Part shown: piece after piece, positions 1 to 64,000 of the stretch
Position numbering within the stretch: position 1 is the first letter of the stretch
Layout: every line of letters begins with the position of its first letter
Source: Rhodospirillaceae bacterium
GTDB lineage: Bacteria; Pseudomonadota; Alphaproteobacteria; MPNO01; UBA2964
DNA: 64,000 nt
Reading direction: 5' to 3'
NCBI GenBank assembly: GCA_002720855.1
Contig: PBIN01000014.1
Location: forward strand, 186,001-250,000
Translations under genes and position numbers: made by a program
The notes under the pieces: model-generated
What the model was told of the DNA's origin: nothing
Databases searched by the model: none
What the model saw: only the letters and a program-made list of their open reading frames with translations

Positions 1-699
1 AAACCCGGCGTCATGGTCAAAGGATTCCTACTCGCTGGTTTGCTGAGCGGCATCTTTATATTGATGTTCAGTGCGGTTGGGCTTTTTGCTCGCGCCGAAG
101 GATTGGAAGGCACCTCCACCGTCGCTGTTCCGATGGCCTTTGGTTTGCCGCTTCTTCTCGTGTTCAACGCCATTATGCTTACAAGCGCTGGCTCCACTCT
201 CGATTCAACTTTTGCCAGTACAGCGAAACTGGCAGCAATTGACTGGCCCGACCGCCGTAGTGAGCCTGAGGCAGGCGAACGCTCGCTTGGACGTTGGGCG
301 ATGATAACGATTGCCCTGTTTGGCAATTTACCGCTTTTGACCATCTATATGGGAGACGGGATCGGCCCCGCAATCATTGCGGCAACAACGATCAGCGGCA
401 CCATGGTGATGGGGCTGGCGCCAATCTTCCTGCTTTCCTTCCTGCCGTCGGCCGGACCGGCGAGCTTCCATATGGCTTTCTGGCCGGGGCTTTTATTCGG
501 TGTATTGATTACCGTGGAAAGCGCTACCGGTATGCAGATATTCCCGAGCTGGATTGATGTTGGCAGCGGCAAATATGCCGATGACCTCGGCGTCAACATT
601 TATGGCTTGCTGATCTGCACAACGGGCTACATTCTGGGAGCGTTGATTTTTGGACGCCGAACATCGATGGCCACGGGCGGTTCCGCTACCGACGCTTAA
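1..699 (+). CDS. Probable sodium:solute symporter family protein (3' part only)
   Basis: The reading frame is open from the first base, so the gene is cut by the window edge and the ATG at 13 is probably internal. The visible part (about 230 residues) is very hydrophobic with at least five membrane segments separated by short loops. A segment reading TSAGSTLDSTFASTAK resembles the conserved small-residue region of the SSS (Na+/solute symporter) family, which suggests an inner-membrane, ion-coupled uptake carrier. The substrate cannot be guessed. The stop codon (697-699) overlaps the stop of the convergent ctaA by three bases. Another multi-pass transporter family is possible. Confidence 0.55.
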   Translation, partial: KPGVMVKGFLLAGLLSGIFILMFSAVGLFARAEGLEGTSTVAVPMAFGLPLLLVFNAIMLTSAGSTLDSTFASTAKLAAIDWPDRRSEPEAGERSLGRWAMITIALFGNLPLLTIYMGDGIGPAIIAATTISGTMVMGLAPIFLLSFLPSAGPASFHMAFWPGLLFGVLITVESATGMQIFPSWIDVGSGKYADDLGVNIYGLLICTTGYILGALIFGRRTSMATGGSATDA

Positions 700-1829
700 T
701 CACCCAGCTGATATTTTAGCCAGATCGTGGCGGTGATAAGGACCAGCGCGCCAAACTGGTGGAGCATACCAAGCGCCAACGCGACTTCGGAAAGCAGTGT
801 CGCGATGCCGAGACCGACCTGAAACAGGGCGAGCAGGGTAACGATACCGATTGCCCGCTGTGCCGCATTTCCGGTCTCAGGGCGTCTTGTCGTGAACCAA
901 TATACGATGATCAGCGCAGCTGTACCGATTGCCAGAACCCGGTGGGTAAACTGAACGGTCGCGGTATTTTCAAAGAAATTGATCCACCACGGCGACATGT
1001 CTAACAAACCCTGGGGAACTACTTGCCCGTCCATTAGCGGGAATGTGTTATAGGCTCGCCCCGCATCCAGGCCGGCAACGAAGGCGCCCCAAATTACGGT
1101 GAACGCCGCGCAATAGAGAACAAGAACCGATCCTGACCGGGTCCATCCGCCTCCGGATTTTTGTGGCCGCGTTGTCAGGCAGGAGAGAGCGTACCAGAAA
1201 AGCAAACCGAAAATGACAAGCGCGAGGCCGAGATGAGCGGCGAGACGGTATTGGCTTACCGCAGGCTCATTGACCAGCCCGCTTTTGACCATATACCAGC
1301 CGAGCAGCCCCTGTGCCCCACCCAGCAGGAACAACACGCCAAACCGCCATGTGAGCGCTACCGGTATCATGCGCTTCATGACGAACCACAAGTAGGGCAG
1401 TAGAAATACGATTCCGATGAGCCGTCCCCACAGCCGGTGCAGATATTCCAGCCAGTAAATCGATTTGAAATCACTGACCGTCATCCAGAAATTTACCTTG
1501 GTGAATTCGGGGCTTTGTTTGTAAGCCGCAAACAGTGCCTGCCATTCAGCGTCGTTGAGCGGCGGCAATATACCCGTAACCGGCCGCCAATTGACAATCG
1601 ATAACCCGCTTTCGGTGAGACGTGTCGCGCCACCCAATAAAATCATCGCCGCGACCATGACGCAGCAGGCCAACAGCCAATACCCCACGATGGGAGCGAT
1701 TTGCTGGCCATAAGGCGGGGAAATCTCGGATTCAGGCGTCGAAATAATGTGTCTCGGTATTGTCAGGAACCAGTCGGTCTTCAATAGGCCACGAAACCGC
1801 GCCAAAGCAAGAAAAACCGCGTGTTTCAA
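696..1829 (-). CDS. ctaA: Heme A synthase (COX15/CtaA family)
   Basis: This is a multi-pass inner-membrane protein of 377 residues that oxidises heme O to heme A for aa3-type cytochrome oxidases. Family hallmarks are visible: GGATRLTESGLSIVNW after the first membrane helix, then EYLHRLWGR, a HLGLAL helix, FTHRVLA and MLHQFGAL. These supply the four conserved histidines expected for heme binding in the two pseudo-symmetric halves. The first 45 residues before the first helix are soluble. The start used is a TTG without an obvious Shine-Dalgarno sequence; a later TTG (around 1784) is equally possible. It is divergent from groES, so the roughly 145-base spacer holds both promoters. Function is confident, start is not. 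Confidence 0.92.
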   Translation of the reverse strand: MKHAVFLALARFRGLLKTDWFLTIPRHIISTPESEISPPYGQQIAPIVGYWLLACCVMVAAMILLGGATRLTESGLSIVNWRPVTGILPPLNDAEWQALFAAYKQSPEFTKVNFWMTVSDFKSIYWLEYLHRLWGRLIGIVFLLPYLWFVMKRMIPVALTWRFGVLFLLGGAQGLLGWYMVKSGLVNEPAVSQYRLAAHLGLALVIFGLLFWYALSCLTTRPQKSGGGWTRSGSVLVLYCAAFTVIWGAFVAGLDAGRAYNTFPLMDGQVVPQGLLDMSPWWINFFENTATVQFTHRVLAIGTAALIIVYWFTTRRPETGNAAQRAIGIVTLLALFQVGLGIATLLSEVALALGMLHQFGALVLITATIWLKYQLGD

Positions 1830-1867
1830 ATTGCCGCAAATATTTCGGAAAAATCTATATGGCTGTT

Positions 1868-1897
1868 CTTGACACTTGCCGGGTGGAAGACTATATG
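1868..1897 (+). promoter_or_regulatory. groESL promoter (sigma70/RpoH-like)
   Basis: TTGACA (1869-1874) is followed after 17 bases by TATATG (1892-1897). Read as CTTGAC-N16-ACTATAT it also fits the alphaproteobacterial RpoH pattern (CTTG then CYTATNT). The predicted start site falls inside the CIRCE operator just downstream. This suggests dual heat control, by a sigma factor and a repressor. Confidence 0.75.
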
Positions 1898-1898
1898 T

Positions 1899-1925
1899 CT
1901 GGCACTCGCGAGGGGAGAGTGCTAG
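1899..1925 (+). promoter_or_regulatory. CIRCE operator (HrcA binding site)
   Basis: The arms CTGGCACTC (1899-1907) and GAGTGCTAG (1917-1925) form an inverted repeat with one mismatch across a 9-base spacer. This is the classic CIRCE architecture (TTAGCACTC-N9-GAGTGCTAA). It sits between the promoter and groES, as expected for HrcA repression of groESL. hrcA itself is not in the window. Confidence 0.93.
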
Positions 1926-1974
1926 TAAATTACAGAAACCCCCTATATTTCAACGACTAACAAGGAACGTGCAA

Positions 1975-3925
<1,951 letters not shown>

Positions 3926-3964
3926 GGCAACCGCCTTTCATCGGCTGACCACAGCCAAACGATT

Positions 3965-3991
3965 AAGGCCCCGCAGTGCGGGGCCTTTTTT
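3965..3991 (+). terminator. Intrinsic terminator of groESL
   Basis: A perfect 10-bp stem, AAGGCCCCGC / GCGGGGCCTT (3965-3974 and 3978-3987), closes on a 3-base AGT loop and runs into a T tract up to 3991. It lies 40 bases after the groEL stop and marks the operon end. Confidence 0.95.
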
Positions 3992-4009
3992 GTTGGGGGT
4001 GTGGGCCGC

Positions 4010-4414
4010 TTACCCCACCATATGCCGGGCGCGGGCGCCGCGTTCGATGCCGGCGGCAACGAGGCGGTCGATATCGAGGCTATGGCGTATCATCTCCAAC
4101 AGGCGCAGCTCTTCCTGGCTGGCGGCGCCATCGGCGGCGACAACATCACAACTGATCGCGTAAGCCGTCTCGTAGAGGCGCGCTGGCACTTTCGTGCGAA
4201 TAAATTCAAGCGCCTGTTCCAGCCCGTCGTCGTCATTGAGCAGTTCGGCACAGGCGCGTGTCGCACCCGGTAAATCTTCTTCATCGAAACCATCGAAGAC
4301 CGGCAGGTTGCGCACCATCGCGCCCATCGATTGCAGCTCGGAATCGGTCATTTCGCGATCGGCGGCGGATGACAGCACCATCGCGTAAATCAGCCCCTCG
4401 TGATGTTCAGCCAT
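4010..4414 (-). CDS. TerB-family protein
   Basis: This is a small acidic, all-helical protein of 134 residues. It resembles the TerB/DjlA-like helical fold: an N-terminal LIYAMVLSSAADREMTDSE segment and a later EEELRLL-like helix with the conserved acidic pattern DVVAADGAASQEELRLLEMI. TerB proteins bind metal in other systems and are linked to tellurite resistance, but single-copy chromosomal members in alphaproteobacteria have no settled role. It is convergent to groEL. No other ter genes are nearby, so a tellurite function is not supported here. Confidence 0.75.
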   Translation of the reverse strand: MAEHHEGLIYAMVLSSAADREMTDSELQSMGAMVRNLPVFDGFDEEDLPGATRACAELLNDDDGLEQALEFIRTKVPARLYETAYAISCDVVAADGAASQEELRLLEMIRHSLDIDRLVAAGIERGARARHMVG

Positions 4415-4500
4415 TATTCTTCCTTCTCGCTCGTTTCTTGTTTTCTATTCTATCAGCTTTAGCGCAGATAAGGTTCTTAACCGGTTCCGTCAAGGGGGTA

Positions 4501-7272
4501 TCAGGCGGCCGATGCCGAACTTTCCAGAAATGCTTTTGTGTTGGCGATGGCGTCTGCGAGCCCGATGCGCTCGACCTCAACGCCTTCGGGAAAGGCGGTA
4601 AGCAGCCGTGTCGGTGTGCGTGAGTCGAGGATGACAAACACGCCGTGATCGCCAGCGCGCCGCACCAGCCGCCCGTAAGCCTGTTTGAGCCGCAGCCGGG
4701 TGATGCGGTCATCATAGGCAGTGCCGCCAAAAGCGCCTTTGCGGGCGCGGTGCAGGATGGTCGGGCGCGGCCACGGCACCCGATCGAACACCACCAGCCG
4801 TAGAGCGCGGCCCGGAACATCGACACCGTCGCGGATCGCATCGGTGCCGAGAATGCAGCTGTTTTCCTCTTCGCGGAAAATCTCAATCAGGCTGGCGGTA
4901 TCCATGCCATCGACATGCTGAGCAAGCAATGGCAGTCCGGCTTGCTCCAGCGGTGCAGCGATTTTGCCATGGACGGTGCGCAGCCGTGCGATGGCGGTAA
5001 ACAAGCCAAGCGCACCACCATTGGCCGCGAGAAACAGTTCGCGATAGGCGGCGGCAACCTGATCGCCATTGGTACGGCTGACATCGGTGACGACAAAGAC
5101 CTTGGTCTGGGCTGGGTAATCGAAAGGTGACGGGGCATAGGCGCGTATCGCCGGGGCGGGCAGGTGAGAGGCGCCTGTCACGGTCTCGGCCGACATCCAA
5201 TCGGTCTCGTTATCCCCAGTGCTGTCGCGCAAGGTGGCTGAAGTCATCACCACGCCGTGCGCCGGGCGCGCAACATGATGCGCAAACGGCATGGTCGGGT
5301 CGATCCAGTGGCGATGCATAGCGGCATCGCTGTCGCGCCCCTGATCGCGGCTGACCGAGAACCAGTCGACAAATTCTTCCGGCACCTCATCACGAAGCGC
5401 CGCCAGCATGGATCGCCAGGCATCGACTTCACCTTCAGCACGCCGTGTCAGCCCCCGGCAGGCCGCCTCAACACGCTGGCGTGTGTGGCTGTCAAAATTA
5501 TCGGATTCGGCATCGAGCAGATAAGCAAGCCGCGCAATCAGCGCTTTCATCGGCTGCGAAAGCTCACCCAGTGCGGTTTGCAGAATTGCGGCGGCGTCAT
5601 GCAGCTCGTCAATCGGCGGGTGGGTGTCGGACTCAAGATCATAGGGCGAATTGGGATCTTTCGCGCGGGCATAGACCTGTTGGCGGACCAGCGCGAGAAA
5701 CGATTCCGCCGGGCCGCGCGGACGTTCGCCGTCTGCCAGACGTGCCGCCCATCCGCCCTGGGGCAGGCACTGCGCGGCATTTTTGACCTCTTCCATCGCT
5801 TCACCAGTGGTGGGGTCAGCGGCGATCAAGTCCTCAATACGGCGTTGCAGCCCTCGCGCCCGGCTGCGGCCACCGCTCTCCGCACCGAGAAGCCAGCGGC
5901 GCAGTTCGACACCCTGCCGTCCCGATAGCTCGGCTGAAAAAGCACTGTCGGCGGAATCGAACAGATGGTGGCCTTCATCGAAGACGATGCGTGTCGGGAC
6001 ATTGCCGTCATCCAGCCCGCCAAGGGCGGCCTGTGTCATCACCAGCGCATGGTTGGCGACGACGATATCGGCACGGCGGGCCTGTCGTACTGTGCGTTCG
6101 ACGAAGCATTTGCTGTAATGGCTGCAGGCCGAGTAGATGCATTCGCCCCGCCGGTCCGCAAGCGCCAGCGTGTCGCGGAAGCCCACAAGATCGGTAAGCC
6201 AGGTCGGAAAGTCGCCACCGACAATGTCGCCCGAGCGGGTTCTTGCCGCCCAGCGTGCGAGCAACCCCAGGCCAACCGCACTGGCGGGTCGGGTCGGGCT
6301 GCGGCCCACTGCTTCCTCCATATTCAATAGACAGAGATAGTTCTCGCGGCCTTTGCGGATAACCACGTGACGTGCCTTGACCTCAGGGTCGGGATGCAGC
6401 CGGTCAAGCTCATCGTCGATCTGGCGCTGCAGATTGCGGGTATAGGTGCTGATCCAGACCGCGCCGCCATTTTTTTCAGACCAGACGCTGGCCGGTGCGA
6501 TATAGCCGAGTGTTTTGCCAACACCGGTTCCTGCTTCTGCGATAACCACGTTCGGCGTATCGACTTCGGCACGTGGAGCAAAGGCGGCGGAGACGGCGGA
6601 GGCATAGTCTGCCTGTTGCGGGCGAGGTTCGGCGTTGTCACCCACCAGTTCGGCAAGCCGTGTTCGGGCTTCGGCATCGGTAACCTCAAAGCTCTCCGGC
6701 GGCGGTTCAGGTGCCTGTTCTGCCCAGCTATGAAGCCGCATCCAGACATCCAGTCCGCGTCGCGGGCGCGGCAAATCCTCAGGGTCGGTCAGGTGCTGCA
6801 GACAGGGTGTGACCATCGGCCCCCAGGCCCAGCTGCCATCCTGCATGGCCTGAGCCACAGGAAGGGCATCCGGTTCATCGCGCGGATCAAAATCGGCAAG
6901 CTCGGCGAGCAGGACGTCCACCGCCTGGCGTAATACGACTGCCTGCTCTTCAAGGGTATCCGGTTTTTCAAGATCGAGTGCCGCCGCAATACCGCCGGGC
7001 GTTGGCAGGCAAAACTGCGCGGGCCGGGCAAATGCAAACAGCTCGAGGATATCGAGGGATGCAAAAGGCGTGAGCCGCAAACGGCGCGAAGTCGTTGGCC
7101 TATGACATATGATGGGTGGCGACATGGACTTGAGAGCGTGACCGGCTTCCCTCTGTGATATGTGACGCGGGTCGCCGTCGGGCGACAGAATGATCGCATC
7201 GGTCAACCCCGCGACCAAAACGTTTCGCGCGCTGGCCGGTTCCGCTGCCTGTAGAGGTAAAGGCGTATCCAT
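4501..7272 (-). CDS. ATP-dependent DNA helicase, DinG/XPD (Rad3) type
   Basis: A superfamily 2 helicase of 923 residues, predicted to unwind DNA 5'->3' in repair or replication-conflict processing. Walker A is EAGTGVGKT (residues about 245-253) and Walker B/DEAH is DEGHH. Between them are four cysteines (one in NYLCLLN, three in CIYSACSHYSKC), the expected ligands of the XPD-family Fe-S cluster. Motif VI is QAYGRLVRR near the C-terminus. The first 200 residues are an extra domain outside the helicase core, with a PTPGGIAAAL segment; its role is unknown to me. It is longer than E. coli DinG. Divergent from lysK with a roughly 120-base spacer. Confidence 0.88.
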   Translation of the reverse strand: MDTPLPLQAAEPASARNVLVAGLTDAIILSPDGDPRHISQREAGHALKSMSPPIICHRPTTSRRLRLTPFASLDILELFAFARPAQFCLPTPGGIAAALDLEKPDTLEEQAVVLRQAVDVLLAELADFDPRDEPDALPVAQAMQDGSWAWGPMVTPCLQHLTDPEDLPRPRRGLDVWMRLHSWAEQAPEPPPESFEVTDAEARTRLAELVGDNAEPRPQQADYASAVSAAFAPRAEVDTPNVVIAEAGTGVGKTLGYIAPASVWSEKNGGAVWISTYTRNLQRQIDDELDRLHPDPEVKARHVVIRKGRENYLCLLNMEEAVGRSPTRPASAVGLGLLARWAARTRSGDIVGGDFPTWLTDLVGFRDTLALADRRGECIYSACSHYSKCFVERTVRQARRADIVVANHALVMTQAALGGLDDGNVPTRIVFDEGHHLFDSADSAFSAELSGRQGVELRRWLLGAESGGRSRARGLQRRIEDLIAADPTTGEAMEEVKNAAQCLPQGGWAARLADGERPRGPAESFLALVRQQVYARAKDPNSPYDLESDTHPPIDELHDAAAILQTALGELSQPMKALIARLAYLLDAESDNFDSHTRQRVEAACRGLTRRAEGEVDAWRSMLAALRDEVPEEFVDWFSVSRDQGRDSDAAMHRHWIDPTMPFAHHVARPAHGVVMTSATLRDSTGDNETDWMSAETVTGASHLPAPAIRAYAPSPFDYPAQTKVFVVTDVSRTNGDQVAAAYRELFLAANGGALGLFTAIARLRTVHGKIAAPLEQAGLPLLAQHVDGMDTASLIEIFREEENSCILGTDAIRDGVDVPGRALRLVVFDRVPWPRPTILHRARKGAFGGTAYDDRITRLRLKQAYGRLVRRAGDHGVFVILDSRTPTRLLTAFPEGVEVERIGLADAIANTKAFLESSASAA

Positions 7273-7392
7273 AATGAAACTATACAGGAGGGGTCGGATT
7301 CGGACGCTATACCAAGTTAGGCATTGACCTTCATCATTGACGCCGCGCGTCGTCGCGCCTACGTTCTCGCGCCGTTTAAATGTAAGAGCCGA

Positions 7393-8985
7393 ATGACGAT
7401 GGAAACAGTTCGCACACTAGCGCAAGACGCTCGTGCCTGGCCGTTTGAAGAGGCCCGGAAGCTGTTGTCGCGTATCGGCAACGAGACGCCGGAAAAAGGC
7501 TACGTGCTGTTTGAGACTGGCTACGGCCCGTCCGGTTTGCCGCATATCGGTACCTTTGGCGAAGTGGTGCGGACGACGATGGTACGTCAGGCCTTTACCG
7601 CGCTGAGCGATATTCCGTCGCGCCTGTTTGCGTTCTCGGACGATATGGACGGGTTGCGCAGCGTTCCGGAGAACGTGCCCAACAAAGAAATGCTGACGGA
7701 ACATCTCGGCAAGCCGCTTTCTGCTGTGCCCGATCCGTTCGGCACCCATGAGAGTTTTGGTTATCACAATAATTCGCGGCTACGCGATTTTCTCGATACG
7801 TTCGGTTTCGAATATGAGTTTCAAAGCGCGACCGAATGCTACAGGGAAGGCAGGTTCGATGCGACGCTGTTGAACCTGCTGGCCAATCTGGACGCGGTCA
7901 CGCAGGTGATTTTGCCAACGCTTGGACCGGAACGGCGGGCAACCTACTGTCCGTTTTTACCGATCTGTCCGGATACAGGTGTCGTCCTTCAGATTCCTGC
8001 AATCGCGCACGATGTCGATGCCGGGACGGTGACATTCCAGCGAGACGACGGCACTTCGTTGGAGGTTCCGGTAACCGGTGGCCATTGCAAGCTTCAATGG
8101 AAGGCCGACTGGGCGATGCGTTGGACAGCGCTCGATGTTGATTATGAGATGTCAGGCAAGGATCTGATTGATTCTGTTCGGCTATCGTCGCGCATCTGCA
8201 AAATTCTCGGTGGCCGCGCGCCTGAAGGGTTTACGTACGAGCTGTTCCTCGATGATAAGGGCGAAAAAATTTCGAAGTCCAAGGGCAATGGTCTGACGGT
8301 CGATGAATGGCTGCGCTATGCGCCTCAGGAAAGTCTGCAGCTCTATATGTTTAACTCGCCTCGAAAAGCAAAACGTCTCTTTTTCGATGTCATACCACGG
8401 CATGTTGATGATTATCTGACGTTCCTGGGCAAGTTTGGTGATGAGGAAGAAGACAAGCGTCTGGAAAATCCGGCCTGGCATATTCATAACGGCACGCCGC
8501 CCGAGGAAGAGGGGCACGTGACATTTGGTTTGCTCCTCAATCTCGCATCCGCGTGCAATACCGACGACAAATCCGTGCTGTGGGGATTTATTTCCCGATA
8601 TGCGCCAGAAGCGACGCCTGAGTCGGCACCGATCCTTGATCGGCTGGTTGAACACTCGATTCATTACTATCAAGATTTTGTGAAGCCGGAGAAAACCTAC
8701 CGCGCACCTGACGATAGAGAACGTGCCGCGCTTGAGGATCTCGCGGCCAAATTGGAAGCGATGGAACAGGGGACGGAAGCCAGCGAAATACAGAACCAGG
8801 TTTATGAAGTTGGCAAGGATCATGGCTTCGAAAACCTGCGTGACTGGTTTAAGGCGCTTTACGAGACGCTTTTGGGCCGCGAACAGGGCCCCCGTATGGG
8901 GTCATTTATCGCTCTCTATGGCGTTCAAGAAACCTTGGCTCTCATCAGACGCGTTCTCGCTGGGGAGGATATTTCGCAGGGATAG
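7393..8985 (+). CDS. lysK: Lysyl-tRNA synthetase, class I
   Basis: It charges tRNA-Lys with lysine. This is the archaeal/alphaproteobacterial class I enzyme, not the class II LysS. The class I HIGH-like motif is [11 protein letters not shown] and the KMSKS-like motif is KISKSKGNG. The C-terminal part is the helical anticodon-binding domain. The start at 7393 gives 530 residues; an upstream in-frame codon at 7324 would add 23 residues of arginine-rich sequence that does not look like the family. It is divergent from the helicase gene. No terminator is evident, but a long-range inverted repeat lies downstream. Confidence 0.96.
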
Positions 8986-9032
8986 TGATAGAGCAGTCGT
9001 TTACCCACGAAAATCTGGTCTTCAACACTCTT

Positions 9033-9090
9033 AAACCGAGTAAATATGGCAAGGCATTGGTAATACTTCTGCCGTAGTCTCGCTCGGTTT
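9033..9090. repeat. Perfect 8-bp inverted repeat in the lysK-cheZ spacer
   Basis: AAACCGAG (9033-9040) and CTCGGTTT (9083-9090) are exact reverse complements separated by 42 bases. They could pair in RNA or bind a dimeric regulator. No known operator is recognised, and chance is possible. Confidence 0.35.
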
Positions 9091-9157
9091 CGACCACAAA
9101 TTAGAATTCGTCGTCAAAAAAACCATGGCGACGGAATGACATTGGTCGATTTGACGT

Positions 9158-9730
9158 ATGGGAGCGAAATCGTTGAGCAAGTTAAGCGACAGAAAAGAAC
9201 AACTCGACCCTGCCTATCTCAGTGAAAATCTGAATAAGCTGTTTGCCTTTGTCGAAAAAGTCCGGAATGAAATCGCGGCTCTTGATCTCGCTGAGAAGGA
9301 ATCCGACCCGGACCTTTTCAAGGCCATGAACAAGTTGCTGGATGGCATTCTCGAAGCAACGACTGACGCCAGCGAAAAAATCATGTCTGCCGTCGAGAAA
9401 AACAATGTTGCGATCGAGAATCTTCAGGCGTCGACATCAGACGATGAACAATCAAAGGCTATTGAGCAAATTATCGATGGCCACAACGAAATATTCGAAG
9501 CCTGTGCATTTCAGGATCTAACCGGTCAACGTGTGACGCAACTTTCGAAATCCGTTCATTATATTGAGGAACGTATCGCCGCGCTCCGTGAACTTTGGGG
9601 CAAAGAAGAGCTCGACAAAATTAACATAGAATCTAAGAAAGAGCTGACCGAGGATGAAAAATTGCTCAACGGTCCGCAGGTGAAAGCAGAAGCGCTTGAT
9701 CAGGCTGACATTGACGCGATGTTCGATTGA
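9158..9730 (+). CDS. cheZ: CheZ-like chemotaxis protein phosphatase
   Basis: A 190-residue helical protein predicted to dephosphorylate phospho-CheY and so end flagellar motor signalling. The catalytic signature FQDLTGQ is at residues 118-124; Asp120 and Gln124 correspond to the Asp/Gln pair of the CheZ active site. The last residues, QADIDAMFD (182-190), match the CheY-binding C-terminal helix. The centre is a long coiled hairpin. The ATG at 9158 lacks a good ribosome site, whereas the TTG at 9173 has GGGAG about 9 bases upstream and could be the true start. No other che genes are adjacent. Confidence 0.8.
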   Translation: MGAKSLSKLSDRKEQLDPAYLSENLNKLFAFVEKVRNEIAALDLAEKESDPDLFKAMNKLLDGILEATTDASEKIMSAVEKNNVAIENLQASTSDDEQSKAIEQIIDGHNEIFEACAFQDLTGQRVTQLSKSVHYIEERIAALRELWGKEELDKINIESKKELTEDEKLLNGPQVKAEALDQADIDAMFD

Positions 9731-9747
9731 ATTAAAAAACTTCGTTG

Positions 9748-10569
9748 TTAAGCAGATTTCCAGCCAATTCCCAGACGGGCGTAGTTCGGGACCTGTAAAA
9801 CACCTTCCTCAACATAAGGCTCCCAAGCTGCGAGCAGTGCCTGCTTAAGAGAATCGAATTCGGTATCCGAGAGGTTCTCGGTTTCCTTCACGAAACTGCG
9901 TTTGAGATTGCGCGTTACATAATCGTCAATATCGTCGACTTGGTTTTTGTAGCGCAATGCACGCTCTTCGACTTTCTCGAAACCAGCGTTCACCAAAATG
10001 TCTTTTAATGTTCCAGGTGCACTCATGCTGTGGCGGCTTGGTACCGGCCCTTCCTCAATCCCTAAATGACCGGCGACCGCTCGCCGTGGTACATAAAATG
10101 GCGGGTTTTCTTCATAAGGCCCCCACACCACATAGCCGACGCGGCCCCCCGGTTTCAATACCCTGCCGGCTTCACGCGCCACGGCAACCTTGTCTTCGGG
10201 AAACATAATCCCAAAGCGGCATGTGACAGCATCAAACCGGTCATCAGAAAACGGCAAGCTGGCCATGTCTGCAGCGGTGAAACACATATTTTCAAGATTG
10301 AGAGTTTGGGCACGTTGACGGGCGGCATCCAGCATCCGAGGCGTCAGATCAGCGCAAACGACATTGCCATCACTATTCAATGAATGGGCAATACTTATGG
10401 CCGGGTTACCGGTTCCGGTTGCCAAATCGAGAACATCTTCACCGCTTTGAATACCGCATTCACTTATAATCATTTGATTAAAGGTATCGTCAGGCGAAAT
10501 GCCGTGAACTGCCGTCGCTGCCCATGCCTTGCTGCGCTCTGCCCAGTGGTCTTTGGTTTCAGTATTCAT
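9748..10569 (-). CDS. Class I SAM-dependent methyltransferase (UbiE-like), paralogue 1
   Basis: A 273-residue protein with the Rossmann-type methyltransferase fold. Motif I is VLDLATGTGNPAI, the acidic ribose-binding residue is in VVCADLTP, motif II lies in FDAVTCRFGIMF and motif III in VLKPGGRVGYVVWG. It resembles the UbiE/COQ5 branch, but the substrate cannot be predicted. It starts 9 bases after the stop of a clear paralogue (10579-11460), and the two align along their whole length with the same WGP-x2-x-NP motif. Last gene of a minus-strand group that begins at sufE. Confidence 0.82.
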   Translation of the reverse strand: MNTETKDHWAERSKAWAATAVHGISPDDTFNQMIISECGIQSGEDVLDLATGTGNPAISIAHSLNSDGNVVCADLTPRMLDAARQRAQTLNLENMCFTAADMASLPFSDDRFDAVTCRFGIMFPEDKVAVAREAGRVLKPGGRVGYVVWGPYEENPPFYVPRRAVAGHLGIEEGPVPSRHSMSAPGTLKDILVNAGFEKVEERALRYKNQVDDIDDYVTRNLKRSFVKETENLSDTEFDSLKQALLAAWEPYVEEGVLQVPNYARLGIGWKSA

Positions 10570-10578
10570 ATAATTTTC

Positions 10579-11460
10579 CTAGCCGGGTGAGGTGCCAATT
10601 CCAAGCCGCGCGACTATTGGAATTTTATAAACCTCGCCCTCACGAAAATCGCTGCATCTTTCTTCAACGTTCTTGAGTAGATCGGCCCAATTTTCTTCCG
10701 AGAGGTTTTCAATTCGGTGCGGCGCTGTACGCGCAACAGCACGGCGAAAATAGTCATCACCTTGTTTGATCGTTCTTTCTTGTTTCAATTCAATTTCTTC
10801 CGCCCCGGCAAACCCAGCTTTCTCGATAACATCTGAAAGAAGCCCCGCATCTCCCAAATTGTGCCGTATCATGCGGGGTGGAAAGTCCTCCCCAAAATAT
10901 TTCTCAAGACCCGTATTTACCGCACCGAAGGTTGGGTTCTTTTCAATCGGGCCCCAAACCATCCAAACAGCTTTTCGATTTGGTTTCAGAACCCGAAGAA
11001 CCTCTTTGGCACATCCCACCTTGTCATCCGGGAACATAAGTCCGTTTCTTGATGTGACAGCGTCAAAGCAACTATCGGCAAACGGCAGGGAGATCATATT
11101 GCCCGCCGCAATTTGGAAATTGTTGATTGATAGTTTTTGAGCCCGTGCGGCAGCGACCGCCAACATCTCGGATGTCATATCGCAGGCCGTTACTGTCCCA
11201 CTGGTCAATTTACCTGCAATGGTGATCGCGGGATCGCCCGTTCCGGACGCTACATCCAACACTTTCATATTCGATTCAATGTCCGCTTCTTCGATCAGTC
11301 GGAGATTGAATGTATCGTCACTGGGTTTTGCTGATGTGGCCGCTTCTGTCCATCCTGGACTTCGATTTTTCCAATAGTCGGTGCGGTTCTCTGTATCGCT
11401 AGCGGGGTCTTTCACAAGCCCGGCTTTTATTGGCTGGCCCAGACAATCCGGTGCATCCAT
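10579..11460 (-). CDS. Class I SAM-dependent methyltransferase (UbiE-like), paralogue 2
   Basis: A 293-residue methyltransferase with motif I VLDVASGTGDPAIT, acidic VTACDMTSEML, then FDAVTSRNGLMFPDD and VLKPNRKAVWMVWG. It is a tandem duplicate of the downstream gene, so the pair arose by local duplication. The ATG at 11460 overlaps the end of the repressor gene by 34 bases and has a GGAA-type site. A GTG at 11415 would give an N-terminus that aligns better with the paralogue. Substrate unknown. The position directly after an S24-type regulator and sufE suggests co-transcription. Confidence 0.8.
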   Translation of the reverse strand: MDAPDCLGQPIKAGLVKDPASDTENRTDYWKNRSPGWTEAATSAKPSDDTFNLRLIEEADIESNMKVLDVASGTGDPAITIAGKLTSGTVTACDMTSEMLAVAAARAQKLSINNFQIAAGNMISLPFADSCFDAVTSRNGLMFPDDKVGCAKEVLRVLKPNRKAVWMVWGPIEKNPTFGAVNTGLEKYFGEDFPPRMIRHNLGDAGLLSDVIEKAGFAGAEEIELKQERTIKQGDDYFRRAVARTAPHRIENLSEENWADLLKNVEERCSDFREGEVYKIPIVARLGIGTSPG

Positions 11461-12059
11461 CTGATTTCCGACACGCGAAAAATAGGATCGGGATGATCGT
11501 CATTTACAGATTTCAACTCGATTTCCCGCTTCGTGTGTCGTATGAGCTCTTTCGCCATGACCTCGTCTTCTGTCGTTTTGACGATGACCCTGTCGCCCCG
11601 CTTTACCTGTGAGGACGGAGATACGATTACGATATCGCCGGGCCGAAACACAGGGGCCATACTGTCACCGGTGATTTCCAATGCGTAGGCCCCATCATCG
11701 CCGACATCGGGCCCGTCAATTTCTGCCCAACCCGTACCGGTCGGGAAACCCGAATCGTCGAAGTAGCCACCGTCACCCGCTTTCGCCAGCCCAACGAGCG
11801 GATAGCGTTTAGCCTTTCCCGCGCCCGCACCGGCACCAGCAAATGTGACGAAATCGGAAAGTGTTAAATCGGTAACTTCGAGAACTTTCGCGATGCTCTC
11901 GGTCGTTGGCCATCGAGGTTTTCCTTGCGGATTGACGCGCTTGCTCTTGTTGAAACTTGTCGGGTCGAGACCCGCCCGCCGTGCCAGCCCGGATGCCGAA
12001 TAACCCTTGGCCTTGGCAAGTTTGTCGATAGCGTTCCAAATGTCTTTGTGACGTAACAT
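11427..12059 (-). CDS. HTH repressor with S24/LexA-type peptidase domain
   Basis: A 210-residue regulator. The N-terminal helix-turn-helix (residues about 5-40, with SGLARRAGLDPTSFNKSK) is followed by a short Gly/Ala linker and a LexA/CI-type S24 domain. The serine of GDSM (Ser133) and the lysine of VMAKEL (Lys170) are 37 residues apart, the same spacing as the LexA Ser-Lys dyad. An Ala-Gly pair in LAKAGDGG (94-95) could be a self-cleavage site. The start at 12059 matches the family N-terminus (MLRHKDIWNAIDKLA). It is not LexA itself, and targets are unknown. It sits between sufE and two methyltransferase genes. Confidence 0.85.
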   Translation of the reverse strand: MLRHKDIWNAIDKLAKAKGYSASGLARRAGLDPTSFNKSKRVNPQGKPRWPTTESIAKVLEVTDLTLSDFVTFAGAGAGAGKAKRYPLVGLAKAGDGGYFDDSGFPTGTGWAEIDGPDVGDDGAYALEITGDSMAPVFRPGDIVIVSPSSQVKRGDRVIVKTTEDEVMAKELIRHTKREIELKSVNDDHPDPIFRVSEIRWMHRIVWASQ

Positions 12060-12090
12060 GGCGAGAGTTTTTCCTATTTTTGCTTTGCTG

Positions 12091-12525
12091 TCACGTACCG
12101 TCCTTAAAAGAACTCGCATAAGAATGGATATGATTTACCATAGCGCGTAGACCGTTGGCCCGATTTCCACTTAGGTGCGAACCAAGTTCGATTGCATCGA
12201 AAAAATCCGGTGGCGTGCTCAGAATTTCATCTGGTAGTCGGCCGGAATATACGCGTAGTAAAAGAGCGATTAACCCCCGCACGATCATTGCGTCGCTATC
12301 GGCCTCATAGACGATCCTGCCAGCATCGTCCTGAGCGCGGAACCAAACCTGCGACTGGCATCCTTTAACCCGATACTGCTCCGTTTGACATTCTTCAGGC
12401 AGACCGTCGAGCCCTTTGCCAAGCTCGATAATATATTCATATCGATCAACCCAGTCGTCAAACAGGCTGAACTCATCAACAATGCTCTGTTTTGCTTCCT
12501 CAATGGTCGCAAAAGTGATATTCAT
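12091..12525 (-). CDS. sufE: Cysteine desulfuration protein SufE
   Basis: A 144-residue sulfur-transfer protein that accepts persulfide from the SufS cysteine desulfurase during Fe-S cluster assembly. The acceptor cysteine is Cys56 in the family motif VKGCQSQVW. The N-terminal helix (TIEEAKQSIVDEFSLFDDW) and DGLPEE loop also match. Suf operon partners are not in the window. The gene is the first of a minus-strand set; the repressor start is only 31 bases downstream of its stop. Full length, ATG start. Confidence 0.95.
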   Translation of the reverse strand: MNITFATIEEAKQSIVDEFSLFDDWVDRYEYIIELGKGLDGLPEECQTEQYRVKGCQSQVWFRAQDDAGRIVYEADSDAMIVRGLIALLLRVYSGRLPDEILSTPPDFFDAIELGSHLSGNRANGLRAMVNHIHSYASSFKDGT

Positions 12526-12673
12526 ATCAATGACTTAATCTGAAAATAAAATATTCGTTGTCTGTAACCCGTTTGGTATATAGATAGCCCGCCAGACGAT
12601 CAATCATCATCCATAACAAGACGATATTTCTATCTGAATCCTCGCTGCGAATCGGACCCTGATTTATGGTTCT

Positions 12674-13822
12674 ATGCAAACGAACGGGACACCCTTTATG
12701 TCGAGTGCAGGAATATCCGCAGCGGCTCAACGAGTTGCGCACAAGCCTGAACAGCCCGGATTAGATATTCATAAATCCGGTACAGCGTTGTTCCGGCTGT
12801 TGCCGCCAAATCTCGCGCATAAAGGGGCAATCAAAGCCCTAAAATTCGGACTGGTTCCGAAGCTCGCCGGTTTTGATGATTCAGTTCTGGCGATTAAATT
12901 GTGGGACATCGAGTTTCCCAATCCAGTCGGTATGTCAGCGGGATTTGATAAGAACGGAGAAGTCGTTGACGGATTGATCGACATTGGCTTCGGTTTTGCT
13001 GAGGCTGGAACAGTGACGCCGCTGCCACAACCTGGAAACCCTAAACCAAATCTATTCCGGCTACCCGATGACCTCGCTTTGATTAATCGCCTTGGATTCC
13101 CGAGTGATGGCATGGAGGCGTTTGCCGCAAATCTGGAAAAACGACCGCCCGGTGCAAACGGAATAGTTGGAATTAACGTCGGAATAAATGCGGGCACGGC
13201 CAATGCGACAGGCGATATCGAGAAAGGCCTGAAAAAACTCGCTCACATGGCCGGCTATATCACGATCAATGTTTCCTGTCCGAACACACCCGGATTGTGT
13301 GCCTGGCAAGCAGGTGACAAATTGTCAGAGATGGTTCGCTGTGCGAAAGCCACGCTGGCAGAAATTTGCCGGGAACGAACGCCCCCCTTGCTTGTTAAAA
13401 TTGGCCCCGAACTGGACGATCAAGGTCTCGCAGATGTTGCGGAAGTTGCGCTGAATGCGGGTATCGATGGTTTGATAGCCTGTAATACCACTGCCGAACG
13501 TCCGGCCACATTGAGAAGCGAGAAAGCGATGGAAGCTGGCGGTCTGAGCGGTCTGCCCATTCGTCAACGCGCAACCGGTGTTGTGTCCAGGCTATACGAA
13601 CTGACCGGCGGCCAAATACCGCTGATCGGTTGTGGGGGCATATCGACCGCTGCTGACGCGTATGAACGTATTCGGGCGGGGGCCTCGCTGCTGCAACTTT
13701 ATACAGCCTTGATTTATGGCGGCCCGGGGCTCGTCAATGATATCAAGCGCGGCTTGGCTCAGCGCTTGCGTGCTGACGGATATACCAAACTCTCCGATGC
13801 CGTGGGTGCCAATCACCGTTAA
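12674..13822 (+). CDS. pyrD: Dihydroorotate dehydrogenase (quinone), class 2
   Basis: It oxidises dihydroorotate to orotate in pyrimidine synthesis, passing electrons via FMN to membrane quinone. Class 2 features are the N-terminal helix LFRLLPPNLAHKGAIKALKFG, GFDKNGE, VGINVGINAGT, NVSCPNTPGL, VKIGPEL, IACNTTAERP and IGCGGISTA. The class 2 catalytic base is normally Ser in SSPNT; here the position is Cys (residue 202, codon 13277-13279), as in class 1 enzymes. The first 30 or so residues precede the usual start, so initiation further in (ATG 12698 or a TTG near 12788) is possible. Divergent from sufE. Confidence 0.95.
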   Translation: MQTNGTPFMSSAGISAAAQRVAHKPEQPGLDIHKSGTALFRLLPPNLAHKGAIKALKFGLVPKLAGFDDSVLAIKLWDIEFPNPVGMSAGFDKNGEVVDGLIDIGFGFAEAGTVTPLPQPGNPKPNLFRLPDDLALINRLGFPSDGMEAFAANLEKRPPGANGIVGINVGINAGTANATGDIEKGLKKLAHMAGYITINVSCPNTPGLCAWQAGDKLSEMVRCAKATLAEICRERTPPLLVKIGPELDDQGLADVAEVALNAGIDGLIACNTTAERPATLRSEKAMEAGGLSGLPIRQRATGVVSRLYELTGGQIPLIGCGGISTAADAYERIRAGASLLQLYTALIYGGPGLVNDIKRGLAQRLRADGYTKLSDAVGANHR

Positions 13823-13837
13823 CGCAGTCGGGTTTTG

Positions 13838-13852
13838 TTAACCATAATTCAA
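13838..13852 (+). promoter_or_regulatory. CtrA-like binding site upstream of the TipF-like gene
   Basis: TTAACCATAATTCAA contains the CtrA half-site TTAACCAT and fits TTAA-N7-TTAA with one mismatch (second arm TCAA). It lies about 47 bases upstream of the preferred ATG at 13899. This is a short motif, so chance is possible. Confidence 0.4.
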
Positions 13853-13898
13853 GAGGTTGCCGCCAAATTGGGGACCGGTTCTGCAATTCAGACGGTTC

Positions 13899-15257
13899 AT
13901 GGCAGTTTTTTATCATATCGGGTTAGTGACAGTTTATACGCTGATGGCGGCAGCAGCGGCGATAGGGTTGCCCTATCTGTTTCCGGAATTTGGGCCGGAT
14001 TTAGGTGCCATTATCGGCGTTATTATTCTTGTCGGCTGTGCAATTCTGCATGAAGTGTTTGCCCGTCAGGAAAGCCATGCGAATCTTACGGATGAGTTAA
14101 GCCATTTGAGAAATCGAAATGCCGAACTTCAAATTGCTCTCGATCGTGTGGAACGCGAATCGGAAATACTGAAGGGGGCCGTCAAAAAGATTGCCGAAAA
14201 TCGCGGGATTGCTATAGAGAGCGGAAAAAAGAATGTCGACTCTGTCATCGCTGAGGTCAAAGTTTTCCAGGGGCTCGTAAAACAGCTTTCAGCGGCAAAA
14301 ACAGTTCCCGCTACGGCAACGGGAGGCAGCACGGCTTTAACTGTTTTGCCGGACCGGGCCCAACCGAACAGTGATGGGCCGGAAGCCGTTGTTCAGGCAA
14401 ACAAAATATCCCTTGTTGCCAGTGACGGTGAGGTGGTTGAGACGGCACCTGAAGAGAAAACCAGCCCACCTCATGATTCATCCGGACAGGCAGACTCGGA
14501 CATGCCTGGTTTGGACGATGACAGCATTCTGGAAATTGTTCGCGATGGTCTCGAGCAAAACCGGGTGGATTTGGTGTTGCAACCAATCGTCCAGCTGCCC
14601 CAGCGCAAACGCGTATTCTACGAGGCGTTTACCCGTATCCGCGATCAGAACGGCGATAACCTTGTTCCCGAACAATATATCGGTATTGCGGAACGCGAAG
14701 GCTTGGTACCGGCAATCGACAACATGCTGTTATTTCGCTGCGTGCAGCTGGTGCGGCGCACTCAAAACAGCAAGCAGGATATTGGTTTTTTCTGCAACAT
14801 CTCAGCGCACAGCCTCACCGATAAGCATTTCTTCAGCGATTTTGTTGAATTCATGGCTGATAATGCACGCCTCGCGCCAAATCTGATCTTTGAATTTCCC
14901 TACGCAACGGTTGTCAATCGCGATCATGATATCGAGCAGCACCTCAAACAGCTCGCTTCGTTAGGCTTCCAGTTTTCCGTTGATCAGGTCTCCAGTATCA
15001 ACATCGATTGCGAGGATCTGATCAAGCATCGCTTTAAATATGTGAAGCTAGAGTCTGATATCTTGCTCGAGGAAGTTCGACGTCCATCCGGCCCTATCGC
15101 CATTGAGGACGTTAAGCGGGTGTACAACAGGCAAGGTATGGATCTGATTGTCGAGAAAATTGAAACCGAGCCTGAATTGCTCGAGCTCTTGGATCTTAAA
15201 ATCGACTACGGGCAAGGCTATCTGTTCGGCGAACCACGGCTCGCGCGGGTAGAGTAA
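13899..15257 (+). CDS. Membrane-anchored EAL-domain protein, TipF-like
   Basis: A 452-residue protein with the domain order of TipF, the cyclic-di-GMP-responsive flagellar assembly factor of Caulobacter: two membrane helices (about 7-28 and 35-55), a coiled coil (about 60-105), a low-complexity linker and a C-terminal EAL domain (about 205-445). The EAL site is degenerate. ExLxR reads EAFTR, the second Asp of DDFG is Gln (SVDQVSS), while QGYLFGEP is kept. It is therefore more likely a c-di-GMP sensor than an active phosphodiesterase. The start is set at ATG 13899; an upstream TTG at 13857 has no spacing for a ribosome site. Confidence 0.78.
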   Translation: MAVFYHIGLVTVYTLMAAAAAIGLPYLFPEFGPDLGAIIGVIILVGCAILHEVFARQESHANLTDELSHLRNRNAELQIALDRVERESEILKGAVKKIAENRGIAIESGKKNVDSVIAEVKVFQGLVKQLSAAKTVPATATGGSTALTVLPDRAQPNSDGPEAVVQANKISLVASDGEVVETAPEEKTSPPHDSSGQADSDMPGLDDDSILEIVRDGLEQNRVDLVLQPIVQLPQRKRVFYEAFTRIRDQNGDNLVPEQYIGIAEREGLVPAIDNMLLFRCVQLVRRTQNSKQDIGFFCNISAHSLTDKHFFSDFVEFMADNARLAPNLIFEFPYATVVNRDHDIEQHLKQLASLGFQFSVDQVSSINIDCEDLIKHRFKYVKLESDILLEEVRRPSGPIAIEDVKRVYNRQGMDLIVEKIETEPELLELLDLKIDYGQGYLFGEPRLARVE

Positions 15258-15304
15258 AACATCCCCTTCCAAATCGGTGCGGTCCGTGGCACAACCCCGT
15301 CACC

Positions 15305-16189
15305 ATGGCGGACGAAATCCCAATCCTACCTGGCCTTGCTGAACTCGTAGCAGAGTATGACGCCTTTATCATCGATCTCTGGGGGGTCATTCATGACGGC
15401 GTGACGCTTTATCCCGGGGTTGTCGATTGTCTTTCAAAAGTTCACGAGACCGGCAAGCCCTACGCTATGCTGACCAATGCGCCGCGCCGCTCTGATGCAG
15501 TGAGACGGGGTATGAATCGCATGGGTGTCCCGGCTGAACTGTGTCCGATTATCATGTCATCTGGCGAAGCTACGCGGCTCGGTCTCGAAGAACGGCGCGA
15601 GGACTGGTTTGATGACGTCAAACTGACTTATGTCCATATCGGGCCCGACCGCGATGATGGGTTGTTTGACAATCTCGATCTGCGCAAGGTTGATTCCGTC
15701 GCGGAGGCGGGGTTGATTGTTAATACCGGTCCGTGGCGCGATGAGGAGACGGTAGCCGACTATGAGCCCCTGCTGCAGGATGGAGCGGCGGCCGGTGTTA
15801 AAATGGTCTGCGCCAACCCTGATCTTGAGGTGATACGCGGCGGTGTACGCATTATTTGCGCCGGTGCCCTTGCGCGTCGATATGAAGAGCTGGGCGGCGA
15901 TGTGCTGTATTACGGAAAACCCCATAGCCCGATTTATGAAAGCTGCCTGTACCAGATGGGTGACCCGGATCCGAAACGCGTTTTAGCGATTGGAGATTCA
16001 CTCAAAACCGATATAACCGGTGCGTGTAATCTCGACATGTATTCGGTTCTGGTAACAGGTGGAATTCACGGAGACGCCTTCGGCATTGCTGCGGGTGACC
16101 ACTCTGTGGCTGCCGGAAAAAAGATCGCTGAAATCTGTGCTCTGGAGGGTGTTTTTCCGGATGCCGCAATCCAATCTTTTTGCTGGTAG
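15305..16189 (+). CDS. HAD-superfamily hydrolase, class IIA (TIGR01459-like)
   Basis: A 294-residue phosphatase-fold protein. Motif 1 reads DLWGVIHDG with the nucleophile Asp and the Trp variant typical of this subfamily. Motif 2 lies in MLTNAPRRS, Lys is in YYGKPHSPIY, and motif 3 is IGDSLKTDITGA. The class IIA cap lies between motifs 2 and 3. Relatives include NagD-like sugar phosphatases, but the substrate of this branch is not established. It sits between the TipF-like and TipN-like genes; functional linkage is unproven. Confidence 0.85.
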   Translation: MADEIPILPGLAELVAEYDAFIIDLWGVIHDGVTLYPGVVDCLSKVHETGKPYAMLTNAPRRSDAVRRGMNRMGVPAELCPIIMSSGEATRLGLEERREDWFDDVKLTYVHIGPDRDDGLFDNLDLRKVDSVAEAGLIVNTGPWRDEETVADYEPLLQDGAAAGVKMVCANPDLEVIRGGVRIICAGALARRYEELGGDVLYYGKPHSPIYESCLYQMGDPDPKRVLAIGDSLKTDITGACNLDMYSVLVTGGIHGDAFGIAAGDHSVAAGKKIAEICALEGVFPDAAIQSFCW

Positions 16190-16213
16190 GTAATTTTTAC
16201 TCCCACCCTTTTC

Positions 16214-16243
16214 TTGGTACGAATCATTGGGCTTGGCTATAAT
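16214..16243 (+). promoter_or_regulatory. Predicted sigma70 promoter of the TipN-like gene
   Basis: TTGGTA (16214-16219) and a perfect TATAAT (16238-16243) are 18 bases apart, in the spacer after the HAD gene. The predicted transcript would begin near 16250, just before the hairpin at 16257-16304. Confidence 0.5.
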
Positions 16244-16256
16244 TTTCCATTGATTC

Positions 16257-16304
16257 TGAAAGGGGGCGCTGCGTATTCGAGCGGCGCCTAGGCGGGCCCT
16301 TTCA
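16257..16304 (+). promoter_or_regulatory. Hairpin in the 5' leader of the TipN-like gene
   Basis: The outer arms TGAAAGGG (16257-16264) and CCCTTTCA (16297-16304) pair perfectly. The inner arms GGCGC (16265-16269) and GCGCC (16284-16288) extend the stem. There is no T-run after it, so it is more likely a leader structure than a terminator. It would form the very 5' end of the predicted mRNA. Confidence 0.5.
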
Positions 16305-16335
16305 ATGATATTGCGGGGGTGGAAAGTTCGATATC

Positions 16336-19300
16336 ATGAACTTCCGATTTCTATCAAAAGGCCGCTTAAATACTTCAGCACTTGTTGCTTACGCGATAAC
16401 CTTAATCTGGCTCGCGCTTACGGCAATTTATCTACAAAGCTCAATTGGCTGGCCCAATATTCTGACTTTGTTGCCGCACGAGATCGGCGTTTTGATAACC
16501 GGCATATTCACACCTCTAGCCTTTTTATGGCTGGTAATGGCATATATCGGCCGCGGCGCCGTCCTCAGGGAAACAGCTGAGTCACTACGGTCCGAGCTCG
16601 GTCGTTTGACCTATCCCGCTGAAGATGCGGAAGAGCGTGTTCAAGAGATTGCTGATTCCCTGCGCCGGCAGGCTCAGGAGCTCTCCTCTGTATCCGAACG
16701 GGCAGTATCGCAGGCGCGATATCTCCACGATGGACTTCACCGGCAAACCGAGCAACTGGATGTCGTCGCAGCCAAATTGTCTGAAAGGGCCGGTGTCGTA
16801 CAAAACTCGGTCGGGACCCAAATTCAGGAACTTGAAACCGTTTCCAACGCTGTTCTCGGAAAATTGGAAGCCACTGGACAATCATTTGCCGGTCAAATTG
16901 AAGCGATGGGCCCCGGGGCTGAGGACGCAGCGGATCGTGTGCGGGCGGCGGCAGACTCCGTGCATAATCACACTGATAGTGTGCTGAGTAATTTTGGACA
17001 AATTACCGCGGGTATTGATGAAACAGACGAGCGATTAACTCGGCAAGCGGAGAAGCTTGGCGACCAATCTGATTCTGCAATCGCCCGCGTAAACGAGGTT
17101 TCCGAAACTCTTAGAGAACATGCTGATGGGTTGAATGAGACAGCGACGCAAGCGCTGGAGCGTGCAAAGGAGTTGGGAGATACTTTCCGCCAGCAATCTG
17201 TCACGCTTGTTTCAGGACTAAAACAGGCGGTTAGCAGTGTCGACGATGTGTCCGAGAATTTTCGGCAACGTACCGAACAACTAATGGCTGGGGCTCGTAC
17301 AACTGTGACGCAGGTTCACGATACGGTGGAGGCATTTCGCGAAGAGGCTGTTTCCCTCGGCGACGGAGCAGAAAAAACCGTTGCGCGTATCAGGCAGGCA
17401 GGTGAAGAAATCCATGCCGTCGGAGATGAATTTGCGGGCGAAGCCGATCGGTTGTCCCAGGCTTCGGTCCGCAAAATTACAGATGCCGGAAATGCCCTGG
17501 TGCGACAGGGAGAAGCTATTTCCGCAGCGGCAGATCGTTCCATCGAGCAGGCGAAGGCGCAGATGGATGAAATTGCAGCCGGTATGGTATCGCATTCCAC
17601 ATCTCTGGCAAAAGAACAGCACGGCCTAGCTGAACAGACGCGTGAGAGATTAGAGGTATTGACCAGTGAATTGCGTGGTCACGCCGCAGAAATGAATGCC
17701 ATCGTCGAAAAATCTGGGGCAGCTGCATTTGATAAGGTCGAAGAGATTGGCGGATCATTCAGGCGCCAGTCAGATCGAATGGCAGAAGACGCTGAACGAA
17801 CTTCCGTTCTTATTGAGGCGCGAACAGAAGAAGTCTCTGCGCTATTGCGGCAGCATGTCGATTCACTAAGCGTTGCCTCTGAGACGGCTGCTGAAGCCGT
17901 CAGAACCAAGGCAGATGATGTCGCGGCAATATTGCGCGAACAGTTGCAACTCTTTTCACAGGTGGCCGACGAAACCTCTAATGCAGCGGCGGAACGCACC
18001 CGGGAAGTACAGAAATTGCTCCGAACACACATCGAAGAGAGTGCCGAACTGACAAGCGATGCGGCGCAACGTGTCTTTGCGCGGCTCACCGAAGTTAGTG
18101 AAGCCATGCGGCAGGAAGCCACTGCGCTATCCACAATGTCAGAACAGGTCGCCGGCGAGATTACGGTCAAAGTTCGTGAGATGGATGAAACATTGCAGAC
18201 TGAGTCCGCTGCAATGATCGCGGCATCGAATAGTGCAACAGAGCAGGTAGTTACGAAGGCGGACGAGGTCACAGCAGCACTCAGGCGACAAACAGATGAA
18301 TTTGCGGCCACGTCGGAACGGGTTGCGGCTCAAGCTGCAGCTCGCGTGAAGGTCGTTGGTGCTGCGCTCACCAAGCAATCGGGCGATCTTGATGACGTTT
18401 CGATACGGTCGGCGGAACGCGGAGAGGAAATTGGCGCGTTGCTTGAAAAGCGGACTGCGGACCTTTCCTCCGCGGTTGACACTGTTGTTCAAAGGACCAC
18501 TGTCGTCGGCACGACATTTGTGGATCAGGCTGAAAAACTCGTTGTGGCGTCAGAACAGGCGGCGAGCCATTCCGACAAAATCCGTGCCTTGGTTGGGGAG
18601 CAGGCTGAGGCTTTGGACCGTGTTGCAGGGCAAATGGTTCGCCGAACTGAAGAAATTTCGAAGTCAACTGAACTGGAGTTGGAGCGCCTCACCGGGATGG
18701 CTGAACGCGCCGTGGAACGTTCCAATACGATGAACCAGACTATCGGAGCGCGCACAACCGACCTTGCTGACGCGTCGAGGGAAACGGTTGAATGTCTGAC
18801 AATCGTCAGTAATGCCTTGCAGGCACAGGCACGGGCGATGATTGAGGCCAGCACGAAGGCGGCGGCAGATGTAACGAACGTGATTGCGGCACTAAAGGAT
18901 GAGTCAGGCGCACTCGAAACATCGGCGAGTGTTGCAGAAGAGCGTGTAGAGGCCATTGGTCGGATGTTCCGTACAGAAACACAAGAACTCGCTTCGGCGT
19001 CCGAACAGGCGGCACGGCAGGTTGATACAGTTCGACAATCACTGCAGCGCCACTCCAGTGAAATGAGCAGTGCTATGGATCGCGCTGCAGATCAGGCCAC
19101 TCAGGTCGGCGCGGTATTCTCAGAACAGGCCAATGAGCTGGCGCGGGCCGCTGACAATGCTGACAAACAGGCCAAACTGGTTCGTCAGAACACGTTTGAT
19201 GCCCGACGCGATATGTTTTTGCGCGCCTCGCGTTTTATTATCGAAGATCTGAATTCGACCGCGATAGATTTAAACCGTCTTTTGGATGAGGTTGGTTCTC

Positions 19301-19578
19301 AGAAACTTTGGCCTCGTCTTGCCCGGGGTGAAAAAGGCATCTTTGTACGATCGATGTTGCAGGACGATGAGCGTCATGCCCGCGACGTGATTAAGAGCAA
19401 GTTTGAGGACGACGACAATTTCCGAAAATACGTGCAACGTTATCTGGACCACTTTGGACGATTGCTCAACGAAGCCAATGAAAGCGATCCTGAGAATCTT
19501 CTAAGCTCCACCTTCTTGTCCGCGGATATCGGCAAGCTGTATCTTGTACTCGCCCGATCCGTGGGACGGCTCAACTGA
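16336..19578 (+). CDS. TipN-like polarity protein: two membrane helices plus giant coiled coil
   Basis: A 1080-residue protein. Two N-terminal membrane helices (about 15-35 and 48-70, ending PLAFLWLVMAYIGRG) precede roughly 900 residues of continuous heptad-rich helix. This helix is built of degenerate units of about 30 residues with recurring SERA/SEQA and RRQ/LREQ patterns. A distinct C-terminal domain (about 950-1080, from FDARRDMFLRASRFI to FLSADIGKLYLVLAR) has the conserved look of the alphaproteobacterial TipN family. TipN marks the new pole and helps place the flagellum in Caulobacter. Gene preceded by a TATAAT promoter and a hairpin leader. Sequence identity to TipN was not tested. 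Confidence 0.72.
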   Translation: MNFRFLSKGRLNTSALVAYAITLIWLALTAIYLQSSIGWPNILTLLPHEIGVLITGIFTPLAFLWLVMAYIGRGAVLRETAESLRSELGRLTYPAEDAEERVQEIADSLRRQAQELSSVSERAVSQARYLHDGLHRQTEQLDVVAAKLSERAGVVQNSVGTQIQELETVSNAVLGKLEATGQSFAGQIEAMGPGAEDAADRVRAAADSVHNHTDSVLSNFGQITAGIDETDERLTRQAEKLGDQSDSAIARVNEVSETLREHADGLNETATQALERAKELGDTFRQQSVTLVSGLKQAVSSVDDVSENFRQRTEQLMAGARTTVTQVHDTVEAFREEAVSLGDGAEKTVARIRQAGEEIHAVGDEFAGEADRLSQASVRKITDAGNALVRQGEAISAAADRSIEQAKAQMDEIAAGMVSHSTSLAKEQHGLAEQTRERLEVLTSELRGHAAEMNAIVEKSGAAAFDKVEEIGGSFRRQSDRMAEDAERTSVLIEARTEEVSALLRQHVDSLSVASETAAEAVRTKADDVAAILREQLQLFSQVADETSNAAAERTREVQKLLRTHIEESAELTSDAAQRVFARLTEVSEAMRQEATALSTMSEQVAGEITVKVREMDETLQTESAAMIAASNSATEQVVTKADEVTAALRRQTDEFAATSERVAAQAAARVKVVGAALTKQSGDLDDVSIRSAERGEEIGALLEKRTADLSSAVDTVVQRTTVVGTTFVDQAEKLVVASEQAASHSDKIRALVGEQAEALDRVAGQMVRRTEEISKSTELELERLTGMAERAVERSNTMNQTIGARTTDLADASRETVECLTIVSNALQAQARAMIEASTKAAADVTNVIAALKDESGALETSASVAEERVEAIGRMFRTETQELASASEQAARQVDTVRQSLQRHSSEMSSAMDRAADQATQVGAVFSEQANELARAADNADKQAKLVRQNTFDARRDMFLRASRFIIEDLNSTAIDLNRLLDEVGSQKLWPRLARGEKGIFVRSMLQDDERHARDVIKSKFEDDDNFRKYVQRYLDHFGRLLNEANESDPENLLSSTFLSADIGKLYLVLARSVGRLN

Positions 19579-19624
19579 CTTTCGAAATCGCCCACCTGTA
19601 AATCGGCTCTAACGGAGACCCAAC

Positions 19625-20809
19625 GTGCACGCGCTGCTCCTAACGATTTTTATCGATACGGTAGGCTTTGGCATCATCCTGCCACTCTTGCCATATTTTG
19701 CTGAGAGGTTTGGAGCGAGCCCATTGCAGGTCACGCTCCTGGCGACGGTCTTTTCATTTTCCCAATTCGTATTCGCGCCACTCTGGGGTCGGCTCAGCGA
19801 CCGTATCGGTCGCCGTCCCATCATTCTGATTACCCTGGCGGGGATGTTCCTCGGCTATCTGGCGCTTACGGTTACGGATTCGCTATTAATGCTTTTCCTG
19901 GCGCGGGGCTTTATTGGATCGATGGCTGCCAATTCCGGAGTGATTCAGGCTTTCATAGCCGATATCACAACTACAGAAGCCCGCGCCGGTGCCATGGCAA
20001 AGGTCGGAGCGGCAAACGGGCTTGGTTTTATTGTCGGACCGGCAATCGGTGGGTTGTTTGCGGGTTCTGATCCGGTTAATCCCAATCTCGCATTGCCGTT
20101 TATAATTGCCGCCAGCCTTTCCGGTTTTGCCTTTTGCATCGCCTGCATACAGGTGAGGGAAACCGTTTCGGTGGAGATCCAGAAAGAAGCAGCTGAAGGC
20201 CAGAGGTCACTGGGCCGCGTGTTTCTAGAGGCCGTTCGCATTCCGCAGCTCGCCCTTCTTTTTGTCGTTGTGATGATGACACCCTTTGTTTTTTCGGGGA
20301 TTGAGACGACATTCGTTCTCTGGTCCGAGCGCATGCTTGGTTGGGGACCACTGCAGAATGGATGGATTTATACTTTTATGGGGTTAACTGCCGCTGCGAC
20401 GCAATGGTTGCTCGTTGGCAGGTTGACCCGTCGCTTTGGCGAACACCGCCTGATTTGCACCGGGGCCGTGATGATTTTTATTGGCTCCCTGATTCTTCCC
20501 TTTATGACCGGCACGTTTGGGCTCTGTGTCGCCTTTGGCTTTATTGTATTTGGCGTCAGTATCAACAATCCTTCTTTTTCAAGTCTTGTTTCAAAATATG
20601 CTCACGCAAGTGAGCGCGGCAGTTTGTTGGGGTTGTCGCAATCCTGTTCGGCGATGGCACGCATTACCGGACCGGCCTGGGCGGGCTTTGCTTTCGGTGA
20701 GTATGGGCCGGATTGGCCGTTTCTGTCGGGTGCAGCAGTGATGGTTGTCATGTTCGTTCTCGCTACGCGCGTGAAACCGGCGGCCGGAACTGACAAGGCC
20801 TCTAAATAG
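19625..20809 (+). CDS. MFS transporter, tetracycline-resistance-like (DHA1) subgroup
   Basis: A 394-residue, 12-helix major facilitator. Helix 1 reads FIDTVGFGIILPLLPYF, and the loop 2-3 signature is GRLSDRIGRRPII, both typical of the TCR/TetA-like DHA1 group. A second RFGEHR loop opens the C-terminal half. It is likely a proton-driven exporter of a small hydrophobic molecule; the substrate is unknown and drug resistance should not be assumed. The GTG start has a GGAG site 8 bases upstream. It follows the TipN-like gene by 46 bases but is probably functionally unrelated. Confidence 0.87.
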   Translation: MHALLLTIFIDTVGFGIILPLLPYFAERFGASPLQVTLLATVFSFSQFVFAPLWGRLSDRIGRRPIILITLAGMFLGYLALTVTDSLLMLFLARGFIGSMAANSGVIQAFIADITTTEARAGAMAKVGAANGLGFIVGPAIGGLFAGSDPVNPNLALPFIIAASLSGFAFCIACIQVRETVSVEIQKEAAEGQRSLGRVFLEAVRIPQLALLFVVVMMTPFVFSGIETTFVLWSERMLGWGPLQNGWIYTFMGLTAAATQWLLVGRLTRRFGEHRLICTGAVMIFIGSLILPFMTGTFGLCVAFGFIVFGVSINNPSFSSLVSKYAHASERGSLLGLSQSCSAMARITGPAWAGFAFGEYGPDWPFLSGAAVMVVMFVLATRVKPAAGTDKASK

Positions 20810-20829
20810 CAAAATAATAGGGAATTGAC

Positions 20830-20849
20830 GGGCAGTTTTGCTGCCCTTT
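20830..20849 (+). terminator. Possible intrinsic terminator after the MFS gene
   Basis: The stem GGGCAG / CTGCCC (20830-20835 and 20841-20846) has a TTTTG loop and a short TTTCT tail. It separates the transporter from rpmB. The U-tract is short. Confidence 0.5.
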
Positions 20850-20940
20850 CTCCTTGACGTAGCGCCCCGACATTATTAAAAAGCGCGGTCCCCGGCGCTT
20901 GTGCCTGGGCAATCGTGTTTTATCTGTCTGGACGAAGAAA

Positions 20941-21231
20941 ATGTCACGCCGATGCAGCATATCAGGTAAGGGTGTCCTTGCCGGCAATAACGTCAGTCAC
21001 GCGCACAACAAGACACGACGTCGTTTCCTGCCAAACATCCAGGTATCTTCGATGCCCTCTGAGGCACTTGGTTGCTCGGTGAAACTCAAGCTATCCACCC
21101 AGACAATCCGGACGATCGAAAAAAACGGCGGTATTGATGCGTATTTGCTGTCCACATCCAACAGCAAGCTCACCGAAGAAGCGCAACGATTGAAGCGCAA
21201 GATCAAGAAAGCAACAGTCGCCGCCAGCTAA
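20941..21231 (+). CDS. rpmB: 50S ribosomal protein L28
   Basis: A 96-residue basic protein of the large ribosomal subunit. It begins [24 protein letters not shown] in the family manner, followed by TRRRFLPN and a Lys-rich C-terminal helix. The start at 20941 is chosen by this match; the frame is open a little further upstream but without homology. It carries no CXXC zinc pair (only single cysteines). It appears monocistronic, with a TTGACG-type -35 near 20854 as a weak promoter candidate. Convergent with the J-domain gene. Confidence 0.96.
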
Positions 21232-21234
21232 AAT

Positions 21235-21248
21235 CTGCCAGCCGGCAG
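21235..21248 (+). terminator. Weak hairpin after rpmB
   Basis: CTGCC (21235-21239) and GGCAG (21244-21248) pair over an AGCC loop, 3 bases after the rpmB stop. Only TT follows, so termination is uncertain. Confidence 0.3.
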
Positions 21249-21277
21249 TTCTCATCTGTGAATTTTATTGGACGACG

Positions 21278-21862
21278 TTATATATCGTCGCATGCCATTA
21301 GGGCCGAATAGGCGCGGTTAATTATTTTCAGGCGCTCTTCCGCTTTTTGGTCTCCCCGATGGGTGTCCGGGTGGTTCTTTTTGACCAGGGCTTTGTAGCG
21401 TTCCTTGATGTCCTCCTTTGTTACCGGCGCATCAAGGTTAAAAATGGCCAGTGCCTCGGCTTCTACCGACCCTGGTCTTGGCCGCCATCCTGCTTCCTCC
21501 GGTTGCCCGGTGCGTATTCGCTCCTGATCCCAGTTGTCGGCACCAAAGACCCCGTAATCGACATTCGATGGGTCATTTGTTCCAGCCCTGCTGCCAAGCG
21601 GCCATGTTGGCCGCCACCAGGTTGTATCAGCACGCAACTGTTTTTCAATTTCACCCTGTGAAAGGCCTGCATAAAAATTCCACCGCGCGTTATAGGCGCG
21701 GACATGTTCAAGGCAGAACCAAAAGTAACTATTCAGATCGTCTCTCGATTTTGGCGCACGAAACTCACCATGCCCTCGACATTCCGGCGCATCGCAAAGC
21801 CGAACGCCGTTCTCTATACGAGGTGCGCTTAAGACATCCAGAATTTGTTCGCGTTTTTTCAC
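21278..21862 (-). CDS. J-domain (DnaJ-type) co-chaperone protein
   Basis: A 194-residue protein with a C-terminal J domain (about 136-192). The HPD tripeptide at 164-166 (KKNHPDTHRG) stimulates an Hsp70 ATPase. The N-terminal half has a C-x4-C-x21-C-x2-H pattern (CDAPEC ... CLEH) that could bind zinc, plus FRAPKSRDDLNSYFWFCLEHVRAYN, which is conserved in alphaproteobacterial relatives. The start is a GTG at 21862, since the upstream TTG (21949) would overlap the DUF2889 gene by 31 bases and adds unusual sequence. The client is unknown. It probably shares a transcript with DUF2889. Confidence 0.82.
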   Translation of the reverse strand: MKKREQILDVLSAPRIENGVRLCDAPECRGHGEFRAPKSRDDLNSYFWFCLEHVRAYNARWNFYAGLSQGEIEKQLRADTTWWRPTWPLGSRAGTNDPSNVDYGVFGADNWDQERIRTGQPEEAGWRPRPGSVEAEALAIFNLDAPVTKEDIKERYKALVKKNHPDTHRGDQKAEERLKIINRAYSALMACDDI

Positions 21863-21918
21863 GCAATCAGTATGGGCAGGCGTTTCCCGACATACAAGAA
21901 AATTGGCGTAATAAGATG

Positions 21919-22476
21919 TTACGGCGTCCCTGTATAAAGATGCGGCCAACGCTTTTTGACCACTTCGCTGTCGCTTGCCATCGCATGACAGGTATTTACC
22001 TGGTACGGCATATCGCTTGATTTCTCATCTTCGACAGCATTCCTCCGCCCGGCTTCTCGTTTCACTGTTTTGTAACCGATTGTCCCTATAGGCCGTAAGA
22101 GATCGACCATATGGATGCATCCTTTCGCACCCCCGAAAAAGTCACGTATTTTTCTATTCCAGCCTGGTCCGATTTTCTCCCCTTCGAGTTTCTGAAATGC
22201 GGCAGCGATGCCAGGGCAGATAGCGTACGGCGTACCGTCCATGACGGCATCGACTTCAGTAATCGTAACGGTCTCATCAAGGGTCAGCCGGATCCACATA
22301 TCATGGATCGGAACGCCCGGTTCGATGGTCCCGCGGTATTCGTTGTCAAAAGCATAGGCTGACGTGTCGGTTAAATTTCCTTCGACGTCCCATTGGCCGT
22401 CCGTGCGGCGATAGCTGGAGACCTCGATCGCCCGGGTTTGAATGGGTTCCCGATCAGCGGCAGGAGAAAGCGGCAT
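21919..22476 (-). CDS. DUF2889 family protein
   Basis: A 185-residue soluble protein with the DUF2889 pattern: MPLSPAADREPIQTRAIE at the start, DGQWDVEGNLTDTSAYAF, GVPIHDMWIRLTLD, then CPGIAAAFQKLEGEKIGPGW and GGAKGCIHMVDLL. Several His, Cys and Asp residues are conserved in the family. No reaction has been assigned as far as I know. The last 30 residues continue past the usual end of the domain. AAAGGT precedes the ATG. It lies directly upstream of the J-domain gene on the same strand. Confidence 0.85.
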   Translation of the reverse strand: MPLSPAADREPIQTRAIEVSSYRRTDGQWDVEGNLTDTSAYAFDNEYRGTIEPGVPIHDMWIRLTLDETVTITEVDAVMDGTPYAICPGIAAAFQKLEGEKIGPGWNRKIRDFFGGAKGCIHMVDLLRPIGTIGYKTVKREAGRRNAVEDEKSSDMPYQVNTCHAMASDSEVVKKRWPHLYTGTP

Positions 22477-22517
22477 TTCATTACCTTTCTTATTAAGAAT
22501 GATAGGCCGTGCAGTAA

Positions 22518-23819
22518 TTATTCCGCGACGGCCTCGACCTCTGTTTTTTCAGTTTGGTTCGGTGGCGTAATGTGTATGAGCGCCAGCCTGTTTTTTCGTC
22601 GGCTTATGATCTGAAAACGATACCCCTCGTAAGTAAACATTTGGCCCTCGTCGGGAATAACCCGGCCAATCTGGATCACCAGACCGGCGATCGTTGCGGC
22701 ATCGTCATCCGGCAGTTCCCAGTCGAGACGCCGGTTCAAATCCCGAATGGTGACCCGCCCATCGACAAGAAACGTTCCGTCACTTTGGGGCCGCACGCCC
22801 ATGGGAACCTCGTCATGCTCATCAGCAATATCACCAACAATCTCTTCCAAAATATCTTCGAGTGTCACGACGCCCATTAACGAGCCATATTCGTCAACAA
22901 CGAGGGCGAAATGTTCATGCCGGCGACGAAAGGCCTGAAGTTGATCATGCAGTGACGTCGATTCGGGGATAAACCAGGGCGGTGCCGCGACTGAATCGAT
23001 ATCGATTAAATCGAGCTTCCCCTGATTGGCATGAACATGAAGCAACAGCACTTTTGCATGGATCACGCCAACAATATTGTCAGGCTCACCGCGCCATAGC
23101 GGTATTCGGGTATAAGGGCTGCTGACAACCTGATTTACGATATAGCTAGCGGGCTGGTCGGCATCTATCATGACGATGTCCTGCCGATGATGCATCACCT
23201 CGCCAACATTGACGTCTGAAAGATCAAGGATCGAGCGCAACATGATCCGCTCGCGCTGTACGGAAGGTTCATTGCCCATATGGAGATCAATTGCACCGAG
23301 CAATGTTTCTTGTGCAGCAGTACGCTCATCATTGGCGCCAAAGTTTACGCCGAATGGTTTGAAGGTTGCGACAATCAAAACATTAATTGTATGTGTGATT
23401 GGAGAGAGGACTGCCACGACGTAGCGGAACATTGGTGCCACAAGCAGCGCTACGCGATCCGCGTTATGGAAGGCATAGGTCTTTGGCATGACCTCGCCAA
23501 AGATCAGGACGAGGACCGTCATCGCAATGGTCGCGTAAATAACGCCAGTCTCGCCGAAAATTCCGATTAAAATGCTGGTGGCCAGCGCTGACGCAAGAAT
23601 ATTGACCAGATTGTTCCCAAGAAGAATGGCGCCGAGAAGCTTATCTCTGTTTGAAAACAGTTTGGTAACGATGCTGGCGCGCCGATTGCCGCGTTTTTGC
23701 AGGAGATGCATGCGTGGGCGCGAAGCGGCGGTTAAAGCAGTTTCCGATCCCGAAAATACTCCGGAAAGAATGAGAAGAACGACTATGCCGCCAATAGTGG
23801 CGAGTGTTTCGGTTTCCAT
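22518..23819 (-). CDS. CNNM/CorC (HlyC) family membrane protein
   Basis: A 433-residue protein with a DUF21/CNNM transmembrane domain (residues about 5-190, four helices, starting IGGIVVLLILSGVFSGSETALTAA). A CBS-domain pair follows (about 205-335, with MHHRQDIVMIDAD and FALVVDEYGSLMGVVTLEDILEEIVG). A CorC_HlyC domain closes the protein (about 345-425). The family is linked to magnesium and cobalt resistance or efflux. A hemolysin label on relatives is historical and not supported. It is separated by 41 bases from DUF2889. Confidence 0.9.
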   Translation of the reverse strand: METETLATIGGIVVLLILSGVFSGSETALTAASRPRMHLLQKRGNRRASIVTKLFSNRDKLLGAILLGNNLVNILASALATSILIGIFGETGVIYATIAMTVLVLIFGEVMPKTYAFHNADRVALLVAPMFRYVVAVLSPITHTINVLIVATFKPFGVNFGANDERTAAQETLLGAIDLHMGNEPSVQRERIMLRSILDLSDVNVGEVMHHRQDIVMIDADQPASYIVNQVVSSPYTRIPLWRGEPDNIVGVIHAKVLLLHVHANQGKLDLIDIDSVAAPPWFIPESTSLHDQLQAFRRRHEHFALVVDEYGSLMGVVTLEDILEEIVGDIADEHDEVPMGVRPQSDGTFLVDGRVTIRDLNRRLDWELPDDDAATIAGLVIQIGRVIPDEGQMFTYEGYRFQIISRRKNRLALIHITPPNQTEKTEVEAVAE

Positions 23820-23876
23820 TAATGGCTATCCTGACCTGCGTGAATTATAGGGCCAATTTCATTCAATTACAGGTTT

Positions 23877-24998
23877 TCATGCTGCGATTGCGTCATCCAG
23901 CATGGCTTCAACCAACGCAAGATCGACATCCGACGTGATAAAGGAGTCACCAATTCCGCGCGGAAGGATGAAGGTCATTTTACCATCGCGGACTTTTTTG
24001 TCCTTTGCCATGTGGCTGAGCAGCGCATCGCATTTCCAGGACTGCCCGGCAATATTCGTCGGGTCGACTGGAAGGCCGACAACATTGAGGTGTTTTCGGA
24101 CACGTGCGGCGTCTTCTGTGGAACACAGGCCCATCCTTGCCGACAGATCGAAGGCCATCGTCATCCCGATGGAAACCGCTTCGCCGTGGAGCAATTTGTC
24201 GCCGAAACCCGTTTCAGCTTCAAGCGCATGGCCGAAAGTGTGTCCGAGGTTAAGCAGAGCCCTGCTGCCGCTTTCTTTCTCATCTTGTGCGACTATCGAA
24301 GCCTTGGCGCTGCAACTCGTAACGATGGCTTTACGCCGTAATTCTTCATCACCTTCGATGAGGGAGTGACCGTTCTCTTCCAGCCATTCGAAAAATGGTC
24401 GGTCACCAAGTAGTCCATATTTTACAATTTCTGAATATCCGGCCAAAAGCTCCCGCCGTGGTAATGTGTCGAGCACCGTTGTATCGGCAAGTACCAGGCG
24501 TGGTTGATAAAAACTACCGACAAGGTTTTTTCCGTGCTGCGTATTGATACCCGTTTTGCCTCCAACGGAACTATCTACCTGCGCAAGAAGCGTTGTCGGA
24601 ATCTGGATGAAATCAATACCTCTCAACAGAACACTGGCGGCAAAGCCAGTAATGTCGCCGATGACACCGCCGCCGAGCGCAATGAGGCAGGAACGCCGCT
24701 CAATGCCGGTATCCAATATGTCATTAAGAAGTTCACAAAAACCCTCATAACTCTTTGTGTTTTCGCCTGCCGGAAGCAGAATTGTTTTGCTGGTTATGTT
24801 TGCCTCTTGAAGCGATTTGACAATGTTCTCCAGATGGAGTTCGGCAACATTGACATCCGTAACGATTATTGCTGGATCGCGCTTTACAAATTGTGGAATG
24901 TGCTCGCCCGCATTGGGGATCAAATTCGCACCAACAATAATGTCGTAGCTTCGATCATTGAGGTCGACCCGAAGAGTTTCCGAATTTGTCATCATCAT
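23877..24998 (-). CDS. aroB: 3-dehydroquinate synthase
   Basis: A 373-residue NAD- and metal-dependent enzyme converting DAHP to 3-dehydroquinate, step 2 of the shikimate pathway. Signatures are LPAGENTKSYE, ALGGGVIGDITGFAAS, the active-site IQIPTTLLAQVDSSVGGKTGIN, and metal-binding GHTFGHALE and HGEAVSIGM. The start ATG (24998) overlaps the aroK stop by four bases (ATGA), so translation is coupled. Three ATGs in a row make the exact first residue uncertain by two. Full length. Confidence 0.97.
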   Translation of the reverse strand: MMMTNSETLRVDLNDRSYDIIVGANLIPNAGEHIPQFVKRDPAIIVTDVNVAELHLENIVKSLQEANITSKTILLPAGENTKSYEGFCELLNDILDTGIERRSCLIALGGGVIGDITGFAASVLLRGIDFIQIPTTLLAQVDSSVGGKTGINTQHGKNLVGSFYQPRLVLADTTVLDTLPRRELLAGYSEIVKYGLLGDRPFFEWLEENGHSLIEGDEELRRKAIVTSCSAKASIVAQDEKESGSRALLNLGHTFGHALEAETGFGDKLLHGEAVSIGMTMAFDLSARMGLCSTEDAARVRKHLNVVGLPVDPTNIAGQSWKCDALLSHMAKDKKVRDGKMTFILPRGIGDSFITSDVDLALVEAMLDDAIAA

Positions 24999-25561
24999 GC
25001 AGTCGTTTCAGCACAGTTGTCTGATGAAATCATATTTTTCAAAGATGTTATCGCCTGCTCTACGGTTACATCGGGAGACTCCCGGCCGCTGTCAATCGTA
25101 ATATCCGCTTGTTCGTATGCCGGATAGCGTTCAACGATCAATTTTTCTAACTTTTCCCGGGGATCAGTATTTTTCAGAAGCGGCCTGTCGTCGCGTCGGC
25201 TCGTTCGGCTTACCAACAAATCAATGTCGGCGCGAATCCATATTGAAGTTGCCGTCCCCTTGATCAGAGCCCTCGTCTCGTTGTCAACAAACGCACCACC
25301 CCCTGTAGCCAATACATGGACGGGGTCATTCAGAAGGCGCGCGATAACCCGCTTTTCACCATCGCGAAAGGCCGCTTCGCCATACAAATTAAAGATGTCG
25401 GAAATTGAGCAACCGGCAGCTTTTTCGATTTCGTCGTCAGCGTCCACGAAAGGCAGACTGAGGCGTTTGGCAAGCCTTTGCCCAATGCATGTTTTACCGG
25501 CACCCATCAACCCCACAAGGACGATAGTCTTCCGTATTTGTTCTAGCTCTTTAGTGCTCAT
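24995..25561 (-). CDS. aroK: Shikimate kinase
   Basis: A 188-residue P-loop kinase that phosphorylates shikimate with ATP. Walker A is GLMGAGKTCIG, the substrate-binding DADDEIE follows, then FRDGEKRVI, and ATGGGAFV is the shikimate-binding GGG motif. RPLLKNTDP is in the lid region. It forms an overlapping two-gene unit with aroB, the usual alphaproteobacterial order. The N-terminal 10 residues are a short extension. Confidence 0.97.
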   Translation of the reverse strand: MSTKELEQIRKTIVLVGLMGAGKTCIGQRLAKRLSLPFVDADDEIEKAAGCSISDIFNLYGEAAFRDGEKRVIARLLNDPVHVLATGGGAFVDNETRALIKGTATSIWIRADIDLLVSRTSRRDDRPLLKNTDPREKLEKLIVERYPAYEQADITIDSGRESPDVTVEQAITSLKNMISSDNCAETTA

Positions 25562-25800
25562 TGCTCGGTCGACAAATATAAAGCCTGCGATGCTTACCCG
25601 TCATGCGAAAGAAACGTGACCCGCATATTGCCCAAAATTCGCCACCTTTAGACGTTATCCACCTTAAACTATGCAAATATAAGATGGATTCTGCTTCGTG
25701 TCGCGTTGAATTATATGGCATCGATTCACCGCGACATGATAAACGGAGAGGAAGATAAACTTGTCCGCTGAAAAAACCCGTCTAAGGCTTGGCGTTGAAG

Positions 25801-25938
25801 ATGCGATTGACCATTATTATATTGGTGTTTCTGGTGGTCCTGATTTTAGGCGGGGGAGGGTTCCTTGCGATGTGGGACATTCCGGCACCGTCCTCAAAGA
25901 TTGAAAAGACTATTCCTGATGAACGGTTTCCGCGCTAA
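25801..25938 (+). CDS. Small single-pass membrane protein (45 aa)
   Basis: This short frame encodes MRLTIIILVFLVVLILGGG, a single hydrophobic helix, then a polar tail containing WDIPAPSSKIEK and PDERFPR. The pattern (N-terminal anchor, short exposed tail with Trp and Pro) looks like a real protein, and I believe similar small proteins occur near xerD in relatives; this was not checked. Its 3' end overlaps the next gene's start by 20 bases. A competing out-of-frame reading (TTG at 25761, 47 codons) has the stronger ribosome site. Function unknown. Confidence 0.6.
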   Translation: MRLTIIILVFLVVLILGGGGFLAMWDIPAPSSKIEKTIPDERFPR

Positions 25939-27766
25939 TTCGCTTATTTCACCTATTGGTTTGGCGGTAGCTCTAGCTGTAAGCATGAGCAACCTCGCGA
26001 TGGTTGAGGCCGCGCAACAAATTGCACAAACGACGACGGTCGAAAATCCAGCCAATTCCAAAAACGCGGCACCAGTTCGGTTAGGGCCGCGCCGATCGAT
26101 TGTTCCTGGCGGGTCATCGTCGGGGGCGGCAGCACTGAAGCAACCGGTAAAAGTTTACACACCGGTGTCGCCTTCAAGTGGGAGTGATGGCCCGGTTGCT
26201 ATCCAGACACTTACCGATCTCGATTCAGATTCCGTAGGCGTCATTGATGAAACAAGTGGCGGGCTGGGAACTGAGATGTGGCAGGGTTCAAGCAGGTCAT
26301 TTGTCACCCGCGCGATTGCATTGTTGCCTGCACGGGTTGGTTCGCCGACCATGCGACAATTGATGCGACGCTTATTACTGACACAGGCGGTTGCGCCAAA
26401 AAGAACCAAGTCGCAGCCCGGTCTCTTTCCATTGCGGGTTGGCGCTCTATTTGCGTCTGGTGATCTCAAATCAGCGCTTTCGCTCATCTCTTCTTCGTCT
26501 GGTCCGCCAGAAGAATATTTAGTGCGTGTCGGTATTGATGGACGATTGTTTGGAAATGACACAGCAGGCGCGTGTCAACAAGTGCGTGCTTTTAGTGGAG
26601 AATTCAAAGGTGTCTATTGGCAGCAGGCGGCGGCCTTCTGTCTGGCTATGGCCGGAAAAAATGCGGAAGCGGCATTAATGTCAGACGTCTTGGCGGAGCG
26701 AACTGATGCAATTCATCCCGCTTTTTTCGCTGCAATGGAAAGACTCTCCGGCGCATCACCGCCACAGGTCGACAGCCTAACCGGGCCAACCGCATTGCAT
26801 TTATCGCTTATGCGATCAGCGGGGCTCGCATTGCCCGAGGACGTAATAGAGAAAGCGTCCCCCGCCGCATTGCGCGCAATTGCGCTTAGCCCTAACGCCA
26901 CGCTCGATCTGCGGCTTGTGGCAGCCGAGCAGGCGACGAAGATTGGTGTCCTCAGCGGGAAAAAACTTTCCGAGATTTATAGTGCTGTTGCGTTCGACCC
27001 CTCTGTCGTTAAAAACGCCGTAAATCATGCCTCTGAGAATTGGGGTCCAGGCGGACGGGCCTTGCTGGTTCAGGCTGCCTTACGACAAGACGCCGCTGTG
27101 GCCCGGGCAAAAATTATTGAAATTTCGCTGAAAACTGCGCGGCAAAAAGGGGATTGGCGCGTTACTGCGCTTGCTTTTGCACCGATGGTTGCAGCGTTAA
27201 CGCCTTCGACGCAGATTGATTGGTTTGCGGGTGATGCTGCGAGAATCCTGATTACCACAGGCGACATTGCAGGTGCACGAAAATGGCTTGAGTTCGCCAA
27301 TACTCAGGCGCTGAAGCCTGAACAAAAGGCCACGCTTTGGCCATTGCAGATACTATTGTCTGATTCAGGTATTGCGGAAACGCTTCCGGAAACTATACAG
27401 ACCTGGTGGAACGCTCGTGCCAACGCCGGTGCACCTGTCGTCGGAGAAGCGCGGACACTCTTTAGTCTGCTGAATACGATGGGAGCGTCAATCCCCTCAG
27501 AGCTTTGGGCGCTGATTTTGGATGATAGCAAGCAAATACAGGCAGTGACGCCGAGTGTGTCCGTGCGGAATGCGCTTGATCGGGCGGCGGCAACCGGCAG
27601 CAGAGGTGGCACAATTGCTATGGTGCTCGTAGCTCTTGGTGAAATGGGAGCCGATCCGGCAAATCTTTCTGCGATTGAATTGTCGATTGCGGCACTTAAA
27701 CGAATAGGCTTTGAAAAAGAAGCGAAGGCCCTCGCATTGGAGGTCGCAATTGAAGCGGGTCTCTAA
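25919..27766 (+). CDS. Secreted helical-repeat protein of unknown function
   Basis: A 615-residue protein. The preferred ATG at 25919 begins a signal peptide (MNGFRANSLISPIGLAVALA, cleavage near VEA-AQQ), so it is predicted periplasmic. A Pro/Ser-rich linker (about 30-90) is followed by roughly 500 residues of mostly Ala/Leu-rich helices in the style of TPR/Sel1-like solenoids. I do not recognise a catalytic motif. It overlaps the small membrane ORF upstream by 20 bases and the xerD start downstream by 17 bases, so the three are likely co-translated. A scaffold or envelope role is only a guess. Confidence 0.7.
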   Translation: MNGFRANSLISPIGLAVALAVSMSNLAMVEAAQQIAQTTTVENPANSKNAAPVRLGPRRSIVPGGSSSGAAALKQPVKVYTPVSPSSGSDGPVAIQTLTDLDSDSVGVIDETSGGLGTEMWQGSSRSFVTRAIALLPARVGSPTMRQLMRRLLLTQAVAPKRTKSQPGLFPLRVGALFASGDLKSALSLISSSSGPPEEYLVRVGIDGRLFGNDTAGACQQVRAFSGEFKGVYWQQAAAFCLAMAGKNAEAALMSDVLAERTDAIHPAFFAAMERLSGASPPQVDSLTGPTALHLSLMRSAGLALPEDVIEKASPAALRAIALSPNATLDLRLVAAEQATKIGVLSGKKLSEIYSAVAFDPSVVKNAVNHASENWGPGGRALLVQAALRQDAAVARAKIIEISLKTARQKGDWRVTALAFAPMVAALTPSTQIDWFAGDAARILITTGDIAGARKWLEFANTQALKPEQKATLWPLQILLSDSGIAETLPETIQTWWNARANAGAPVVGEARTLFSLLNTMGASIPSELWALILDDSKQIQAVTPSVSVRNALDRAAATGSRGGTIAMVLVALGEMGADPANLSAIELSIAALKRIGFEKEAKALALEVAIEAGL

Positions 27767-28730
27767 GGGCGCGCACCCATCCGTCAGTGAACCGGGCGCC
27801 GATATCTTGCCGCGGTTCGCTGAAGCATTCCTGGAGATGTTGGCTGTGGAACGCGGCGCCTCACAAAGAACCGTGGAATCTTACCGCCGCGATTTAATGG
27901 CGTTCGGTGGATTTACATCAAAAACGCACGGCGATTCATCCGCCGCGACCACGGAAGAAGTGCGCGCCTTTATGGCGTCTATGGGTAGTACCGGACTGGC
28001 ACCAACGACAGCATCCCGACGCCTATCCGCCTTGCGCCAGTATTTCGCGTTCTTGGTCGCTGACGGAATTCGATCAGATGACCCAACAGCTAATATTGAA
28101 AGCCCTCGGCGCGGCCGGCCGTTGCCAAAAGTATTAGCCGAACAGGATGTCGAAGCCTTGCTGAATCAGGCACGGGAAGTTCAGGGGCCACGTGGCGTGC
28201 GCATCGTCGCTCTCGTGGAACTTCTTTATGCAACGGGTCTCCGCGTATCGGAATTGGTGGGACTCCCGGTTGGCGCACTGGCGAGAGATCGCTCAATCGT
28301 CACAGTACGTGGTAAAGGCGGCAAAGAACGCATGGTACCCCTAAGCCTGCCGGCGCAGGAAGCGATTGAAGCCTGGCTGTCCGTTCGCATGGAATTTACT
28401 GCTGAGGGAAAAGACTCGCCATGGCTTTTCCCGTCAAAGAGTTCCAAAAATGGTCATTTGACGCGTGCAATGTTCGCCAGGCTACTCAAAGAACTCGCGA
28501 TCGATTCTGGTCTTTCGCCCACTGCTGTGTCGCCGCACGTGTTGCGGCATGCGTTTGCAAGTCATCTATTGGCACATGACGCGGATTTGCGTTCTGTTCA
28601 ACAAATGCTCGGTCATGCCGACATTTCGACAACACAGATTTATACACATGTGCTAGATGAGAGGTTAAAATCACTTGTCCGTAATTATCATCCGTTGGCA
28701 GATGGACCAGTTGCCGGTGTTGTGGGCTGA
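27750..28730 (+). CDS. xerD: Site-specific tyrosine recombinase XerD
   Basis: A 326-residue recombinase that, with XerC, resolves chromosome dimers at dif. The N-terminal SAM-like core-binding domain (about 15-110) is followed by the catalytic domain. Catalytic residues are Arg in LYATGLRVSEL, Lys in RGKGGKER, His and Arg in HVLRHAFASHLL, His in LGHADIS and Tyr in TQIYTHV. The start is a TTG at 27750 because GGAGG (27739-27743) stands 6 bases upstream. It overlaps the preceding gene by 17 bases. Vertical chromosomal context (accA next) argues against a mobile-element integrase. Confidence 0.94.
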   Translation: MKRVSKGAHPSVSEPGADILPRFAEAFLEMLAVERGASQRTVESYRRDLMAFGGFTSKTHGDSSAATTEEVRAFMASMGSTGLAPTTASRRLSALRQYFAFLVADGIRSDDPTANIESPRRGRPLPKVLAEQDVEALLNQAREVQGPRGVRIVALVELLYATGLRVSELVGLPVGALARDRSIVTVRGKGGKERMVPLSLPAQEAIEAWLSVRMEFTAEGKDSPWLFPSKSSKNGHLTRAMFARLLKELAIDSGLSPTAVSPHVLRHAFASHLLAHDADLRSVQQMLGHADISTTQIYTHVLDERLKSLVRNYHPLADGPVAGVVG

Positions 28731-28751
28731 GCTTGTAGCGTAGAGGGAAAA

Positions 28752-29711
28752 ATGACGACTTTTCTTGAGTTTGAAAAACCAGTCGCCGAACTCGAAGGCA
28801 AGATGGAGGAACTCCGTCATATGTCCGATATTGGCGACATCAAAATTGCTGATGAGCTTTCAAAGCTACAGGGTCGGATAGACAGGTCCCTGACTCAGAT
28901 TTATGCAAAGCTCTCGCCATGGCAGACAGTCATGGTCGCCCGTCATCCCGATCGCCCTCACTGTATCGATTATATTTCTTCGCTGATTGATGAATTCACC
29001 CCGTTGGCCGGTGACAGGGTATTTGCTGAAGATGCGGCAATTCTCGGCGGTCTGGGCCGGTTTCGTGGGCGCTCCGTCGTCGTCATCGGACAGGAAAAAG
29101 GCAATGATACCGAAACGCGCGTGAAGCATAACTTTGGTATGGCACGCCCGGAAGGATACAGAAAAGCGCAAAGACTGATGAATCTCGCAGAGCAGTTCTC
29201 GCTGCCAATCATTACTCTGGTTGACACTCCTGGTGCCTATCCTGGCATCGGAGCGGAAGAGCGCGGTCAGGCAGAAGCAATCGCGCGTTCAATCGAAGTC
29301 TGTCTCGATCTGCATGTGCCGATGGTCAGCGTTGTAATCGGTGAAGGTGGCAGCGGTGGCGCGATAGCAATTGCTGCCGCTAACCGCGTCTTAATGATGC
29401 AACATTCCGTATATTCGGTCATTTCACCCGAGGGGTGCGCGTCAATTCTGTGGCGTAGTGCGGACCATGCCGAGGAAGCTGCAGACGCGCTAAAATTGAC
29501 GGCAGAAGATTTGCTGCGGCTTGGCGTCATTGATGCGATTATTCCCGAACCTCTCGGCGCGGCACACCGAGATCGCGACGACACAATCAAGCGTGTGGGC
29601 GACGGAATTGAAGAGGCGCTGAAGGAAATCGACGGGATGGATGGTGCCGCACTTCGAACGCAACGCCGCGAACGATTTATAACACTCGGTAACGACGCCT
29701 TGTCGTCGTAA
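28752..29711 (+). CDS. accA: Acetyl-CoA carboxylase carboxyltransferase subunit alpha
   Basis: A 319-residue subunit that, with AccD, transfers the carboxyl group from biotin to acetyl-CoA at the first step of fatty-acid synthesis. It begins with the typical [15 protein letters not shown], then [45 protein letters not shown] and the crotonase-fold oxyanion segments [15 protein letters not shown] and [11 protein letters not shown]. Full length. AGAGGGAAA precedes the ATG. Convergent with secA, with a 33-base spacer. Confidence 0.98.
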
Positions 29712-29744
29712 AGACCATCTAAAATATTCTGAGTTCGCTAAAAG

Positions 29745-32558
29745 CTAGACGACGCGGCCGTGGCAGATTTTGAATTTTTTGCCTGAGCCGCAGGGGCATG
29801 CCGCGTTGCGTGGCACTTTGCCCCAGGTTTCTGGTTCTTCCGGGTCAATCCACCGGCCCAAAGGTTCATGAAGCCGCCAGCCAGCGGGGACATCTGCCGG
29901 ATCGGCATTGGCGGCGAATACTGTTTGCCCCTGGAGCATGGATTGCGCCTGCGCTGCTGGATGGATTTCGTCAGGCATTGCCGCCATACCGGCATCTTCG
30001 CCAAAAGCGGGGTCGCGACGGGATTCTTCCATATCGCCCATTTCGTAATCCATTAGACTCTCTGGGGAGTCATCCGAAATCTCCATGTGACAGAGTACTT
30101 GCGTAACGGTTTCACGCAGCATTGCGAGCATCTGATCAAACAGATCAAAGGCTTCATGCTTGTATTCGTTAAGCGGGTCCTTCTGCGCGTAAGCACGAAG
30201 ACCAATACCCTGGCGAAGATGATCAAGCGCCAGAAGATGTTCTTTCCAGATCTGATCCAACACCTGCAAAAGGACACTCTTTTCAGCGAGGCGCATCACC
30301 TCAGGACCATAGTTGGCCACTTTCTCTGCCATACGACGGTTCGCAGCATCTGACAGGCGTTCACGAATTTCTTCGTCGGCGATACCCTCTTCCTTGGCCC
30401 AATCTGCCACCGGCAAATCCATGCCAAAAATTCTCAGGATTTCTTCGTGTAATCCGTCCGTATCCCATTGTTCTGCATAGGCCTTTTCGGGAATACAGGT
30501 GGCGACGATATCGTCAATAACCTGGTGACGCATATCGGTAACCGTCTCGGACACATCGTCGGTTTCCATCAATTCACGACGTTGTTCATAGATCACCTTT
30601 CGCTGATCATTCATGACGTCGTCAAATTGCAAAAGATTTTTTCGGATTTCAAAGTTGCGTTCTTCGACTTTACGCTGCGCTTTCTCAAGGGCCTTATTGA
30701 TCCACGGATGAACGATGGCCTCGCCTTCTTCCAATCCGAGTTTCTGCAGCATCGTATCGATACGATCGGATCCGAAAATACGCATCAAATCATCTTCCAG
30801 TGACAGGAAGAACTTTGAAGCACCGGGGTCACCCTGACGCCCGGATCGCCCACGCAACTGATTGTCGATACGCCGAGATTCATGGCGCTCCGTACAAATG
30901 ATATAAAGACCGCCAGCTTCCAGAACGACTTCTTTTGCAGCTTCGACTTCAGCCTCAATTTTAGCACGGGTTTCGGCCTCTTGGGCTGCGCGCTTTTTCT
31001 CATCCTTGATTTTGGACAATTCCTCGATGACTTGCATGTCGACATTGCCACCGAGCTGAATGTCCGTACCACGGCCTGCCATATTTGTAGAAATTGTTAC
31101 CTGGCCAGGTTTACCAGCCTGCGCGACGATGAACGCTTCCTGCTCGTGGTAGCGCGCATTGAGAACGTTGTGTTCAATCTTCCGTTTTTTAAGAATGGCC
31201 GCAAGTTGCTCAGATTTCTCGATCGAAATTGTTCCGACCAACGCAGGTTGTTTGCATGCGATACAGTCTTCGATCAAAGCGATAATTGCTTCGTTTTTCT
31301 CTGCTGCTGTCCGATAGACCTCATCGTCAAGGTCTTCGCGCACGCATGGTTTATGCGTCGGAATTTCGACGACATCGAGGCCATAAATGTCACCGAATTC
31401 GCCGGCTTCCGTCATCGCCGTACCGGTCATGCCAGCAAGCTTGGGATAAAGCCGGAAATAGTTCTGGAAGGTAATGGAGGCGAGCGTCTGGTTCTCATTT
31501 TGGACCTCGACATGCTCCTTCGCCTCAAGCGCCTGGTGCAGGCCCTCAGAGTAACGCCGGCCTTCCATCATACGGCCGGTAAACTCATCAATGATAATGA
31601 CCTGATTGTCCTTCACGATGTAATCGGTATCGATCTGGAACATTGTATGCGCTTTCAACGCTTGGTTGACGTGATGAACGATAGCGATGTTATTGATGTC
31701 ATAGAGCGATGCTCCTTTCATCAATTCCGTACCGGCAAGCAATTCTTCAATTTTTTCTACACCGGTTTCGGTGAGCGCGACCGTTCGTTGCTTCTCGTCC
31801 TTTTCGTAATGTTCTTCCGATAGGTTCGGAATGAGCTCATTGATACGGCGATACATTTCCGACGAGTCTTCGGTTGGGCCGGAAATAATAAGCGGCGTTC
31901 GTGCTTCATCGATTAGAATACTGTCCACCTCGTCAACGATGGCAAAATTGAAGCGCCGCTGGACCATATCTTCCAGTCGAAACTTCATGTTGTCGCGGAG
32001 ATAGTCGAAACCAAACTCATTGTTGGTGCCATATGTAACATCTGAGGCGTAGGCTTGCTGACGATCGAGATCATCGAGTCCATGGACGATACAACCGACA
32101 GTGAGGCCCAGGAATTCATACACCTGGCCCATCCATTCAGCATCGCGTTGGGCGAGATAGTCGTTCACGGTTACGACGTGAACACCCTGGCCGGATAAGG
32201 CATTGAGATAGACCGGCAAGGTCGCGACCAGCGTTTTACCTTCACCGGTCTTCATTTCAGAGATCGCACCTTCGTGGAGAACCATGCCCCCCAGCATCTG
32301 TACGTCGAAGTGGCGCTGTCCCAGCGTCCGTTTCGCGGCTTCCCGTACAGTTGCAAACGCTTCGGGCAGCAAGTCGTCCAGGGACTCACCGGCTTCGTGT
32401 CGCGCGCGCAGCTTGTCGGTTTGCGCGCGCAATTCATCATCGTCCAAAGCCTCGAGTCCGGGCTCAAGGCTATTGATTTCTAAAACCTTTTTTTCAAGTC
32501 GTTTCAGATAGCGACTGTTAGCGCTTCCGAAGACGCTCTCTGCCAATGCAGCGAACAT
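29745..32558 (-). CDS. secA: Preprotein translocase ATPase SecA
   Basis: A 937-residue motor that drives unfolded proteins through SecYEG. Nucleotide-binding domain 1 carries [14 protein letters not shown] (Walker A) and [19 protein letters not shown]. The preprotein cross-linking domain, NBD2 ([25 protein letters not shown]) and the helical scaffold follow in order. The C-terminus ends in the zinc-binding [14 protein letters not shown] that contacts SecB and phospholipid. Full length. The 238-base upstream spacer to argJ shows no other gene; it must hold two divergent promoters, none of which is obvious. Confidence 0.98.
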
Positions 32559-32796
32559 TTAGCCTCTCTTGTTTGCGGATTTCCTTGCAGGTTCCGCAAT
32601 TTAGCATTAAGCGGGTGGCAGACACATAGGTACCTACTGCGCCGCTGTCAACGATTAGGGATATAGCGCTTCGAGCAGCGAAATGCACTGTAATCTTGCA
32701 AAGACGCTGTTTGAAGGTGTTATCGAGCAAAATCGAGATATTGGCGGTGTTTTCGGTTACTTACCTGTATTTTGGCCTAAATTTGATTGTTAAACG

Positions 32797-34026
32797 ATGA
32801 ATACGAAATCTCCACTCGCACCGAAGCGGTTTCCAAGGCTTCCAGAAGTTGCTGGTGTCTCACTTGCGGCTGGAGCGTGCGGGCTACGTTATAAAGGCCG
32901 TAGCGACGTTTTGCTCGCAACCCTTGTTCCCGGATCGACCATTGCGGGTGTATTTACGCGGTCATTGACTGTTGCCGCGCCAGTTGACTGGTGCCGTTCA
33001 GCACTCAAAGGCGGAAGGGTTCGTGCGATTGTTGTTAATTCAGGCAATGCCAATGCATTCACGGGCCGGGTTGGCGAGCTGGCTGTGCAGGACACAGTCA
33101 AATCAGCTGCCAAAGTCATAGGCTGTCCTAAAAACCAGATATTTGTTTCTTCTACGGGCGTTATCGGTGAACCCTTGCCGGTTGATCGTCTAACGAAGGC
33201 ATTACCGCGACTGAAAAAGAAACTCTCTCCAAAATCATGGAGGGCGGCAGCCGATGCCATAATGACAACGGATACCTTCCCCAAAGGGGCGACGCGATCC
33301 GCTGAAATTGATGGTGATAAAATCACGCTTAATGGATTTGCCAAAGGGTCAGGCATGATTGCGCCGGATATGGCGACGATGCTCGGGTATGTTTTTACCG
33401 ATGCAAAGATTGCCCAACCGGTTTTGCAGCAGGCACTTAGAGCGGCTACAGAGAAGTCGTTCAACGTTATTACCGTTGATAGCGATACGTCGACCAGCGA
33501 TACGGTTTTATTATGTGCGACGGGGCAGGCCCGTCATAAAAAAGTGACATCGGTTGGCGATCCGCGCTTCAAGAATTTCAGACAGGCACTCGAGTCTTTG
33601 ATGGTTGATCTCGCTCAGCAAATTGTGCGCGATGGCGAGGGTGCCAGTAAATTTATCGAGGTGACAGTAACGGGGGCAGCGTCGAACACTGCTGCAAAGA
33701 CAATCGCGCTTGCGATCGCGAACTCACCGCTAGTTAAAACAGCGATTGCCGGTGAAGACGCGAATTGGGGCCGGATCGTGATGGCCGTGGGCAAGGCCGG
33801 AGAGAAAGCAGACCGTGATGCGCTGGATATTCGCATTGGCGGTATACAAGTCACGATGGATGGGTTGAGAAAGCCTGGCTATGACGAAACGCCCGTTGCG
33901 CAACACATGAAGGGCGAAGAAATTGCGATATCCGTGGATGTCGGTATTGGAAGAGGCAAAGCGACGGTTTGGACTTGCGACCTGACCCATGGCTATATCG
34001 ACATCAACGCGGATTACCGCACATAG
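32797..34026 (+). CDS. argJ: Bifunctional glutamate N-acetyltransferase/ornithine acetyltransferase
   Basis: A 409-residue enzyme of the cyclic arginine pathway that moves the acetyl group from N-acetylornithine to glutamate, or acetylates glutamate from acetyl-CoA. The self-cleavage site is in KGSGMIAPDMATMLGYVFTDA-type sequence: the Thr of ATMLGY becomes the N-terminal nucleophile of the beta chain. VNSGNANAFTGRVG and GEDANWGRIVMAVGKAG are also conserved. Whether it is bifunctional cannot be read from sequence. mutT follows after 9 bases. Confidence 0.96.
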   Translation: MNTKSPLAPKRFPRLPEVAGVSLAAGACGLRYKGRSDVLLATLVPGSTIAGVFTRSLTVAAPVDWCRSALKGGRVRAIVVNSGNANAFTGRVGELAVQDTVKSAAKVIGCPKNQIFVSSTGVIGEPLPVDRLTKALPRLKKKLSPKSWRAAADAIMTTDTFPKGATRSAEIDGDKITLNGFAKGSGMIAPDMATMLGYVFTDAKIAQPVLQQALRAATEKSFNVITVDSDTSTSDTVLLCATGQARHKKVTSVGDPRFKNFRQALESLMVDLAQQIVRDGEGASKFIEVTVTGAASNTAAKTIALAIANSPLVKTAIAGEDANWGRIVMAVGKAGEKADRDALDIRIGGIQVTMDGLRKPGYDETPVAQHMKGEEIAISVDVGIGRGKATVWTCDLTHGYIDINADYRT

Positions 34027-34035
34027 GAAACCGGC

Positions 34036-34446
34036 TTGGCTGATAGTATCCCGATAGTTCTGGTTGTTGCCGTTGCACTTGTTGATGGCGATGGGCGTGT
34101 CCTTATTGCACAGCGCCCCGAAGGCAAGACCATGGCAGGGCTTTGGGAGTTTCCGGGTGGCAAAGTCGATGACGGTGAATTGCCTGAAGCGGCGCTGATC
34201 CGTGAGCTAGAAGAAGAGCTCGGGATTGATGTCAGCGAAAACTGCCTTGCGCCATTTACTTTCGCTTCACATACCTATGAGGATTTTCATCTGTTGATGC
34301 CACTCTATGTATGCCGCGTTTGGGATGGAACCGTTACACCCAAAGAAGGCCAAAATCTGAAATGGGTCCGCCCTATGAAGCTCAAGGATTTCCCGATGCC
34401 GCCAGCTGATGTTCCTTTGGTCGCTATGTTGCGTGATCTCCTGTAG
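34036..34446 (+). CDS. mutT: 8-oxo-dGTP diphosphatase MutT (Nudix)
   Basis: A 136-residue Nudix hydrolase that removes oxidised guanine nucleotides. The Nudix box GGKVDDGELPEAALIRELEEELG fits Gx5Ex7REUxEExGU without deviation. WEFPGGK and the VLIAQRPEGK strand match MutT. The start is a TTG with AGGAAA about 9 bases upstream. Together with argJ it forms a common alphaproteobacterial pair. Confidence 0.92.
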   Translation: MADSIPIVLVVAVALVDGDGRVLIAQRPEGKTMAGLWEFPGGKVDDGELPEAALIRELEEELGIDVSENCLAPFTFASHTYEDFHLLMPLYVCRVWDGTVTPKEGQNLKWVRPMKLKDFPMPPADVPLVAMLRDLL

Positions 34447-34455
34447 AATCATCCG

Positions 34456-35721
34456 ATGTTTCTGTCTGCAATCCGCTCAAACCCACGTGGATGGATGATC
34501 GTCGCAGTAATTTTCATTACTGTGAGTTTTTCATTTGCCGCGCGGATGTCGCTACCGGTCCTAATTCCGGTATGGGAGAAAGAGTTTGAATGGACCCGGA
34601 CGTTTCTGACGACGGGTGCGGCCCTGATTATGATCGTTATGGGTGGTGTCGCTCCTTATGCCGGGCACCTCCTCGATAAATTCGGCGCGCGATATTTGGT
34701 TTCAGGCGGCACAATTTTGAGCGGGTGCTGCGTAGTTTTTGGCGCATTTATGGACAGCTCTTCTGTTTTGCTATCTCCAGTTTGGGTGTTTATCGGGATT
34801 TACTGCATGCTGTCAGCAGTTGGGTACGGCATGGTCAGTCTGCCCGTCGCCACAGCAACCATTACCCGCGAATTTGTCGAAAACCGAGGCCTGGCGACAT
34901 CGATTGGGACGTCGGGGGTTGGCGGTGGTCAGCTGCTGTTTATTCCGTTGATGGCATGGGCCATCGAGATTGCAGGCTGGCGTTCTACATTGGTCCTGTT
35001 CGGCTCTCTCATTGTTGCGATGGGTATTCTTGCCTTCTTTCTGCTACCCAGCGAACGCAATAGTTCGACGGCAAAATCAGACGCGGGCGAGGGTTCAAAA
35101 ACGTTTGTCGCAAAGTTTGGAATTCTGATTAGGAGCCCGGTTTTCTGGCTCTTAGGAGGCGCATATTTCATTTGCGGCTTTACCACTGCAGGGATCGTCA
35201 AGGTCCATCTCATTCCCTATGCAGCGTCATGCGGCTTCACCCTGACGACGGGCGCCGCCGCGACAGGTATCCTCGCTGGATTCGATATGGTTGGTATGGT
35301 TATTGCCGGCTATCTCACAGATCGGGTCCACCGACCCGGTCTTTTGGGCGGGGTATATTTTTTACGTGCTCTCACCTTCATCATGTTGTTTTTCATCACT
35401 GACAATTATGTGTTGCTTTTCTTTTTCGCGATCCTTTTCGGCACACTTGATTTCGCGACAGTGCCACCGACAGCCGGGCTCATCGCCAGTCACCTCGGTG
35501 TCAGCACAATGGGTTTCAATATGGGAATCCTGTTTCTAGGCCATTCACTAGGTGGCGCTTTAGGCGCTGTGGCAGGCGGTGCGCTTTTTGACATGTTCCA
35601 GACATACGACTGGACGTGGATTTCCGGATTGGCATTGGCGCTTGTCGCGGCGGTGCTTGCCTGGTCAGTTCCCGAAAAAAGGGAGGCTACGCCCGCCGGT
35701 GCGGAGCCTGCTGCAGCCTAA
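34456..35721 (+). CDS. MFS transporter, OFA/monocarboxylate-like
   Basis: A 421-residue, 12-helix major facilitator. Helix 1 is followed by MSLPVLIPVWEKEFEWTRT, a pattern common in the oxalate/formate antiporter and MCT-like group. GHLLDKFGARY is the loop 2-3 motif and AGYLTDRVHRP the matching C-terminal-half loop. It is a predicted inner-membrane carrier of a small organic anion; substrate unknown. It begins 9 bases after mutT and is convergent with the following methyltransferase (4-base spacer). Confidence 0.83.
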   Translation: MFLSAIRSNPRGWMIVAVIFITVSFSFAARMSLPVLIPVWEKEFEWTRTFLTTGAALIMIVMGGVAPYAGHLLDKFGARYLVSGGTILSGCCVVFGAFMDSSSVLLSPVWVFIGIYCMLSAVGYGMVSLPVATATITREFVENRGLATSIGTSGVGGGQLLFIPLMAWAIEIAGWRSTLVLFGSLIVAMGILAFFLLPSERNSSTAKSDAGEGSKTFVAKFGILIRSPVFWLLGGAYFICGFTTAGIVKVHLIPYAASCGFTLTTGAAATGILAGFDMVGMVIAGYLTDRVHRPGLLGGVYFLRALTFIMLFFITDNYVLLFFFAILFGTLDFATVPPTAGLIASHLGVSTMGFNMGILFLGHSLGGALGAVAGGALFDMFQTYDWTWISGLALALVAAVLAWSVPEKREATPAGAEPAAA

Positions 35722-35725
35722 TCGA

Positions 35726-36646
35726 CTAATTACTGTTTTCTGGATCGGCGGTCTCACCCGCGGAATGCTCTTCAGTTTCAAGAGCATCGGCCAATCGGGT
35801 GGATGCTGTGCCCGGACGCAATGGTTTTTGTTGAGAGGCGTCGGGGGCCCAGCCTGTAAGGTATAGGACCTGAAAACTCGCCGGAATTTTTCCGTCACTC
35901 CCTGCGAACAGTTCGGAATATCGCTCTGCGGCCCGGAGAAAGATCTGTCGCTTGCTAAAATATTTTGGACGCGTGACAACAGCGTTGGTTTCCCCCATAC
36001 CCCGCAAATCATGCATGAGAGCAAAAACATTCGAGTAGGTAACGGTTATTGTATCGCTATCCGCGACCGGCAGATTGAAGCCCGCGCGTTGCAGTAACGA
36101 TGCTGCATCCGAAAGTTCTGCAAATGGAGAAATTCTCGGTGAAACGCCTCCCGATATTTCCGCCTCGACCTCCATTAAAACCTGTCTCAATTCCGTAAGC
36201 GTTTCTCCGCCAAGGATGGCGGCCATAAACAAGCCATCTGGTTTGAGCGCCTGCCGGCATTGGATCAGCGTGCCCGGTACATCGTTGGTCCAGTGAAGGG
36301 CGAGATTGCTGACGATAAGGTCCGCACTATTCGGTTTGACGGGCAATGCCTCCTCATCGCCGATAAACGCGATGCCCGGCGACCCCGTATTCGATCCCAT
36401 TTCATGCAACACGCTAATTGCATCATTGCCCATGAGACTTTCTCTGAGATGATCTCCGCGCGCGCCCAAACTGATGCCAACATCAAAGGAACGTTTGATG
36501 TCTTGTAAACGATCTGCGAGACGCTCCGCGACTTCCCGAAATAGAAAGTCATGCTCAGCGAAAGAAGCGGCTGCGCGAGCTTGATGTCGGCGTACAGCAT
36601 TACGATCAAAAATTATCGCACTGTTTTCGGACTCGCTTGTCGGCAT
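35726..36646 (-). CDS. BioC/NDUFAF5-like SAM methyltransferase
   Basis: A 306-residue methyltransferase with the N-terminal FDRNAVRRHQARAAASFAEHDFL typical of the alphaproteobacterial relatives of mitochondrial NDUFAF5 and of BioC. Motif I is poor (FDVGISLGARGD), whereas ADLIVSNLALHWTNDVPG and LKPDGLFMAAILGGETL are well preserved. NDUFAF5 acts on a complex I arginine; whether this one does is unknown. ATG 36646 is preferred to the longer ATG at 36730, which adds 28 unusual residues and comes within 28 bases of the divergent rhodanese gene. Confidence 0.78.
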   Translation of the reverse strand: MPTSESENSAIIFDRNAVRRHQARAAASFAEHDFLFREVAERLADRLQDIKRSFDVGISLGARGDHLRESLMGNDAISVLHEMGSNTGSPGIAFIGDEEALPVKPNSADLIVSNLALHWTNDVPGTLIQCRQALKPDGLFMAAILGGETLTELRQVLMEVEAEISGGVSPRISPFAELSDAASLLQRAGFNLPVADSDTITVTYSNVFALMHDLRGMGETNAVVTRPKYFSKRQIFLRAAERYSELFAGSDGKIPASFQVLYLTGWAPDASQQKPLRPGTASTRLADALETEEHSAGETADPENSN

Positions 36647-36757
36647 AATCTGACTATGCCACCAGAGCACGCGCCATAAAAGGTGGTTCGGTTGTCGGGT
36701 ACATGATGGACGCCTAATATGCGCCGACATTCCATTTCTATCTGAGATTCAACAATC

Positions 36758-38356
36758 ATGACCAAAACAATTTCTTCCCAAGAACTTCGAAACTGGCTTT
36801 TGGACGACGAAGAGTTAGCGCTCCTTGATGTTCGGGAGGAAGGGGTGTTTGGCGCCGACGGCCATTTGCTCTTCGCGGTGTGTTTACCCATGAGTCGGCT
36901 CGAGTTGGATGTCCTGGCACTGGTGCCGCGGAAATCGGTAAGAATGGTTTTGTGCGATGGTGGCGACGGACTCGCTCAACAAGCAGCGGTTAAACTTGAA
37001 GGGTGGGATTACTCGAACGTTTCGGTCCTGGATGGAGGGGTCCCTGCTTGGGAGGCCGCTGGCAATGTGGTCTTCCGTGGCGTGAATGTTCCGTCAAAGG
37101 CCTTTGGCGAATTTGTTGAGATCGAATCCGATACGCCAAACGTTTCCGCTGAAGAATTAAAAGGAATGATGGATCGCGACGAGAATATGATCGTGCTCGA
37201 TAGTCGTCCATGGGTGGAATATCGCAGGATGAATATACCGACGGGTATCGATTGTCCCGGCGCCGAACTGGCCTACCGGATTCATGACTTGGTTGATGAT
37301 CCGGAAAAAACCGTTGTCGTTAACTGTGCAGGACGCACACGCAGTATTATCGGTGCTCAATCGCTGATTAACGCGGGTATCACCAACAAGGTAATGGCAT
37401 TGCGGAATGGCACGATGGGATGGGCGTTGGCGGGGTTCGATCTGGAAACTGGGAGTGACCGCAACTTTTTGCCGGTGAGTGATGACGGTTTGAAAGATGC
37501 GTTGGAATGCGCATCTCGCGTCGCCAACCGATTTGGCGTTCAAACCATCGACATGGCGACACTTGCCAATATGCAAAACGAAACTGAGTCCAGGTCGTTG
37601 TATGTTCTCGACGTTCGAAATCCAGATGAATATGCCGCTGGTCATTTGCCGGGTTCCCTTTCCGCTCCTGGTGGACAGCTGGTTCAGGCCACCGACAAGT
37701 GGGCGGGCACGCTTCGGAGCCGCTTGGTTTTAATAGACGATAACGGTGTTCGGGCAACGATGACGGCATCATGGCTCATTCAGATGGGTTGGCAGAATGT
37801 CTACGTGCTTAGCGGCGGATTAGAGGGCGCTGAGTTGGAAACCGGATCACAGCAAGCCCCAATGGTTCCAGTAGAAAGAGCTGAAATAGCCGCTGTGTCA
37901 CCGGAAGCACTGAGCGACGAAATAAGCGCGGGGACCATGGTCGTTATCGATTTCGCGACCAGCCTTGAATATAAGGCAGGCCATATTCCGGGTGCCTGGT
38001 GGGCGGTGCGATCGAGGCTGAGCGACTCTCTCGCCACAATTCCCGGCGATAGTACCTTGGTGTTCACCTCACCGGATGGCTTACTCGCAGCCTATGCTGC
38101 TTCGGACGCATCCGAACTCACTGATCGACCCTTCCGCATACTAGATGGAGGTACAGCCGCCTGGCGCCAGATGGGGCTCCCCGAGAGCCAGGGTTTTGAG
38201 AATATGGCGGATCAAAATAATGATATTCAATACAAAGCCTATGATCACGATGAGAATATCGAATTTCATATGCAGGAATATCTTAGTTGGGAAACCGGTC
38301 TTGTAGAGCAGATTGAGCGTGACGGGACAGCACGCTTCAAACACTTCCCGAATTGA
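36758..38356 (+). CDS. Four-domain rhodanese protein
   Basis: A 532-residue cytoplasmic protein built of four rhodanese-fold repeats (about 5-105, 128-228, 262-358, 380-475), each with an LLDVR/LDSR/LDVRNPDEYAAGHLPG/IDFATSLEYKAGHIPG strand and a closing LDGG.AAW-type segment. Only the second has a full active loop, NCAGRTRS (Cys190). The first has Cys66 in CDGGDG, the third Asp327 and the fourth Thr437 at the cysteine position. So one sulfur-transfer site and three likely structural copies are predicted. A 50-residue acidic tail follows. The stop overlaps comF by one base. Confidence 0.85.
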   Translation: MTKTISSQELRNWLLDDEELALLDVREEGVFGADGHLLFAVCLPMSRLELDVLALVPRKSVRMVLCDGGDGLAQQAAVKLEGWDYSNVSVLDGGVPAWEAAGNVVFRGVNVPSKAFGEFVEIESDTPNVSAEELKGMMDRDENMIVLDSRPWVEYRRMNIPTGIDCPGAELAYRIHDLVDDPEKTVVVNCAGRTRSIIGAQSLINAGITNKVMALRNGTMGWALAGFDLETGSDRNFLPVSDDGLKDALECASRVANRFGVQTIDMATLANMQNETESRSLYVLDVRNPDEYAAGHLPGSLSAPGGQLVQATDKWAGTLRSRLVLIDDNGVRATMTASWLIQMGWQNVYVLSGGLEGAELETGSQQAPMVPVERAEIAAVSPEALSDEISAGTMVVIDFATSLEYKAGHIPGAWWAVRSRLSDSLATIPGDSTLVFTSPDGLLAAYAASDASELTDRPFRILDGGTAAWRQMGLPESQGFENMADQNNDIQYKAYDHDENIEFHMQEYLSWETGLVEQIERDGTARFKHFPN

Positions 38357-39132
38357 TGGCTGCGATACGAAAAGCGATACCGTCTCCAGTTTCAGTGGCC
38401 CTGTCGCGAAGCGTCAAATTCGTTTCCGACTTGCTTCTTCCTCGCCGCTGTATTGCGTGTGGGGAGGTCGTGGAAAGCGAAGGCGCTTTTTGCGCTTCGT
38501 GCTGGCCTGAAATTCGATTTCTCTCTGAACCGTTGTGCAGTGCCTGCGGTTTTCCATTCGAATTCGATCACGGCGTCGACGCGATATGTGGTGCATGCCA
38601 CAGGGAGCCCCCGCTCTATCATCGCGCGAGAGCAGTGTTTCGTTACGACGACACAAGCCGCAACGCGCTTTTGGCCTTCAAGCATTCTGACCGGACCGAC
38701 GTTGCACCAGCATTTGCAGGAATGATGGCACAGGCTGGCGCAAGCTTTCTTGCCGAGGCAGATTTGATTGTTCCTGTTCCGCTCCACAGGCGACGGCTAC
38801 TCTCGCGGCGTTACAATCAATCGGCGATATTGGCCTTAGCGCTCGGCAAAATGACATTGGTGCCGGCTTTTCCCGATTTACTGGTCAGGACACGTGCAAC
38901 GCCCTCTCAATCCGGCCTGGGAGCGAAAGCCCGCCATCGGAATGTTGCCGGAGCCTTCGCTCTTCGCAACGACATGGCAAAAAAGATTTTGGATAAGCGC
39001 GTTTTGCTCATTGATGACGTAATGACGACAGGCGCAACAGTTTTAGCCTGTACAAAGACATTGCTGGCTGGTGGTGCAGCAAGTGTGGATGTATTGACCT
39101 TAGCGCGCGTCGTCAGACCTGCGAGCGATTAG
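38356..39132 (+). CDS. ComF family phosphoribosyltransferase-fold protein
   Basis: A 258-residue protein with an N-terminal zinc-ribbon-like region (CIACGEVV, CASCW, CSACGF, CGACHR) and a type I PRTase domain with VLLIDDVMTTGATVLACTK binding PRPP-like ligands. Homologues support DNA uptake or use in Gram-positives, but in alphaproteobacteria the role is undefined. The ATG at 38356 shares a base with the upstream stop; a TTG one codon earlier is possible. The order comF-grxC-nitrilase-DUF1178 is common in the class. Confidence 0.88.
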   Translation: MAAIRKAIPSPVSVALSRSVKFVSDLLLPRRCIACGEVVESEGAFCASCWPEIRFLSEPLCSACGFPFEFDHGVDAICGACHREPPLYHRARAVFRYDDTSRNALLAFKHSDRTDVAPAFAGMMAQAGASFLAEADLIVPVPLHRRRLLSRRYNQSAILALALGKMTLVPAFPDLLVRTRATPSQSGLGAKARHRNVAGAFALRNDMAKKILDKRVLLIDDVMTTGATVLACTKTLLAGGAASVDVLTLARVVRPASD

Positions 39133-39202
39133 GGCCCTCGCCAACGGCGACAATTAATCTTATATACTGTCTGGACTTGAGTTCGTTTAAAGCAGGTAAC
39201 TT

Positions 39203-39469
39203 GTGCCAAAGATTGAAATATATTCCTCTGTGTTTTGCCCTTACTGCGCCCGCGCCAAGAATCTCTTGAAGAAAAAGGGTGCTGAGTTCATTGAGATAGA
39301 TGTCGATGGCGACCCTGCGGTTCGGGTTGCAATGACGGAGAGGGCCCAAGGACGCAGTACCGTGCCTCAGATATTCTTTGATGACGAGCTGATCGGTGGT
39401 TCAGACGATTTGGTGGCACTGGAAATGTCAGGAGAACTCGATCGCATCCTCCAGTCTTCGGGTGAGTGA
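39203..39469 (+). CDS. grxC: Glutaredoxin 3
   Basis: An 88-residue thiol-disulfide oxidoreductase working with glutathione. The dithiol active site is CPYC at residues 12-15, and STVPQIF with the cis-proline and GGSDDL complete the glutathione site. GTG start with AGGTAA about 7 bases upstream. The next gene starts within its last codons. Confidence 0.95.
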   Translation: MPKIEIYSSVFCPYCARAKNLLKKKGAEFIEIDVDGDPAVRVAMTERAQGRSTVPQIFFDDELIGGSDDLVALEMSGELDRILQSSGE

Positions 39470-40292
39470 CAGCTTCAAGCTGGCCTGTATTCAGGTAACC
39501 GCCAGCGATGACCTGGCGGAAAATTTGCAAAACGCTGTTCAACTTGCGCACCGTGCCCATTCCGATGGAGCAGAATTTTTAACGTTCCCTGAATGTGTTT
39601 CGATGATGGCATTCGGCCGGAATGCGGTGCATGAAAATTCATTCGAAGAAGATGGGCACCCTGCGCTTCAGAGGTTTGTCGATCTAGCAGACGAACTGAA
39701 AAGCTGGGTTTTGGTCGGTTCGTTACCTGTAAAAATATCCCCCGGAAGGGTCGCTAATCGCGGCTATCTAATCGACGACAAGGGCGTTGTCCGGACATCC
39801 TATGACAAGATCCATATGTTCGATGTTGAACTTGAGAACGGTGAGTCTTATCGCGAGTCAGATACCTACAATCCAGGAAGCTCCGCAGTTATAGCGGATA
39901 CCCCTTGGGGCAAACTTGGTATGACCATCTGTTATGATTTACGTTTCCCGCAAATTTATCGCGAGTTGGCGCAACATGGCGCGATGATGCTTTCTGTGCC
40001 ATCTGCATTTACCCGACCCACCGGGGAAGCCCATTGGGAGGTGCTTTTAAGGGCACGGGCAATTGAATGTGGTGCCTATGTTTTTGCACCGGCGCAATGC
40101 GGCGTCCATGCTGGTGGTCGAAAGACATATGGCCATTCCTTGATTATCGATCCGTGGGGGCGGGTTCTCGCCGATGGCGGTGAAAAGCCAGGTTATGTCC
40201 TGGCGGAAATCCATCCTGCCTATGTTGAAGAAGTGCGCTCATCGCTGCCGTCATTGCAGCATGATCGAAAATATACAAAACCAACTAAATAG
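39462..40292 (+). CDS. Carbon-nitrogen hydrolase (Nit1-like amidase)
   Basis: A 276-residue nitrilase-superfamily enzyme. The catalytic triad is Glu in LTFPECVSM, Lys in YDKIHMFDVE and Cys in MTICYDLRFP. This branch (Nit1/YafV-like) is known in other organisms to hydrolyse deaminated glutathione, which fits a position next to glutaredoxin, but that is inference. The GTG start at 39462 overlaps grxC by 8 bases and gives the family N-terminus (SFKLACIQVTAS). It is convergent with the next gene, overlapping it by 8 bases. Confidence 0.9.
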   Translation: MSDSFKLACIQVTASDDLAENLQNAVQLAHRAHSDGAEFLTFPECVSMMAFGRNAVHENSFEEDGHPALQRFVDLADELKSWVLVGSLPVKISPGRVANRGYLIDDKGVVRTSYDKIHMFDVELENGESYRESDTYNPGSSAVIADTPWGKLGMTICYDLRFPQIYRELAQHGAMMLSVPSAFTRPTGEAHWEVLLRARAIECGAYVFAPAQCGVHAGGRKTYGHSLIIDPWGRVLADGGEKPGYVLAEIHPAYVEEVRSSLPSLQHDRKYTKPTK

Positions 40293-40836
40293 AGACCGGA
40301 TCTGCTTCTGGCGTTTTCCTGATTGCGCAAATTCGTTGTTTTACAGCGGGAGACGGAACTTCAATGAGCCCTTCTTCGAATGCTATTATCTGAAGTGTAC
40401 CCAGACAGATATCCAGAAGCTCTCCTGGCTTGAGCAAAAAATTCGGATTTGAAGGCCGACCATATTGTTCGTTGCCCAGACTAAACGTCTCGTAAATCAA
40501 TACGCCGTTTTCGGAAAGCGAGTTCAAAATTTCGGGAAATAATGGTCTGTGCAGATAATTGGTCACGACAATTCCATCAAACTGAAGGTCCCCAAAGGGC
40601 CAGCTGCTGCCATTTTCCAAATCGAACTTGATTACCTCAATATTTTTCATATCGGGATGTTCTGAAACAGCTGAAATATCACGGTCCAATGCTGTGACGC
40701 GGAAGCCCTCATCGGCGAGATATTGGCTATGTCGCCCATGGCCGCAAGCAAGATCGAGAACAGTGCCTTCTGGTTTGATTGTCGACGCAAATCGGACGAC
40801 CCAGTCCAGCGGTTTATCTGACGAATGGTCGGGCAT
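40285..40836 (-). CDS. Small class I SAM methyltransferase
   Basis: A 183-residue methyltransferase. Motif I is VLDLACGHGRHSQYLA, acidic motif VTALDRDIS, then FDGIVVTNYLHRPLF and GVLIYETFSLGNEQYG. It resembles the TehB/YnbC-like group of small cytosolic methyltransferases. Substrate unknown; a tellurite label would be unsupported. It reads against the nitrilase gene and is divergent from DUF1178. Confidence 0.82.
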   Translation of the reverse strand: MPDHSSDKPLDWVVRFASTIKPEGTVLDLACGHGRHSQYLADEGFRVTALDRDISAVSEHPDMKNIEVIKFDLENGSSWPFGDLQFDGIVVTNYLHRPLFPEILNSLSENGVLIYETFSLGNEQYGRPSNPNFLLKPGELLDICLGTLQIIAFEEGLIEVPSPAVKQRICAIRKTPEADPVSI

Positions 40837-40934
40837 CTCTCACTTGATAATCGTTAACGCTTGATTTAACAAACACTCGCATCATCTATATATAACCTGG
40901 CTGAAACGCATATTTTTAGGGTATTTTCGATACC

Positions 40935-41372
40935 ATGATCGTCTTTGACCTTATATGTACTAACGACCACGAATTTGAAACGTGGTTTCCAAGTTCTGAC
41001 GCCTTCGACAAACAGCGCAAAGCGAAAAAGGTCGAATGCCCGGTATGCGGCGATACCAGTGTTGAGAAAGCCCTGATGGCGCCATCGGTCTCCGGCACCA
41101 AGAAAAAGGGTGAGCAGGCCGTTCACCTGTCGTCGCAAGCGCAGGAACAGATGGGCCAATATATGTCTGCGCTAAAGGAAATGCGCGATCACGTAGAGAA
41201 AAACAGCGACTATGTTGGCGACAAGTTCCCCGAGGAGGCGCGGAAAATACATTACGGGGAAACTGAGGAACGCAGTATTCACGGCGAAGCAAGCGCGGAA
41301 GAAGCCGAAGAATTGCAGGAAGAAGGAATAGACGTCCAGCGGATTCCCTGGGCGCCGACCCATGACGCGTGA
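40935..41372 (+). CDS. DUF1178 family protein
   Basis: A 145-residue protein starting MIVFDLICTNDHEFETWF, with a CPVCG that, together with Cys9, could bind metal. The C-terminal half is helical and acidic and ends with QRIPWAPTHDA. It belongs to DUF1178, which is almost restricted to alphaproteobacteria and often follows the nitrilase gene. No function is known to me. Confidence 0.9.
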   Translation: MIVFDLICTNDHEFETWFPSSDAFDKQRKAKKVECPVCGDTSVEKALMAPSVSGTKKKGEQAVHLSSQAQEQMGQYMSALKEMRDHVEKNSDYVGDKFPEEARKIHYGETEERSIHGEASAEEAEELQEEGIDVQRIPWAPTHDA

Positions 41373-41373
41373 G

Positions 41374-41393
41374 CCCGTTTAAACGGGTACTTT
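41374..41393 (+). terminator. Possible terminator after the DUF1178 gene
   Basis: CCCGTTTAAACGGG (41374-41387) is a perfect palindrome two bases after the stop, followed by TACTTT. The U-run is poor, so termination is uncertain. Confidence 0.35.
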
Positions 41394-41488
41394 AATCGAT
41401 ATACATAAACGATCTGCGGAAAAGCTAAACCCTTCTGGTCAAGCAGTTAGTTTGCTCGAATTCTGTAGTTAACCAGACAATAGCTTCC

Positions 41489-42241
41489 CTAAGAAATTTT
41501 GGCGCAAAGCATATAGTTGACTGAAACGTCTCGTGAAATTTGCCATTCGTCCTTTAACGGGTTGTACGTAACGCCGGTAATTTCATCAATTTTAGCACCA
41601 CTGTCAGCTAGCGCTCGGGCCAGCTCGGATGGTTTTACAAACTTGTTCCATTGATGTGTGCCGCGTGGCACCCAGCGAAGGACATATTCTGCGCCGACAA
41701 TCGCAAGGGCGAATGCTTTCGGCGTACGATTAAGAGTTGAGAATATTACCAGGCCACCTGGTTTTACGAGTTTTGTACAAGAGGAAACAAACAAATCGAT
41801 ATCGGCGACGTGTTCGATAATTTCGAGCGCCATTACGACATCAAATCGATGTTTTTTTTCGGAGAGAGACTCTACCGCGGCAACACGATAGTCGATCTCA
41901 AGCCCTTCATTTTCCGCATGGAGACTTGCGACACCGATATTTTTTTCTGAAGCGTCTATCGCCGTCATTGTTGCACCCATTCTCGCTATGGGTTCGGTGA
42001 CCAGACCACCGCCGCAGCCGACATCAAGTATTTTCAATCCTTCCAGGGTGCGTAAATCTCTGCTATCGCGGTCAAAATGAGCACAAAGGCTTTTCCGAAT
42101 ATAACTCAACCGTACCGGATTGAAGCGATGTAACGGCCGAAATTCACCTTCCGGGTCCCACCAAGCATCCGCAAGGGCGGAAAACCGCTCAATTTCTGCG
42201 GGATCAACCGTGTTTTCGCCGTTAAATTCTGCGGTTTTCAT
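41489..42241 (-). CDS. ubiG: Ubiquinone biosynthesis O-methyltransferase
   Basis: A 250-residue enzyme that performs the two O-methylations of ubiquinone synthesis. The N-terminus IERFSALADAWWDPEGEFRPLH is diagnostic. Motif I is ILDVGCGGGLVTEP, and GTHQWNKFVKPSEL near the C-terminus is the UbiG-specific substrate segment. Full length. Divergent from lysC across about 170 bases with no other gene. Confidence 0.97.
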   Translation of the reverse strand: MKTAEFNGENTVDPAEIERFSALADAWWDPEGEFRPLHRFNPVRLSYIRKSLCAHFDRDSRDLRTLEGLKILDVGCGGGLVTEPIARMGATMTAIDASEKNIGVASLHAENEGLEIDYRVAAVESLSEKKHRFDVVMALEIIEHVADIDLFVSSCTKLVKPGGLVIFSTLNRTPKAFALAIVGAEYVLRWVPRGTHQWNKFVKPSELARALADSGAKIDEITGVTYNPLKDEWQISRDVSVNYMLCAKIS

Positions 42242-42412
42242 CTAAATTTCACGTGCCTTGATTTATGTCAGGACCCGAATTACTTGCTACTTAACAAAGA
42301 TATAGAGTAAGAAAACGCCCGCTGCACGCAGGATCAAGACAAATTTGCGGGTTTCCCGGGCCGGCGATACAGGCTGGAACCGGATGCTGGCGTTTTTCGG
42401 GTGGACTTCGAG

Positions 42413-43633
42413 ATGACACGGGTTGTCCAGAAATTTGGTGGAACCTCGGTTGCCGATATCGAGCGGATCAAGGCCGTAGCCCAAAGGGTTAAAGCCGAAG
42501 TCGATTTAGGGAGCCAGGTCGCCGTCGTCGTTTCCGCGATGTCGGGAACAACAAACCAGCTTGTTGACTGGACGGTTCAGGCTGCACCTATGCATGATGC
42601 CCGAGAATATGACGCCGTCGTTGCTGCGGGAGAACAAATTACCGCGGGGCTATTGGCATTGTCACTCCAGACAATTGGCGTCGATGCGCGTTCATGGCTG
42701 GGCTGGCAAATACCATTTCGAACTGACGATTCTCATGGCAAAGCGCGGATTACGAATATTGAGATCGAAACTTTGGAGGAACGCCTTGCCACGGGCCAGG
42801 TCGCGGTTGTTGCGGGATTTCAAGGTTTGGGCTCGGACAACCGGATTACTACACTTGGGCGCGGCGGATCGGATACCTCCGCTGTGGCGCTGGCGGCAGC
42901 CTTAAAGGCTGACCGGTGTGATATATTCACGGATGTTGACGGGGTTTATACGACGGACCCAAGAATTGTAGGTAAGGCGCGCAAGCTGGACCGAATTACC
43001 TACGAAGAAATGCTAGAAATGGCGTCGCTCGGCGCCAAAGTTTTACAAACGCGTTCGGTTGAACTGGCGATGAACCACAATGTACGGGTCCAGGTTCGTT
43101 CATCGTTCTCAGAAACCGAAGGAACGTTGGTTGTTGATGAGGGTGAAATCGTGGAACAGGAAGTCGTTAGTGGCATTGCTTATAGCAAAGACGAAGCCAA
43201 GATTACGCTTGTACGCGTGGCGGATCAGCCGGGTGTCGCTGCAGCAATTTTTGGACCGCTTTCCGAAGCAAACGTCAATGTGGATATGATTGTTCAAAAT
43301 ATATCCGAAGATGGAAAAGCGACCGATATGACCTTTACGGTCGTAAAGGAGGATTTCGAAAGGGCTCGAGCAATATTGGAATCGAACCAGAAATCGCTCG
43401 GGTACGAACGCATGGTTGCGGATTCCAATGTAGTAAAGATTTCCGTTATCGGTGTTGGTATGCGAAGTCACGCCGGTGTGGCGCAACGCATGTTTACCGC
43501 CCTGGCCGACAAAGGCATCAACATTCAGGTGATTTCGACCTCGGAAATAAAAGTCAGTGTTTTGGTATCGGAAGATTACACAGAGCTCGCGCTGCGGGCA
43601 TTGCATACGGCGTACGGATTAGACGCTGATTGA
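42413..43633 (+). CDS. lysC: Aspartate kinase
   Basis: A 406-residue enzyme phosphorylating aspartate for lysine, threonine, methionine and diaminopimelate synthesis. The N-terminal [10 protein letters not shown] is the kinase nucleotide signature. [14 protein letters not shown] and [16 protein letters not shown] line the active site. Two ACT domains (about 265-400) provide feedback control by lysine and/or threonine. The ATG at 42413 matches the family; a GTG at 42401 is also open. ptsP follows closely on the same strand. Confidence 0.97.
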
Positions 43634-43672
43634 TTATTGTGCCGCACATTTGCGGCGAGACTGCGACGGATA

Positions 43673-45952
43673 ATGGCGCAAACGGTTAGCACATCGATAC
43701 GACCGCTTCTTCGGCGTGTTCAGGGAGTAATGTCAGGACATGGCAGCGCTCAAGAACGCCTCGATGAACTCGTAAAAGTTATCGCTGCCGAAATGGTCGC
43801 TGAAGTCTGTACGGTCTATGTCATGCGGGCAGGCGAGGTACTTGAGCTGTTCGCGACCCAGGGCTTAAACCCCTCCGCTGTCCACAAGACGCGATTACGT
43901 GTCGATGAAGGCCTCATTGGTGATATCGCAGCGCATGCGCGAGTATTAAATCTTGCCGACGCCCAATCGCATCCGAAATTTGCCTACCGGCCCGAAACTG
44001 GCGAAGAAATTTATCATTCGTTCTTGGGTGTACCGATCTTGAGGGGTGGACGTGTTCGAGGTGTGCTCGCAATCCAGAACGAAGCAAAGCGGGAATACAC
44101 GGACGAAGAAGTCGAAGCACTGGAAATGATCGTCGTCGTCCTGGCGGAACTCATTGCCGGTGGTGATCTTGTCAGTCGCAGTGAGCAGATTACTGCGGAA
44201 GGTAATGCCATCCTGCCAATGAGAATGACAGGAATTCGGATCAATTCAGGAATTGCTGTTGGTGAAGCCGTACTTCATCAGCCACGTGTCGAAATTCCCG
44301 CTATGTTTGCCGACGATCCCGACGCAGAAGAAGAGCGATTGCAGCGGGCTCTTGGTGAAATGCAGGATGCCATCGAGGATCTCTTTTCGGCCTCAGAATT
44401 ATCAGAACGTGGAGAGCATAGAGACGTTCTGGAGGCCTACCGGCTTGTAGCCCGTGACGCCGGCTGGTTGCGGCGGCTGCGAGAGGCGATCGCTGGTGGT
44501 CTGACAGCAGAAGCGGCCGTCCAAAAGGTGCAGGACGACATTCGTATTCGTATGAATATGGCAACGGACCCTTATCTAAGGGAACGCATGCATGACTTTG
44601 AAGATCTGGCTCGGCGGCTGCTCCAGCATTTGAGCGATACGCCTTTGACGGCCGCGGGTGATGAAGCCTTGCCTGAAGATGTTGTTCTTCTGGCCGCAAA
44701 TATGGGTCCTGCGGAGTTACTGGATTATGAACCGCACCGGCTGCGTGCCTTACTCCTTGAAGAGGGTTCTGCAACCGCGCATGTTGCTATCGTGGCCCGC
44801 GCGCTCGATATTCCAGTCGTTGGCCGCATTACGGATCTTTTGACACGTATTGATCCGCATGACCCAGTCATTGTTGATGGTGACAATGCTCAGGTTTTTG
44901 TCCGGCCCGGCGAAGATATTCAGCAAATGGTGGCGGAAACCATTCAGGCAAAGACAGAGCGCCAACGGCTTTATGCGGCTTTGCGAGATGAAGATCCAAT
45001 GACTTTGGACGGTCAACGAATATCTCTGAACCTGAATGCCGGTTTGTTAATCGATGTCCAGCAACTCAAGGATACCGGTGCGGACGGGATCGGACTGTTT
45101 CGGACGGAAATTCCTTTTATGGTGCGTGCCGAATTTCCCGGTGTAGAAGGACAAACCGAACTTTACAGCCGCGTCTATGAAATCGCCGATGGAAAGCCGG
45201 TTATGTTCCGTACACTTGATATTGGTGGCGATAAACAACTTCCCTATTTTCACGATGTAGCGGAAGAAAACCCCAATATGGGGTGGCGGGCGGTGCGTGT
45301 CGCGCTCGATCAGCCATCGATGCTTCGGCAGCAATTGAGGGCATTGATACGCGCGGCCAACGGCCGCGATCTTTCAATCATGTTCCCAATGGTTGCTGAA
45401 GTAGCGGAATTTGAATCTGCAAAATCGATTTTGGACAAGGAATTAGCGCGAGAGCAAAACCGCGGAGGAGCCGTTCCCTCTAATTTGCGTGTGGGCGTAA
45501 TGTTGGAGGTTCCGGGCTTGATGTGGCAATTGAAACCCTTGCTCAAACGGGTCGATTTTTTATCGGTTGGTAGCAACGATCTATTTCAGTTCCTGTTTGC
45601 ATCGGATCGCGGTAATCCGAGAGTCGCACGCCGTTACGATGTTTTGTCTCCCAGCCTGTTGTCATTGTTGCGAAATCTCGTCCTAGCAGCCCGCGAAGCC
45701 AAGGTCGAAATTTCGCTGTGTGGCGAAATGGCGGGCACTCCTGTTGAGGCAATGACCTTGATTGGCCTCGGATTTAGGACAATTTCGATGGCACCGGTAC
45801 GTATTGGTGCGGTGCGCGCGATGTTGAGTTCTGTCGATGCTTCCGCGCTCGAGACCTACGTTGATAGCCTGATAGACTTGCCAGATCACAGCGTTCGACA
45901 AAAACTCATCGCTTACGCCCAGGATCATAATATTTCTATCGATGCAGGGTAA
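43673..45952 (+). CDS. ptsP: PTS-Ntr enzyme I (phosphoenolpyruvate-protein phosphotransferase)
   Basis: A 759-residue first component of the nitrogen PTS, moving phosphate from PEP to NPr. An N-terminal GAF domain (about 15-165, ending VVVLAELIAGG) replaces nothing of the enzyme I core. The phospho-histidine lies in EEGSATAHVAIVARAL, and the PEP-binding barrel carries GIGLFRTEIPFM and LDIGGDKQLPYF, with LCGEMAG as the final motif. In relatives the GAF domain senses glutamine/2-oxoglutarate. Start at ATG 43673 by family fit. It follows lysC by 39 bases, a conserved order in alphaproteobacteria. Confidence 0.96.
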   Translation: MAQTVSTSIRPLLRRVQGVMSGHGSAQERLDELVKVIAAEMVAEVCTVYVMRAGEVLELFATQGLNPSAVHKTRLRVDEGLIGDIAAHARVLNLADAQSHPKFAYRPETGEEIYHSFLGVPILRGGRVRGVLAIQNEAKREYTDEEVEALEMIVVVLAELIAGGDLVSRSEQITAEGNAILPMRMTGIRINSGIAVGEAVLHQPRVEIPAMFADDPDAEEERLQRALGEMQDAIEDLFSASELSERGEHRDVLEAYRLVARDAGWLRRLREAIAGGLTAEAAVQKVQDDIRIRMNMATDPYLRERMHDFEDLARRLLQHLSDTPLTAAGDEALPEDVVLLAANMGPAELLDYEPHRLRALLLEEGSATAHVAIVARALDIPVVGRITDLLTRIDPHDPVIVDGDNAQVFVRPGEDIQQMVAETIQAKTERQRLYAALRDEDPMTLDGQRISLNLNAGLLIDVQQLKDTGADGIGLFRTEIPFMVRAEFPGVEGQTELYSRVYEIADGKPVMFRTLDIGGDKQLPYFHDVAEENPNMGWRAVRVALDQPSMLRQQLRALIRAANGRDLSIMFPMVAEVAEFESAKSILDKELAREQNRGGAVPSNLRVGVMLEVPGLMWQLKPLLKRVDFLSVGSNDLFQFLFASDRGNPRVARRYDVLSPSLLSLLRNLVLAAREAKVEISLCGEMAGTPVEAMTLIGLGFRTISMAPVRIGAVRAMLSSVDASALETYVDSLIDLPDHSVRQKLIAYAQDHNISIDAG

Positions 45953-46026
45953 TTTAGAAGTCAGCGCAAGAAACCGTTGATTTTGAAGGACGAATTCTGT
46001 TACTAACGGCGCGTACCGCGTCTGTT

Positions 46027-47205
46027 ATGGGCGGTATCCAAGCAGTAAATGAGAGTAGTGCATTGACAGAGTCCGGGACATCATCGGGACCTGAATCAGC
46101 GCCCACTGATACGACAACAGTGGAGTTTGGTGCTGCGTTGCGCGATATACGGCAGGCGCATAATCGTGAGCTTGCTGATGTCGCTGAATCATTGCGAATT
46201 CGGCAGGTGTATTTAAAGGCGATTGAGGAAGGCCGTTTTGACGATTTGCCCGGCCCAACCTATGCAACCGGCTTCGTCCGCGCTTATGCAGATTATCTCG
46301 GACTTGAATTGGATGAAGTAATGCGCCGGTATCGGTCGGCCACCGGCGATATCCAGACCCAGGCTCCACTGGTTCCTCCTTCACCCGTTTCTGAGGCACG
46401 CTTGCCGACCGGTTTCATTTTGCTCGTTGCTGCTGTTTTGGCTGCTGGTGCCTATGGCGGTTGGTATTATCTAACACTGCATGGTCAGAGTCCCACAGAA
46501 GTTGTCTCCGCACTCCCGAAACGCATTTCGGACGCCGTTGGTTTGAGCAGCCGAGCCGACGATAAAACCTCTGAAAATGTATCAAGAACACCACAAGCTC
46601 CGACGCCAGAAGAAAAACCTGTGACGACGGCGTCATCCGAGCCCGTCCGCTCCGGTTCTGATACCGGTTCGGTGATTGCTACGGCAGTGGAGACAAAGCC
46701 AGCCGTTGAACCGGCGCCCGAACCGAAACCGGTTGATACCGATTCCACCACTGCTAGCGCTGAGCTCAAAAAGCTTGAAGAAACAGCTACGCCTGTAAAT
46801 CCCCGCCAAGAACCACAAAATTCGCCGGTCGAACAATCCACGCAAGTTGCTGCTGAGATTACGACACCGGCAAATCCTGCTTCGAATCCCGAAGCGGTGC
46901 AGGTCGCAGCAATGCCCGTCAATGAGGCCGCGAAGAGCAGAATTGTTTTGCGCGCGAACGTAACATCCTGGGTTGAGTTAAGAGAAGCTGATGGCAAGAG
47001 ATTAATTTCCAAACTTTTGCGAACCGGGGAAACCTACGAAGTGCCCGGTAGATCAGGGATAAAATTTACCACCGGTAATGCAGGCGGAATTGACATTCTT
47101 GTCGATGACCAGGTCATCGCGTCCCTTGGACCTGTTGGCGCAGTTCGTCGCGACATCCCTATGGATCCAGAAACGCTGCTTACTCGAAAACCAGGCCAGC
47201 GTTAG
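46027..47205 (+). CDS. RodZ-like HTH membrane protein
   Basis: A 392-residue protein with a cytoplasmic HTH_25 domain (about 33-100, FGAALRDIRQAHNRELADVAE-type start and PGPTYATGFVRAYADYLGL), one membrane helix (about 127-148), a long Pro/Glu/Thr linker and a C-terminal periplasmic DUF4115 domain (about 290-375: VTSWVELREADGKRL ... YEVPGRSGIKF). This is the RodZ layout, which links MreB to the cell-wall elongation machinery. Often an ispG gene sits between rodZ and hisS; here hisS follows after 6 bases. Confidence 0.85.
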   Translation: MGGIQAVNESSALTESGTSSGPESAPTDTTTVEFGAALRDIRQAHNRELADVAESLRIRQVYLKAIEEGRFDDLPGPTYATGFVRAYADYLGLELDEVMRRYRSATGDIQTQAPLVPPSPVSEARLPTGFILLVAAVLAAGAYGGWYYLTLHGQSPTEVVSALPKRISDAVGLSSRADDKTSENVSRTPQAPTPEEKPVTTASSEPVRSGSDTGSVIATAVETKPAVEPAPEPKPVDTDSTTASAELKKLEETATPVNPRQEPQNSPVEQSTQVAAEITTPANPASNPEAVQVAAMPVNEAAKSRIVLRANVTSWVELREADGKRLISKLLRTGETYEVPGRSGIKFTTGNAGGIDILVDDQVIASLGPVGAVRRDIPMDPETLLTRKPGQR

Positions 47206-47211
47206 CGTCCG

Positions 47212-48456
47212 ATGGCGAATTTACAACCTGTTCGCGGCACCCGCGACATCCATCCTGATGAGCGTCAACGGCATCGTTTTATTGAAGAGACGGCACGAAA
47301 CGTTGCTGCGCGTTATGGCTACACGGAGATATCGACGCCAATATTCGAGTTTTCCGAGGTTTTTAAGCGCACGTTGGGTGATACCTCGGACATTGTTACA
47401 AAGGAAATGTATACCTTTGAGGACAAGGGTGGCGACGAGATCACCTTACGCCCGGAAGGGACGGCTGGTGTTGCCCGGATGCTGATTTCCGGTGGCCTGG
47501 CGCAAGATCTGCCGTTGAAATATTTTTATCGCGGACCGATGTTCCGATATGAACGACCTCAAAAAGGCCGTTTTCGTCAGTTTCACCAAACCGGAATAGA
47601 ACTTCTTGGAGTGCCAGAACCTTTGGGTGATGTTGAGGTTATCGCATTGGGTGCCTCGGTTCTGAATGAGCTGGGCCTTCTTTCTAAAACGACACTTGAG
47701 CTGAATACCCTGGGTAATGCCGAGAGCCGGAACAGCTACAGAGAGAAACTGATTGCGTATTTTAATGATTTTCGCTCGGATTTATCTGAGGACAGTCAGG
47801 ATCGCCTCGAACGGAATCCTCTAAGAATTCTGGATTCCAAGGACAAACAGGATCAGAATATTGTCGCCAATGCTCCAGAGTTTTCCGAAAGTCTTGACGG
47901 AGAGTCGAAGGAATTTTTTGCTGCAGTAACCGAGGGTCTCGATGTGCTATCGATTGCCTATCGTTTGAATTCACGCTTGGTTCGAGGGCTCGATTATTAC
48001 TGCCATACAGCATTTGAGTTTACGACCTGGGAACTTGGAACGCAGGGAACTGTACTTGCCGGTGGTCGCTATGATGGGTTGGTCGGACAAATGGGCGGAA
48101 CATCAACCGCAGGTGTAGGCTGGGCGGCGGGCATTGAACGGCTTGCGATGCTTGCCGAGGACATACCCGAGGAGGTGCGACCGATCGCAATCATACCGGT
48201 GGTTCCCGAGTTGCAGGATAAAAGCCTGGAAATTGCACAGGACCTTCGATCACGCGGTTTCACTATTGAGTTCGGATATCGCGGCAATATGAGTAGGAGG
48301 CTGAAACGGGCGAACAAGCTAAATGCCATTGCGTCAGTAATAATTGGTCCCGATGAACTTGAGCGCGGCGCAGCGACAGTTCGAAACCTGGATTCAGGTG
48401 ATCAGCAAGAGGTTTCTTTGGAAGTACTTGCAGATCATCTCAAACAATTTAGTTAG
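47212..48456 (+). CDS. hisS: Histidyl-tRNA synthetase
   Basis: A 414-residue class II synthetase. It starts LQPVRGTRDIHPDE; motif 2 spans YRGPMFRYERPQKGRFRQF, the histidine-binding LVRGLDYYCHTAFE is present, and motif 3 is GVGWAAGIERLAML. The C-terminal anticodon-binding domain follows. Full length. hemA starts 6 bases downstream, so hisS, hemA, prfA and prmC are likely one transcript. Confidence 0.97.
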   Translation: MANLQPVRGTRDIHPDERQRHRFIEETARNVAARYGYTEISTPIFEFSEVFKRTLGDTSDIVTKEMYTFEDKGGDEITLRPEGTAGVARMLISGGLAQDLPLKYFYRGPMFRYERPQKGRFRQFHQTGIELLGVPEPLGDVEVIALGASVLNELGLLSKTTLELNTLGNAESRNSYREKLIAYFNDFRSDLSEDSQDRLERNPLRILDSKDKQDQNIVANAPEFSESLDGESKEFFAAVTEGLDVLSIAYRLNSRLVRGLDYYCHTAFEFTTWELGTQGTVLAGGRYDGLVGQMGGTSTAGVGWAAGIERLAMLAEDIPEEVRPIAIIPVVPELQDKSLEIAQDLRSRGFTIEFGYRGNMSRRLKRANKLNAIASVIIGPDELERGAATVRNLDSGDQQEVSLEVLADHLKQFS

Positions 48457-48462
48457 CAAGTC

Positions 48463-49752
48463 ATGACTGCAGCCACGGGCCATTCCCGGCTGCTCGTAGT
48501 CGGGGCCAATCAACGTACTAGCGGCGTTTCCCTCCGGGAACGTTTGTTTGTCGAACCCGAAGACGTTCCGGAATTTTTGCATGGTGTACGCGATACCGGT
48601 ATTTCCCACGGATGTTTGCTGTCGACCTGTGACAGGGTGGAAATGGTTCTAACCCATGAAGACGCAGACGAGGCAAGCGGAATTGTAATCGATGCCCTTG
48701 CAGCGCGTGCCGGGTTCTCCGTGTTAGCACTGTCAGAAGAATGTGTGCAATTAGAGGGCCGAGACGCAGTCCAGCATTTTTTTGAAATTGCCGCTTCACT
48801 AGACAGTTTGGTCGTAGGCGAACCGCAGGTTCTTGGTCAGGTAAAAGATGCCCATAGAATTGCCCGTGACGCAGGCATGGTTGATAACTTGCTCAACACA
48901 CTGTTTGAAGCGGCATATCGAACGGCGAAACGTGTCAGAACGGAGACAGCAATCGGTGAAAGACCGGTTTCAATCGCTGCGGCGGCTGAGCGTTTAGCAC
49001 TCAATATCCACGGGCCGCTATCCGGGATTAATGCCCTGATCATCGGTGCCGGTGAAATGGGTGAGCTCATTGCCGAGCATTTCCGTAACAGAGGTTTGGA
49101 GCGTTTGACGGCGATCGCTCGCATTGAGGCACAAGCAACCATGTTGGCTCGAAGGTTAGGCGGGCATCATGCCTCTTTTGACGATTTGGAAAGTTGTCTT
49201 CGTGATTCTGATGTAGTGATTTCCGCAGTCGGTGCCGGGCGCCACGTTATATCCCGCGTACAGATGGAAAGTGTTCTTTCTGCGCGGCGACGAAAGCCGG
49301 TATTTTTAATCGATACCGGTGTGCCCGCCGATATTCCTCCCCAGATCAACGAACTTGATAGCGCTTTTGTTTATGATCTGGGTGACCTTGAAAACGTTGC
49401 GACTGAAGGTCGTGCTGGTCGTGACGAGGAAGCAATTATGGCCGCTCGCATTATTCAGGAGGAGGTCGAAAACTACCTGAAAGCGAGAGCCGGAAGAGAA
49501 GCAGGATCAGCGGTTTCGGCATTGCGGAAACATTTTGAGGATGTTCGCGATTCTGTTGTTTCTGAGAATCTCAATGATGTGGATGCGGCGACGCGCCTAC
49601 TTGTTAATAGGTTGCTACACACGCCTTCGGAGACCCTGCGCAAGATTGCTGAAGTTGAGGGATCGGAACTGTCAGAAATTGAAATAGCGATCCAGAAGCT
49701 TTTTAGATTGAGCGATCAGCCCGATGATGACGACGGAGGAAGCGAGAGGTGA
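48463..49752 (+). CDS. hemA: Glutamyl-tRNA reductase
   Basis: A 429-residue NADPH-dependent enzyme of the C5 heme pathway, reducing glutamyl-tRNA to glutamate-1-semialdehyde. The catalytic cysteine lies in [24 protein letters not shown] is the conserved tRNA/substrate helix, and the NADPH domain has [10 protein letters not shown]. Finding a C5 enzyme is notable because most alphaproteobacteria use ALA synthase (C4), a separate gene unfortunately also called hemA. The C-terminal dimerisation helix is complete. The stop overlaps the prfA start by four bases. Confidence 0.95.
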
Positions 49753-50831
49753 ATTTTGATGACAAGCTCGATGTGATCGTTGCCCGCCGAGATGAGCTGA
49801 CGCAATTGATGTCCGGTGAGCAAAGCGTCGAGCCCGATGAATTCGTACGTCTTTCGAAGGAATACGCTGAATTGACGCCTGTCGTCGAATGCATTGATGA
49901 GATGCGGTCTCTGCAAAACGAAATTGCTGATCTCGGTGGAATGGTAGCCGACACGGAATCTGATGCCGAAATGCGCAGCCTCGCAGAAGAAGAGATGAGA
50001 GAAGCGCGAGACCGTTTGCCGGAGATAGAACAACGGCTGCAACTCTTACTGTTGCCCAAAGATGCAGCCGATGAAAAGAATGCAATTTTAGAGGTTAGGG
50101 CTGGGACCGGCGGGGAGGAAGCGGCATTGTTTGCGGCGGATCTCTTCAGGATGTATCAGCGCTATTCAGAGCGCCGCGGTTGGCGCTTTGAGACCATGCA
50201 ACTGTCCGATACCGGCATTGGAGGGCTTAAAGAAGCAGTGGCGGAGATTACCGGTAAGGGCGTATTTGCCCGGCTAAAGTTTGAGTCCGGTGTTCACCGA
50301 GTTCAGCGAATTCCAGAAACAGAATCCGGTGGCCGAATACACACCTCGGCCGCCACAGTTGCTGTGTTGCCGGAAGCGGAAGAGGTGGATGTTGTAATTG
50401 AGGATAAAGATCTTCGCATCGATACCTATCGCTCACAGGGTGCCGGCGGACAGCATGTCAATACAACAGACAGTGCAGTACGCATTACCCACCTGCCAAC
50501 CGGAATCGTCGTAAGCCAACAGGACGAGAAATCGCAACACAAGAATCGTGCGAAAGCGATGAAGGTTCTCCGGTCGAGGATCTATGAGGCAGAACGTGCC
50601 GCAGTAGCAGCAGACCGCGCGGCTGCACGAAAGGATCAGGTCGGTTCAGGCGATCGTTCAGAGCGTATACGGACCTATAATTTTCCACAGGGCCGGGTAA
50701 CCGATCACCGAATCGGACTTACCCTCCATAAGCTGGATCGGGTCATTGAAGGTGAAGCGCTTGATGAGGTTGTCGACGCATTGACCGCTGAAGATCAGGC
50801 AACGCGATTGGCAGAGTTTTCTGATCAGTGA
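49749..50831 (+). CDS. prfA: Peptide chain release factor 1
   Basis: A 360-residue factor that ends translation at UAA and UAG. The codon-recognition motif is PET in [12 protein letters not shown], and the GGQ loop [18 protein letters not shown] triggers peptide release. [12 protein letters not shown]-type and [15 protein letters not shown] segments complete the family pattern. GTG start inside the hemA stop; its own stop overlaps prmC by four bases. This arrangement favours coupled translation with its modifying enzyme. Confidence 0.98.
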
Positions 50832-51679
50832 CCTGTTTGACGATTTCGAGTGCGTTAGAGAGTGCCGTTACGATATTGGCCGCTGCGGGGGTTGATAACC
50901 CAAGAATTGATGCTCGCCTCTTGCTATGTCACACAGCTCAAATAGAGCCAGCGACTGTCATATCGGACCCAGATAAAAAATTGCTTCCTGAGGATGTACG
51001 CACTTTTGAAGAATTGATCGAAAGGCGTGTCAGGCGTGAACCGGTTTCGCATTTGATCGGTGAACGTGAATTCTGGAGTTTGCCCTTTAAGGTTGGTCCG
51101 GATGTTCTCGATCCTCGTCCGGATAGCGAAACACTTATAAACGCTGCCCTCAAACTGATTGATAATCGTTCCCGGGAGATTTCGGTGTTGGATCTCGGAA
51201 CGGGTAGCGGTTGTCTCCTGATTACGATGTTGACCGAGCTGCCCTATGCAACAGGCGTTGGCGTCGATATTTCTGAGCGTGCATTATCGGTTGCCCGGAT
51301 TAATGCTGAGGCGAACGCTGTTTCCAGCCGCGCTTCCTTTTTGAAGTCTTCCTGGGGGGAGTTGGTCAACGAACGCTTTGATCTCATCCTCTGCAATCCT
51401 CCCTATATCGCAATAAGTGAATTTGAGAATCTTGAGCCAGAGGTTAGTCAATATGAACCAGAAATCGCACTCTGCGCTGGAGATGATGGTCTCCAAAAAT
51501 ATCGGGAATTAGCCTCTGAAGTTTTTCGATTGATAGTGCCAAACGGTTTTGCAGTTGTGGAATGTGGTCGTGGACAGCTGGCATCCATGGTCGAGATTTT
51601 CTCAAATGAAGGGCTCCAATTGAGAGAAAGACATACGGATCTCGGTGGAATCGAAAGGTGTGGTGTATTTGGCCGGTAG
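50828..51679 (+). CDS. prmC: Release-factor N5-glutamine methyltransferase
   Basis: A 283-residue enzyme that methylates the glutamine of the GGQ motif in RF1 and RF2. The helical N-terminal domain binds the factor. Motif I is [16 protein letters not shown] and the catalytic CNPPYI binds the glutamine side chain. [13 protein letters not shown] is family specific. GTG start overlapping prfA by four bases. A hairpin-rich non-coding stretch follows its stop. Confidence 0.97.
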
Positions 51680-51689
51680 TGCGTGTTAA

Positions 51690-51890
51690 CCATCCCTGAA
51701 AAAAAGGGTTGGAAAGCATGGACAACCTCTCTAGGGTGCAACTCGGGCGAATGAGGAAGGCCACAGGCACCTCGCCCAAATGTTCCTGAAAAGGCTGCGA
51801 AAGCAGAGCCACGGCGACCGTGGAATAGCGGTTGTTGAAATGGGGCGCGAATGTTGGGGAAACATTCGTAGTGCACGCAAGCCGTTCGGG
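51690..51890 (+). ncRNA. Hairpin-rich spacer upstream of the DUF4167 gene (candidate structured RNA)
   Basis: In the 242-base gap after prmC I can draw five consecutive hairpins on the plus strand: 51690-51697/51705-51712 (one mismatch, GA6 loop); GGGCG 51745-51749 with CGCCC 51773-51777 plus AGG/CCT inside; GGCTGC-GAAA-GCA..GCC (51793-51810, GNRA loop); CCACGG-CGA-CCGTGG (51809-51823, sharing two bases with the previous one); and GAATGTT-GGGGA-AACATTC (51849-51867). No open frame fits. It does not resemble a tRNA, RNase P, tmRNA, SRP RNA or a riboswitch that I know. It may be a cis-acting leader of the DUF4167 gene or a small RNA. Confidence 0.45.
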
Positions 51891-51921
51891 GGGTAGTGAA
51901 ACATTAACCGGATAAGAATTA

Positions 51922-52503
51922 ATGAGATCAGGTTCCAATAACCGGCGCTCGCGAGGTCGGGGTAACTCTGGCCGCGGCAACCGGCCTCAGCGTAATAACA
52001 ATGTGGATAGTAATGGTCCTGACGTGAAAGTTCGGGGCAGCGTCCAGCAGGTCGTTGATAAGTATTTGGCTCTGGCAAGAGAAGCCACAACGGGTGGTGA
52101 TCCTGTCAAAGCGGAAAATTATTACCAGCATGCTGAGCATTATTTCCGAGTTTTGAGCGCAAATGGCGGCGGAGACAATCGCCAGGATAAACAGCAGCGC
52201 AACAATAGGAACGACCGGAATAACGCTAACGGACAGCATGCCGCTGCCAATGGTGCAAACACCAACGGTGCGAATGGTCATGCAAACGAAGAGGAAAAAC
52301 CCGCCACGGCAGTTAATGGTAATGGAGAGGCGGAGATCGTAAGCACCGACCCGCAAGCCCCAAATAGTGCCGAACCCGCGGAAGCCTCAAAAACAGCAGA
52401 ATCATCGGATAGCGAAGAAGCAGTTGTTGAACGTACTGACATTGTTCAGGAACCGGCGTCCGAAGCAGCTCCTGAATCTTCGGAAGAAACACCTCCCGCG
52501 TAA
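51922..52503 (+). CDS. DUF4167 family protein (probable RNA-binding)
   Basis: A 193-residue protein. The N-terminus is Arg/Gly/Asn rich (NNRRSRGRGNSGRGNRPQRNN), like RGG-type RNA-binding tails. The short DUF4167 core is VRGSVQQVVDKYLALAREA and AENYYQHAEHYFRVLSANG. The rest is a low-complexity Asn- then Glu/Ala-rich tail. The family is alphaproteobacterial and usually sits after prmC. RNA binding is inferred from composition only. Preceded by the structured spacer. Confidence 0.88.
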   Translation: MRSGSNNRRSRGRGNSGRGNRPQRNNNVDSNGPDVKVRGSVQQVVDKYLALAREATTGGDPVKAENYYQHAEHYFRVLSANGGGDNRQDKQQRNNRNDRNNANGQHAAANGANTNGANGHANEEEKPATAVNGNGEAEIVSTDPQAPNSAEPAEASKTAESSDSEEAVVERTDIVQEPASEAAPESSEETPPA

Positions 52504-52617
52504 CGTGCTAGACGGAATACCGTCAACCTTTCCTTTATAAGATTTTGCCAGAGTTTAGTCCTGTGCGGGCAAGTGATGTGCGTGTGGGCACATAAATTCG
52601 GCTCTTTGGCGCAATCC

Positions 52618-52650
52618 CTTGTGGGATCTGGTGACAATTACCATATCACT
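52618..52650 (+). promoter_or_regulatory. Possible RpoH-type promoter of clpB
   Basis: CTTGTG (52618-52623), a 17-base spacer and CCATATCACT (52641-52650) resemble the alphaproteobacterial heat-shock promoter pattern, about 90 bases upstream of clpB. No CIRCE element is seen here. Confidence 0.4.
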
Positions 52651-52739
52651 ATAGGGACGCCGGTTTCGGGTCCTTCACGAAACGCTCGCCGGATTCCGGG
52701 GGCACTTATACGCAATGTCTCTTAAGGGAGTTGCTCGTT

Positions 52740-55331
52740 ATGGAGTTCGAAAAATTTTCTGATCGTTCACGCGGGTTCGTTCAATCTGCGGTAACGCTTG
52801 CCAGTAATAGCCAGCATCAGCGGCTGGAACCAATCCATCTGTTAAAAGTCCTCTTGGGGGATAAAGAAGGGCTTGCCGCAAATCTCATTTCCGCCGCAGG
52901 TGGTGATGCCGACAAGGCAGCACGATTTGTTGACGAAGGCCTCAAAAAGATTCCCAAGGTGGATGGAAGTGGTGCAAGCGACGTACGTTTGTCATCGGAA
53001 ATTGGCCGAATATTCGACCGCGCTGAACAAATTGCTGATAAAGCCGGCGATCGCTTTGTAACGGTAGAGCGTATGCTCCTGGCACTTGCAATGGCAAAGG
53101 GAACTCCGGAGGGTGATGCCCTGGCAAAGGCGGGTGTTACTCCGCAGGCGCTGAATGCAGCAATCGAAGATGGAAGGAAAGGCCGCACAGCTGACAGCGC
53201 TTCGGCCGAAGATAATTTTGACGCTCTGGAGAAATACGCTATCGACGTCACCGAGCAGGCGCGGGATGGCAAGCTTGATCCGGTCATTGGTCGAGATGAA
53301 GAGGTCCGCCGAACGGTTCAGGTTTTAGCCCGTAGAACGAAAAATAACCCGGTTCTCATCGGTGAGCCTGGTGTTGGAAAGACTGCAATTGTCGAGGGAT
53401 TGGCACAACGGATTGTTAAAGGCGATGTGCCCGACGGGTTGCAAAACAAACGATTGATGATGCTGGATCTCGGCGCCTTGATTGCCGGGTCAAAGTTTCG
53501 TGGCGAATTTGAGGAACGGTTAAAAGCCGTGCTCCAGGAAATCAATGCTTGCGACGGCGATATCATTCTATTCATCGATGAATTGCACACGCTCGTCGGT
53601 GCCGGCGGTGCGGAGGGCGCATTGGACGCGTCAAACATGCTGAAACCTGCACTGGCGCGTGGTGAGCTGCACTGTATAGGCGCGACCACGCTCGATGAAT
53701 ACCGCAAACATATTGAAAAAGATGCCGCATTGGCGCGACGCTTTCAGACGGTGTTTGTCGCGGAACCATCAGTTGAAGATACCGTATCAATTTTACGGGG
53801 GCTCAAGGAGAAATATGAAGTCCATCACGGCATTCGGATAACCGATGGCGCCATTGTATCGGCGGCAACCTTGGCGAACCGGTATATTACCGACCGGTTC
53901 TTGCCTGATAAAGCGATCGACCTTGTTGACGAAGCAGCATCGCGTCTCCGTATGGAAGTCGATTCGAAACCGGAAGAGATTGACGAGCTTGATCGTCGAA
54001 TCATTCAGTTGAAGATTGAACGCGAAGCGTTGAAAAAGGAAGAAGATGCTGCATCCAAAGAACGTCTGACAAAACTTGAAAGTGAACTCTCTGACTTAGA
54101 GGATCGCGCGAAGGATCTGACAATTGTCTGGAAATCCGAGAAAGAGAAAATTGTTGGATCGCAAAAGATAAATGAGGAACTCGATCAGGCCAGAAGCGAA
54201 CTTGAGCGGGCGCAGCGTGACGGCAATTTAGCGAAAGCTGGTGAGCTTATGTATGGCGTCATTCCAGAGCTCGAACAGCGTATGGCGAACGCCGGTGCTG
54301 ATGAAGAATCACAGATGTTGCGGGAAGAGGTGAAAGACTCCGACATCGCGGCAATTGTTTCGCGCTGGACGGGCATTCCTGTCGACAAAATGATGGAAGG
54401 TGAACGCGAAAAACTCATCGCTATGGAGGAAGTTCTGGCTTTGCGTGTCGTCGGTCAGGAAGAAGCGATCGAGGCAATTAGCAACGCGACCCGTCGGGCA
54501 CGCGCCGGTCTTCAGGATCCCAACCGTCCTATCGGCTCCTTCCTGTTCTTAGGACCGACAGGTGTCGGCAAAACCGAACTGACAAAGGCCCTCGCGGCAT
54601 TTCTTTTCGATGATGATAGCGCAATGGTTCGCGTCGATATGTCGGAGTATATGGAAAAGCATTCGGTCGCCAGGCTTATTGGATCACCACCAGGCTATGT
54701 GGGGTATGAAGAGGGTGGAGCCCTTACTGAGGCAGTACGCCGTCGACCCTATCAGGTCATCCTGTTCGATGAGGTCGAAAAAGCGCATCCGGATGTTTTC
54801 AATGTCCTGCTGCAGGTGCTGGACGATGGTCGTCTGACGGATGGTCAGGGTCGTACTGTCGATTTCCGGAATACGCTGATTGTTCTGACCTCAAATCTTG
54901 GCAGCGAGGTTATGGCCGCGCAGGAAGAAGGTCAGGACTCTGAAGATGTACGTGAACAAGTTTTATCCATTGTTCGCAGTGCTTTTCGTCCGGAATTCCT
55001 CAACCGGCTGGACGATATTTTACTGTTCCATCGTTTGGCGCGAAGCCATATGACAACGATCGTTGATATTCAGCTGAAGAGTCTTGAGTCGATTCTTGCA
55101 GACCGCAATATTACGCTGGAATTGGATTCCGCGGCTCGCAATTGGCTTGCTGAAGCCGGATACGACCCGGTATATGGCGCGCGGCCATTGAAACGCGTGA
55201 TCCAAAATCATTTGCAGAACCCACTGGCAAAATTGTTGTTGGACGGGTCGATTTCGGACGGTGAAACCGTTCGTGTGTCATCCGTTCAGGATGGGCTGAC
55301 TCTCAACGGCGAGCGGGCTATCGCAGCTTAG
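52740..55331 (+). CDS. clpB: Protein disaggregase ClpB (Hsp100)
   Basis: An 863-residue AAA+ machine that threads aggregated proteins with DnaK help. The N-terminal Clp domain (about 1-145) precedes AAA-1 ([13 protein letters not shown]), the long coiled-coil M domain (about 400-525), and AAA-2 ([30 protein letters not shown]-type segment, [14 protein letters not shown]). The start at 52740 ([13 protein letters not shown]) is supported by AAGGGAG 9 bases upstream. Full length. Likely heat-shock controlled. Confidence 0.98.
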
Positions 55332-55338
55332 AGCCCGC
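55313..55338 (+). terminator. Weak hairpin at the clpB stop
   Basis: GCGGGCT (55313-55319) pairs with AGCCCGC (55332-55338) across the clpB stop codon. No T-run follows. It could attenuate or protect the mRNA 3' end. Confidence 0.3.
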
Positions 55339-55416
55339 CCTTCAGAAGATTGTTCGGCTGCAATCTCTCCGCTATAAGATGCGCACCAAAAAACACTTTA
55401 TCCTGGGAGAGATTCA

Positions 55417-56286
55417 ATGATGAATGTCGGATTTGTTGGCGTTGGCGCTATGGGTAACCACATGGCCGGTCATTGCTTGAAAAGCGGTAAGTTTAAAGAC
55501 GTCTATGCCTATGACTTGAGCAAAGCAGCCGTAAACAAGATGGTTAAAAAAGGTGCCAAGGCATCCTCATCTCTTAAACATCTAGGCGGTGTCTGTGACG
55601 TCATCATAATTATGGTTGGTTACGATGACCAGGTTCGCCAGGTCGTTACAGACCTCGCGAACAGCAAGCCCAAGAAGGGCAGTGTTCTGGTAATCACGGC
55701 GACCAGCCATCCCGACATGATTCTTGAAGCAGCATCAATTGCGAAAAAGGGTGGATTAAAGGTCGTCGACGCGCCGGTTTGTTTTGGTCTGGGCGGTGCC
55801 CGGGATGGCACGCTCGCATCGATGGTTGGTGGCAGCAAGACCGATGTCAAAAAGGTTACGCCCGTTCTTGAGTGCTATTCGCGGGCCGTCCATCATCTTG
55901 GAGCTTTGGGCTGCGGCGAAATTGGCAAGACGGTCAACAACATGTTGCATTGGGTCCACAGCCTTTCCAATCAGGAAGCGATTTTGCTCGCCAAATGTTA
56001 TGGCATTGACCCGCAAAAAATGCGGGAAACACTTCTCCAGGCTCCTGGCAGAAACGGTACCCTGGAAGAGTGGGATGGCACGCGGTTTACCTGGCACGAG
56101 AAGGATATGGATATTGCCATGGACCTTGCGCAGGCGCGCGATTTGCCGATGCCCTTATTTGGTCAGGTCGATCAATTGATCAAGTTTTCCCATTGGCATC
56201 ACATCAAGGAATTATTGTATAGCAAGACAATTTCGTTCCTTGGTCGAAAATTGAAGGCGGCGCCACCCGGCAAATCTACACGGTAA
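55417..56286 (+). CDS. NAD(P)-dependent oxidoreductase, 3-hydroxyisobutyrate dehydrogenase family
   Basis: A 289-residue beta-hydroxyacid dehydrogenase. The Rossmann motif is GFVGVGAMGNHMAGH, the substrate-binding GGARDGTLASMVGG follows, and the catalytic Lys is in GEIGKTVNNML. The family reduces or oxidises small hydroxyacids such as 3-hydroxyisobutyrate, tartronate or gamma-hydroxybutyrate; the substrate here is not evident. Two ATGs are adjacent; GGGAGAG lies 8 bases upstream of the first. It stands alone between clpB and a small unknown gene. Confidence 0.86.
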   Translation: MMNVGFVGVGAMGNHMAGHCLKSGKFKDVYAYDLSKAAVNKMVKKGAKASSSLKHLGGVCDVIIIMVGYDDQVRQVVTDLANSKPKKGSVLVITATSHPDMILEAASIAKKGGLKVVDAPVCFGLGGARDGTLASMVGGSKTDVKKVTPVLECYSRAVHHLGALGCGEIGKTVNNMLHWVHSLSNQEAILLAKCYGIDPQKMRETLLQAPGRNGTLEEWDGTRFTWHEKDMDIAMDLAQARDLPMPLFGQVDQLIKFSHWHHIKELLYSKTISFLGRKLKAAPPGKSTR

Positions 56287-56311
56287 CACAAGCTAAGATG
56301 CAATGTTGTCA

Positions 56312-56327
56312 CCGGACAAATGTCCGG
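56312..56327. repeat. 16-bp dyad upstream of the Ser-rich protein gene
   Basis: CCGGACAAATGTCCGG is a perfect palindrome between the oxidoreductase stop and the next start. It could be an operator or a short hairpin of the upstream transcript. No known regulator is recognised. Confidence 0.4.
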
Positions 56328-56368
56328 CGCGATAGTTGCACGCCAATATTTCTACAGGAGTTATCTTA

Positions 56369-56764
56369 ATGAGTGAAAAGCCCGAAAATTCATCTTCCAG
56401 TGATAGCAGTAGCGAGTCGTCTTCATCCACGAAATCTACTGGTGAAGCCGGCAAATCCAGTAAGGAATCAGTGGGTGGTGCTGGCGCTGTTCATTACGGG
56501 TTTTTCAGCAATACCAAGACACCAGAATATCGCGACGGCTGGGATGCAATATGGTCAAAGAAGAATGAGCCTGTAAAACGTCGGGCTGCGAAATCGAGAG
56601 CGCCAAAGACCATCGAAATTCCTTTTGCTAAATTGCCCGCATCCGTACAGGAGGCGCTGGACGATGTGGCGCGCAAAGAGTTGAAGAAATCACGTATCAG
56701 CTATGACAATCGCCAAAAGAAGGGCGAAGTCAGCTGGCAAATCTCGTGTCAGGTTGGCCGCTAA
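56369..56764 (+). CDS. Small Ser-rich protein of unknown function
   Basis: A 131-residue protein. The first 45 residues are Ser/Glu/Lys low complexity and probably disordered. The remainder has a conserved look: VHYGFFSNTKTPEYRDGWDAIW, a basic stretch KRRAAKSRAPK, IPFAKLPASVQEALDDVARKEL and SWQISCQVGR at the end. I do not recognise a family or catalytic residues. AGGAG 11 bases upstream fixes the start at 56369 rather than the earlier open codon. It is convergent with the membrane polymerase gene. Confidence 0.75.
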   Translation: MSEKPENSSSSDSSSESSSSTKSTGEAGKSSKESVGGAGAVHYGFFSNTKTPEYRDGWDAIWSKKNEPVKRRAAKSRAPKTIEIPFAKLPASVQEALDDVARKELKKSRISYDNRQKKGEVSWQISCQVGR

Positions 56765-56765
56765 T

Positions 56766-58154
56766 CTATTTGTTTTTATGCGCACCAATGGTCAGCCCAA
56801 AGCGAAAATAGAGCCATAGGGCTAGTGTCAATTGTGCCATCGTCCCCGTCATAAGTGTAAAGTTCGAAGCTGGATAGACTAGGGGAAATATTATAGCCGC
56901 GCCGACAACGAATTCGAGCGGCGTCATGGTTGACCTGTTGAAAATCGCCGATAGCAGAGCCAAGAACGCGCCGACGATCGTCATGCCGACAAGCACACCT
57001 GCGCGCCCGAAATTGGCGTACATTTCCACAACCCAGGGAATATTGATGGATGTTATCGTGTCTCTCGGCGAAATTAGTTCGTAACGGTGGGCGAATGCTT
57101 GTCCCCAGCGTTCTTTGGGTTTATTGGGCCAGACTACTCTGGGGACAAGATTGGTGAGGATGGTGCCATAAGTCTCCCCACTCCAGTATGGAATAGCATA
57201 TGGCGTTCGATCGACGACCTTTGTCATTAAAACGTGGCCGGAAAGTCTGTGAATTAATGGCTCCAGCGCTGTTACCTTAAAGAAGTCCTCTTCTCTTGTC
57301 CAAGCTTCGTGTGTCGCGGAGCTGAAGGCTTTAACACGCTGTATGACATCCAATTGTTCACTCTGATTATCCCAGACGAATGCTCTATAACCCGCGACTC
57401 CCGGATATATTGTAATCACGATTAAGGCTGGAGCGAGGCCAACGACCCAAAATTTTCTAAATCCTGTGTAGAATAAAATTACGGCGAGGAAGGCACACAG
57501 TAAGACGCCGCCAGTGAGTAGTCCGGAAAGAAATCCCAGAAGAATTATAATCGGTAATATTATTGCGAGGCTCAAAATCGATTCATACTTTGACAGCAAC
57601 CTCTTTCGCCATAGAACGATCATCATCGCGATTGCGAGCGGCCCGGCAGGCTGAATAAACTGGTTTACGGAGGAAATCTTCCTGAGCTCGGGGAACAAAT
57701 ACCACCCAAGAAAAACGACAATCAACATCCATAACAATATCCTCAGCCGAGTGGGGTCGTATGACTTGGGCAGCCGAATGTGGATACGTTTCTCGCTCAA
57801 AATCTTATCAACAGAGAAATAAGCCAATATCATCAACATAATCCCCAGCAATACGATTACTTGGGCTTCTATACTGAGGGCAGCAATTTGCCGGCCATAC
57901 ATCGGCAAAGGCCGGGGCGTCGGAAAAAAGAAAACGGAGATCGCAAAAAATACCGCATAATAACCACAGCTCAGCTGCAGGAACGGCATTGGCGACCGAT
58001 CTGAAGATTGCAAATAGGTAACGGTGGGCAGTAAGCAGACCCATAATGTTGCTAATGCAAGGGTTGCATTCGTCACACTAACTGCAGGACTGCGGAAAGC
58101 CCAAAGCCCGACGCTAACGATGATAGTAATGAAGATGAGAAGTCTGCGGGACAT
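56766..58154 (-). CDS. Wzy-like O-antigen/polysaccharide polymerase family membrane protein
   Basis: A 462-residue, highly hydrophobic protein with about 11 or 12 membrane helices. A large external loop (about 255-370) contains YRAFVWDNQSEQLDVIQR and TYGTILTNLVPRVVWPNKP. That loop and the WPNKP ending are typical of oligosaccharide repeat-unit polymerases. It would polymerise lipid-linked repeat units at the periplasmic face. Unusually, no glycosyltransferase, flippase or sugar-nucleotide genes flank it. Composition looks somewhat AT-richer than its neighbours. Confidence 0.7.
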   Translation of the reverse strand: MSRRLLIFITIIVSVGLWAFRSPAVSVTNATLALATLWVCLLPTVTYLQSSDRSPMPFLQLSCGYYAVFFAISVFFFPTPRPLPMYGRQIAALSIEAQVIVLLGIMLMILAYFSVDKILSEKRIHIRLPKSYDPTRLRILLWMLIVVFLGWYLFPELRKISSVNQFIQPAGPLAIAMMIVLWRKRLLSKYESILSLAIILPIIILLGFLSGLLTGGVLLCAFLAVILFYTGFRKFWVVGLAPALIVITIYPGVAGYRAFVWDNQSEQLDVIQRVKAFSSATHEAWTREEDFFKVTALEPLIHRLSGHVLMTKVVDRTPYAIPYWSGETYGTILTNLVPRVVWPNKPKERWGQAFAHRYELISPRDTITSINIPWVVEMYANFGRAGVLVGMTIVGAFLALLSAIFNRSTMTPLEFVVGAAIIFPLVYPASNFTLMTGTMAQLTLALWLYFRFGLTIGAHKNK

Positions 58155-58175
58155 TATATTTGCGGGCTTACCGGC

Positions 58176-59522
58176 CTAACGGCTGGTAACACGGGTTTTT
58201 GAAGGGCTCTTTCTTGCCGCGAGCCTGCCCTCAAGCCTTTCGCGCATTTTCGCAAACCGTCTAAGTTCTTGGCCCTTTAATTTGCGACCGGAAGGGAGCC
58301 TAAGCTTGAGAGGGTTTATCTGCCGACCATTTACCAGGATTTCGTAGTGTAGGTGCGGTCCAGTTGAGCGACCGGTCGATCCGACATATCCAATAACCTG
58401 TCCCTGTGTGACGCGTCGTCCCCGGCGAATGCCCCGCTTGAAGCCCCTCAAATGCGCGTAGGCGGTTGCATATCGGCCATTGTGGCGAATGCGAATGTAC
58501 TTTCCGTAGGCCCCTTTGCGACCGGCATAGGTAACTACACCGTTGCCTGCCGCATAAATTGGCGTGCCACGCGGTGCAGCAAAATCGATGCCACGATGCA
58601 TTTTGGTATAGCCCAGAATTGGGTGGCGGCGTTTTCCATATCTCGAGGATAGTCGTGCGCCATTAATAGGCGTTTTCATCAATGCCTTTTGGGCACTTCG
58701 TCCGCGTTCGTCAAAATATTCAACGCCATGGCGTTTCGATTCATAGCGGAAAAGTCGCATCGATTTGCCGCTCAGAACCAGTTCGGCATAAAGAATGTTC
58801 CCCCACCGGGCAAAATCACCATTTTTCTGATGCAGGCGCTCAACCATCACATCGAATTTGTCATTTTTTTGAATGTCACGCTGAAAATCGACATCCCAGC
58901 TATAGAGACGTATTAGGTCGACCAGTGTCGATGCGGGAAGCCCGGCTTTAGTTGCAGCAACGTATAAGCTCGACTGTATTGATCCTGAAACTCTGACGTC
59001 CTGTCGATCCAGAAGACGTTTAATTTTCTCGACCGAAAAACGGTCTTGCGCAGTCCTGCTGACCTTGATCGTTTCTTCGACGCTGGGGTTAAAGCTAAAG
59101 CCAATGAAAGGACCGGTTTTTACGCCCCAACTTTTCGGTTTCAGAGTAACGGTGATTTCCTGACCGCGTTTTAATCGCCGCGGATGGAAGGTTTTTCGCA
59201 TCGAGCGAATAGCAGAATGCGCTGTCGCTCGATCCGTCCCAGCCTTGACGAGTAATTTCATAAAAGTATCGCCGGGTCCCGCTTTGACCGTCCTGATAAT
59301 CGCTGGCGGCGATGGCGGCGGTTCAAAAACCGGTGCTGGTCCGAATACGGCAGACGCCGGTAATACGATCTTTTTTTCCTGGTGAGATTTTTCTGCGGCA
59401 GAGGTTTTAGTGACTTGTGTGTTATTGAGATAAGTCGTTAGGCCAACGCCGAACATTACGGCTATCGCAATTACGCCGACGATTTGGACAGCAATAGATT
59501 TGTGACGTTTTAGAAAATTCAA
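58176..59522 (-). CDS. M23 family metallopeptidase (LytM-type)
   Basis: A 448-residue envelope protein. An N-terminal membrane anchor (about 9-30, after KRHK) precedes a LysM/OapA-like region (VKAGPGDTFMKLLVKAG), a central domain as in Csd3/MepM, and a C-terminal LytM domain (about 300-400). Zinc ligands are in HRGIDFAAP (His, Asp) and the HLHYE motif (His), with YAHL the further conserved His. All are intact, so it probably cuts peptidoglycan crosslinks during growth. The start is a TTG with no good ribosome site. The C-terminal 50 residues are very basic. Confidence 0.88.
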   Translation of the reverse strand: MNFLKRHKSIAVQIVGVIAIAVMFGVGLTTYLNNTQVTKTSAAEKSHQEKKIVLPASAVFGPAPVFEPPPSPPAIIRTVKAGPGDTFMKLLVKAGTDRATAHSAIRSMRKTFHPRRLKRGQEITVTLKPKSWGVKTGPFIGFSFNPSVEETIKVSRTAQDRFSVEKIKRLLDRQDVRVSGSIQSSLYVAATKAGLPASTLVDLIRLYSWDVDFQRDIQKNDKFDVMVERLHQKNGDFARWGNILYAELVLSGKSMRLFRYESKRHGVEYFDERGRSAQKALMKTPINGARLSSRYGKRRHPILGYTKMHRGIDFAAPRGTPIYAAGNGVVTYAGRKGAYGKYIRIRHNGRYATAYAHLRGFKRGIRRGRRVTQGQVIGYVGSTGRSTGPHLHYEILVNGRQINPLKLRLPSGRKLKGQELRRFAKMRERLEGRLAARKSPSKTRVTSR

Positions 59523-59786
59523 TCCCGGATACTCTACCCACTCTCGCCGTCAATTTTTATCGGCGCCGCTCCCCACGCAACCAATCAAGGTTAACGCGCC
59601 AAACAAGATGCGGGATCATGAGTCCGTTGTCAAGAAATGCCTTTAATTTAAGAGAGTTAGGGTGACTTTCTGACAATGGCGGCTAGCTTAATAGCCAACG
59701 AAAGAATCTTAGCCCTCAGGTTGACCTGCCGGGCGATCGGTAATTTACTGTCGGCACAACGAAAACTTCCAGACAAGCGGGGAGCC

Positions 59787-61865
59787 GTGTTTCATTCAGC
59801 CGAGCCATTTTTTCGGCCTAAGAAGGTCGCCATCGTCGGGGCGTCCGAATCGGGCGGCGGCGGATGGCCGCGCGCAATCTACCAGAACCTCGAATTCGCA
59901 GAATTTCCCGCCGATGTTTATCTCATCAATCCAAGGCGTGATGAGTTATGGGGCCGAAAGGTATATCCGGATTTTGCTTCATTGCCGGAACCTATTGACC
60001 TTGCTCTGACGATTATTCCGGCGGAGTTCATTCCAGATGTTCTCAAAGACGGCGCAGAAAACGGACTAAAATCCGCTTTAATTTATGCCGCGCGTTTCGG
60101 CGAGGGCGGTGACGATGTCGGTGCGAGGCGGGCAGATCAAATACGCACGCTTTGTGACGACACAGGCCTCGTCGTTTGTGGCCCGAATTGCATGGGGGCG
60201 ATGTCGTTTCACACCAACATGCTGTTTTACCCTGCAACACGAATTCGGGGAATGCCGCTTGGTTCAACCGGCGTTGTCTTTCAATCTGGCGGGACATTTA
60301 TGTTTTGGCTGCAGCGTGCCGCAGAGCGAGGCCTCGGGTTCTCTTACGCGGTTTCCAGCGGCAACGAACTTAATCTGGACCTCGCGGATTATATAAATTT
60401 TCTTGTTGAAGATGATGATACGCAGATGATCGCCTGCATGGTTGAGGGGATTCGGCGGCCCGAAGCTTTTATGGAGGCGGCGCGCAAGGCACTCGAGGCC
60501 AAAAAACCCATCGTAATGATCAAGGTTGGGCGTAGCGATGCCGGTAAGGAAGCCGCCCAAAGTCACACAGGTGCACTTGCAAGTGATGACACAGTGCTTC
60601 AAGCGGTGTGCCGCAAGTACGGTGTAATTCGCTGCTACTCGCTGGATGAAATGATCGAAACCTGTCTTGTGCTCGATCAGCGCCGGTGGCCGATGGGTAA
60701 AAATATAGGCATGGCTGGCTTTTCCGGCGGTGGCAAAGGTTTATTTCTCGATTACGCCGCTGATGAAGGGGCGTCAATGGGCCGTCTTTCGGATGAGACT
60801 GTTGCTCTAATTGATCCGATTATTGATCCCGGGCTCAGCGGGCAGAATCCTATCGATTGCGGTGCTGGCATCGCCTACCGTCAGCAGGATTTCTCTGTCG
60901 TTTGCAACCATATGGCAGCAGATGATGGCGTCGACATTGTTGCCATGCAGGGTCAATTGCCCACTTCAGCAGACGACCCGACTGATCCCACTATTTTCTC
61001 CAACGTGTTTGATGCCACGGACAAACCCGTTATCGCCTATGTTCGTGTATCTCAGAATGTAAGCCCGGCAGGTCTCGAATTTCAGAAAGCGACCAAAGTG
61101 CCGTTTGTACAGGGTTTGTCGCAAGCCGTACGGGCAATCCTGGGGTTAGTGCGATATAGCGACGCCATGAATAAGGGCGTCACACCATTGCCGGACGCTA
61201 CCGGCGACAAGGCCAATTTGGACGGTGAAGCCTTTGATGCGCTGCTTTCTGAAAAAGGTTTGACGCCACCCGCGAGCGGTTTCGGTGCGACACCAACCGA
61301 AGCGGCAAATCAAGCGGCGAAATTGGGGTTTCCTGTAGTTTTGAAAATCCTTTCACCGCAGGCAAGTCACAAGACTGAAGTCGGAGGGGTAGCACTCAAC
61401 CTTGATGATGAGGCGGCAGTTATTGGTGCCGCTGAAGATATGGCGTCCCGCCTAAAGGCAGCAGAGCCAAATGCGGAAATCGAAGGTTACCTCGTACAAG
61501 AGATGGTTTCGGGCACAGAAGTTATTCTTGGTATTCGGGAGGACCCGCAGTTCGGGCCCTTCATGGTCGTGGGGTTAGGCGGTATTTTGGTTGAGGCCGT
61601 GCGCGATGTTTCGTTCCGCATGCTTCCCGTGTCTGAGGACGATGCGAGAGAAATGCTCGACGAGTTGCGTGGCAAATCAATCCTCGGGGCGTTTCGGGGC
61701 GCTGCACCACGCGATGTTGACGCACTTGTAAAAGCGATCTGTGGTTTGTCTGATATATTTGCTCAATATCGGAACCACCTGGCTGATCTTGAAGTAAATC
61801 CAATCATTGTCGGTGCGGAAGGCGAGGGTGTACGCGCCGTCGATGTCCGCCCGGTCTGGCGCTAA
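59787..61865 (+). CDS. ADP-forming acyl-CoA synthetase (FerA-like)
   Basis: A 692-residue single-chain NDP-forming acid-CoA ligase. The CoA-binding domain (KKVAIVGASESGGGGWP) and succinyl-CoA-ligase-like domains precede the phospho-His motif SHTGALASDD. The C-terminal ATP-grasp domain has GFPVVLKILSPQASHKTEVGG, VQEMVSGTEVILGI and DLEVNPIIV. This type includes FerA, the feruloyl-CoA synthetase of Sphingobium SYK-6. GTG 59787 is preferred because the family starts near FFRPKKVAIVG; an ATG at 59676 would add 37 residues without homology. The acyl-CoA dehydrogenase starts 19 bases after the stop. Confidence 0.88.
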   Translation: MFHSAEPFFRPKKVAIVGASESGGGGWPRAIYQNLEFAEFPADVYLINPRRDELWGRKVYPDFASLPEPIDLALTIIPAEFIPDVLKDGAENGLKSALIYAARFGEGGDDVGARRADQIRTLCDDTGLVVCGPNCMGAMSFHTNMLFYPATRIRGMPLGSTGVVFQSGGTFMFWLQRAAERGLGFSYAVSSGNELNLDLADYINFLVEDDDTQMIACMVEGIRRPEAFMEAARKALEAKKPIVMIKVGRSDAGKEAAQSHTGALASDDTVLQAVCRKYGVIRCYSLDEMIETCLVLDQRRWPMGKNIGMAGFSGGGKGLFLDYAADEGASMGRLSDETVALIDPIIDPGLSGQNPIDCGAGIAYRQQDFSVVCNHMAADDGVDIVAMQGQLPTSADDPTDPTIFSNVFDATDKPVIAYVRVSQNVSPAGLEFQKATKVPFVQGLSQAVRAILGLVRYSDAMNKGVTPLPDATGDKANLDGEAFDALLSEKGLTPPASGFGATPTEAANQAAKLGFPVVLKILSPQASHKTEVGGVALNLDDEAAVIGAAEDMASRLKAAEPNAEIEGYLVQEMVSGTEVILGIREDPQFGPFMVVGLGGILVEAVRDVSFRMLPVSEDDAREMLDELRGKSILGAFRGAAPRDVDALVKAICGLSDIFAQYRNHLADLEVNPIIVGAEGEGVRAVDVRPVWR

Positions 61866-61884
61866 GGCGTCTCGGAGAAACACA

Positions 61885-63042
61885 ATGGAATATGAACTGC
61901 CTGAAGAACTTCGCATGCTCAAAGAGACTCTGCGACGATTTGTCGATCGCGAGATTATTCCGATTGAGCGCGAGGCCTATGAGGGGCATCAGCTAAAACC
62001 TGATGTTCGGGCGAGTCTCGAAGAAAAGGTCAAAGAACTCGGTTTATGGATGTTCGATGTGCCTGAAGAGTACGGTGGCATGGGCATGAACCTGTTAGCG
62101 CGATGTGTCGTGTGGGAAGAAATGGGCCGCACCATTGCCATTCCGACCCGTGGCGGACATATCTTTGGGCCCGCTGTAAGCCCGATCCTTTATTTTCTGA
62201 ATGATGAACAAAAAGAAAAATATCTCTTTCCCGTTTTAAAGGGCGAAAAAAATTGCACCTTTGCGCAATCAGAACCGGATGCTGGTGGCGATCCCGGTGG
62301 AATGCGCACAACCGCGGTTCGCGATGGTGACCATTACGTCATCAACGGCTACAAGCGATATATTACAGGTGCCGACAAAGCAGATTTCTTGCAACTTCAG
62401 GCGGCCACCGATCGTACGAAAGGGTCACGTGGCGGCATCTCGACGTTCCTGGTTGACGTCGATACACCAGGTGTCGAGCTGGTTCGTTATCAACAGATGA
62501 TGATGGATGACCGGCCGTGGGAAATTGCTCTCGAGGATGTTCGGGTTCCTGTTGAAAACATGGTCGGTGCTGAGGGTGAGGGTTTCAAATTTGGCCAGAC
62601 CTGGATCACCGCAGGTCGGATACGGCATGCCGCGCGCGGCATCGGCGTCGCCGAACGCTGTATGGAATTAACAGGCGCCTACACCAACCAGCGCGAAACC
62701 TTTGGAAAGAAACTTTCCGCACGCCAAGCCGTTCAGTTCGGTATGGTCGATAGCTGGATGGATACCAAAATGCTGCGCCTCTTCGTTCATAATGTTGCCG
62801 CCAAAGCGGACGCGGGCGAAGACATCCGATATGAGTCCTACATGGCCAAGGTTAAGGGTGACGAGCACGCCTTTAGGGTTTGTGATTTGGCAATGCAGTA
62901 TCACGGCGGCATGGGGCTGACGACTGACCTTCCAATCGAGAAGTTGTGGCGGGATAGTCGGTCGATGGTTATTACCGAAGGACCTCCCGAAATTCTGCGT
63001 ATGGTTATTGCGCGGGCGTTTTATCGCGAGTATGGCGATTAG
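61885..63042 (+). CDS. Acyl-CoA dehydrogenase
   Basis: A 385-residue FAD enzyme introducing a 2,3 double bond into an acyl-CoA. FAD/substrate signatures are CTFAQSEPDAGGDPGGMRT and the GGISTFLVD strand. The C-terminal domain has RQAVQFGMVDSWMDTKML and QYHGGMGLTTDLPIEKLWRD, and the probable catalytic Glu is in ITEGPPEILRMV. The ATG at 61885 follows CGGAGAAA; the frame is open upstream but overlaps the ligase gene. Between a CoA ligase and a hydroxycinnamoyl-CoA lyase-like gene it may desaturate an aryl-propionyl-CoA. The electron acceptor is not encoded here. Confidence 0.92.
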   Translation: MEYELPEELRMLKETLRRFVDREIIPIEREAYEGHQLKPDVRASLEEKVKELGLWMFDVPEEYGGMGMNLLARCVVWEEMGRTIAIPTRGGHIFGPAVSPILYFLNDEQKEKYLFPVLKGEKNCTFAQSEPDAGGDPGGMRTTAVRDGDHYVINGYKRYITGADKADFLQLQAATDRTKGSRGGISTFLVDVDTPGVELVRYQQMMMDDRPWEIALEDVRVPVENMVGAEGEGFKFGQTWITAGRIRHAARGIGVAERCMELTGAYTNQRETFGKKLSARQAVQFGMVDSWMDTKMLRLFVHNVAAKADAGEDIRYESYMAKVKGDEHAFRVCDLAMQYHGGMGLTTDLPIEKLWRDSRSMVITEGPPEILRMVIARAFYREYGD

Positions 63043-63090
63043 AATATTTATCTGAACTATTCTTTCAATCTGAACTCTAGGAGACAGTTA

Positions 63091-64000
63091 ATGGCTGCGA
63101 AGAAGATGAAGTGTGTAAAAGTAGAGAAGAAGGGCGGTATTGCTTGGGTCTGGCTGAACAGGCCCGAAAAACGGAATGCGATGAGCCCGCAACTCCATTA
63201 TGAGATGGATGAAACGCTGAAGGTTCTGGAAACCGATCCGGCCACGCGTGTCGTTGTGATCGCGGGTGCGGGCGGATATTTCAGCGCCGGTCAGGACCTG
63301 AAGGAATTCTTTCGTGCTAATGAAAACAACCCTGCGGGCCGCAAGGCGGCAGCTGAAGCAGCGAACCGCTGGCGTTGGGAACGGCTTTACAAATACGACA
63401 AACCAACCATAGCGATGATCGAGGGTTACTGCGTTGGTGGTGCCTTTATGCAGCTATGTGCGGTTGATTTTGCTATTACCGCAGACGACACCGTATTTTC
63501 GCTGTCTGAAGTGAACTGGGGCATCCTGCCGGGCGCTTTGGTCTCCAAGGTCGTTTCCGACACGATTATGCCTCGCAAAGCTCTTTACTATTGCTGCCTT
63601 GGCGAGCCATTCGACGGTGTTGAAGCCGAGAAGATCGGTTTCGTCAATTTCTCGGTTCCGAAAGAAGAGCTCGTTGATAAAACGATTGAGCTAGCGCAGA
63701 AGCTCATGGCGAAAAGCCCTGCGGTGCTCCGTGCAACCAAGCATGCGGTTCGGCAGGTTCGCACCATGGATTTCGATCAGTCTTACGACTACCTCGCGGC
63801 GAAAGGGCAGGCGATCAAGGTCGGCGACGAGCAGGATTCCTATAATACTGGACTGAGCCAATTCCTCGACAAGAAAAGCTATAAACCAACCTTTGAGCCA
63901 TTCGCTCTTAAGAAGGGTAAGAAGGCAGCAAAGAAAAAAGCGGCGAAGAAAACCGCAAAGAAGAAGGCAACAAAAAAGAAGGCTGGTAAGAAAACAGCTC
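63091..64000 (+). CDS. Enoyl-CoA hydratase/lyase, hydroxycinnamoyl-CoA hydratase-lyase-like, with Lys/Ala-rich tail (3' end cut)
   Basis: 303 codons are visible with no stop. The crotonase body (1-270) resembles p-hydroxycinnamoyl-CoA hydratase/lyase: LNRPEKRNAMSPQL, SAGQDLKEFF, KPTIAMIEGYCVGGAF, and SLSEVNWGILPGALVSK with Glu140 at the catalytic position. Such enzymes convert feruloyl- or coumaroyl-CoA to the aldehyde and acetyl-CoA. The residue after GGAF is Met where characterised lyases have Ser, so exact specificity is open. From residue 274 a tail of repeated KK/KKK with Ala and Thr (17 Lys in 30) begins and runs out of the window. ATG at 63091 with AGGAG 8 bases upstream. Confidence 0.88.
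   Translation, partial: MAAKKMKCVKVEKKGGIAWVWLNRPEKRNAMSPQLHYEMDETLKVLETDPATRVVVIAGAGGYFSAGQDLKEFFRANENNPAGRKAAAEAANRWRWERLYKYDKPTIAMIEGYCVGGAFMQLCAVDFAITADDTVFSLSEVNWGILPGALVSKVVSDTIMPRKALYYCCLGEPFDGVEAEKIGFVNFSVPKEELVDKTIELAQKLMAKSPAVLRATKHAVRQVRTMDFDQSYDYLAAKGQAIKVGDEQDSYNTGLSQFLDKKSYKPTFEPFALKKGKKAAKKKAAKKTAKKKATKKKAGKKTA

Follow-up and report, generated by a model that had tools for sequence, protein, structure and literature searches.

The window, a stretch of 64,000 nucleotides from an alphaproteobacterial genome of 3.58 Mb (98% complete), carries the gene order hemA-prfA-prmC-DUF4167-clpB, in which hemA was named from its position and sequence. The stop codon of prmC (50828-51679) and the ATG of the DUF4167 gene are separated by a gap of exactly 242 bases (51680-51921), the extent that an earlier, sequence-only reading had given it; the plus strand of this gap holds no open reading frame of at least 60 amino acids, in agreement with that reading's description of it as devoid of reading frames. 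The DUF4167 gene (51922-52503, plus strand) encodes a protein of 193 amino acids assigned to PF13763 (Pfam E 1.4e-27). On its far side, the DUF4167-clpB spacer (52504-52736) shows 72-74% identity in four of five close congeners, strong folding is seen throughout the class in the 150 bases 3' of DUF4167 (mean z -2.1), and a possible terminator of the gene is the hairpin GACGGAATACCGTC (52511-52524), which precedes a T-rich stretch. The sequence CTTGTGG...CCATAT (52618-52646) upstream of clpB, the gene of a heat-shock chaperone, resembles a heat-shock (RpoH) promoter.

The 5' part of the gap contains a promoter. An A-tract at 51699-51708, a possible UP element that is near-constant upstream of DUF4167 across many orders, is followed by a -35 element, TTGGAA (51709-51714), conserved in both sequence and position, and, 17 nt after the -35 box, by a -10 element, C-TAGGGT (51731-51737), so that the window's promoter reads AAAAAAAGGG-TTGGAA-17 nt-TAGGGT (51699-51737, plus strand). 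Relatives share the -10 pattern CTA(G/C)nnT and the 17-nt spacer, which is 18 nt in a few Maricaulales-like genomes, and from this spacing the promoter is probably of the sigma-70 type. Since 51698-51737 is conserved promoter, the RNA part begins only near 51743-51745, where transcription is predicted to start. The whole gap had been read as structured RNA; this description fits the part from about 51744 onward, whereas the first 60 or so bases are a DNA signal, and a stem predicted at 51682-51720 was rejected as a part of the RNA because it overlaps the promoter.

The window's genome contains the exact promoter pattern a single time, and all remaining matches there carry two mismatches and arise at the control rate. 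Using a looser pattern of 14 fixed bases on 192 alphaproteobacterial genomes drawn across the class, we obtained 28 matches, one per genome, of which 25 lie upstream of DUF4167 (24 with the gene directly downstream and one, in G181, confirmed by coordinates); the reversed-pattern control gave 8 matches in the same genomes. At 30 DUF4167 loci of the class, 17 scored at least 15, compared with none of the reversed controls. The same arrangement stands 5' of DUF4167 in Rhodospirillales-like genomes, Parvibaculum, Bradyrhizobium and other Rhizobiales, Sneathiellales, Azospirillaceae and Maricaulales-like genomes, at distances of 150-600 nt from the start codon across lineages. Being present in about one-seventh of the genomes, the strict pattern is widespread but not universal, and the DUF4167 loci of some lineages have promoter scores no better than those of controls. 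The distribution of these matches indicates that the promoter is gene-specific for DUF4167.

Downstream of the predicted start, the leader would extend for about 178 nt on the plus strand. Its 5' end is formed by P1 (51745-51777), a GGGCGA/TCGCCC hairpin with an apical stem (51760-51762/51766-51768). Next come P2 (51793-51810), a GNRA-capped hairpin of the form GG-CUGC-GAAA-GCAG-nn-CC; P4 (51814-51835), in which GCGACCG (51814-51820) pairs with CGGUUGU (51829-51835); and P5 (51848-51868), the hairpin CGAAUGUU/AACAUUCG. A long-range helix, P3 (51784-51891), joins 51784-51790 to 51885-51891 and 51793-51799 to 51876-51883. The remaining bases up to the start codon, GUGAAACaaUAACCGGA (51891-51921), form a conserved stretch in which AAC and AACCGGA are invariant in nine of nine sequences and in which most congeners have a small GGUUA/UAACC hairpin. 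A search of the plus strand from 51500 to 52100 found no intrinsic terminator.

The gap as a whole folds with a z score of -2.29 (3 of 200 dinucleotide shuffles folded equally well) and the predicted transcript with -3.07 (1 of 200), and perfect 6-bp stem seeds number four in the gap, where mononucleotide shuffles give 0.39. Its minus strand is nearly as foldable (z -2.05), so folding energy alone is weak evidence and leaves the strand undecided; the plus strand is fixed by the promoter, the compensatory changes described below and the adjacent start codon. All three stems singled out by the sequence-only reading are present in the window, although two are only partly conserved among relatives. 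The GAAA-capped stem, CTGC-GAAA-GCAG at 51795-51806, proved nearly invariant. The CCACGG/CCGTGG stem (51809-51823) exists as described but is lost in three of nine sequences (L008, L010 and L090) and has one pair broken in each of L003 and L005; the competing helix 51814-51820/51829-51835, that is, P4, is better kept, and we rejected the stem as a core element since it is unconserved beyond close congeners. The GAATGTT/AACATTC stem is likewise found in the window, within 51848-51868, where relatives show only an interrupted hairpin.

Comparison with five congeners revealed that the leader, from about 51744 to the ATG, is 81-87% identical to that of the window, compared with 59-65% for the last 180 bases of prmC and 56-71% for the start of clpB. 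Identity reaches 92-100% in the P1 hairpin and in the core at 51780-51826, and is 79-88% at 51870-51921. The first 13 DUF4167 codons (51922-51960) are also 85-87% identical at the DNA level, against 73-78% for the rest of the domain, and repeat a AATAACCGG word (TTAACCGG in the window) that relatives have just 5' of the start codon; this repeat is possibly the second part of a putative binding site.

Covariation was assessed on nine distinct sequences (alignment A2), whose effective number is only 1.7. In this set, 91.4% of the cells of a 37-pair structure are paired and seven pairs (11 cells) have changed on both sides, whereas controls slid by 1-3 columns gave 32-45% paired cells and 0-3 double-changed pairs. 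The clearest compensations are located in P1 (G-C to A-U in L006, C-G to U-A in L008 and L010), in its apical stem (C-G to both U-A and A-U) and in P5, where three pairs have changed on both sides and 83.6% of cells are paired, the hairpin being interrupted in congeners. P4 is maintained mainly through G-U/G-C changes, with the rows of L008 and L010 misaligned at this helix. P3 is less certain, as both of its strands are near-invariant and only one double change was seen (G-C to A-U, L008). The P2 stem is almost invariant and thus provides no covariation signal, but its loop is always GNRA in the nine sequences (GAAA, GAGA, GUAA or GCAA), and a variation confined in this way fits a real tetraloop. 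Compensating changes, which the sequence-only reading had proposed looking for in its stems, were therefore found in several helices, though its CCACGG/CCGTGG stem fails in three of the nine sequences.

A search of the whole window against Rfam 15 at the curated threshold returned no matches, and a permissive search of the region returned only a chance snoRNA match (E 0.88), as expected from the earlier statement that no known riboswitch or housekeeping RNA could be recognized. Neither of the two outcomes named in advance as counting against a structured leader, absent covariation or membership in a known RNA family, was encountered. The window contains no tRNA or tmRNA. We rejected 6S RNA, which resembles the leader in length and as a conserved housekeeping-style transcript but differs in that the DUF4167 leader has a branched fold and stands before a gene; the genome's only RF00013 match lies on another contig (C10:23020-23175). 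With a covariance model of the leader, R1, the gap was the sole match in its own genome, and among 289 genomes of the class only members of the genus were recovered; the leader of the sister genus G009 (L090) was recovered by DNA similarity. Every homologous leader found directly adjoins DUF4167.

Of 144 alphaproteobacterial genomes, 129 encode the protein found downstream of the leader, as does only one of the 14 control genomes, that of Caulobacter; two alphaproteobacterial genomes (G124 and G067) have additional divergent copies. The protein combines a basic N-terminus rich in invariant residues (MRxGxNxRRxRGRG), predicted to be disordered, with a conserved helical part, for which structure prediction gives a confident helical hairpin. 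A sequence search of the PDB found no meaningful relative of DUF4167, and the open-access literature contains passing mentions only. In a granule preparation from Paracoccus, DUF4167 was among the abundant proteins, beside ribosomal proteins and those of the H-NS type (PMC11150862). Such company would suit a protein that is abundant and perhaps binds nucleic acids, although such preparations contain contaminants. DUF4167 is a basic protein specific to Alphaproteobacteria and is probably abundant.

P2 and P3 have the strand 51793-51799 in common, and the conservation of both of its partner strands suggests a two-state switch. When either helix was forced, the two states lay 0-5.3 kcal/mol apart in nine of nine sequences, with P3 preferred in the window, L004, L005, L006 and L002, P2 preferred in L003, L010 and L090, and L008 mixed. 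On this modeling, the folds of the leader probably compete as a two-state structure. In both the P2 state and the P3 state the start codon is paired only in part, which gives no clear sign of control through mere occlusion of the ribosome site.

The reading we favor with moderate confidence is that the region comprises a promoter and a cis-regulatory 5' leader of the DUF4167 mRNA with a two-state fold. The suggestion of an RNA leader made by the sequence-only reading is well supported: the element has a promoter to itself, is conserved as far as the start codon, shows compensatory changes, always adjoins DUF4167 and matches no Rfam family. In the mechanism we propose, RNA polymerase would start near 51744 at the dedicated promoter and transcribe the leader of about 178 nt into DUF4167 without an intervening intrinsic terminator. 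The leader would have P1 at its 5' end, followed by a domain in which the invariant strand GGCUGCG would pair either locally, in the GNRA hairpin of P2, or distantly, in P3, with a partner strand 30-46 nt 5' of the start codon. The switch between P2 and P3 may tune DUF4167 expression, and its likeliest trigger would be the DUF4167 protein itself, acting by negative feedback. Autoregulation through the leader is no more than plausible, the signs of it, the basic N-terminus and helical hairpin of the protein, being indirect, and we put the protein forward as the trigger only tentatively.

The same leader could instead respond to another trigger: it may be a riboswitch for a metabolite, the target of a different RNA-binding protein, a sensor of temperature or a site of Rho-dependent attenuation. 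Two competing folds with conserved strands would suit any of these, and the adjoining gene, clpB, encodes a heat-shock chaperone. We consider this rather doubtful. No riboswitch or thermometer family of Rfam matched, and a range of one genus plus a sister genus is narrow for a metabolite riboswitch, whose aptamer should be conserved across distant taxa, while R1 stayed within the genus among the 289 genomes. An RNA thermometer would hold the ribosome site in a weak helix, whereas the site is not clearly hidden here, the mean unpaired probability of the AUG being 0.37-0.95 across the nine sequences in silico.

The leaders of other lineages fall into unrelated sequence clusters with a mean z of -0.76, against -0.63 for prmC coding sequence, indicating no extra stability, and no enriched common word was found among them. 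We therefore rejected a class-wide conserved RNA fold; the class has in common the promoter and the presence of a long leader, without this fold. A class that keeps the promoter while leader sequences change fully and show no unusual stability could indicate that the promoter alone matters, the structure of the long UTR serving to protect the mRNA without switching. This is unlikely for the window's family, in which the leader is better conserved than coding sequence and in which near-invariant unpaired stretches and compensatory changes exceed the needs of stability alone. The lack of conservation of leader sequence and fold outside this family also weakens the idea of a single ancient binding site. 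A wider proposal, in which DUF4167 is an Alphaproteobacteria-specific RNA-binding protein with one ancient gene-specific promoter, retained over much of the class, and controls itself via fast-evolving two-state leaders that each lineage built for itself, is speculative and in our view rather doubtful.

A stand-alone, trans-acting sRNA might also be made from this promoter, ending by processing or Rho-dependent termination, with DUF4167 a mere neighbor or else reached by read-through. The promoter looks strong, a compact fold starts at the predicted transcription start and conservation exceeds that of the neighboring coding sequence; however, the plus strand lacks an intrinsic terminator before DUF4167, conservation runs on to the ATG, and the leader was never seen apart from DUF4167, a linkage that a trans-acting RNA does not need, making this reading quite improbable. 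Attenuation of DUF4167 by a leader peptide (51751-51789, MRKATGTSPKCS) can be dismissed almost entirely, for although the window has an ATG just past the RNA 5' end, this start codon is unconserved, L002 and L090 having ACG in its place, and L008 would encode a different peptide, while the RNA helix is retained.

The DUF4167 leader shares with autoregulatory leaders of RNA-binding proteins, such as ribosomal-protein leaders and the 5' UTR of RNase E (rne), its own promoter, a structured element directly 5' of the gene, a product that is basic and probably abundant, and a phylogenetically narrow fold, although it matches no Rfam family. The alphaproteobacterial 5'-leader motifs serC, speF, ybhL and metA/SAM-II (Corbino et al. 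2005, PMC1273637) similarly place a near-consensus promoter directly 5' of a structured element linked to one gene, but with other sequences and genes, and none matches the DUF4167 leader. The main text of that paper does not mention hemK, clpB or prfA (PMC1273637), nor do the main texts of further alphaproteobacterial RNA papers mention hemK/prmC/clpB. Judged by Rfam 15 and by the open-access literature searched, the leader is a so far undescribed one among structured mRNA leaders.

DUF4167 is found in about nine-tenths of the sampled alphaproteobacterial genomes and has no known function. To our knowledge, bacterial promoters are seldom recognizable and gene-specific across such distances, and the DUF4167 promoter is unusual in being both over many orders. 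That many orders have kept a promoter dedicated to this gene, and that selection acts on a folded leader, suggests a housekeeping protein that is abundant and tightly controlled. As a candidate RNA target, the leader offers a way to ask whether DUF4167 is an RNA-binding regulator.
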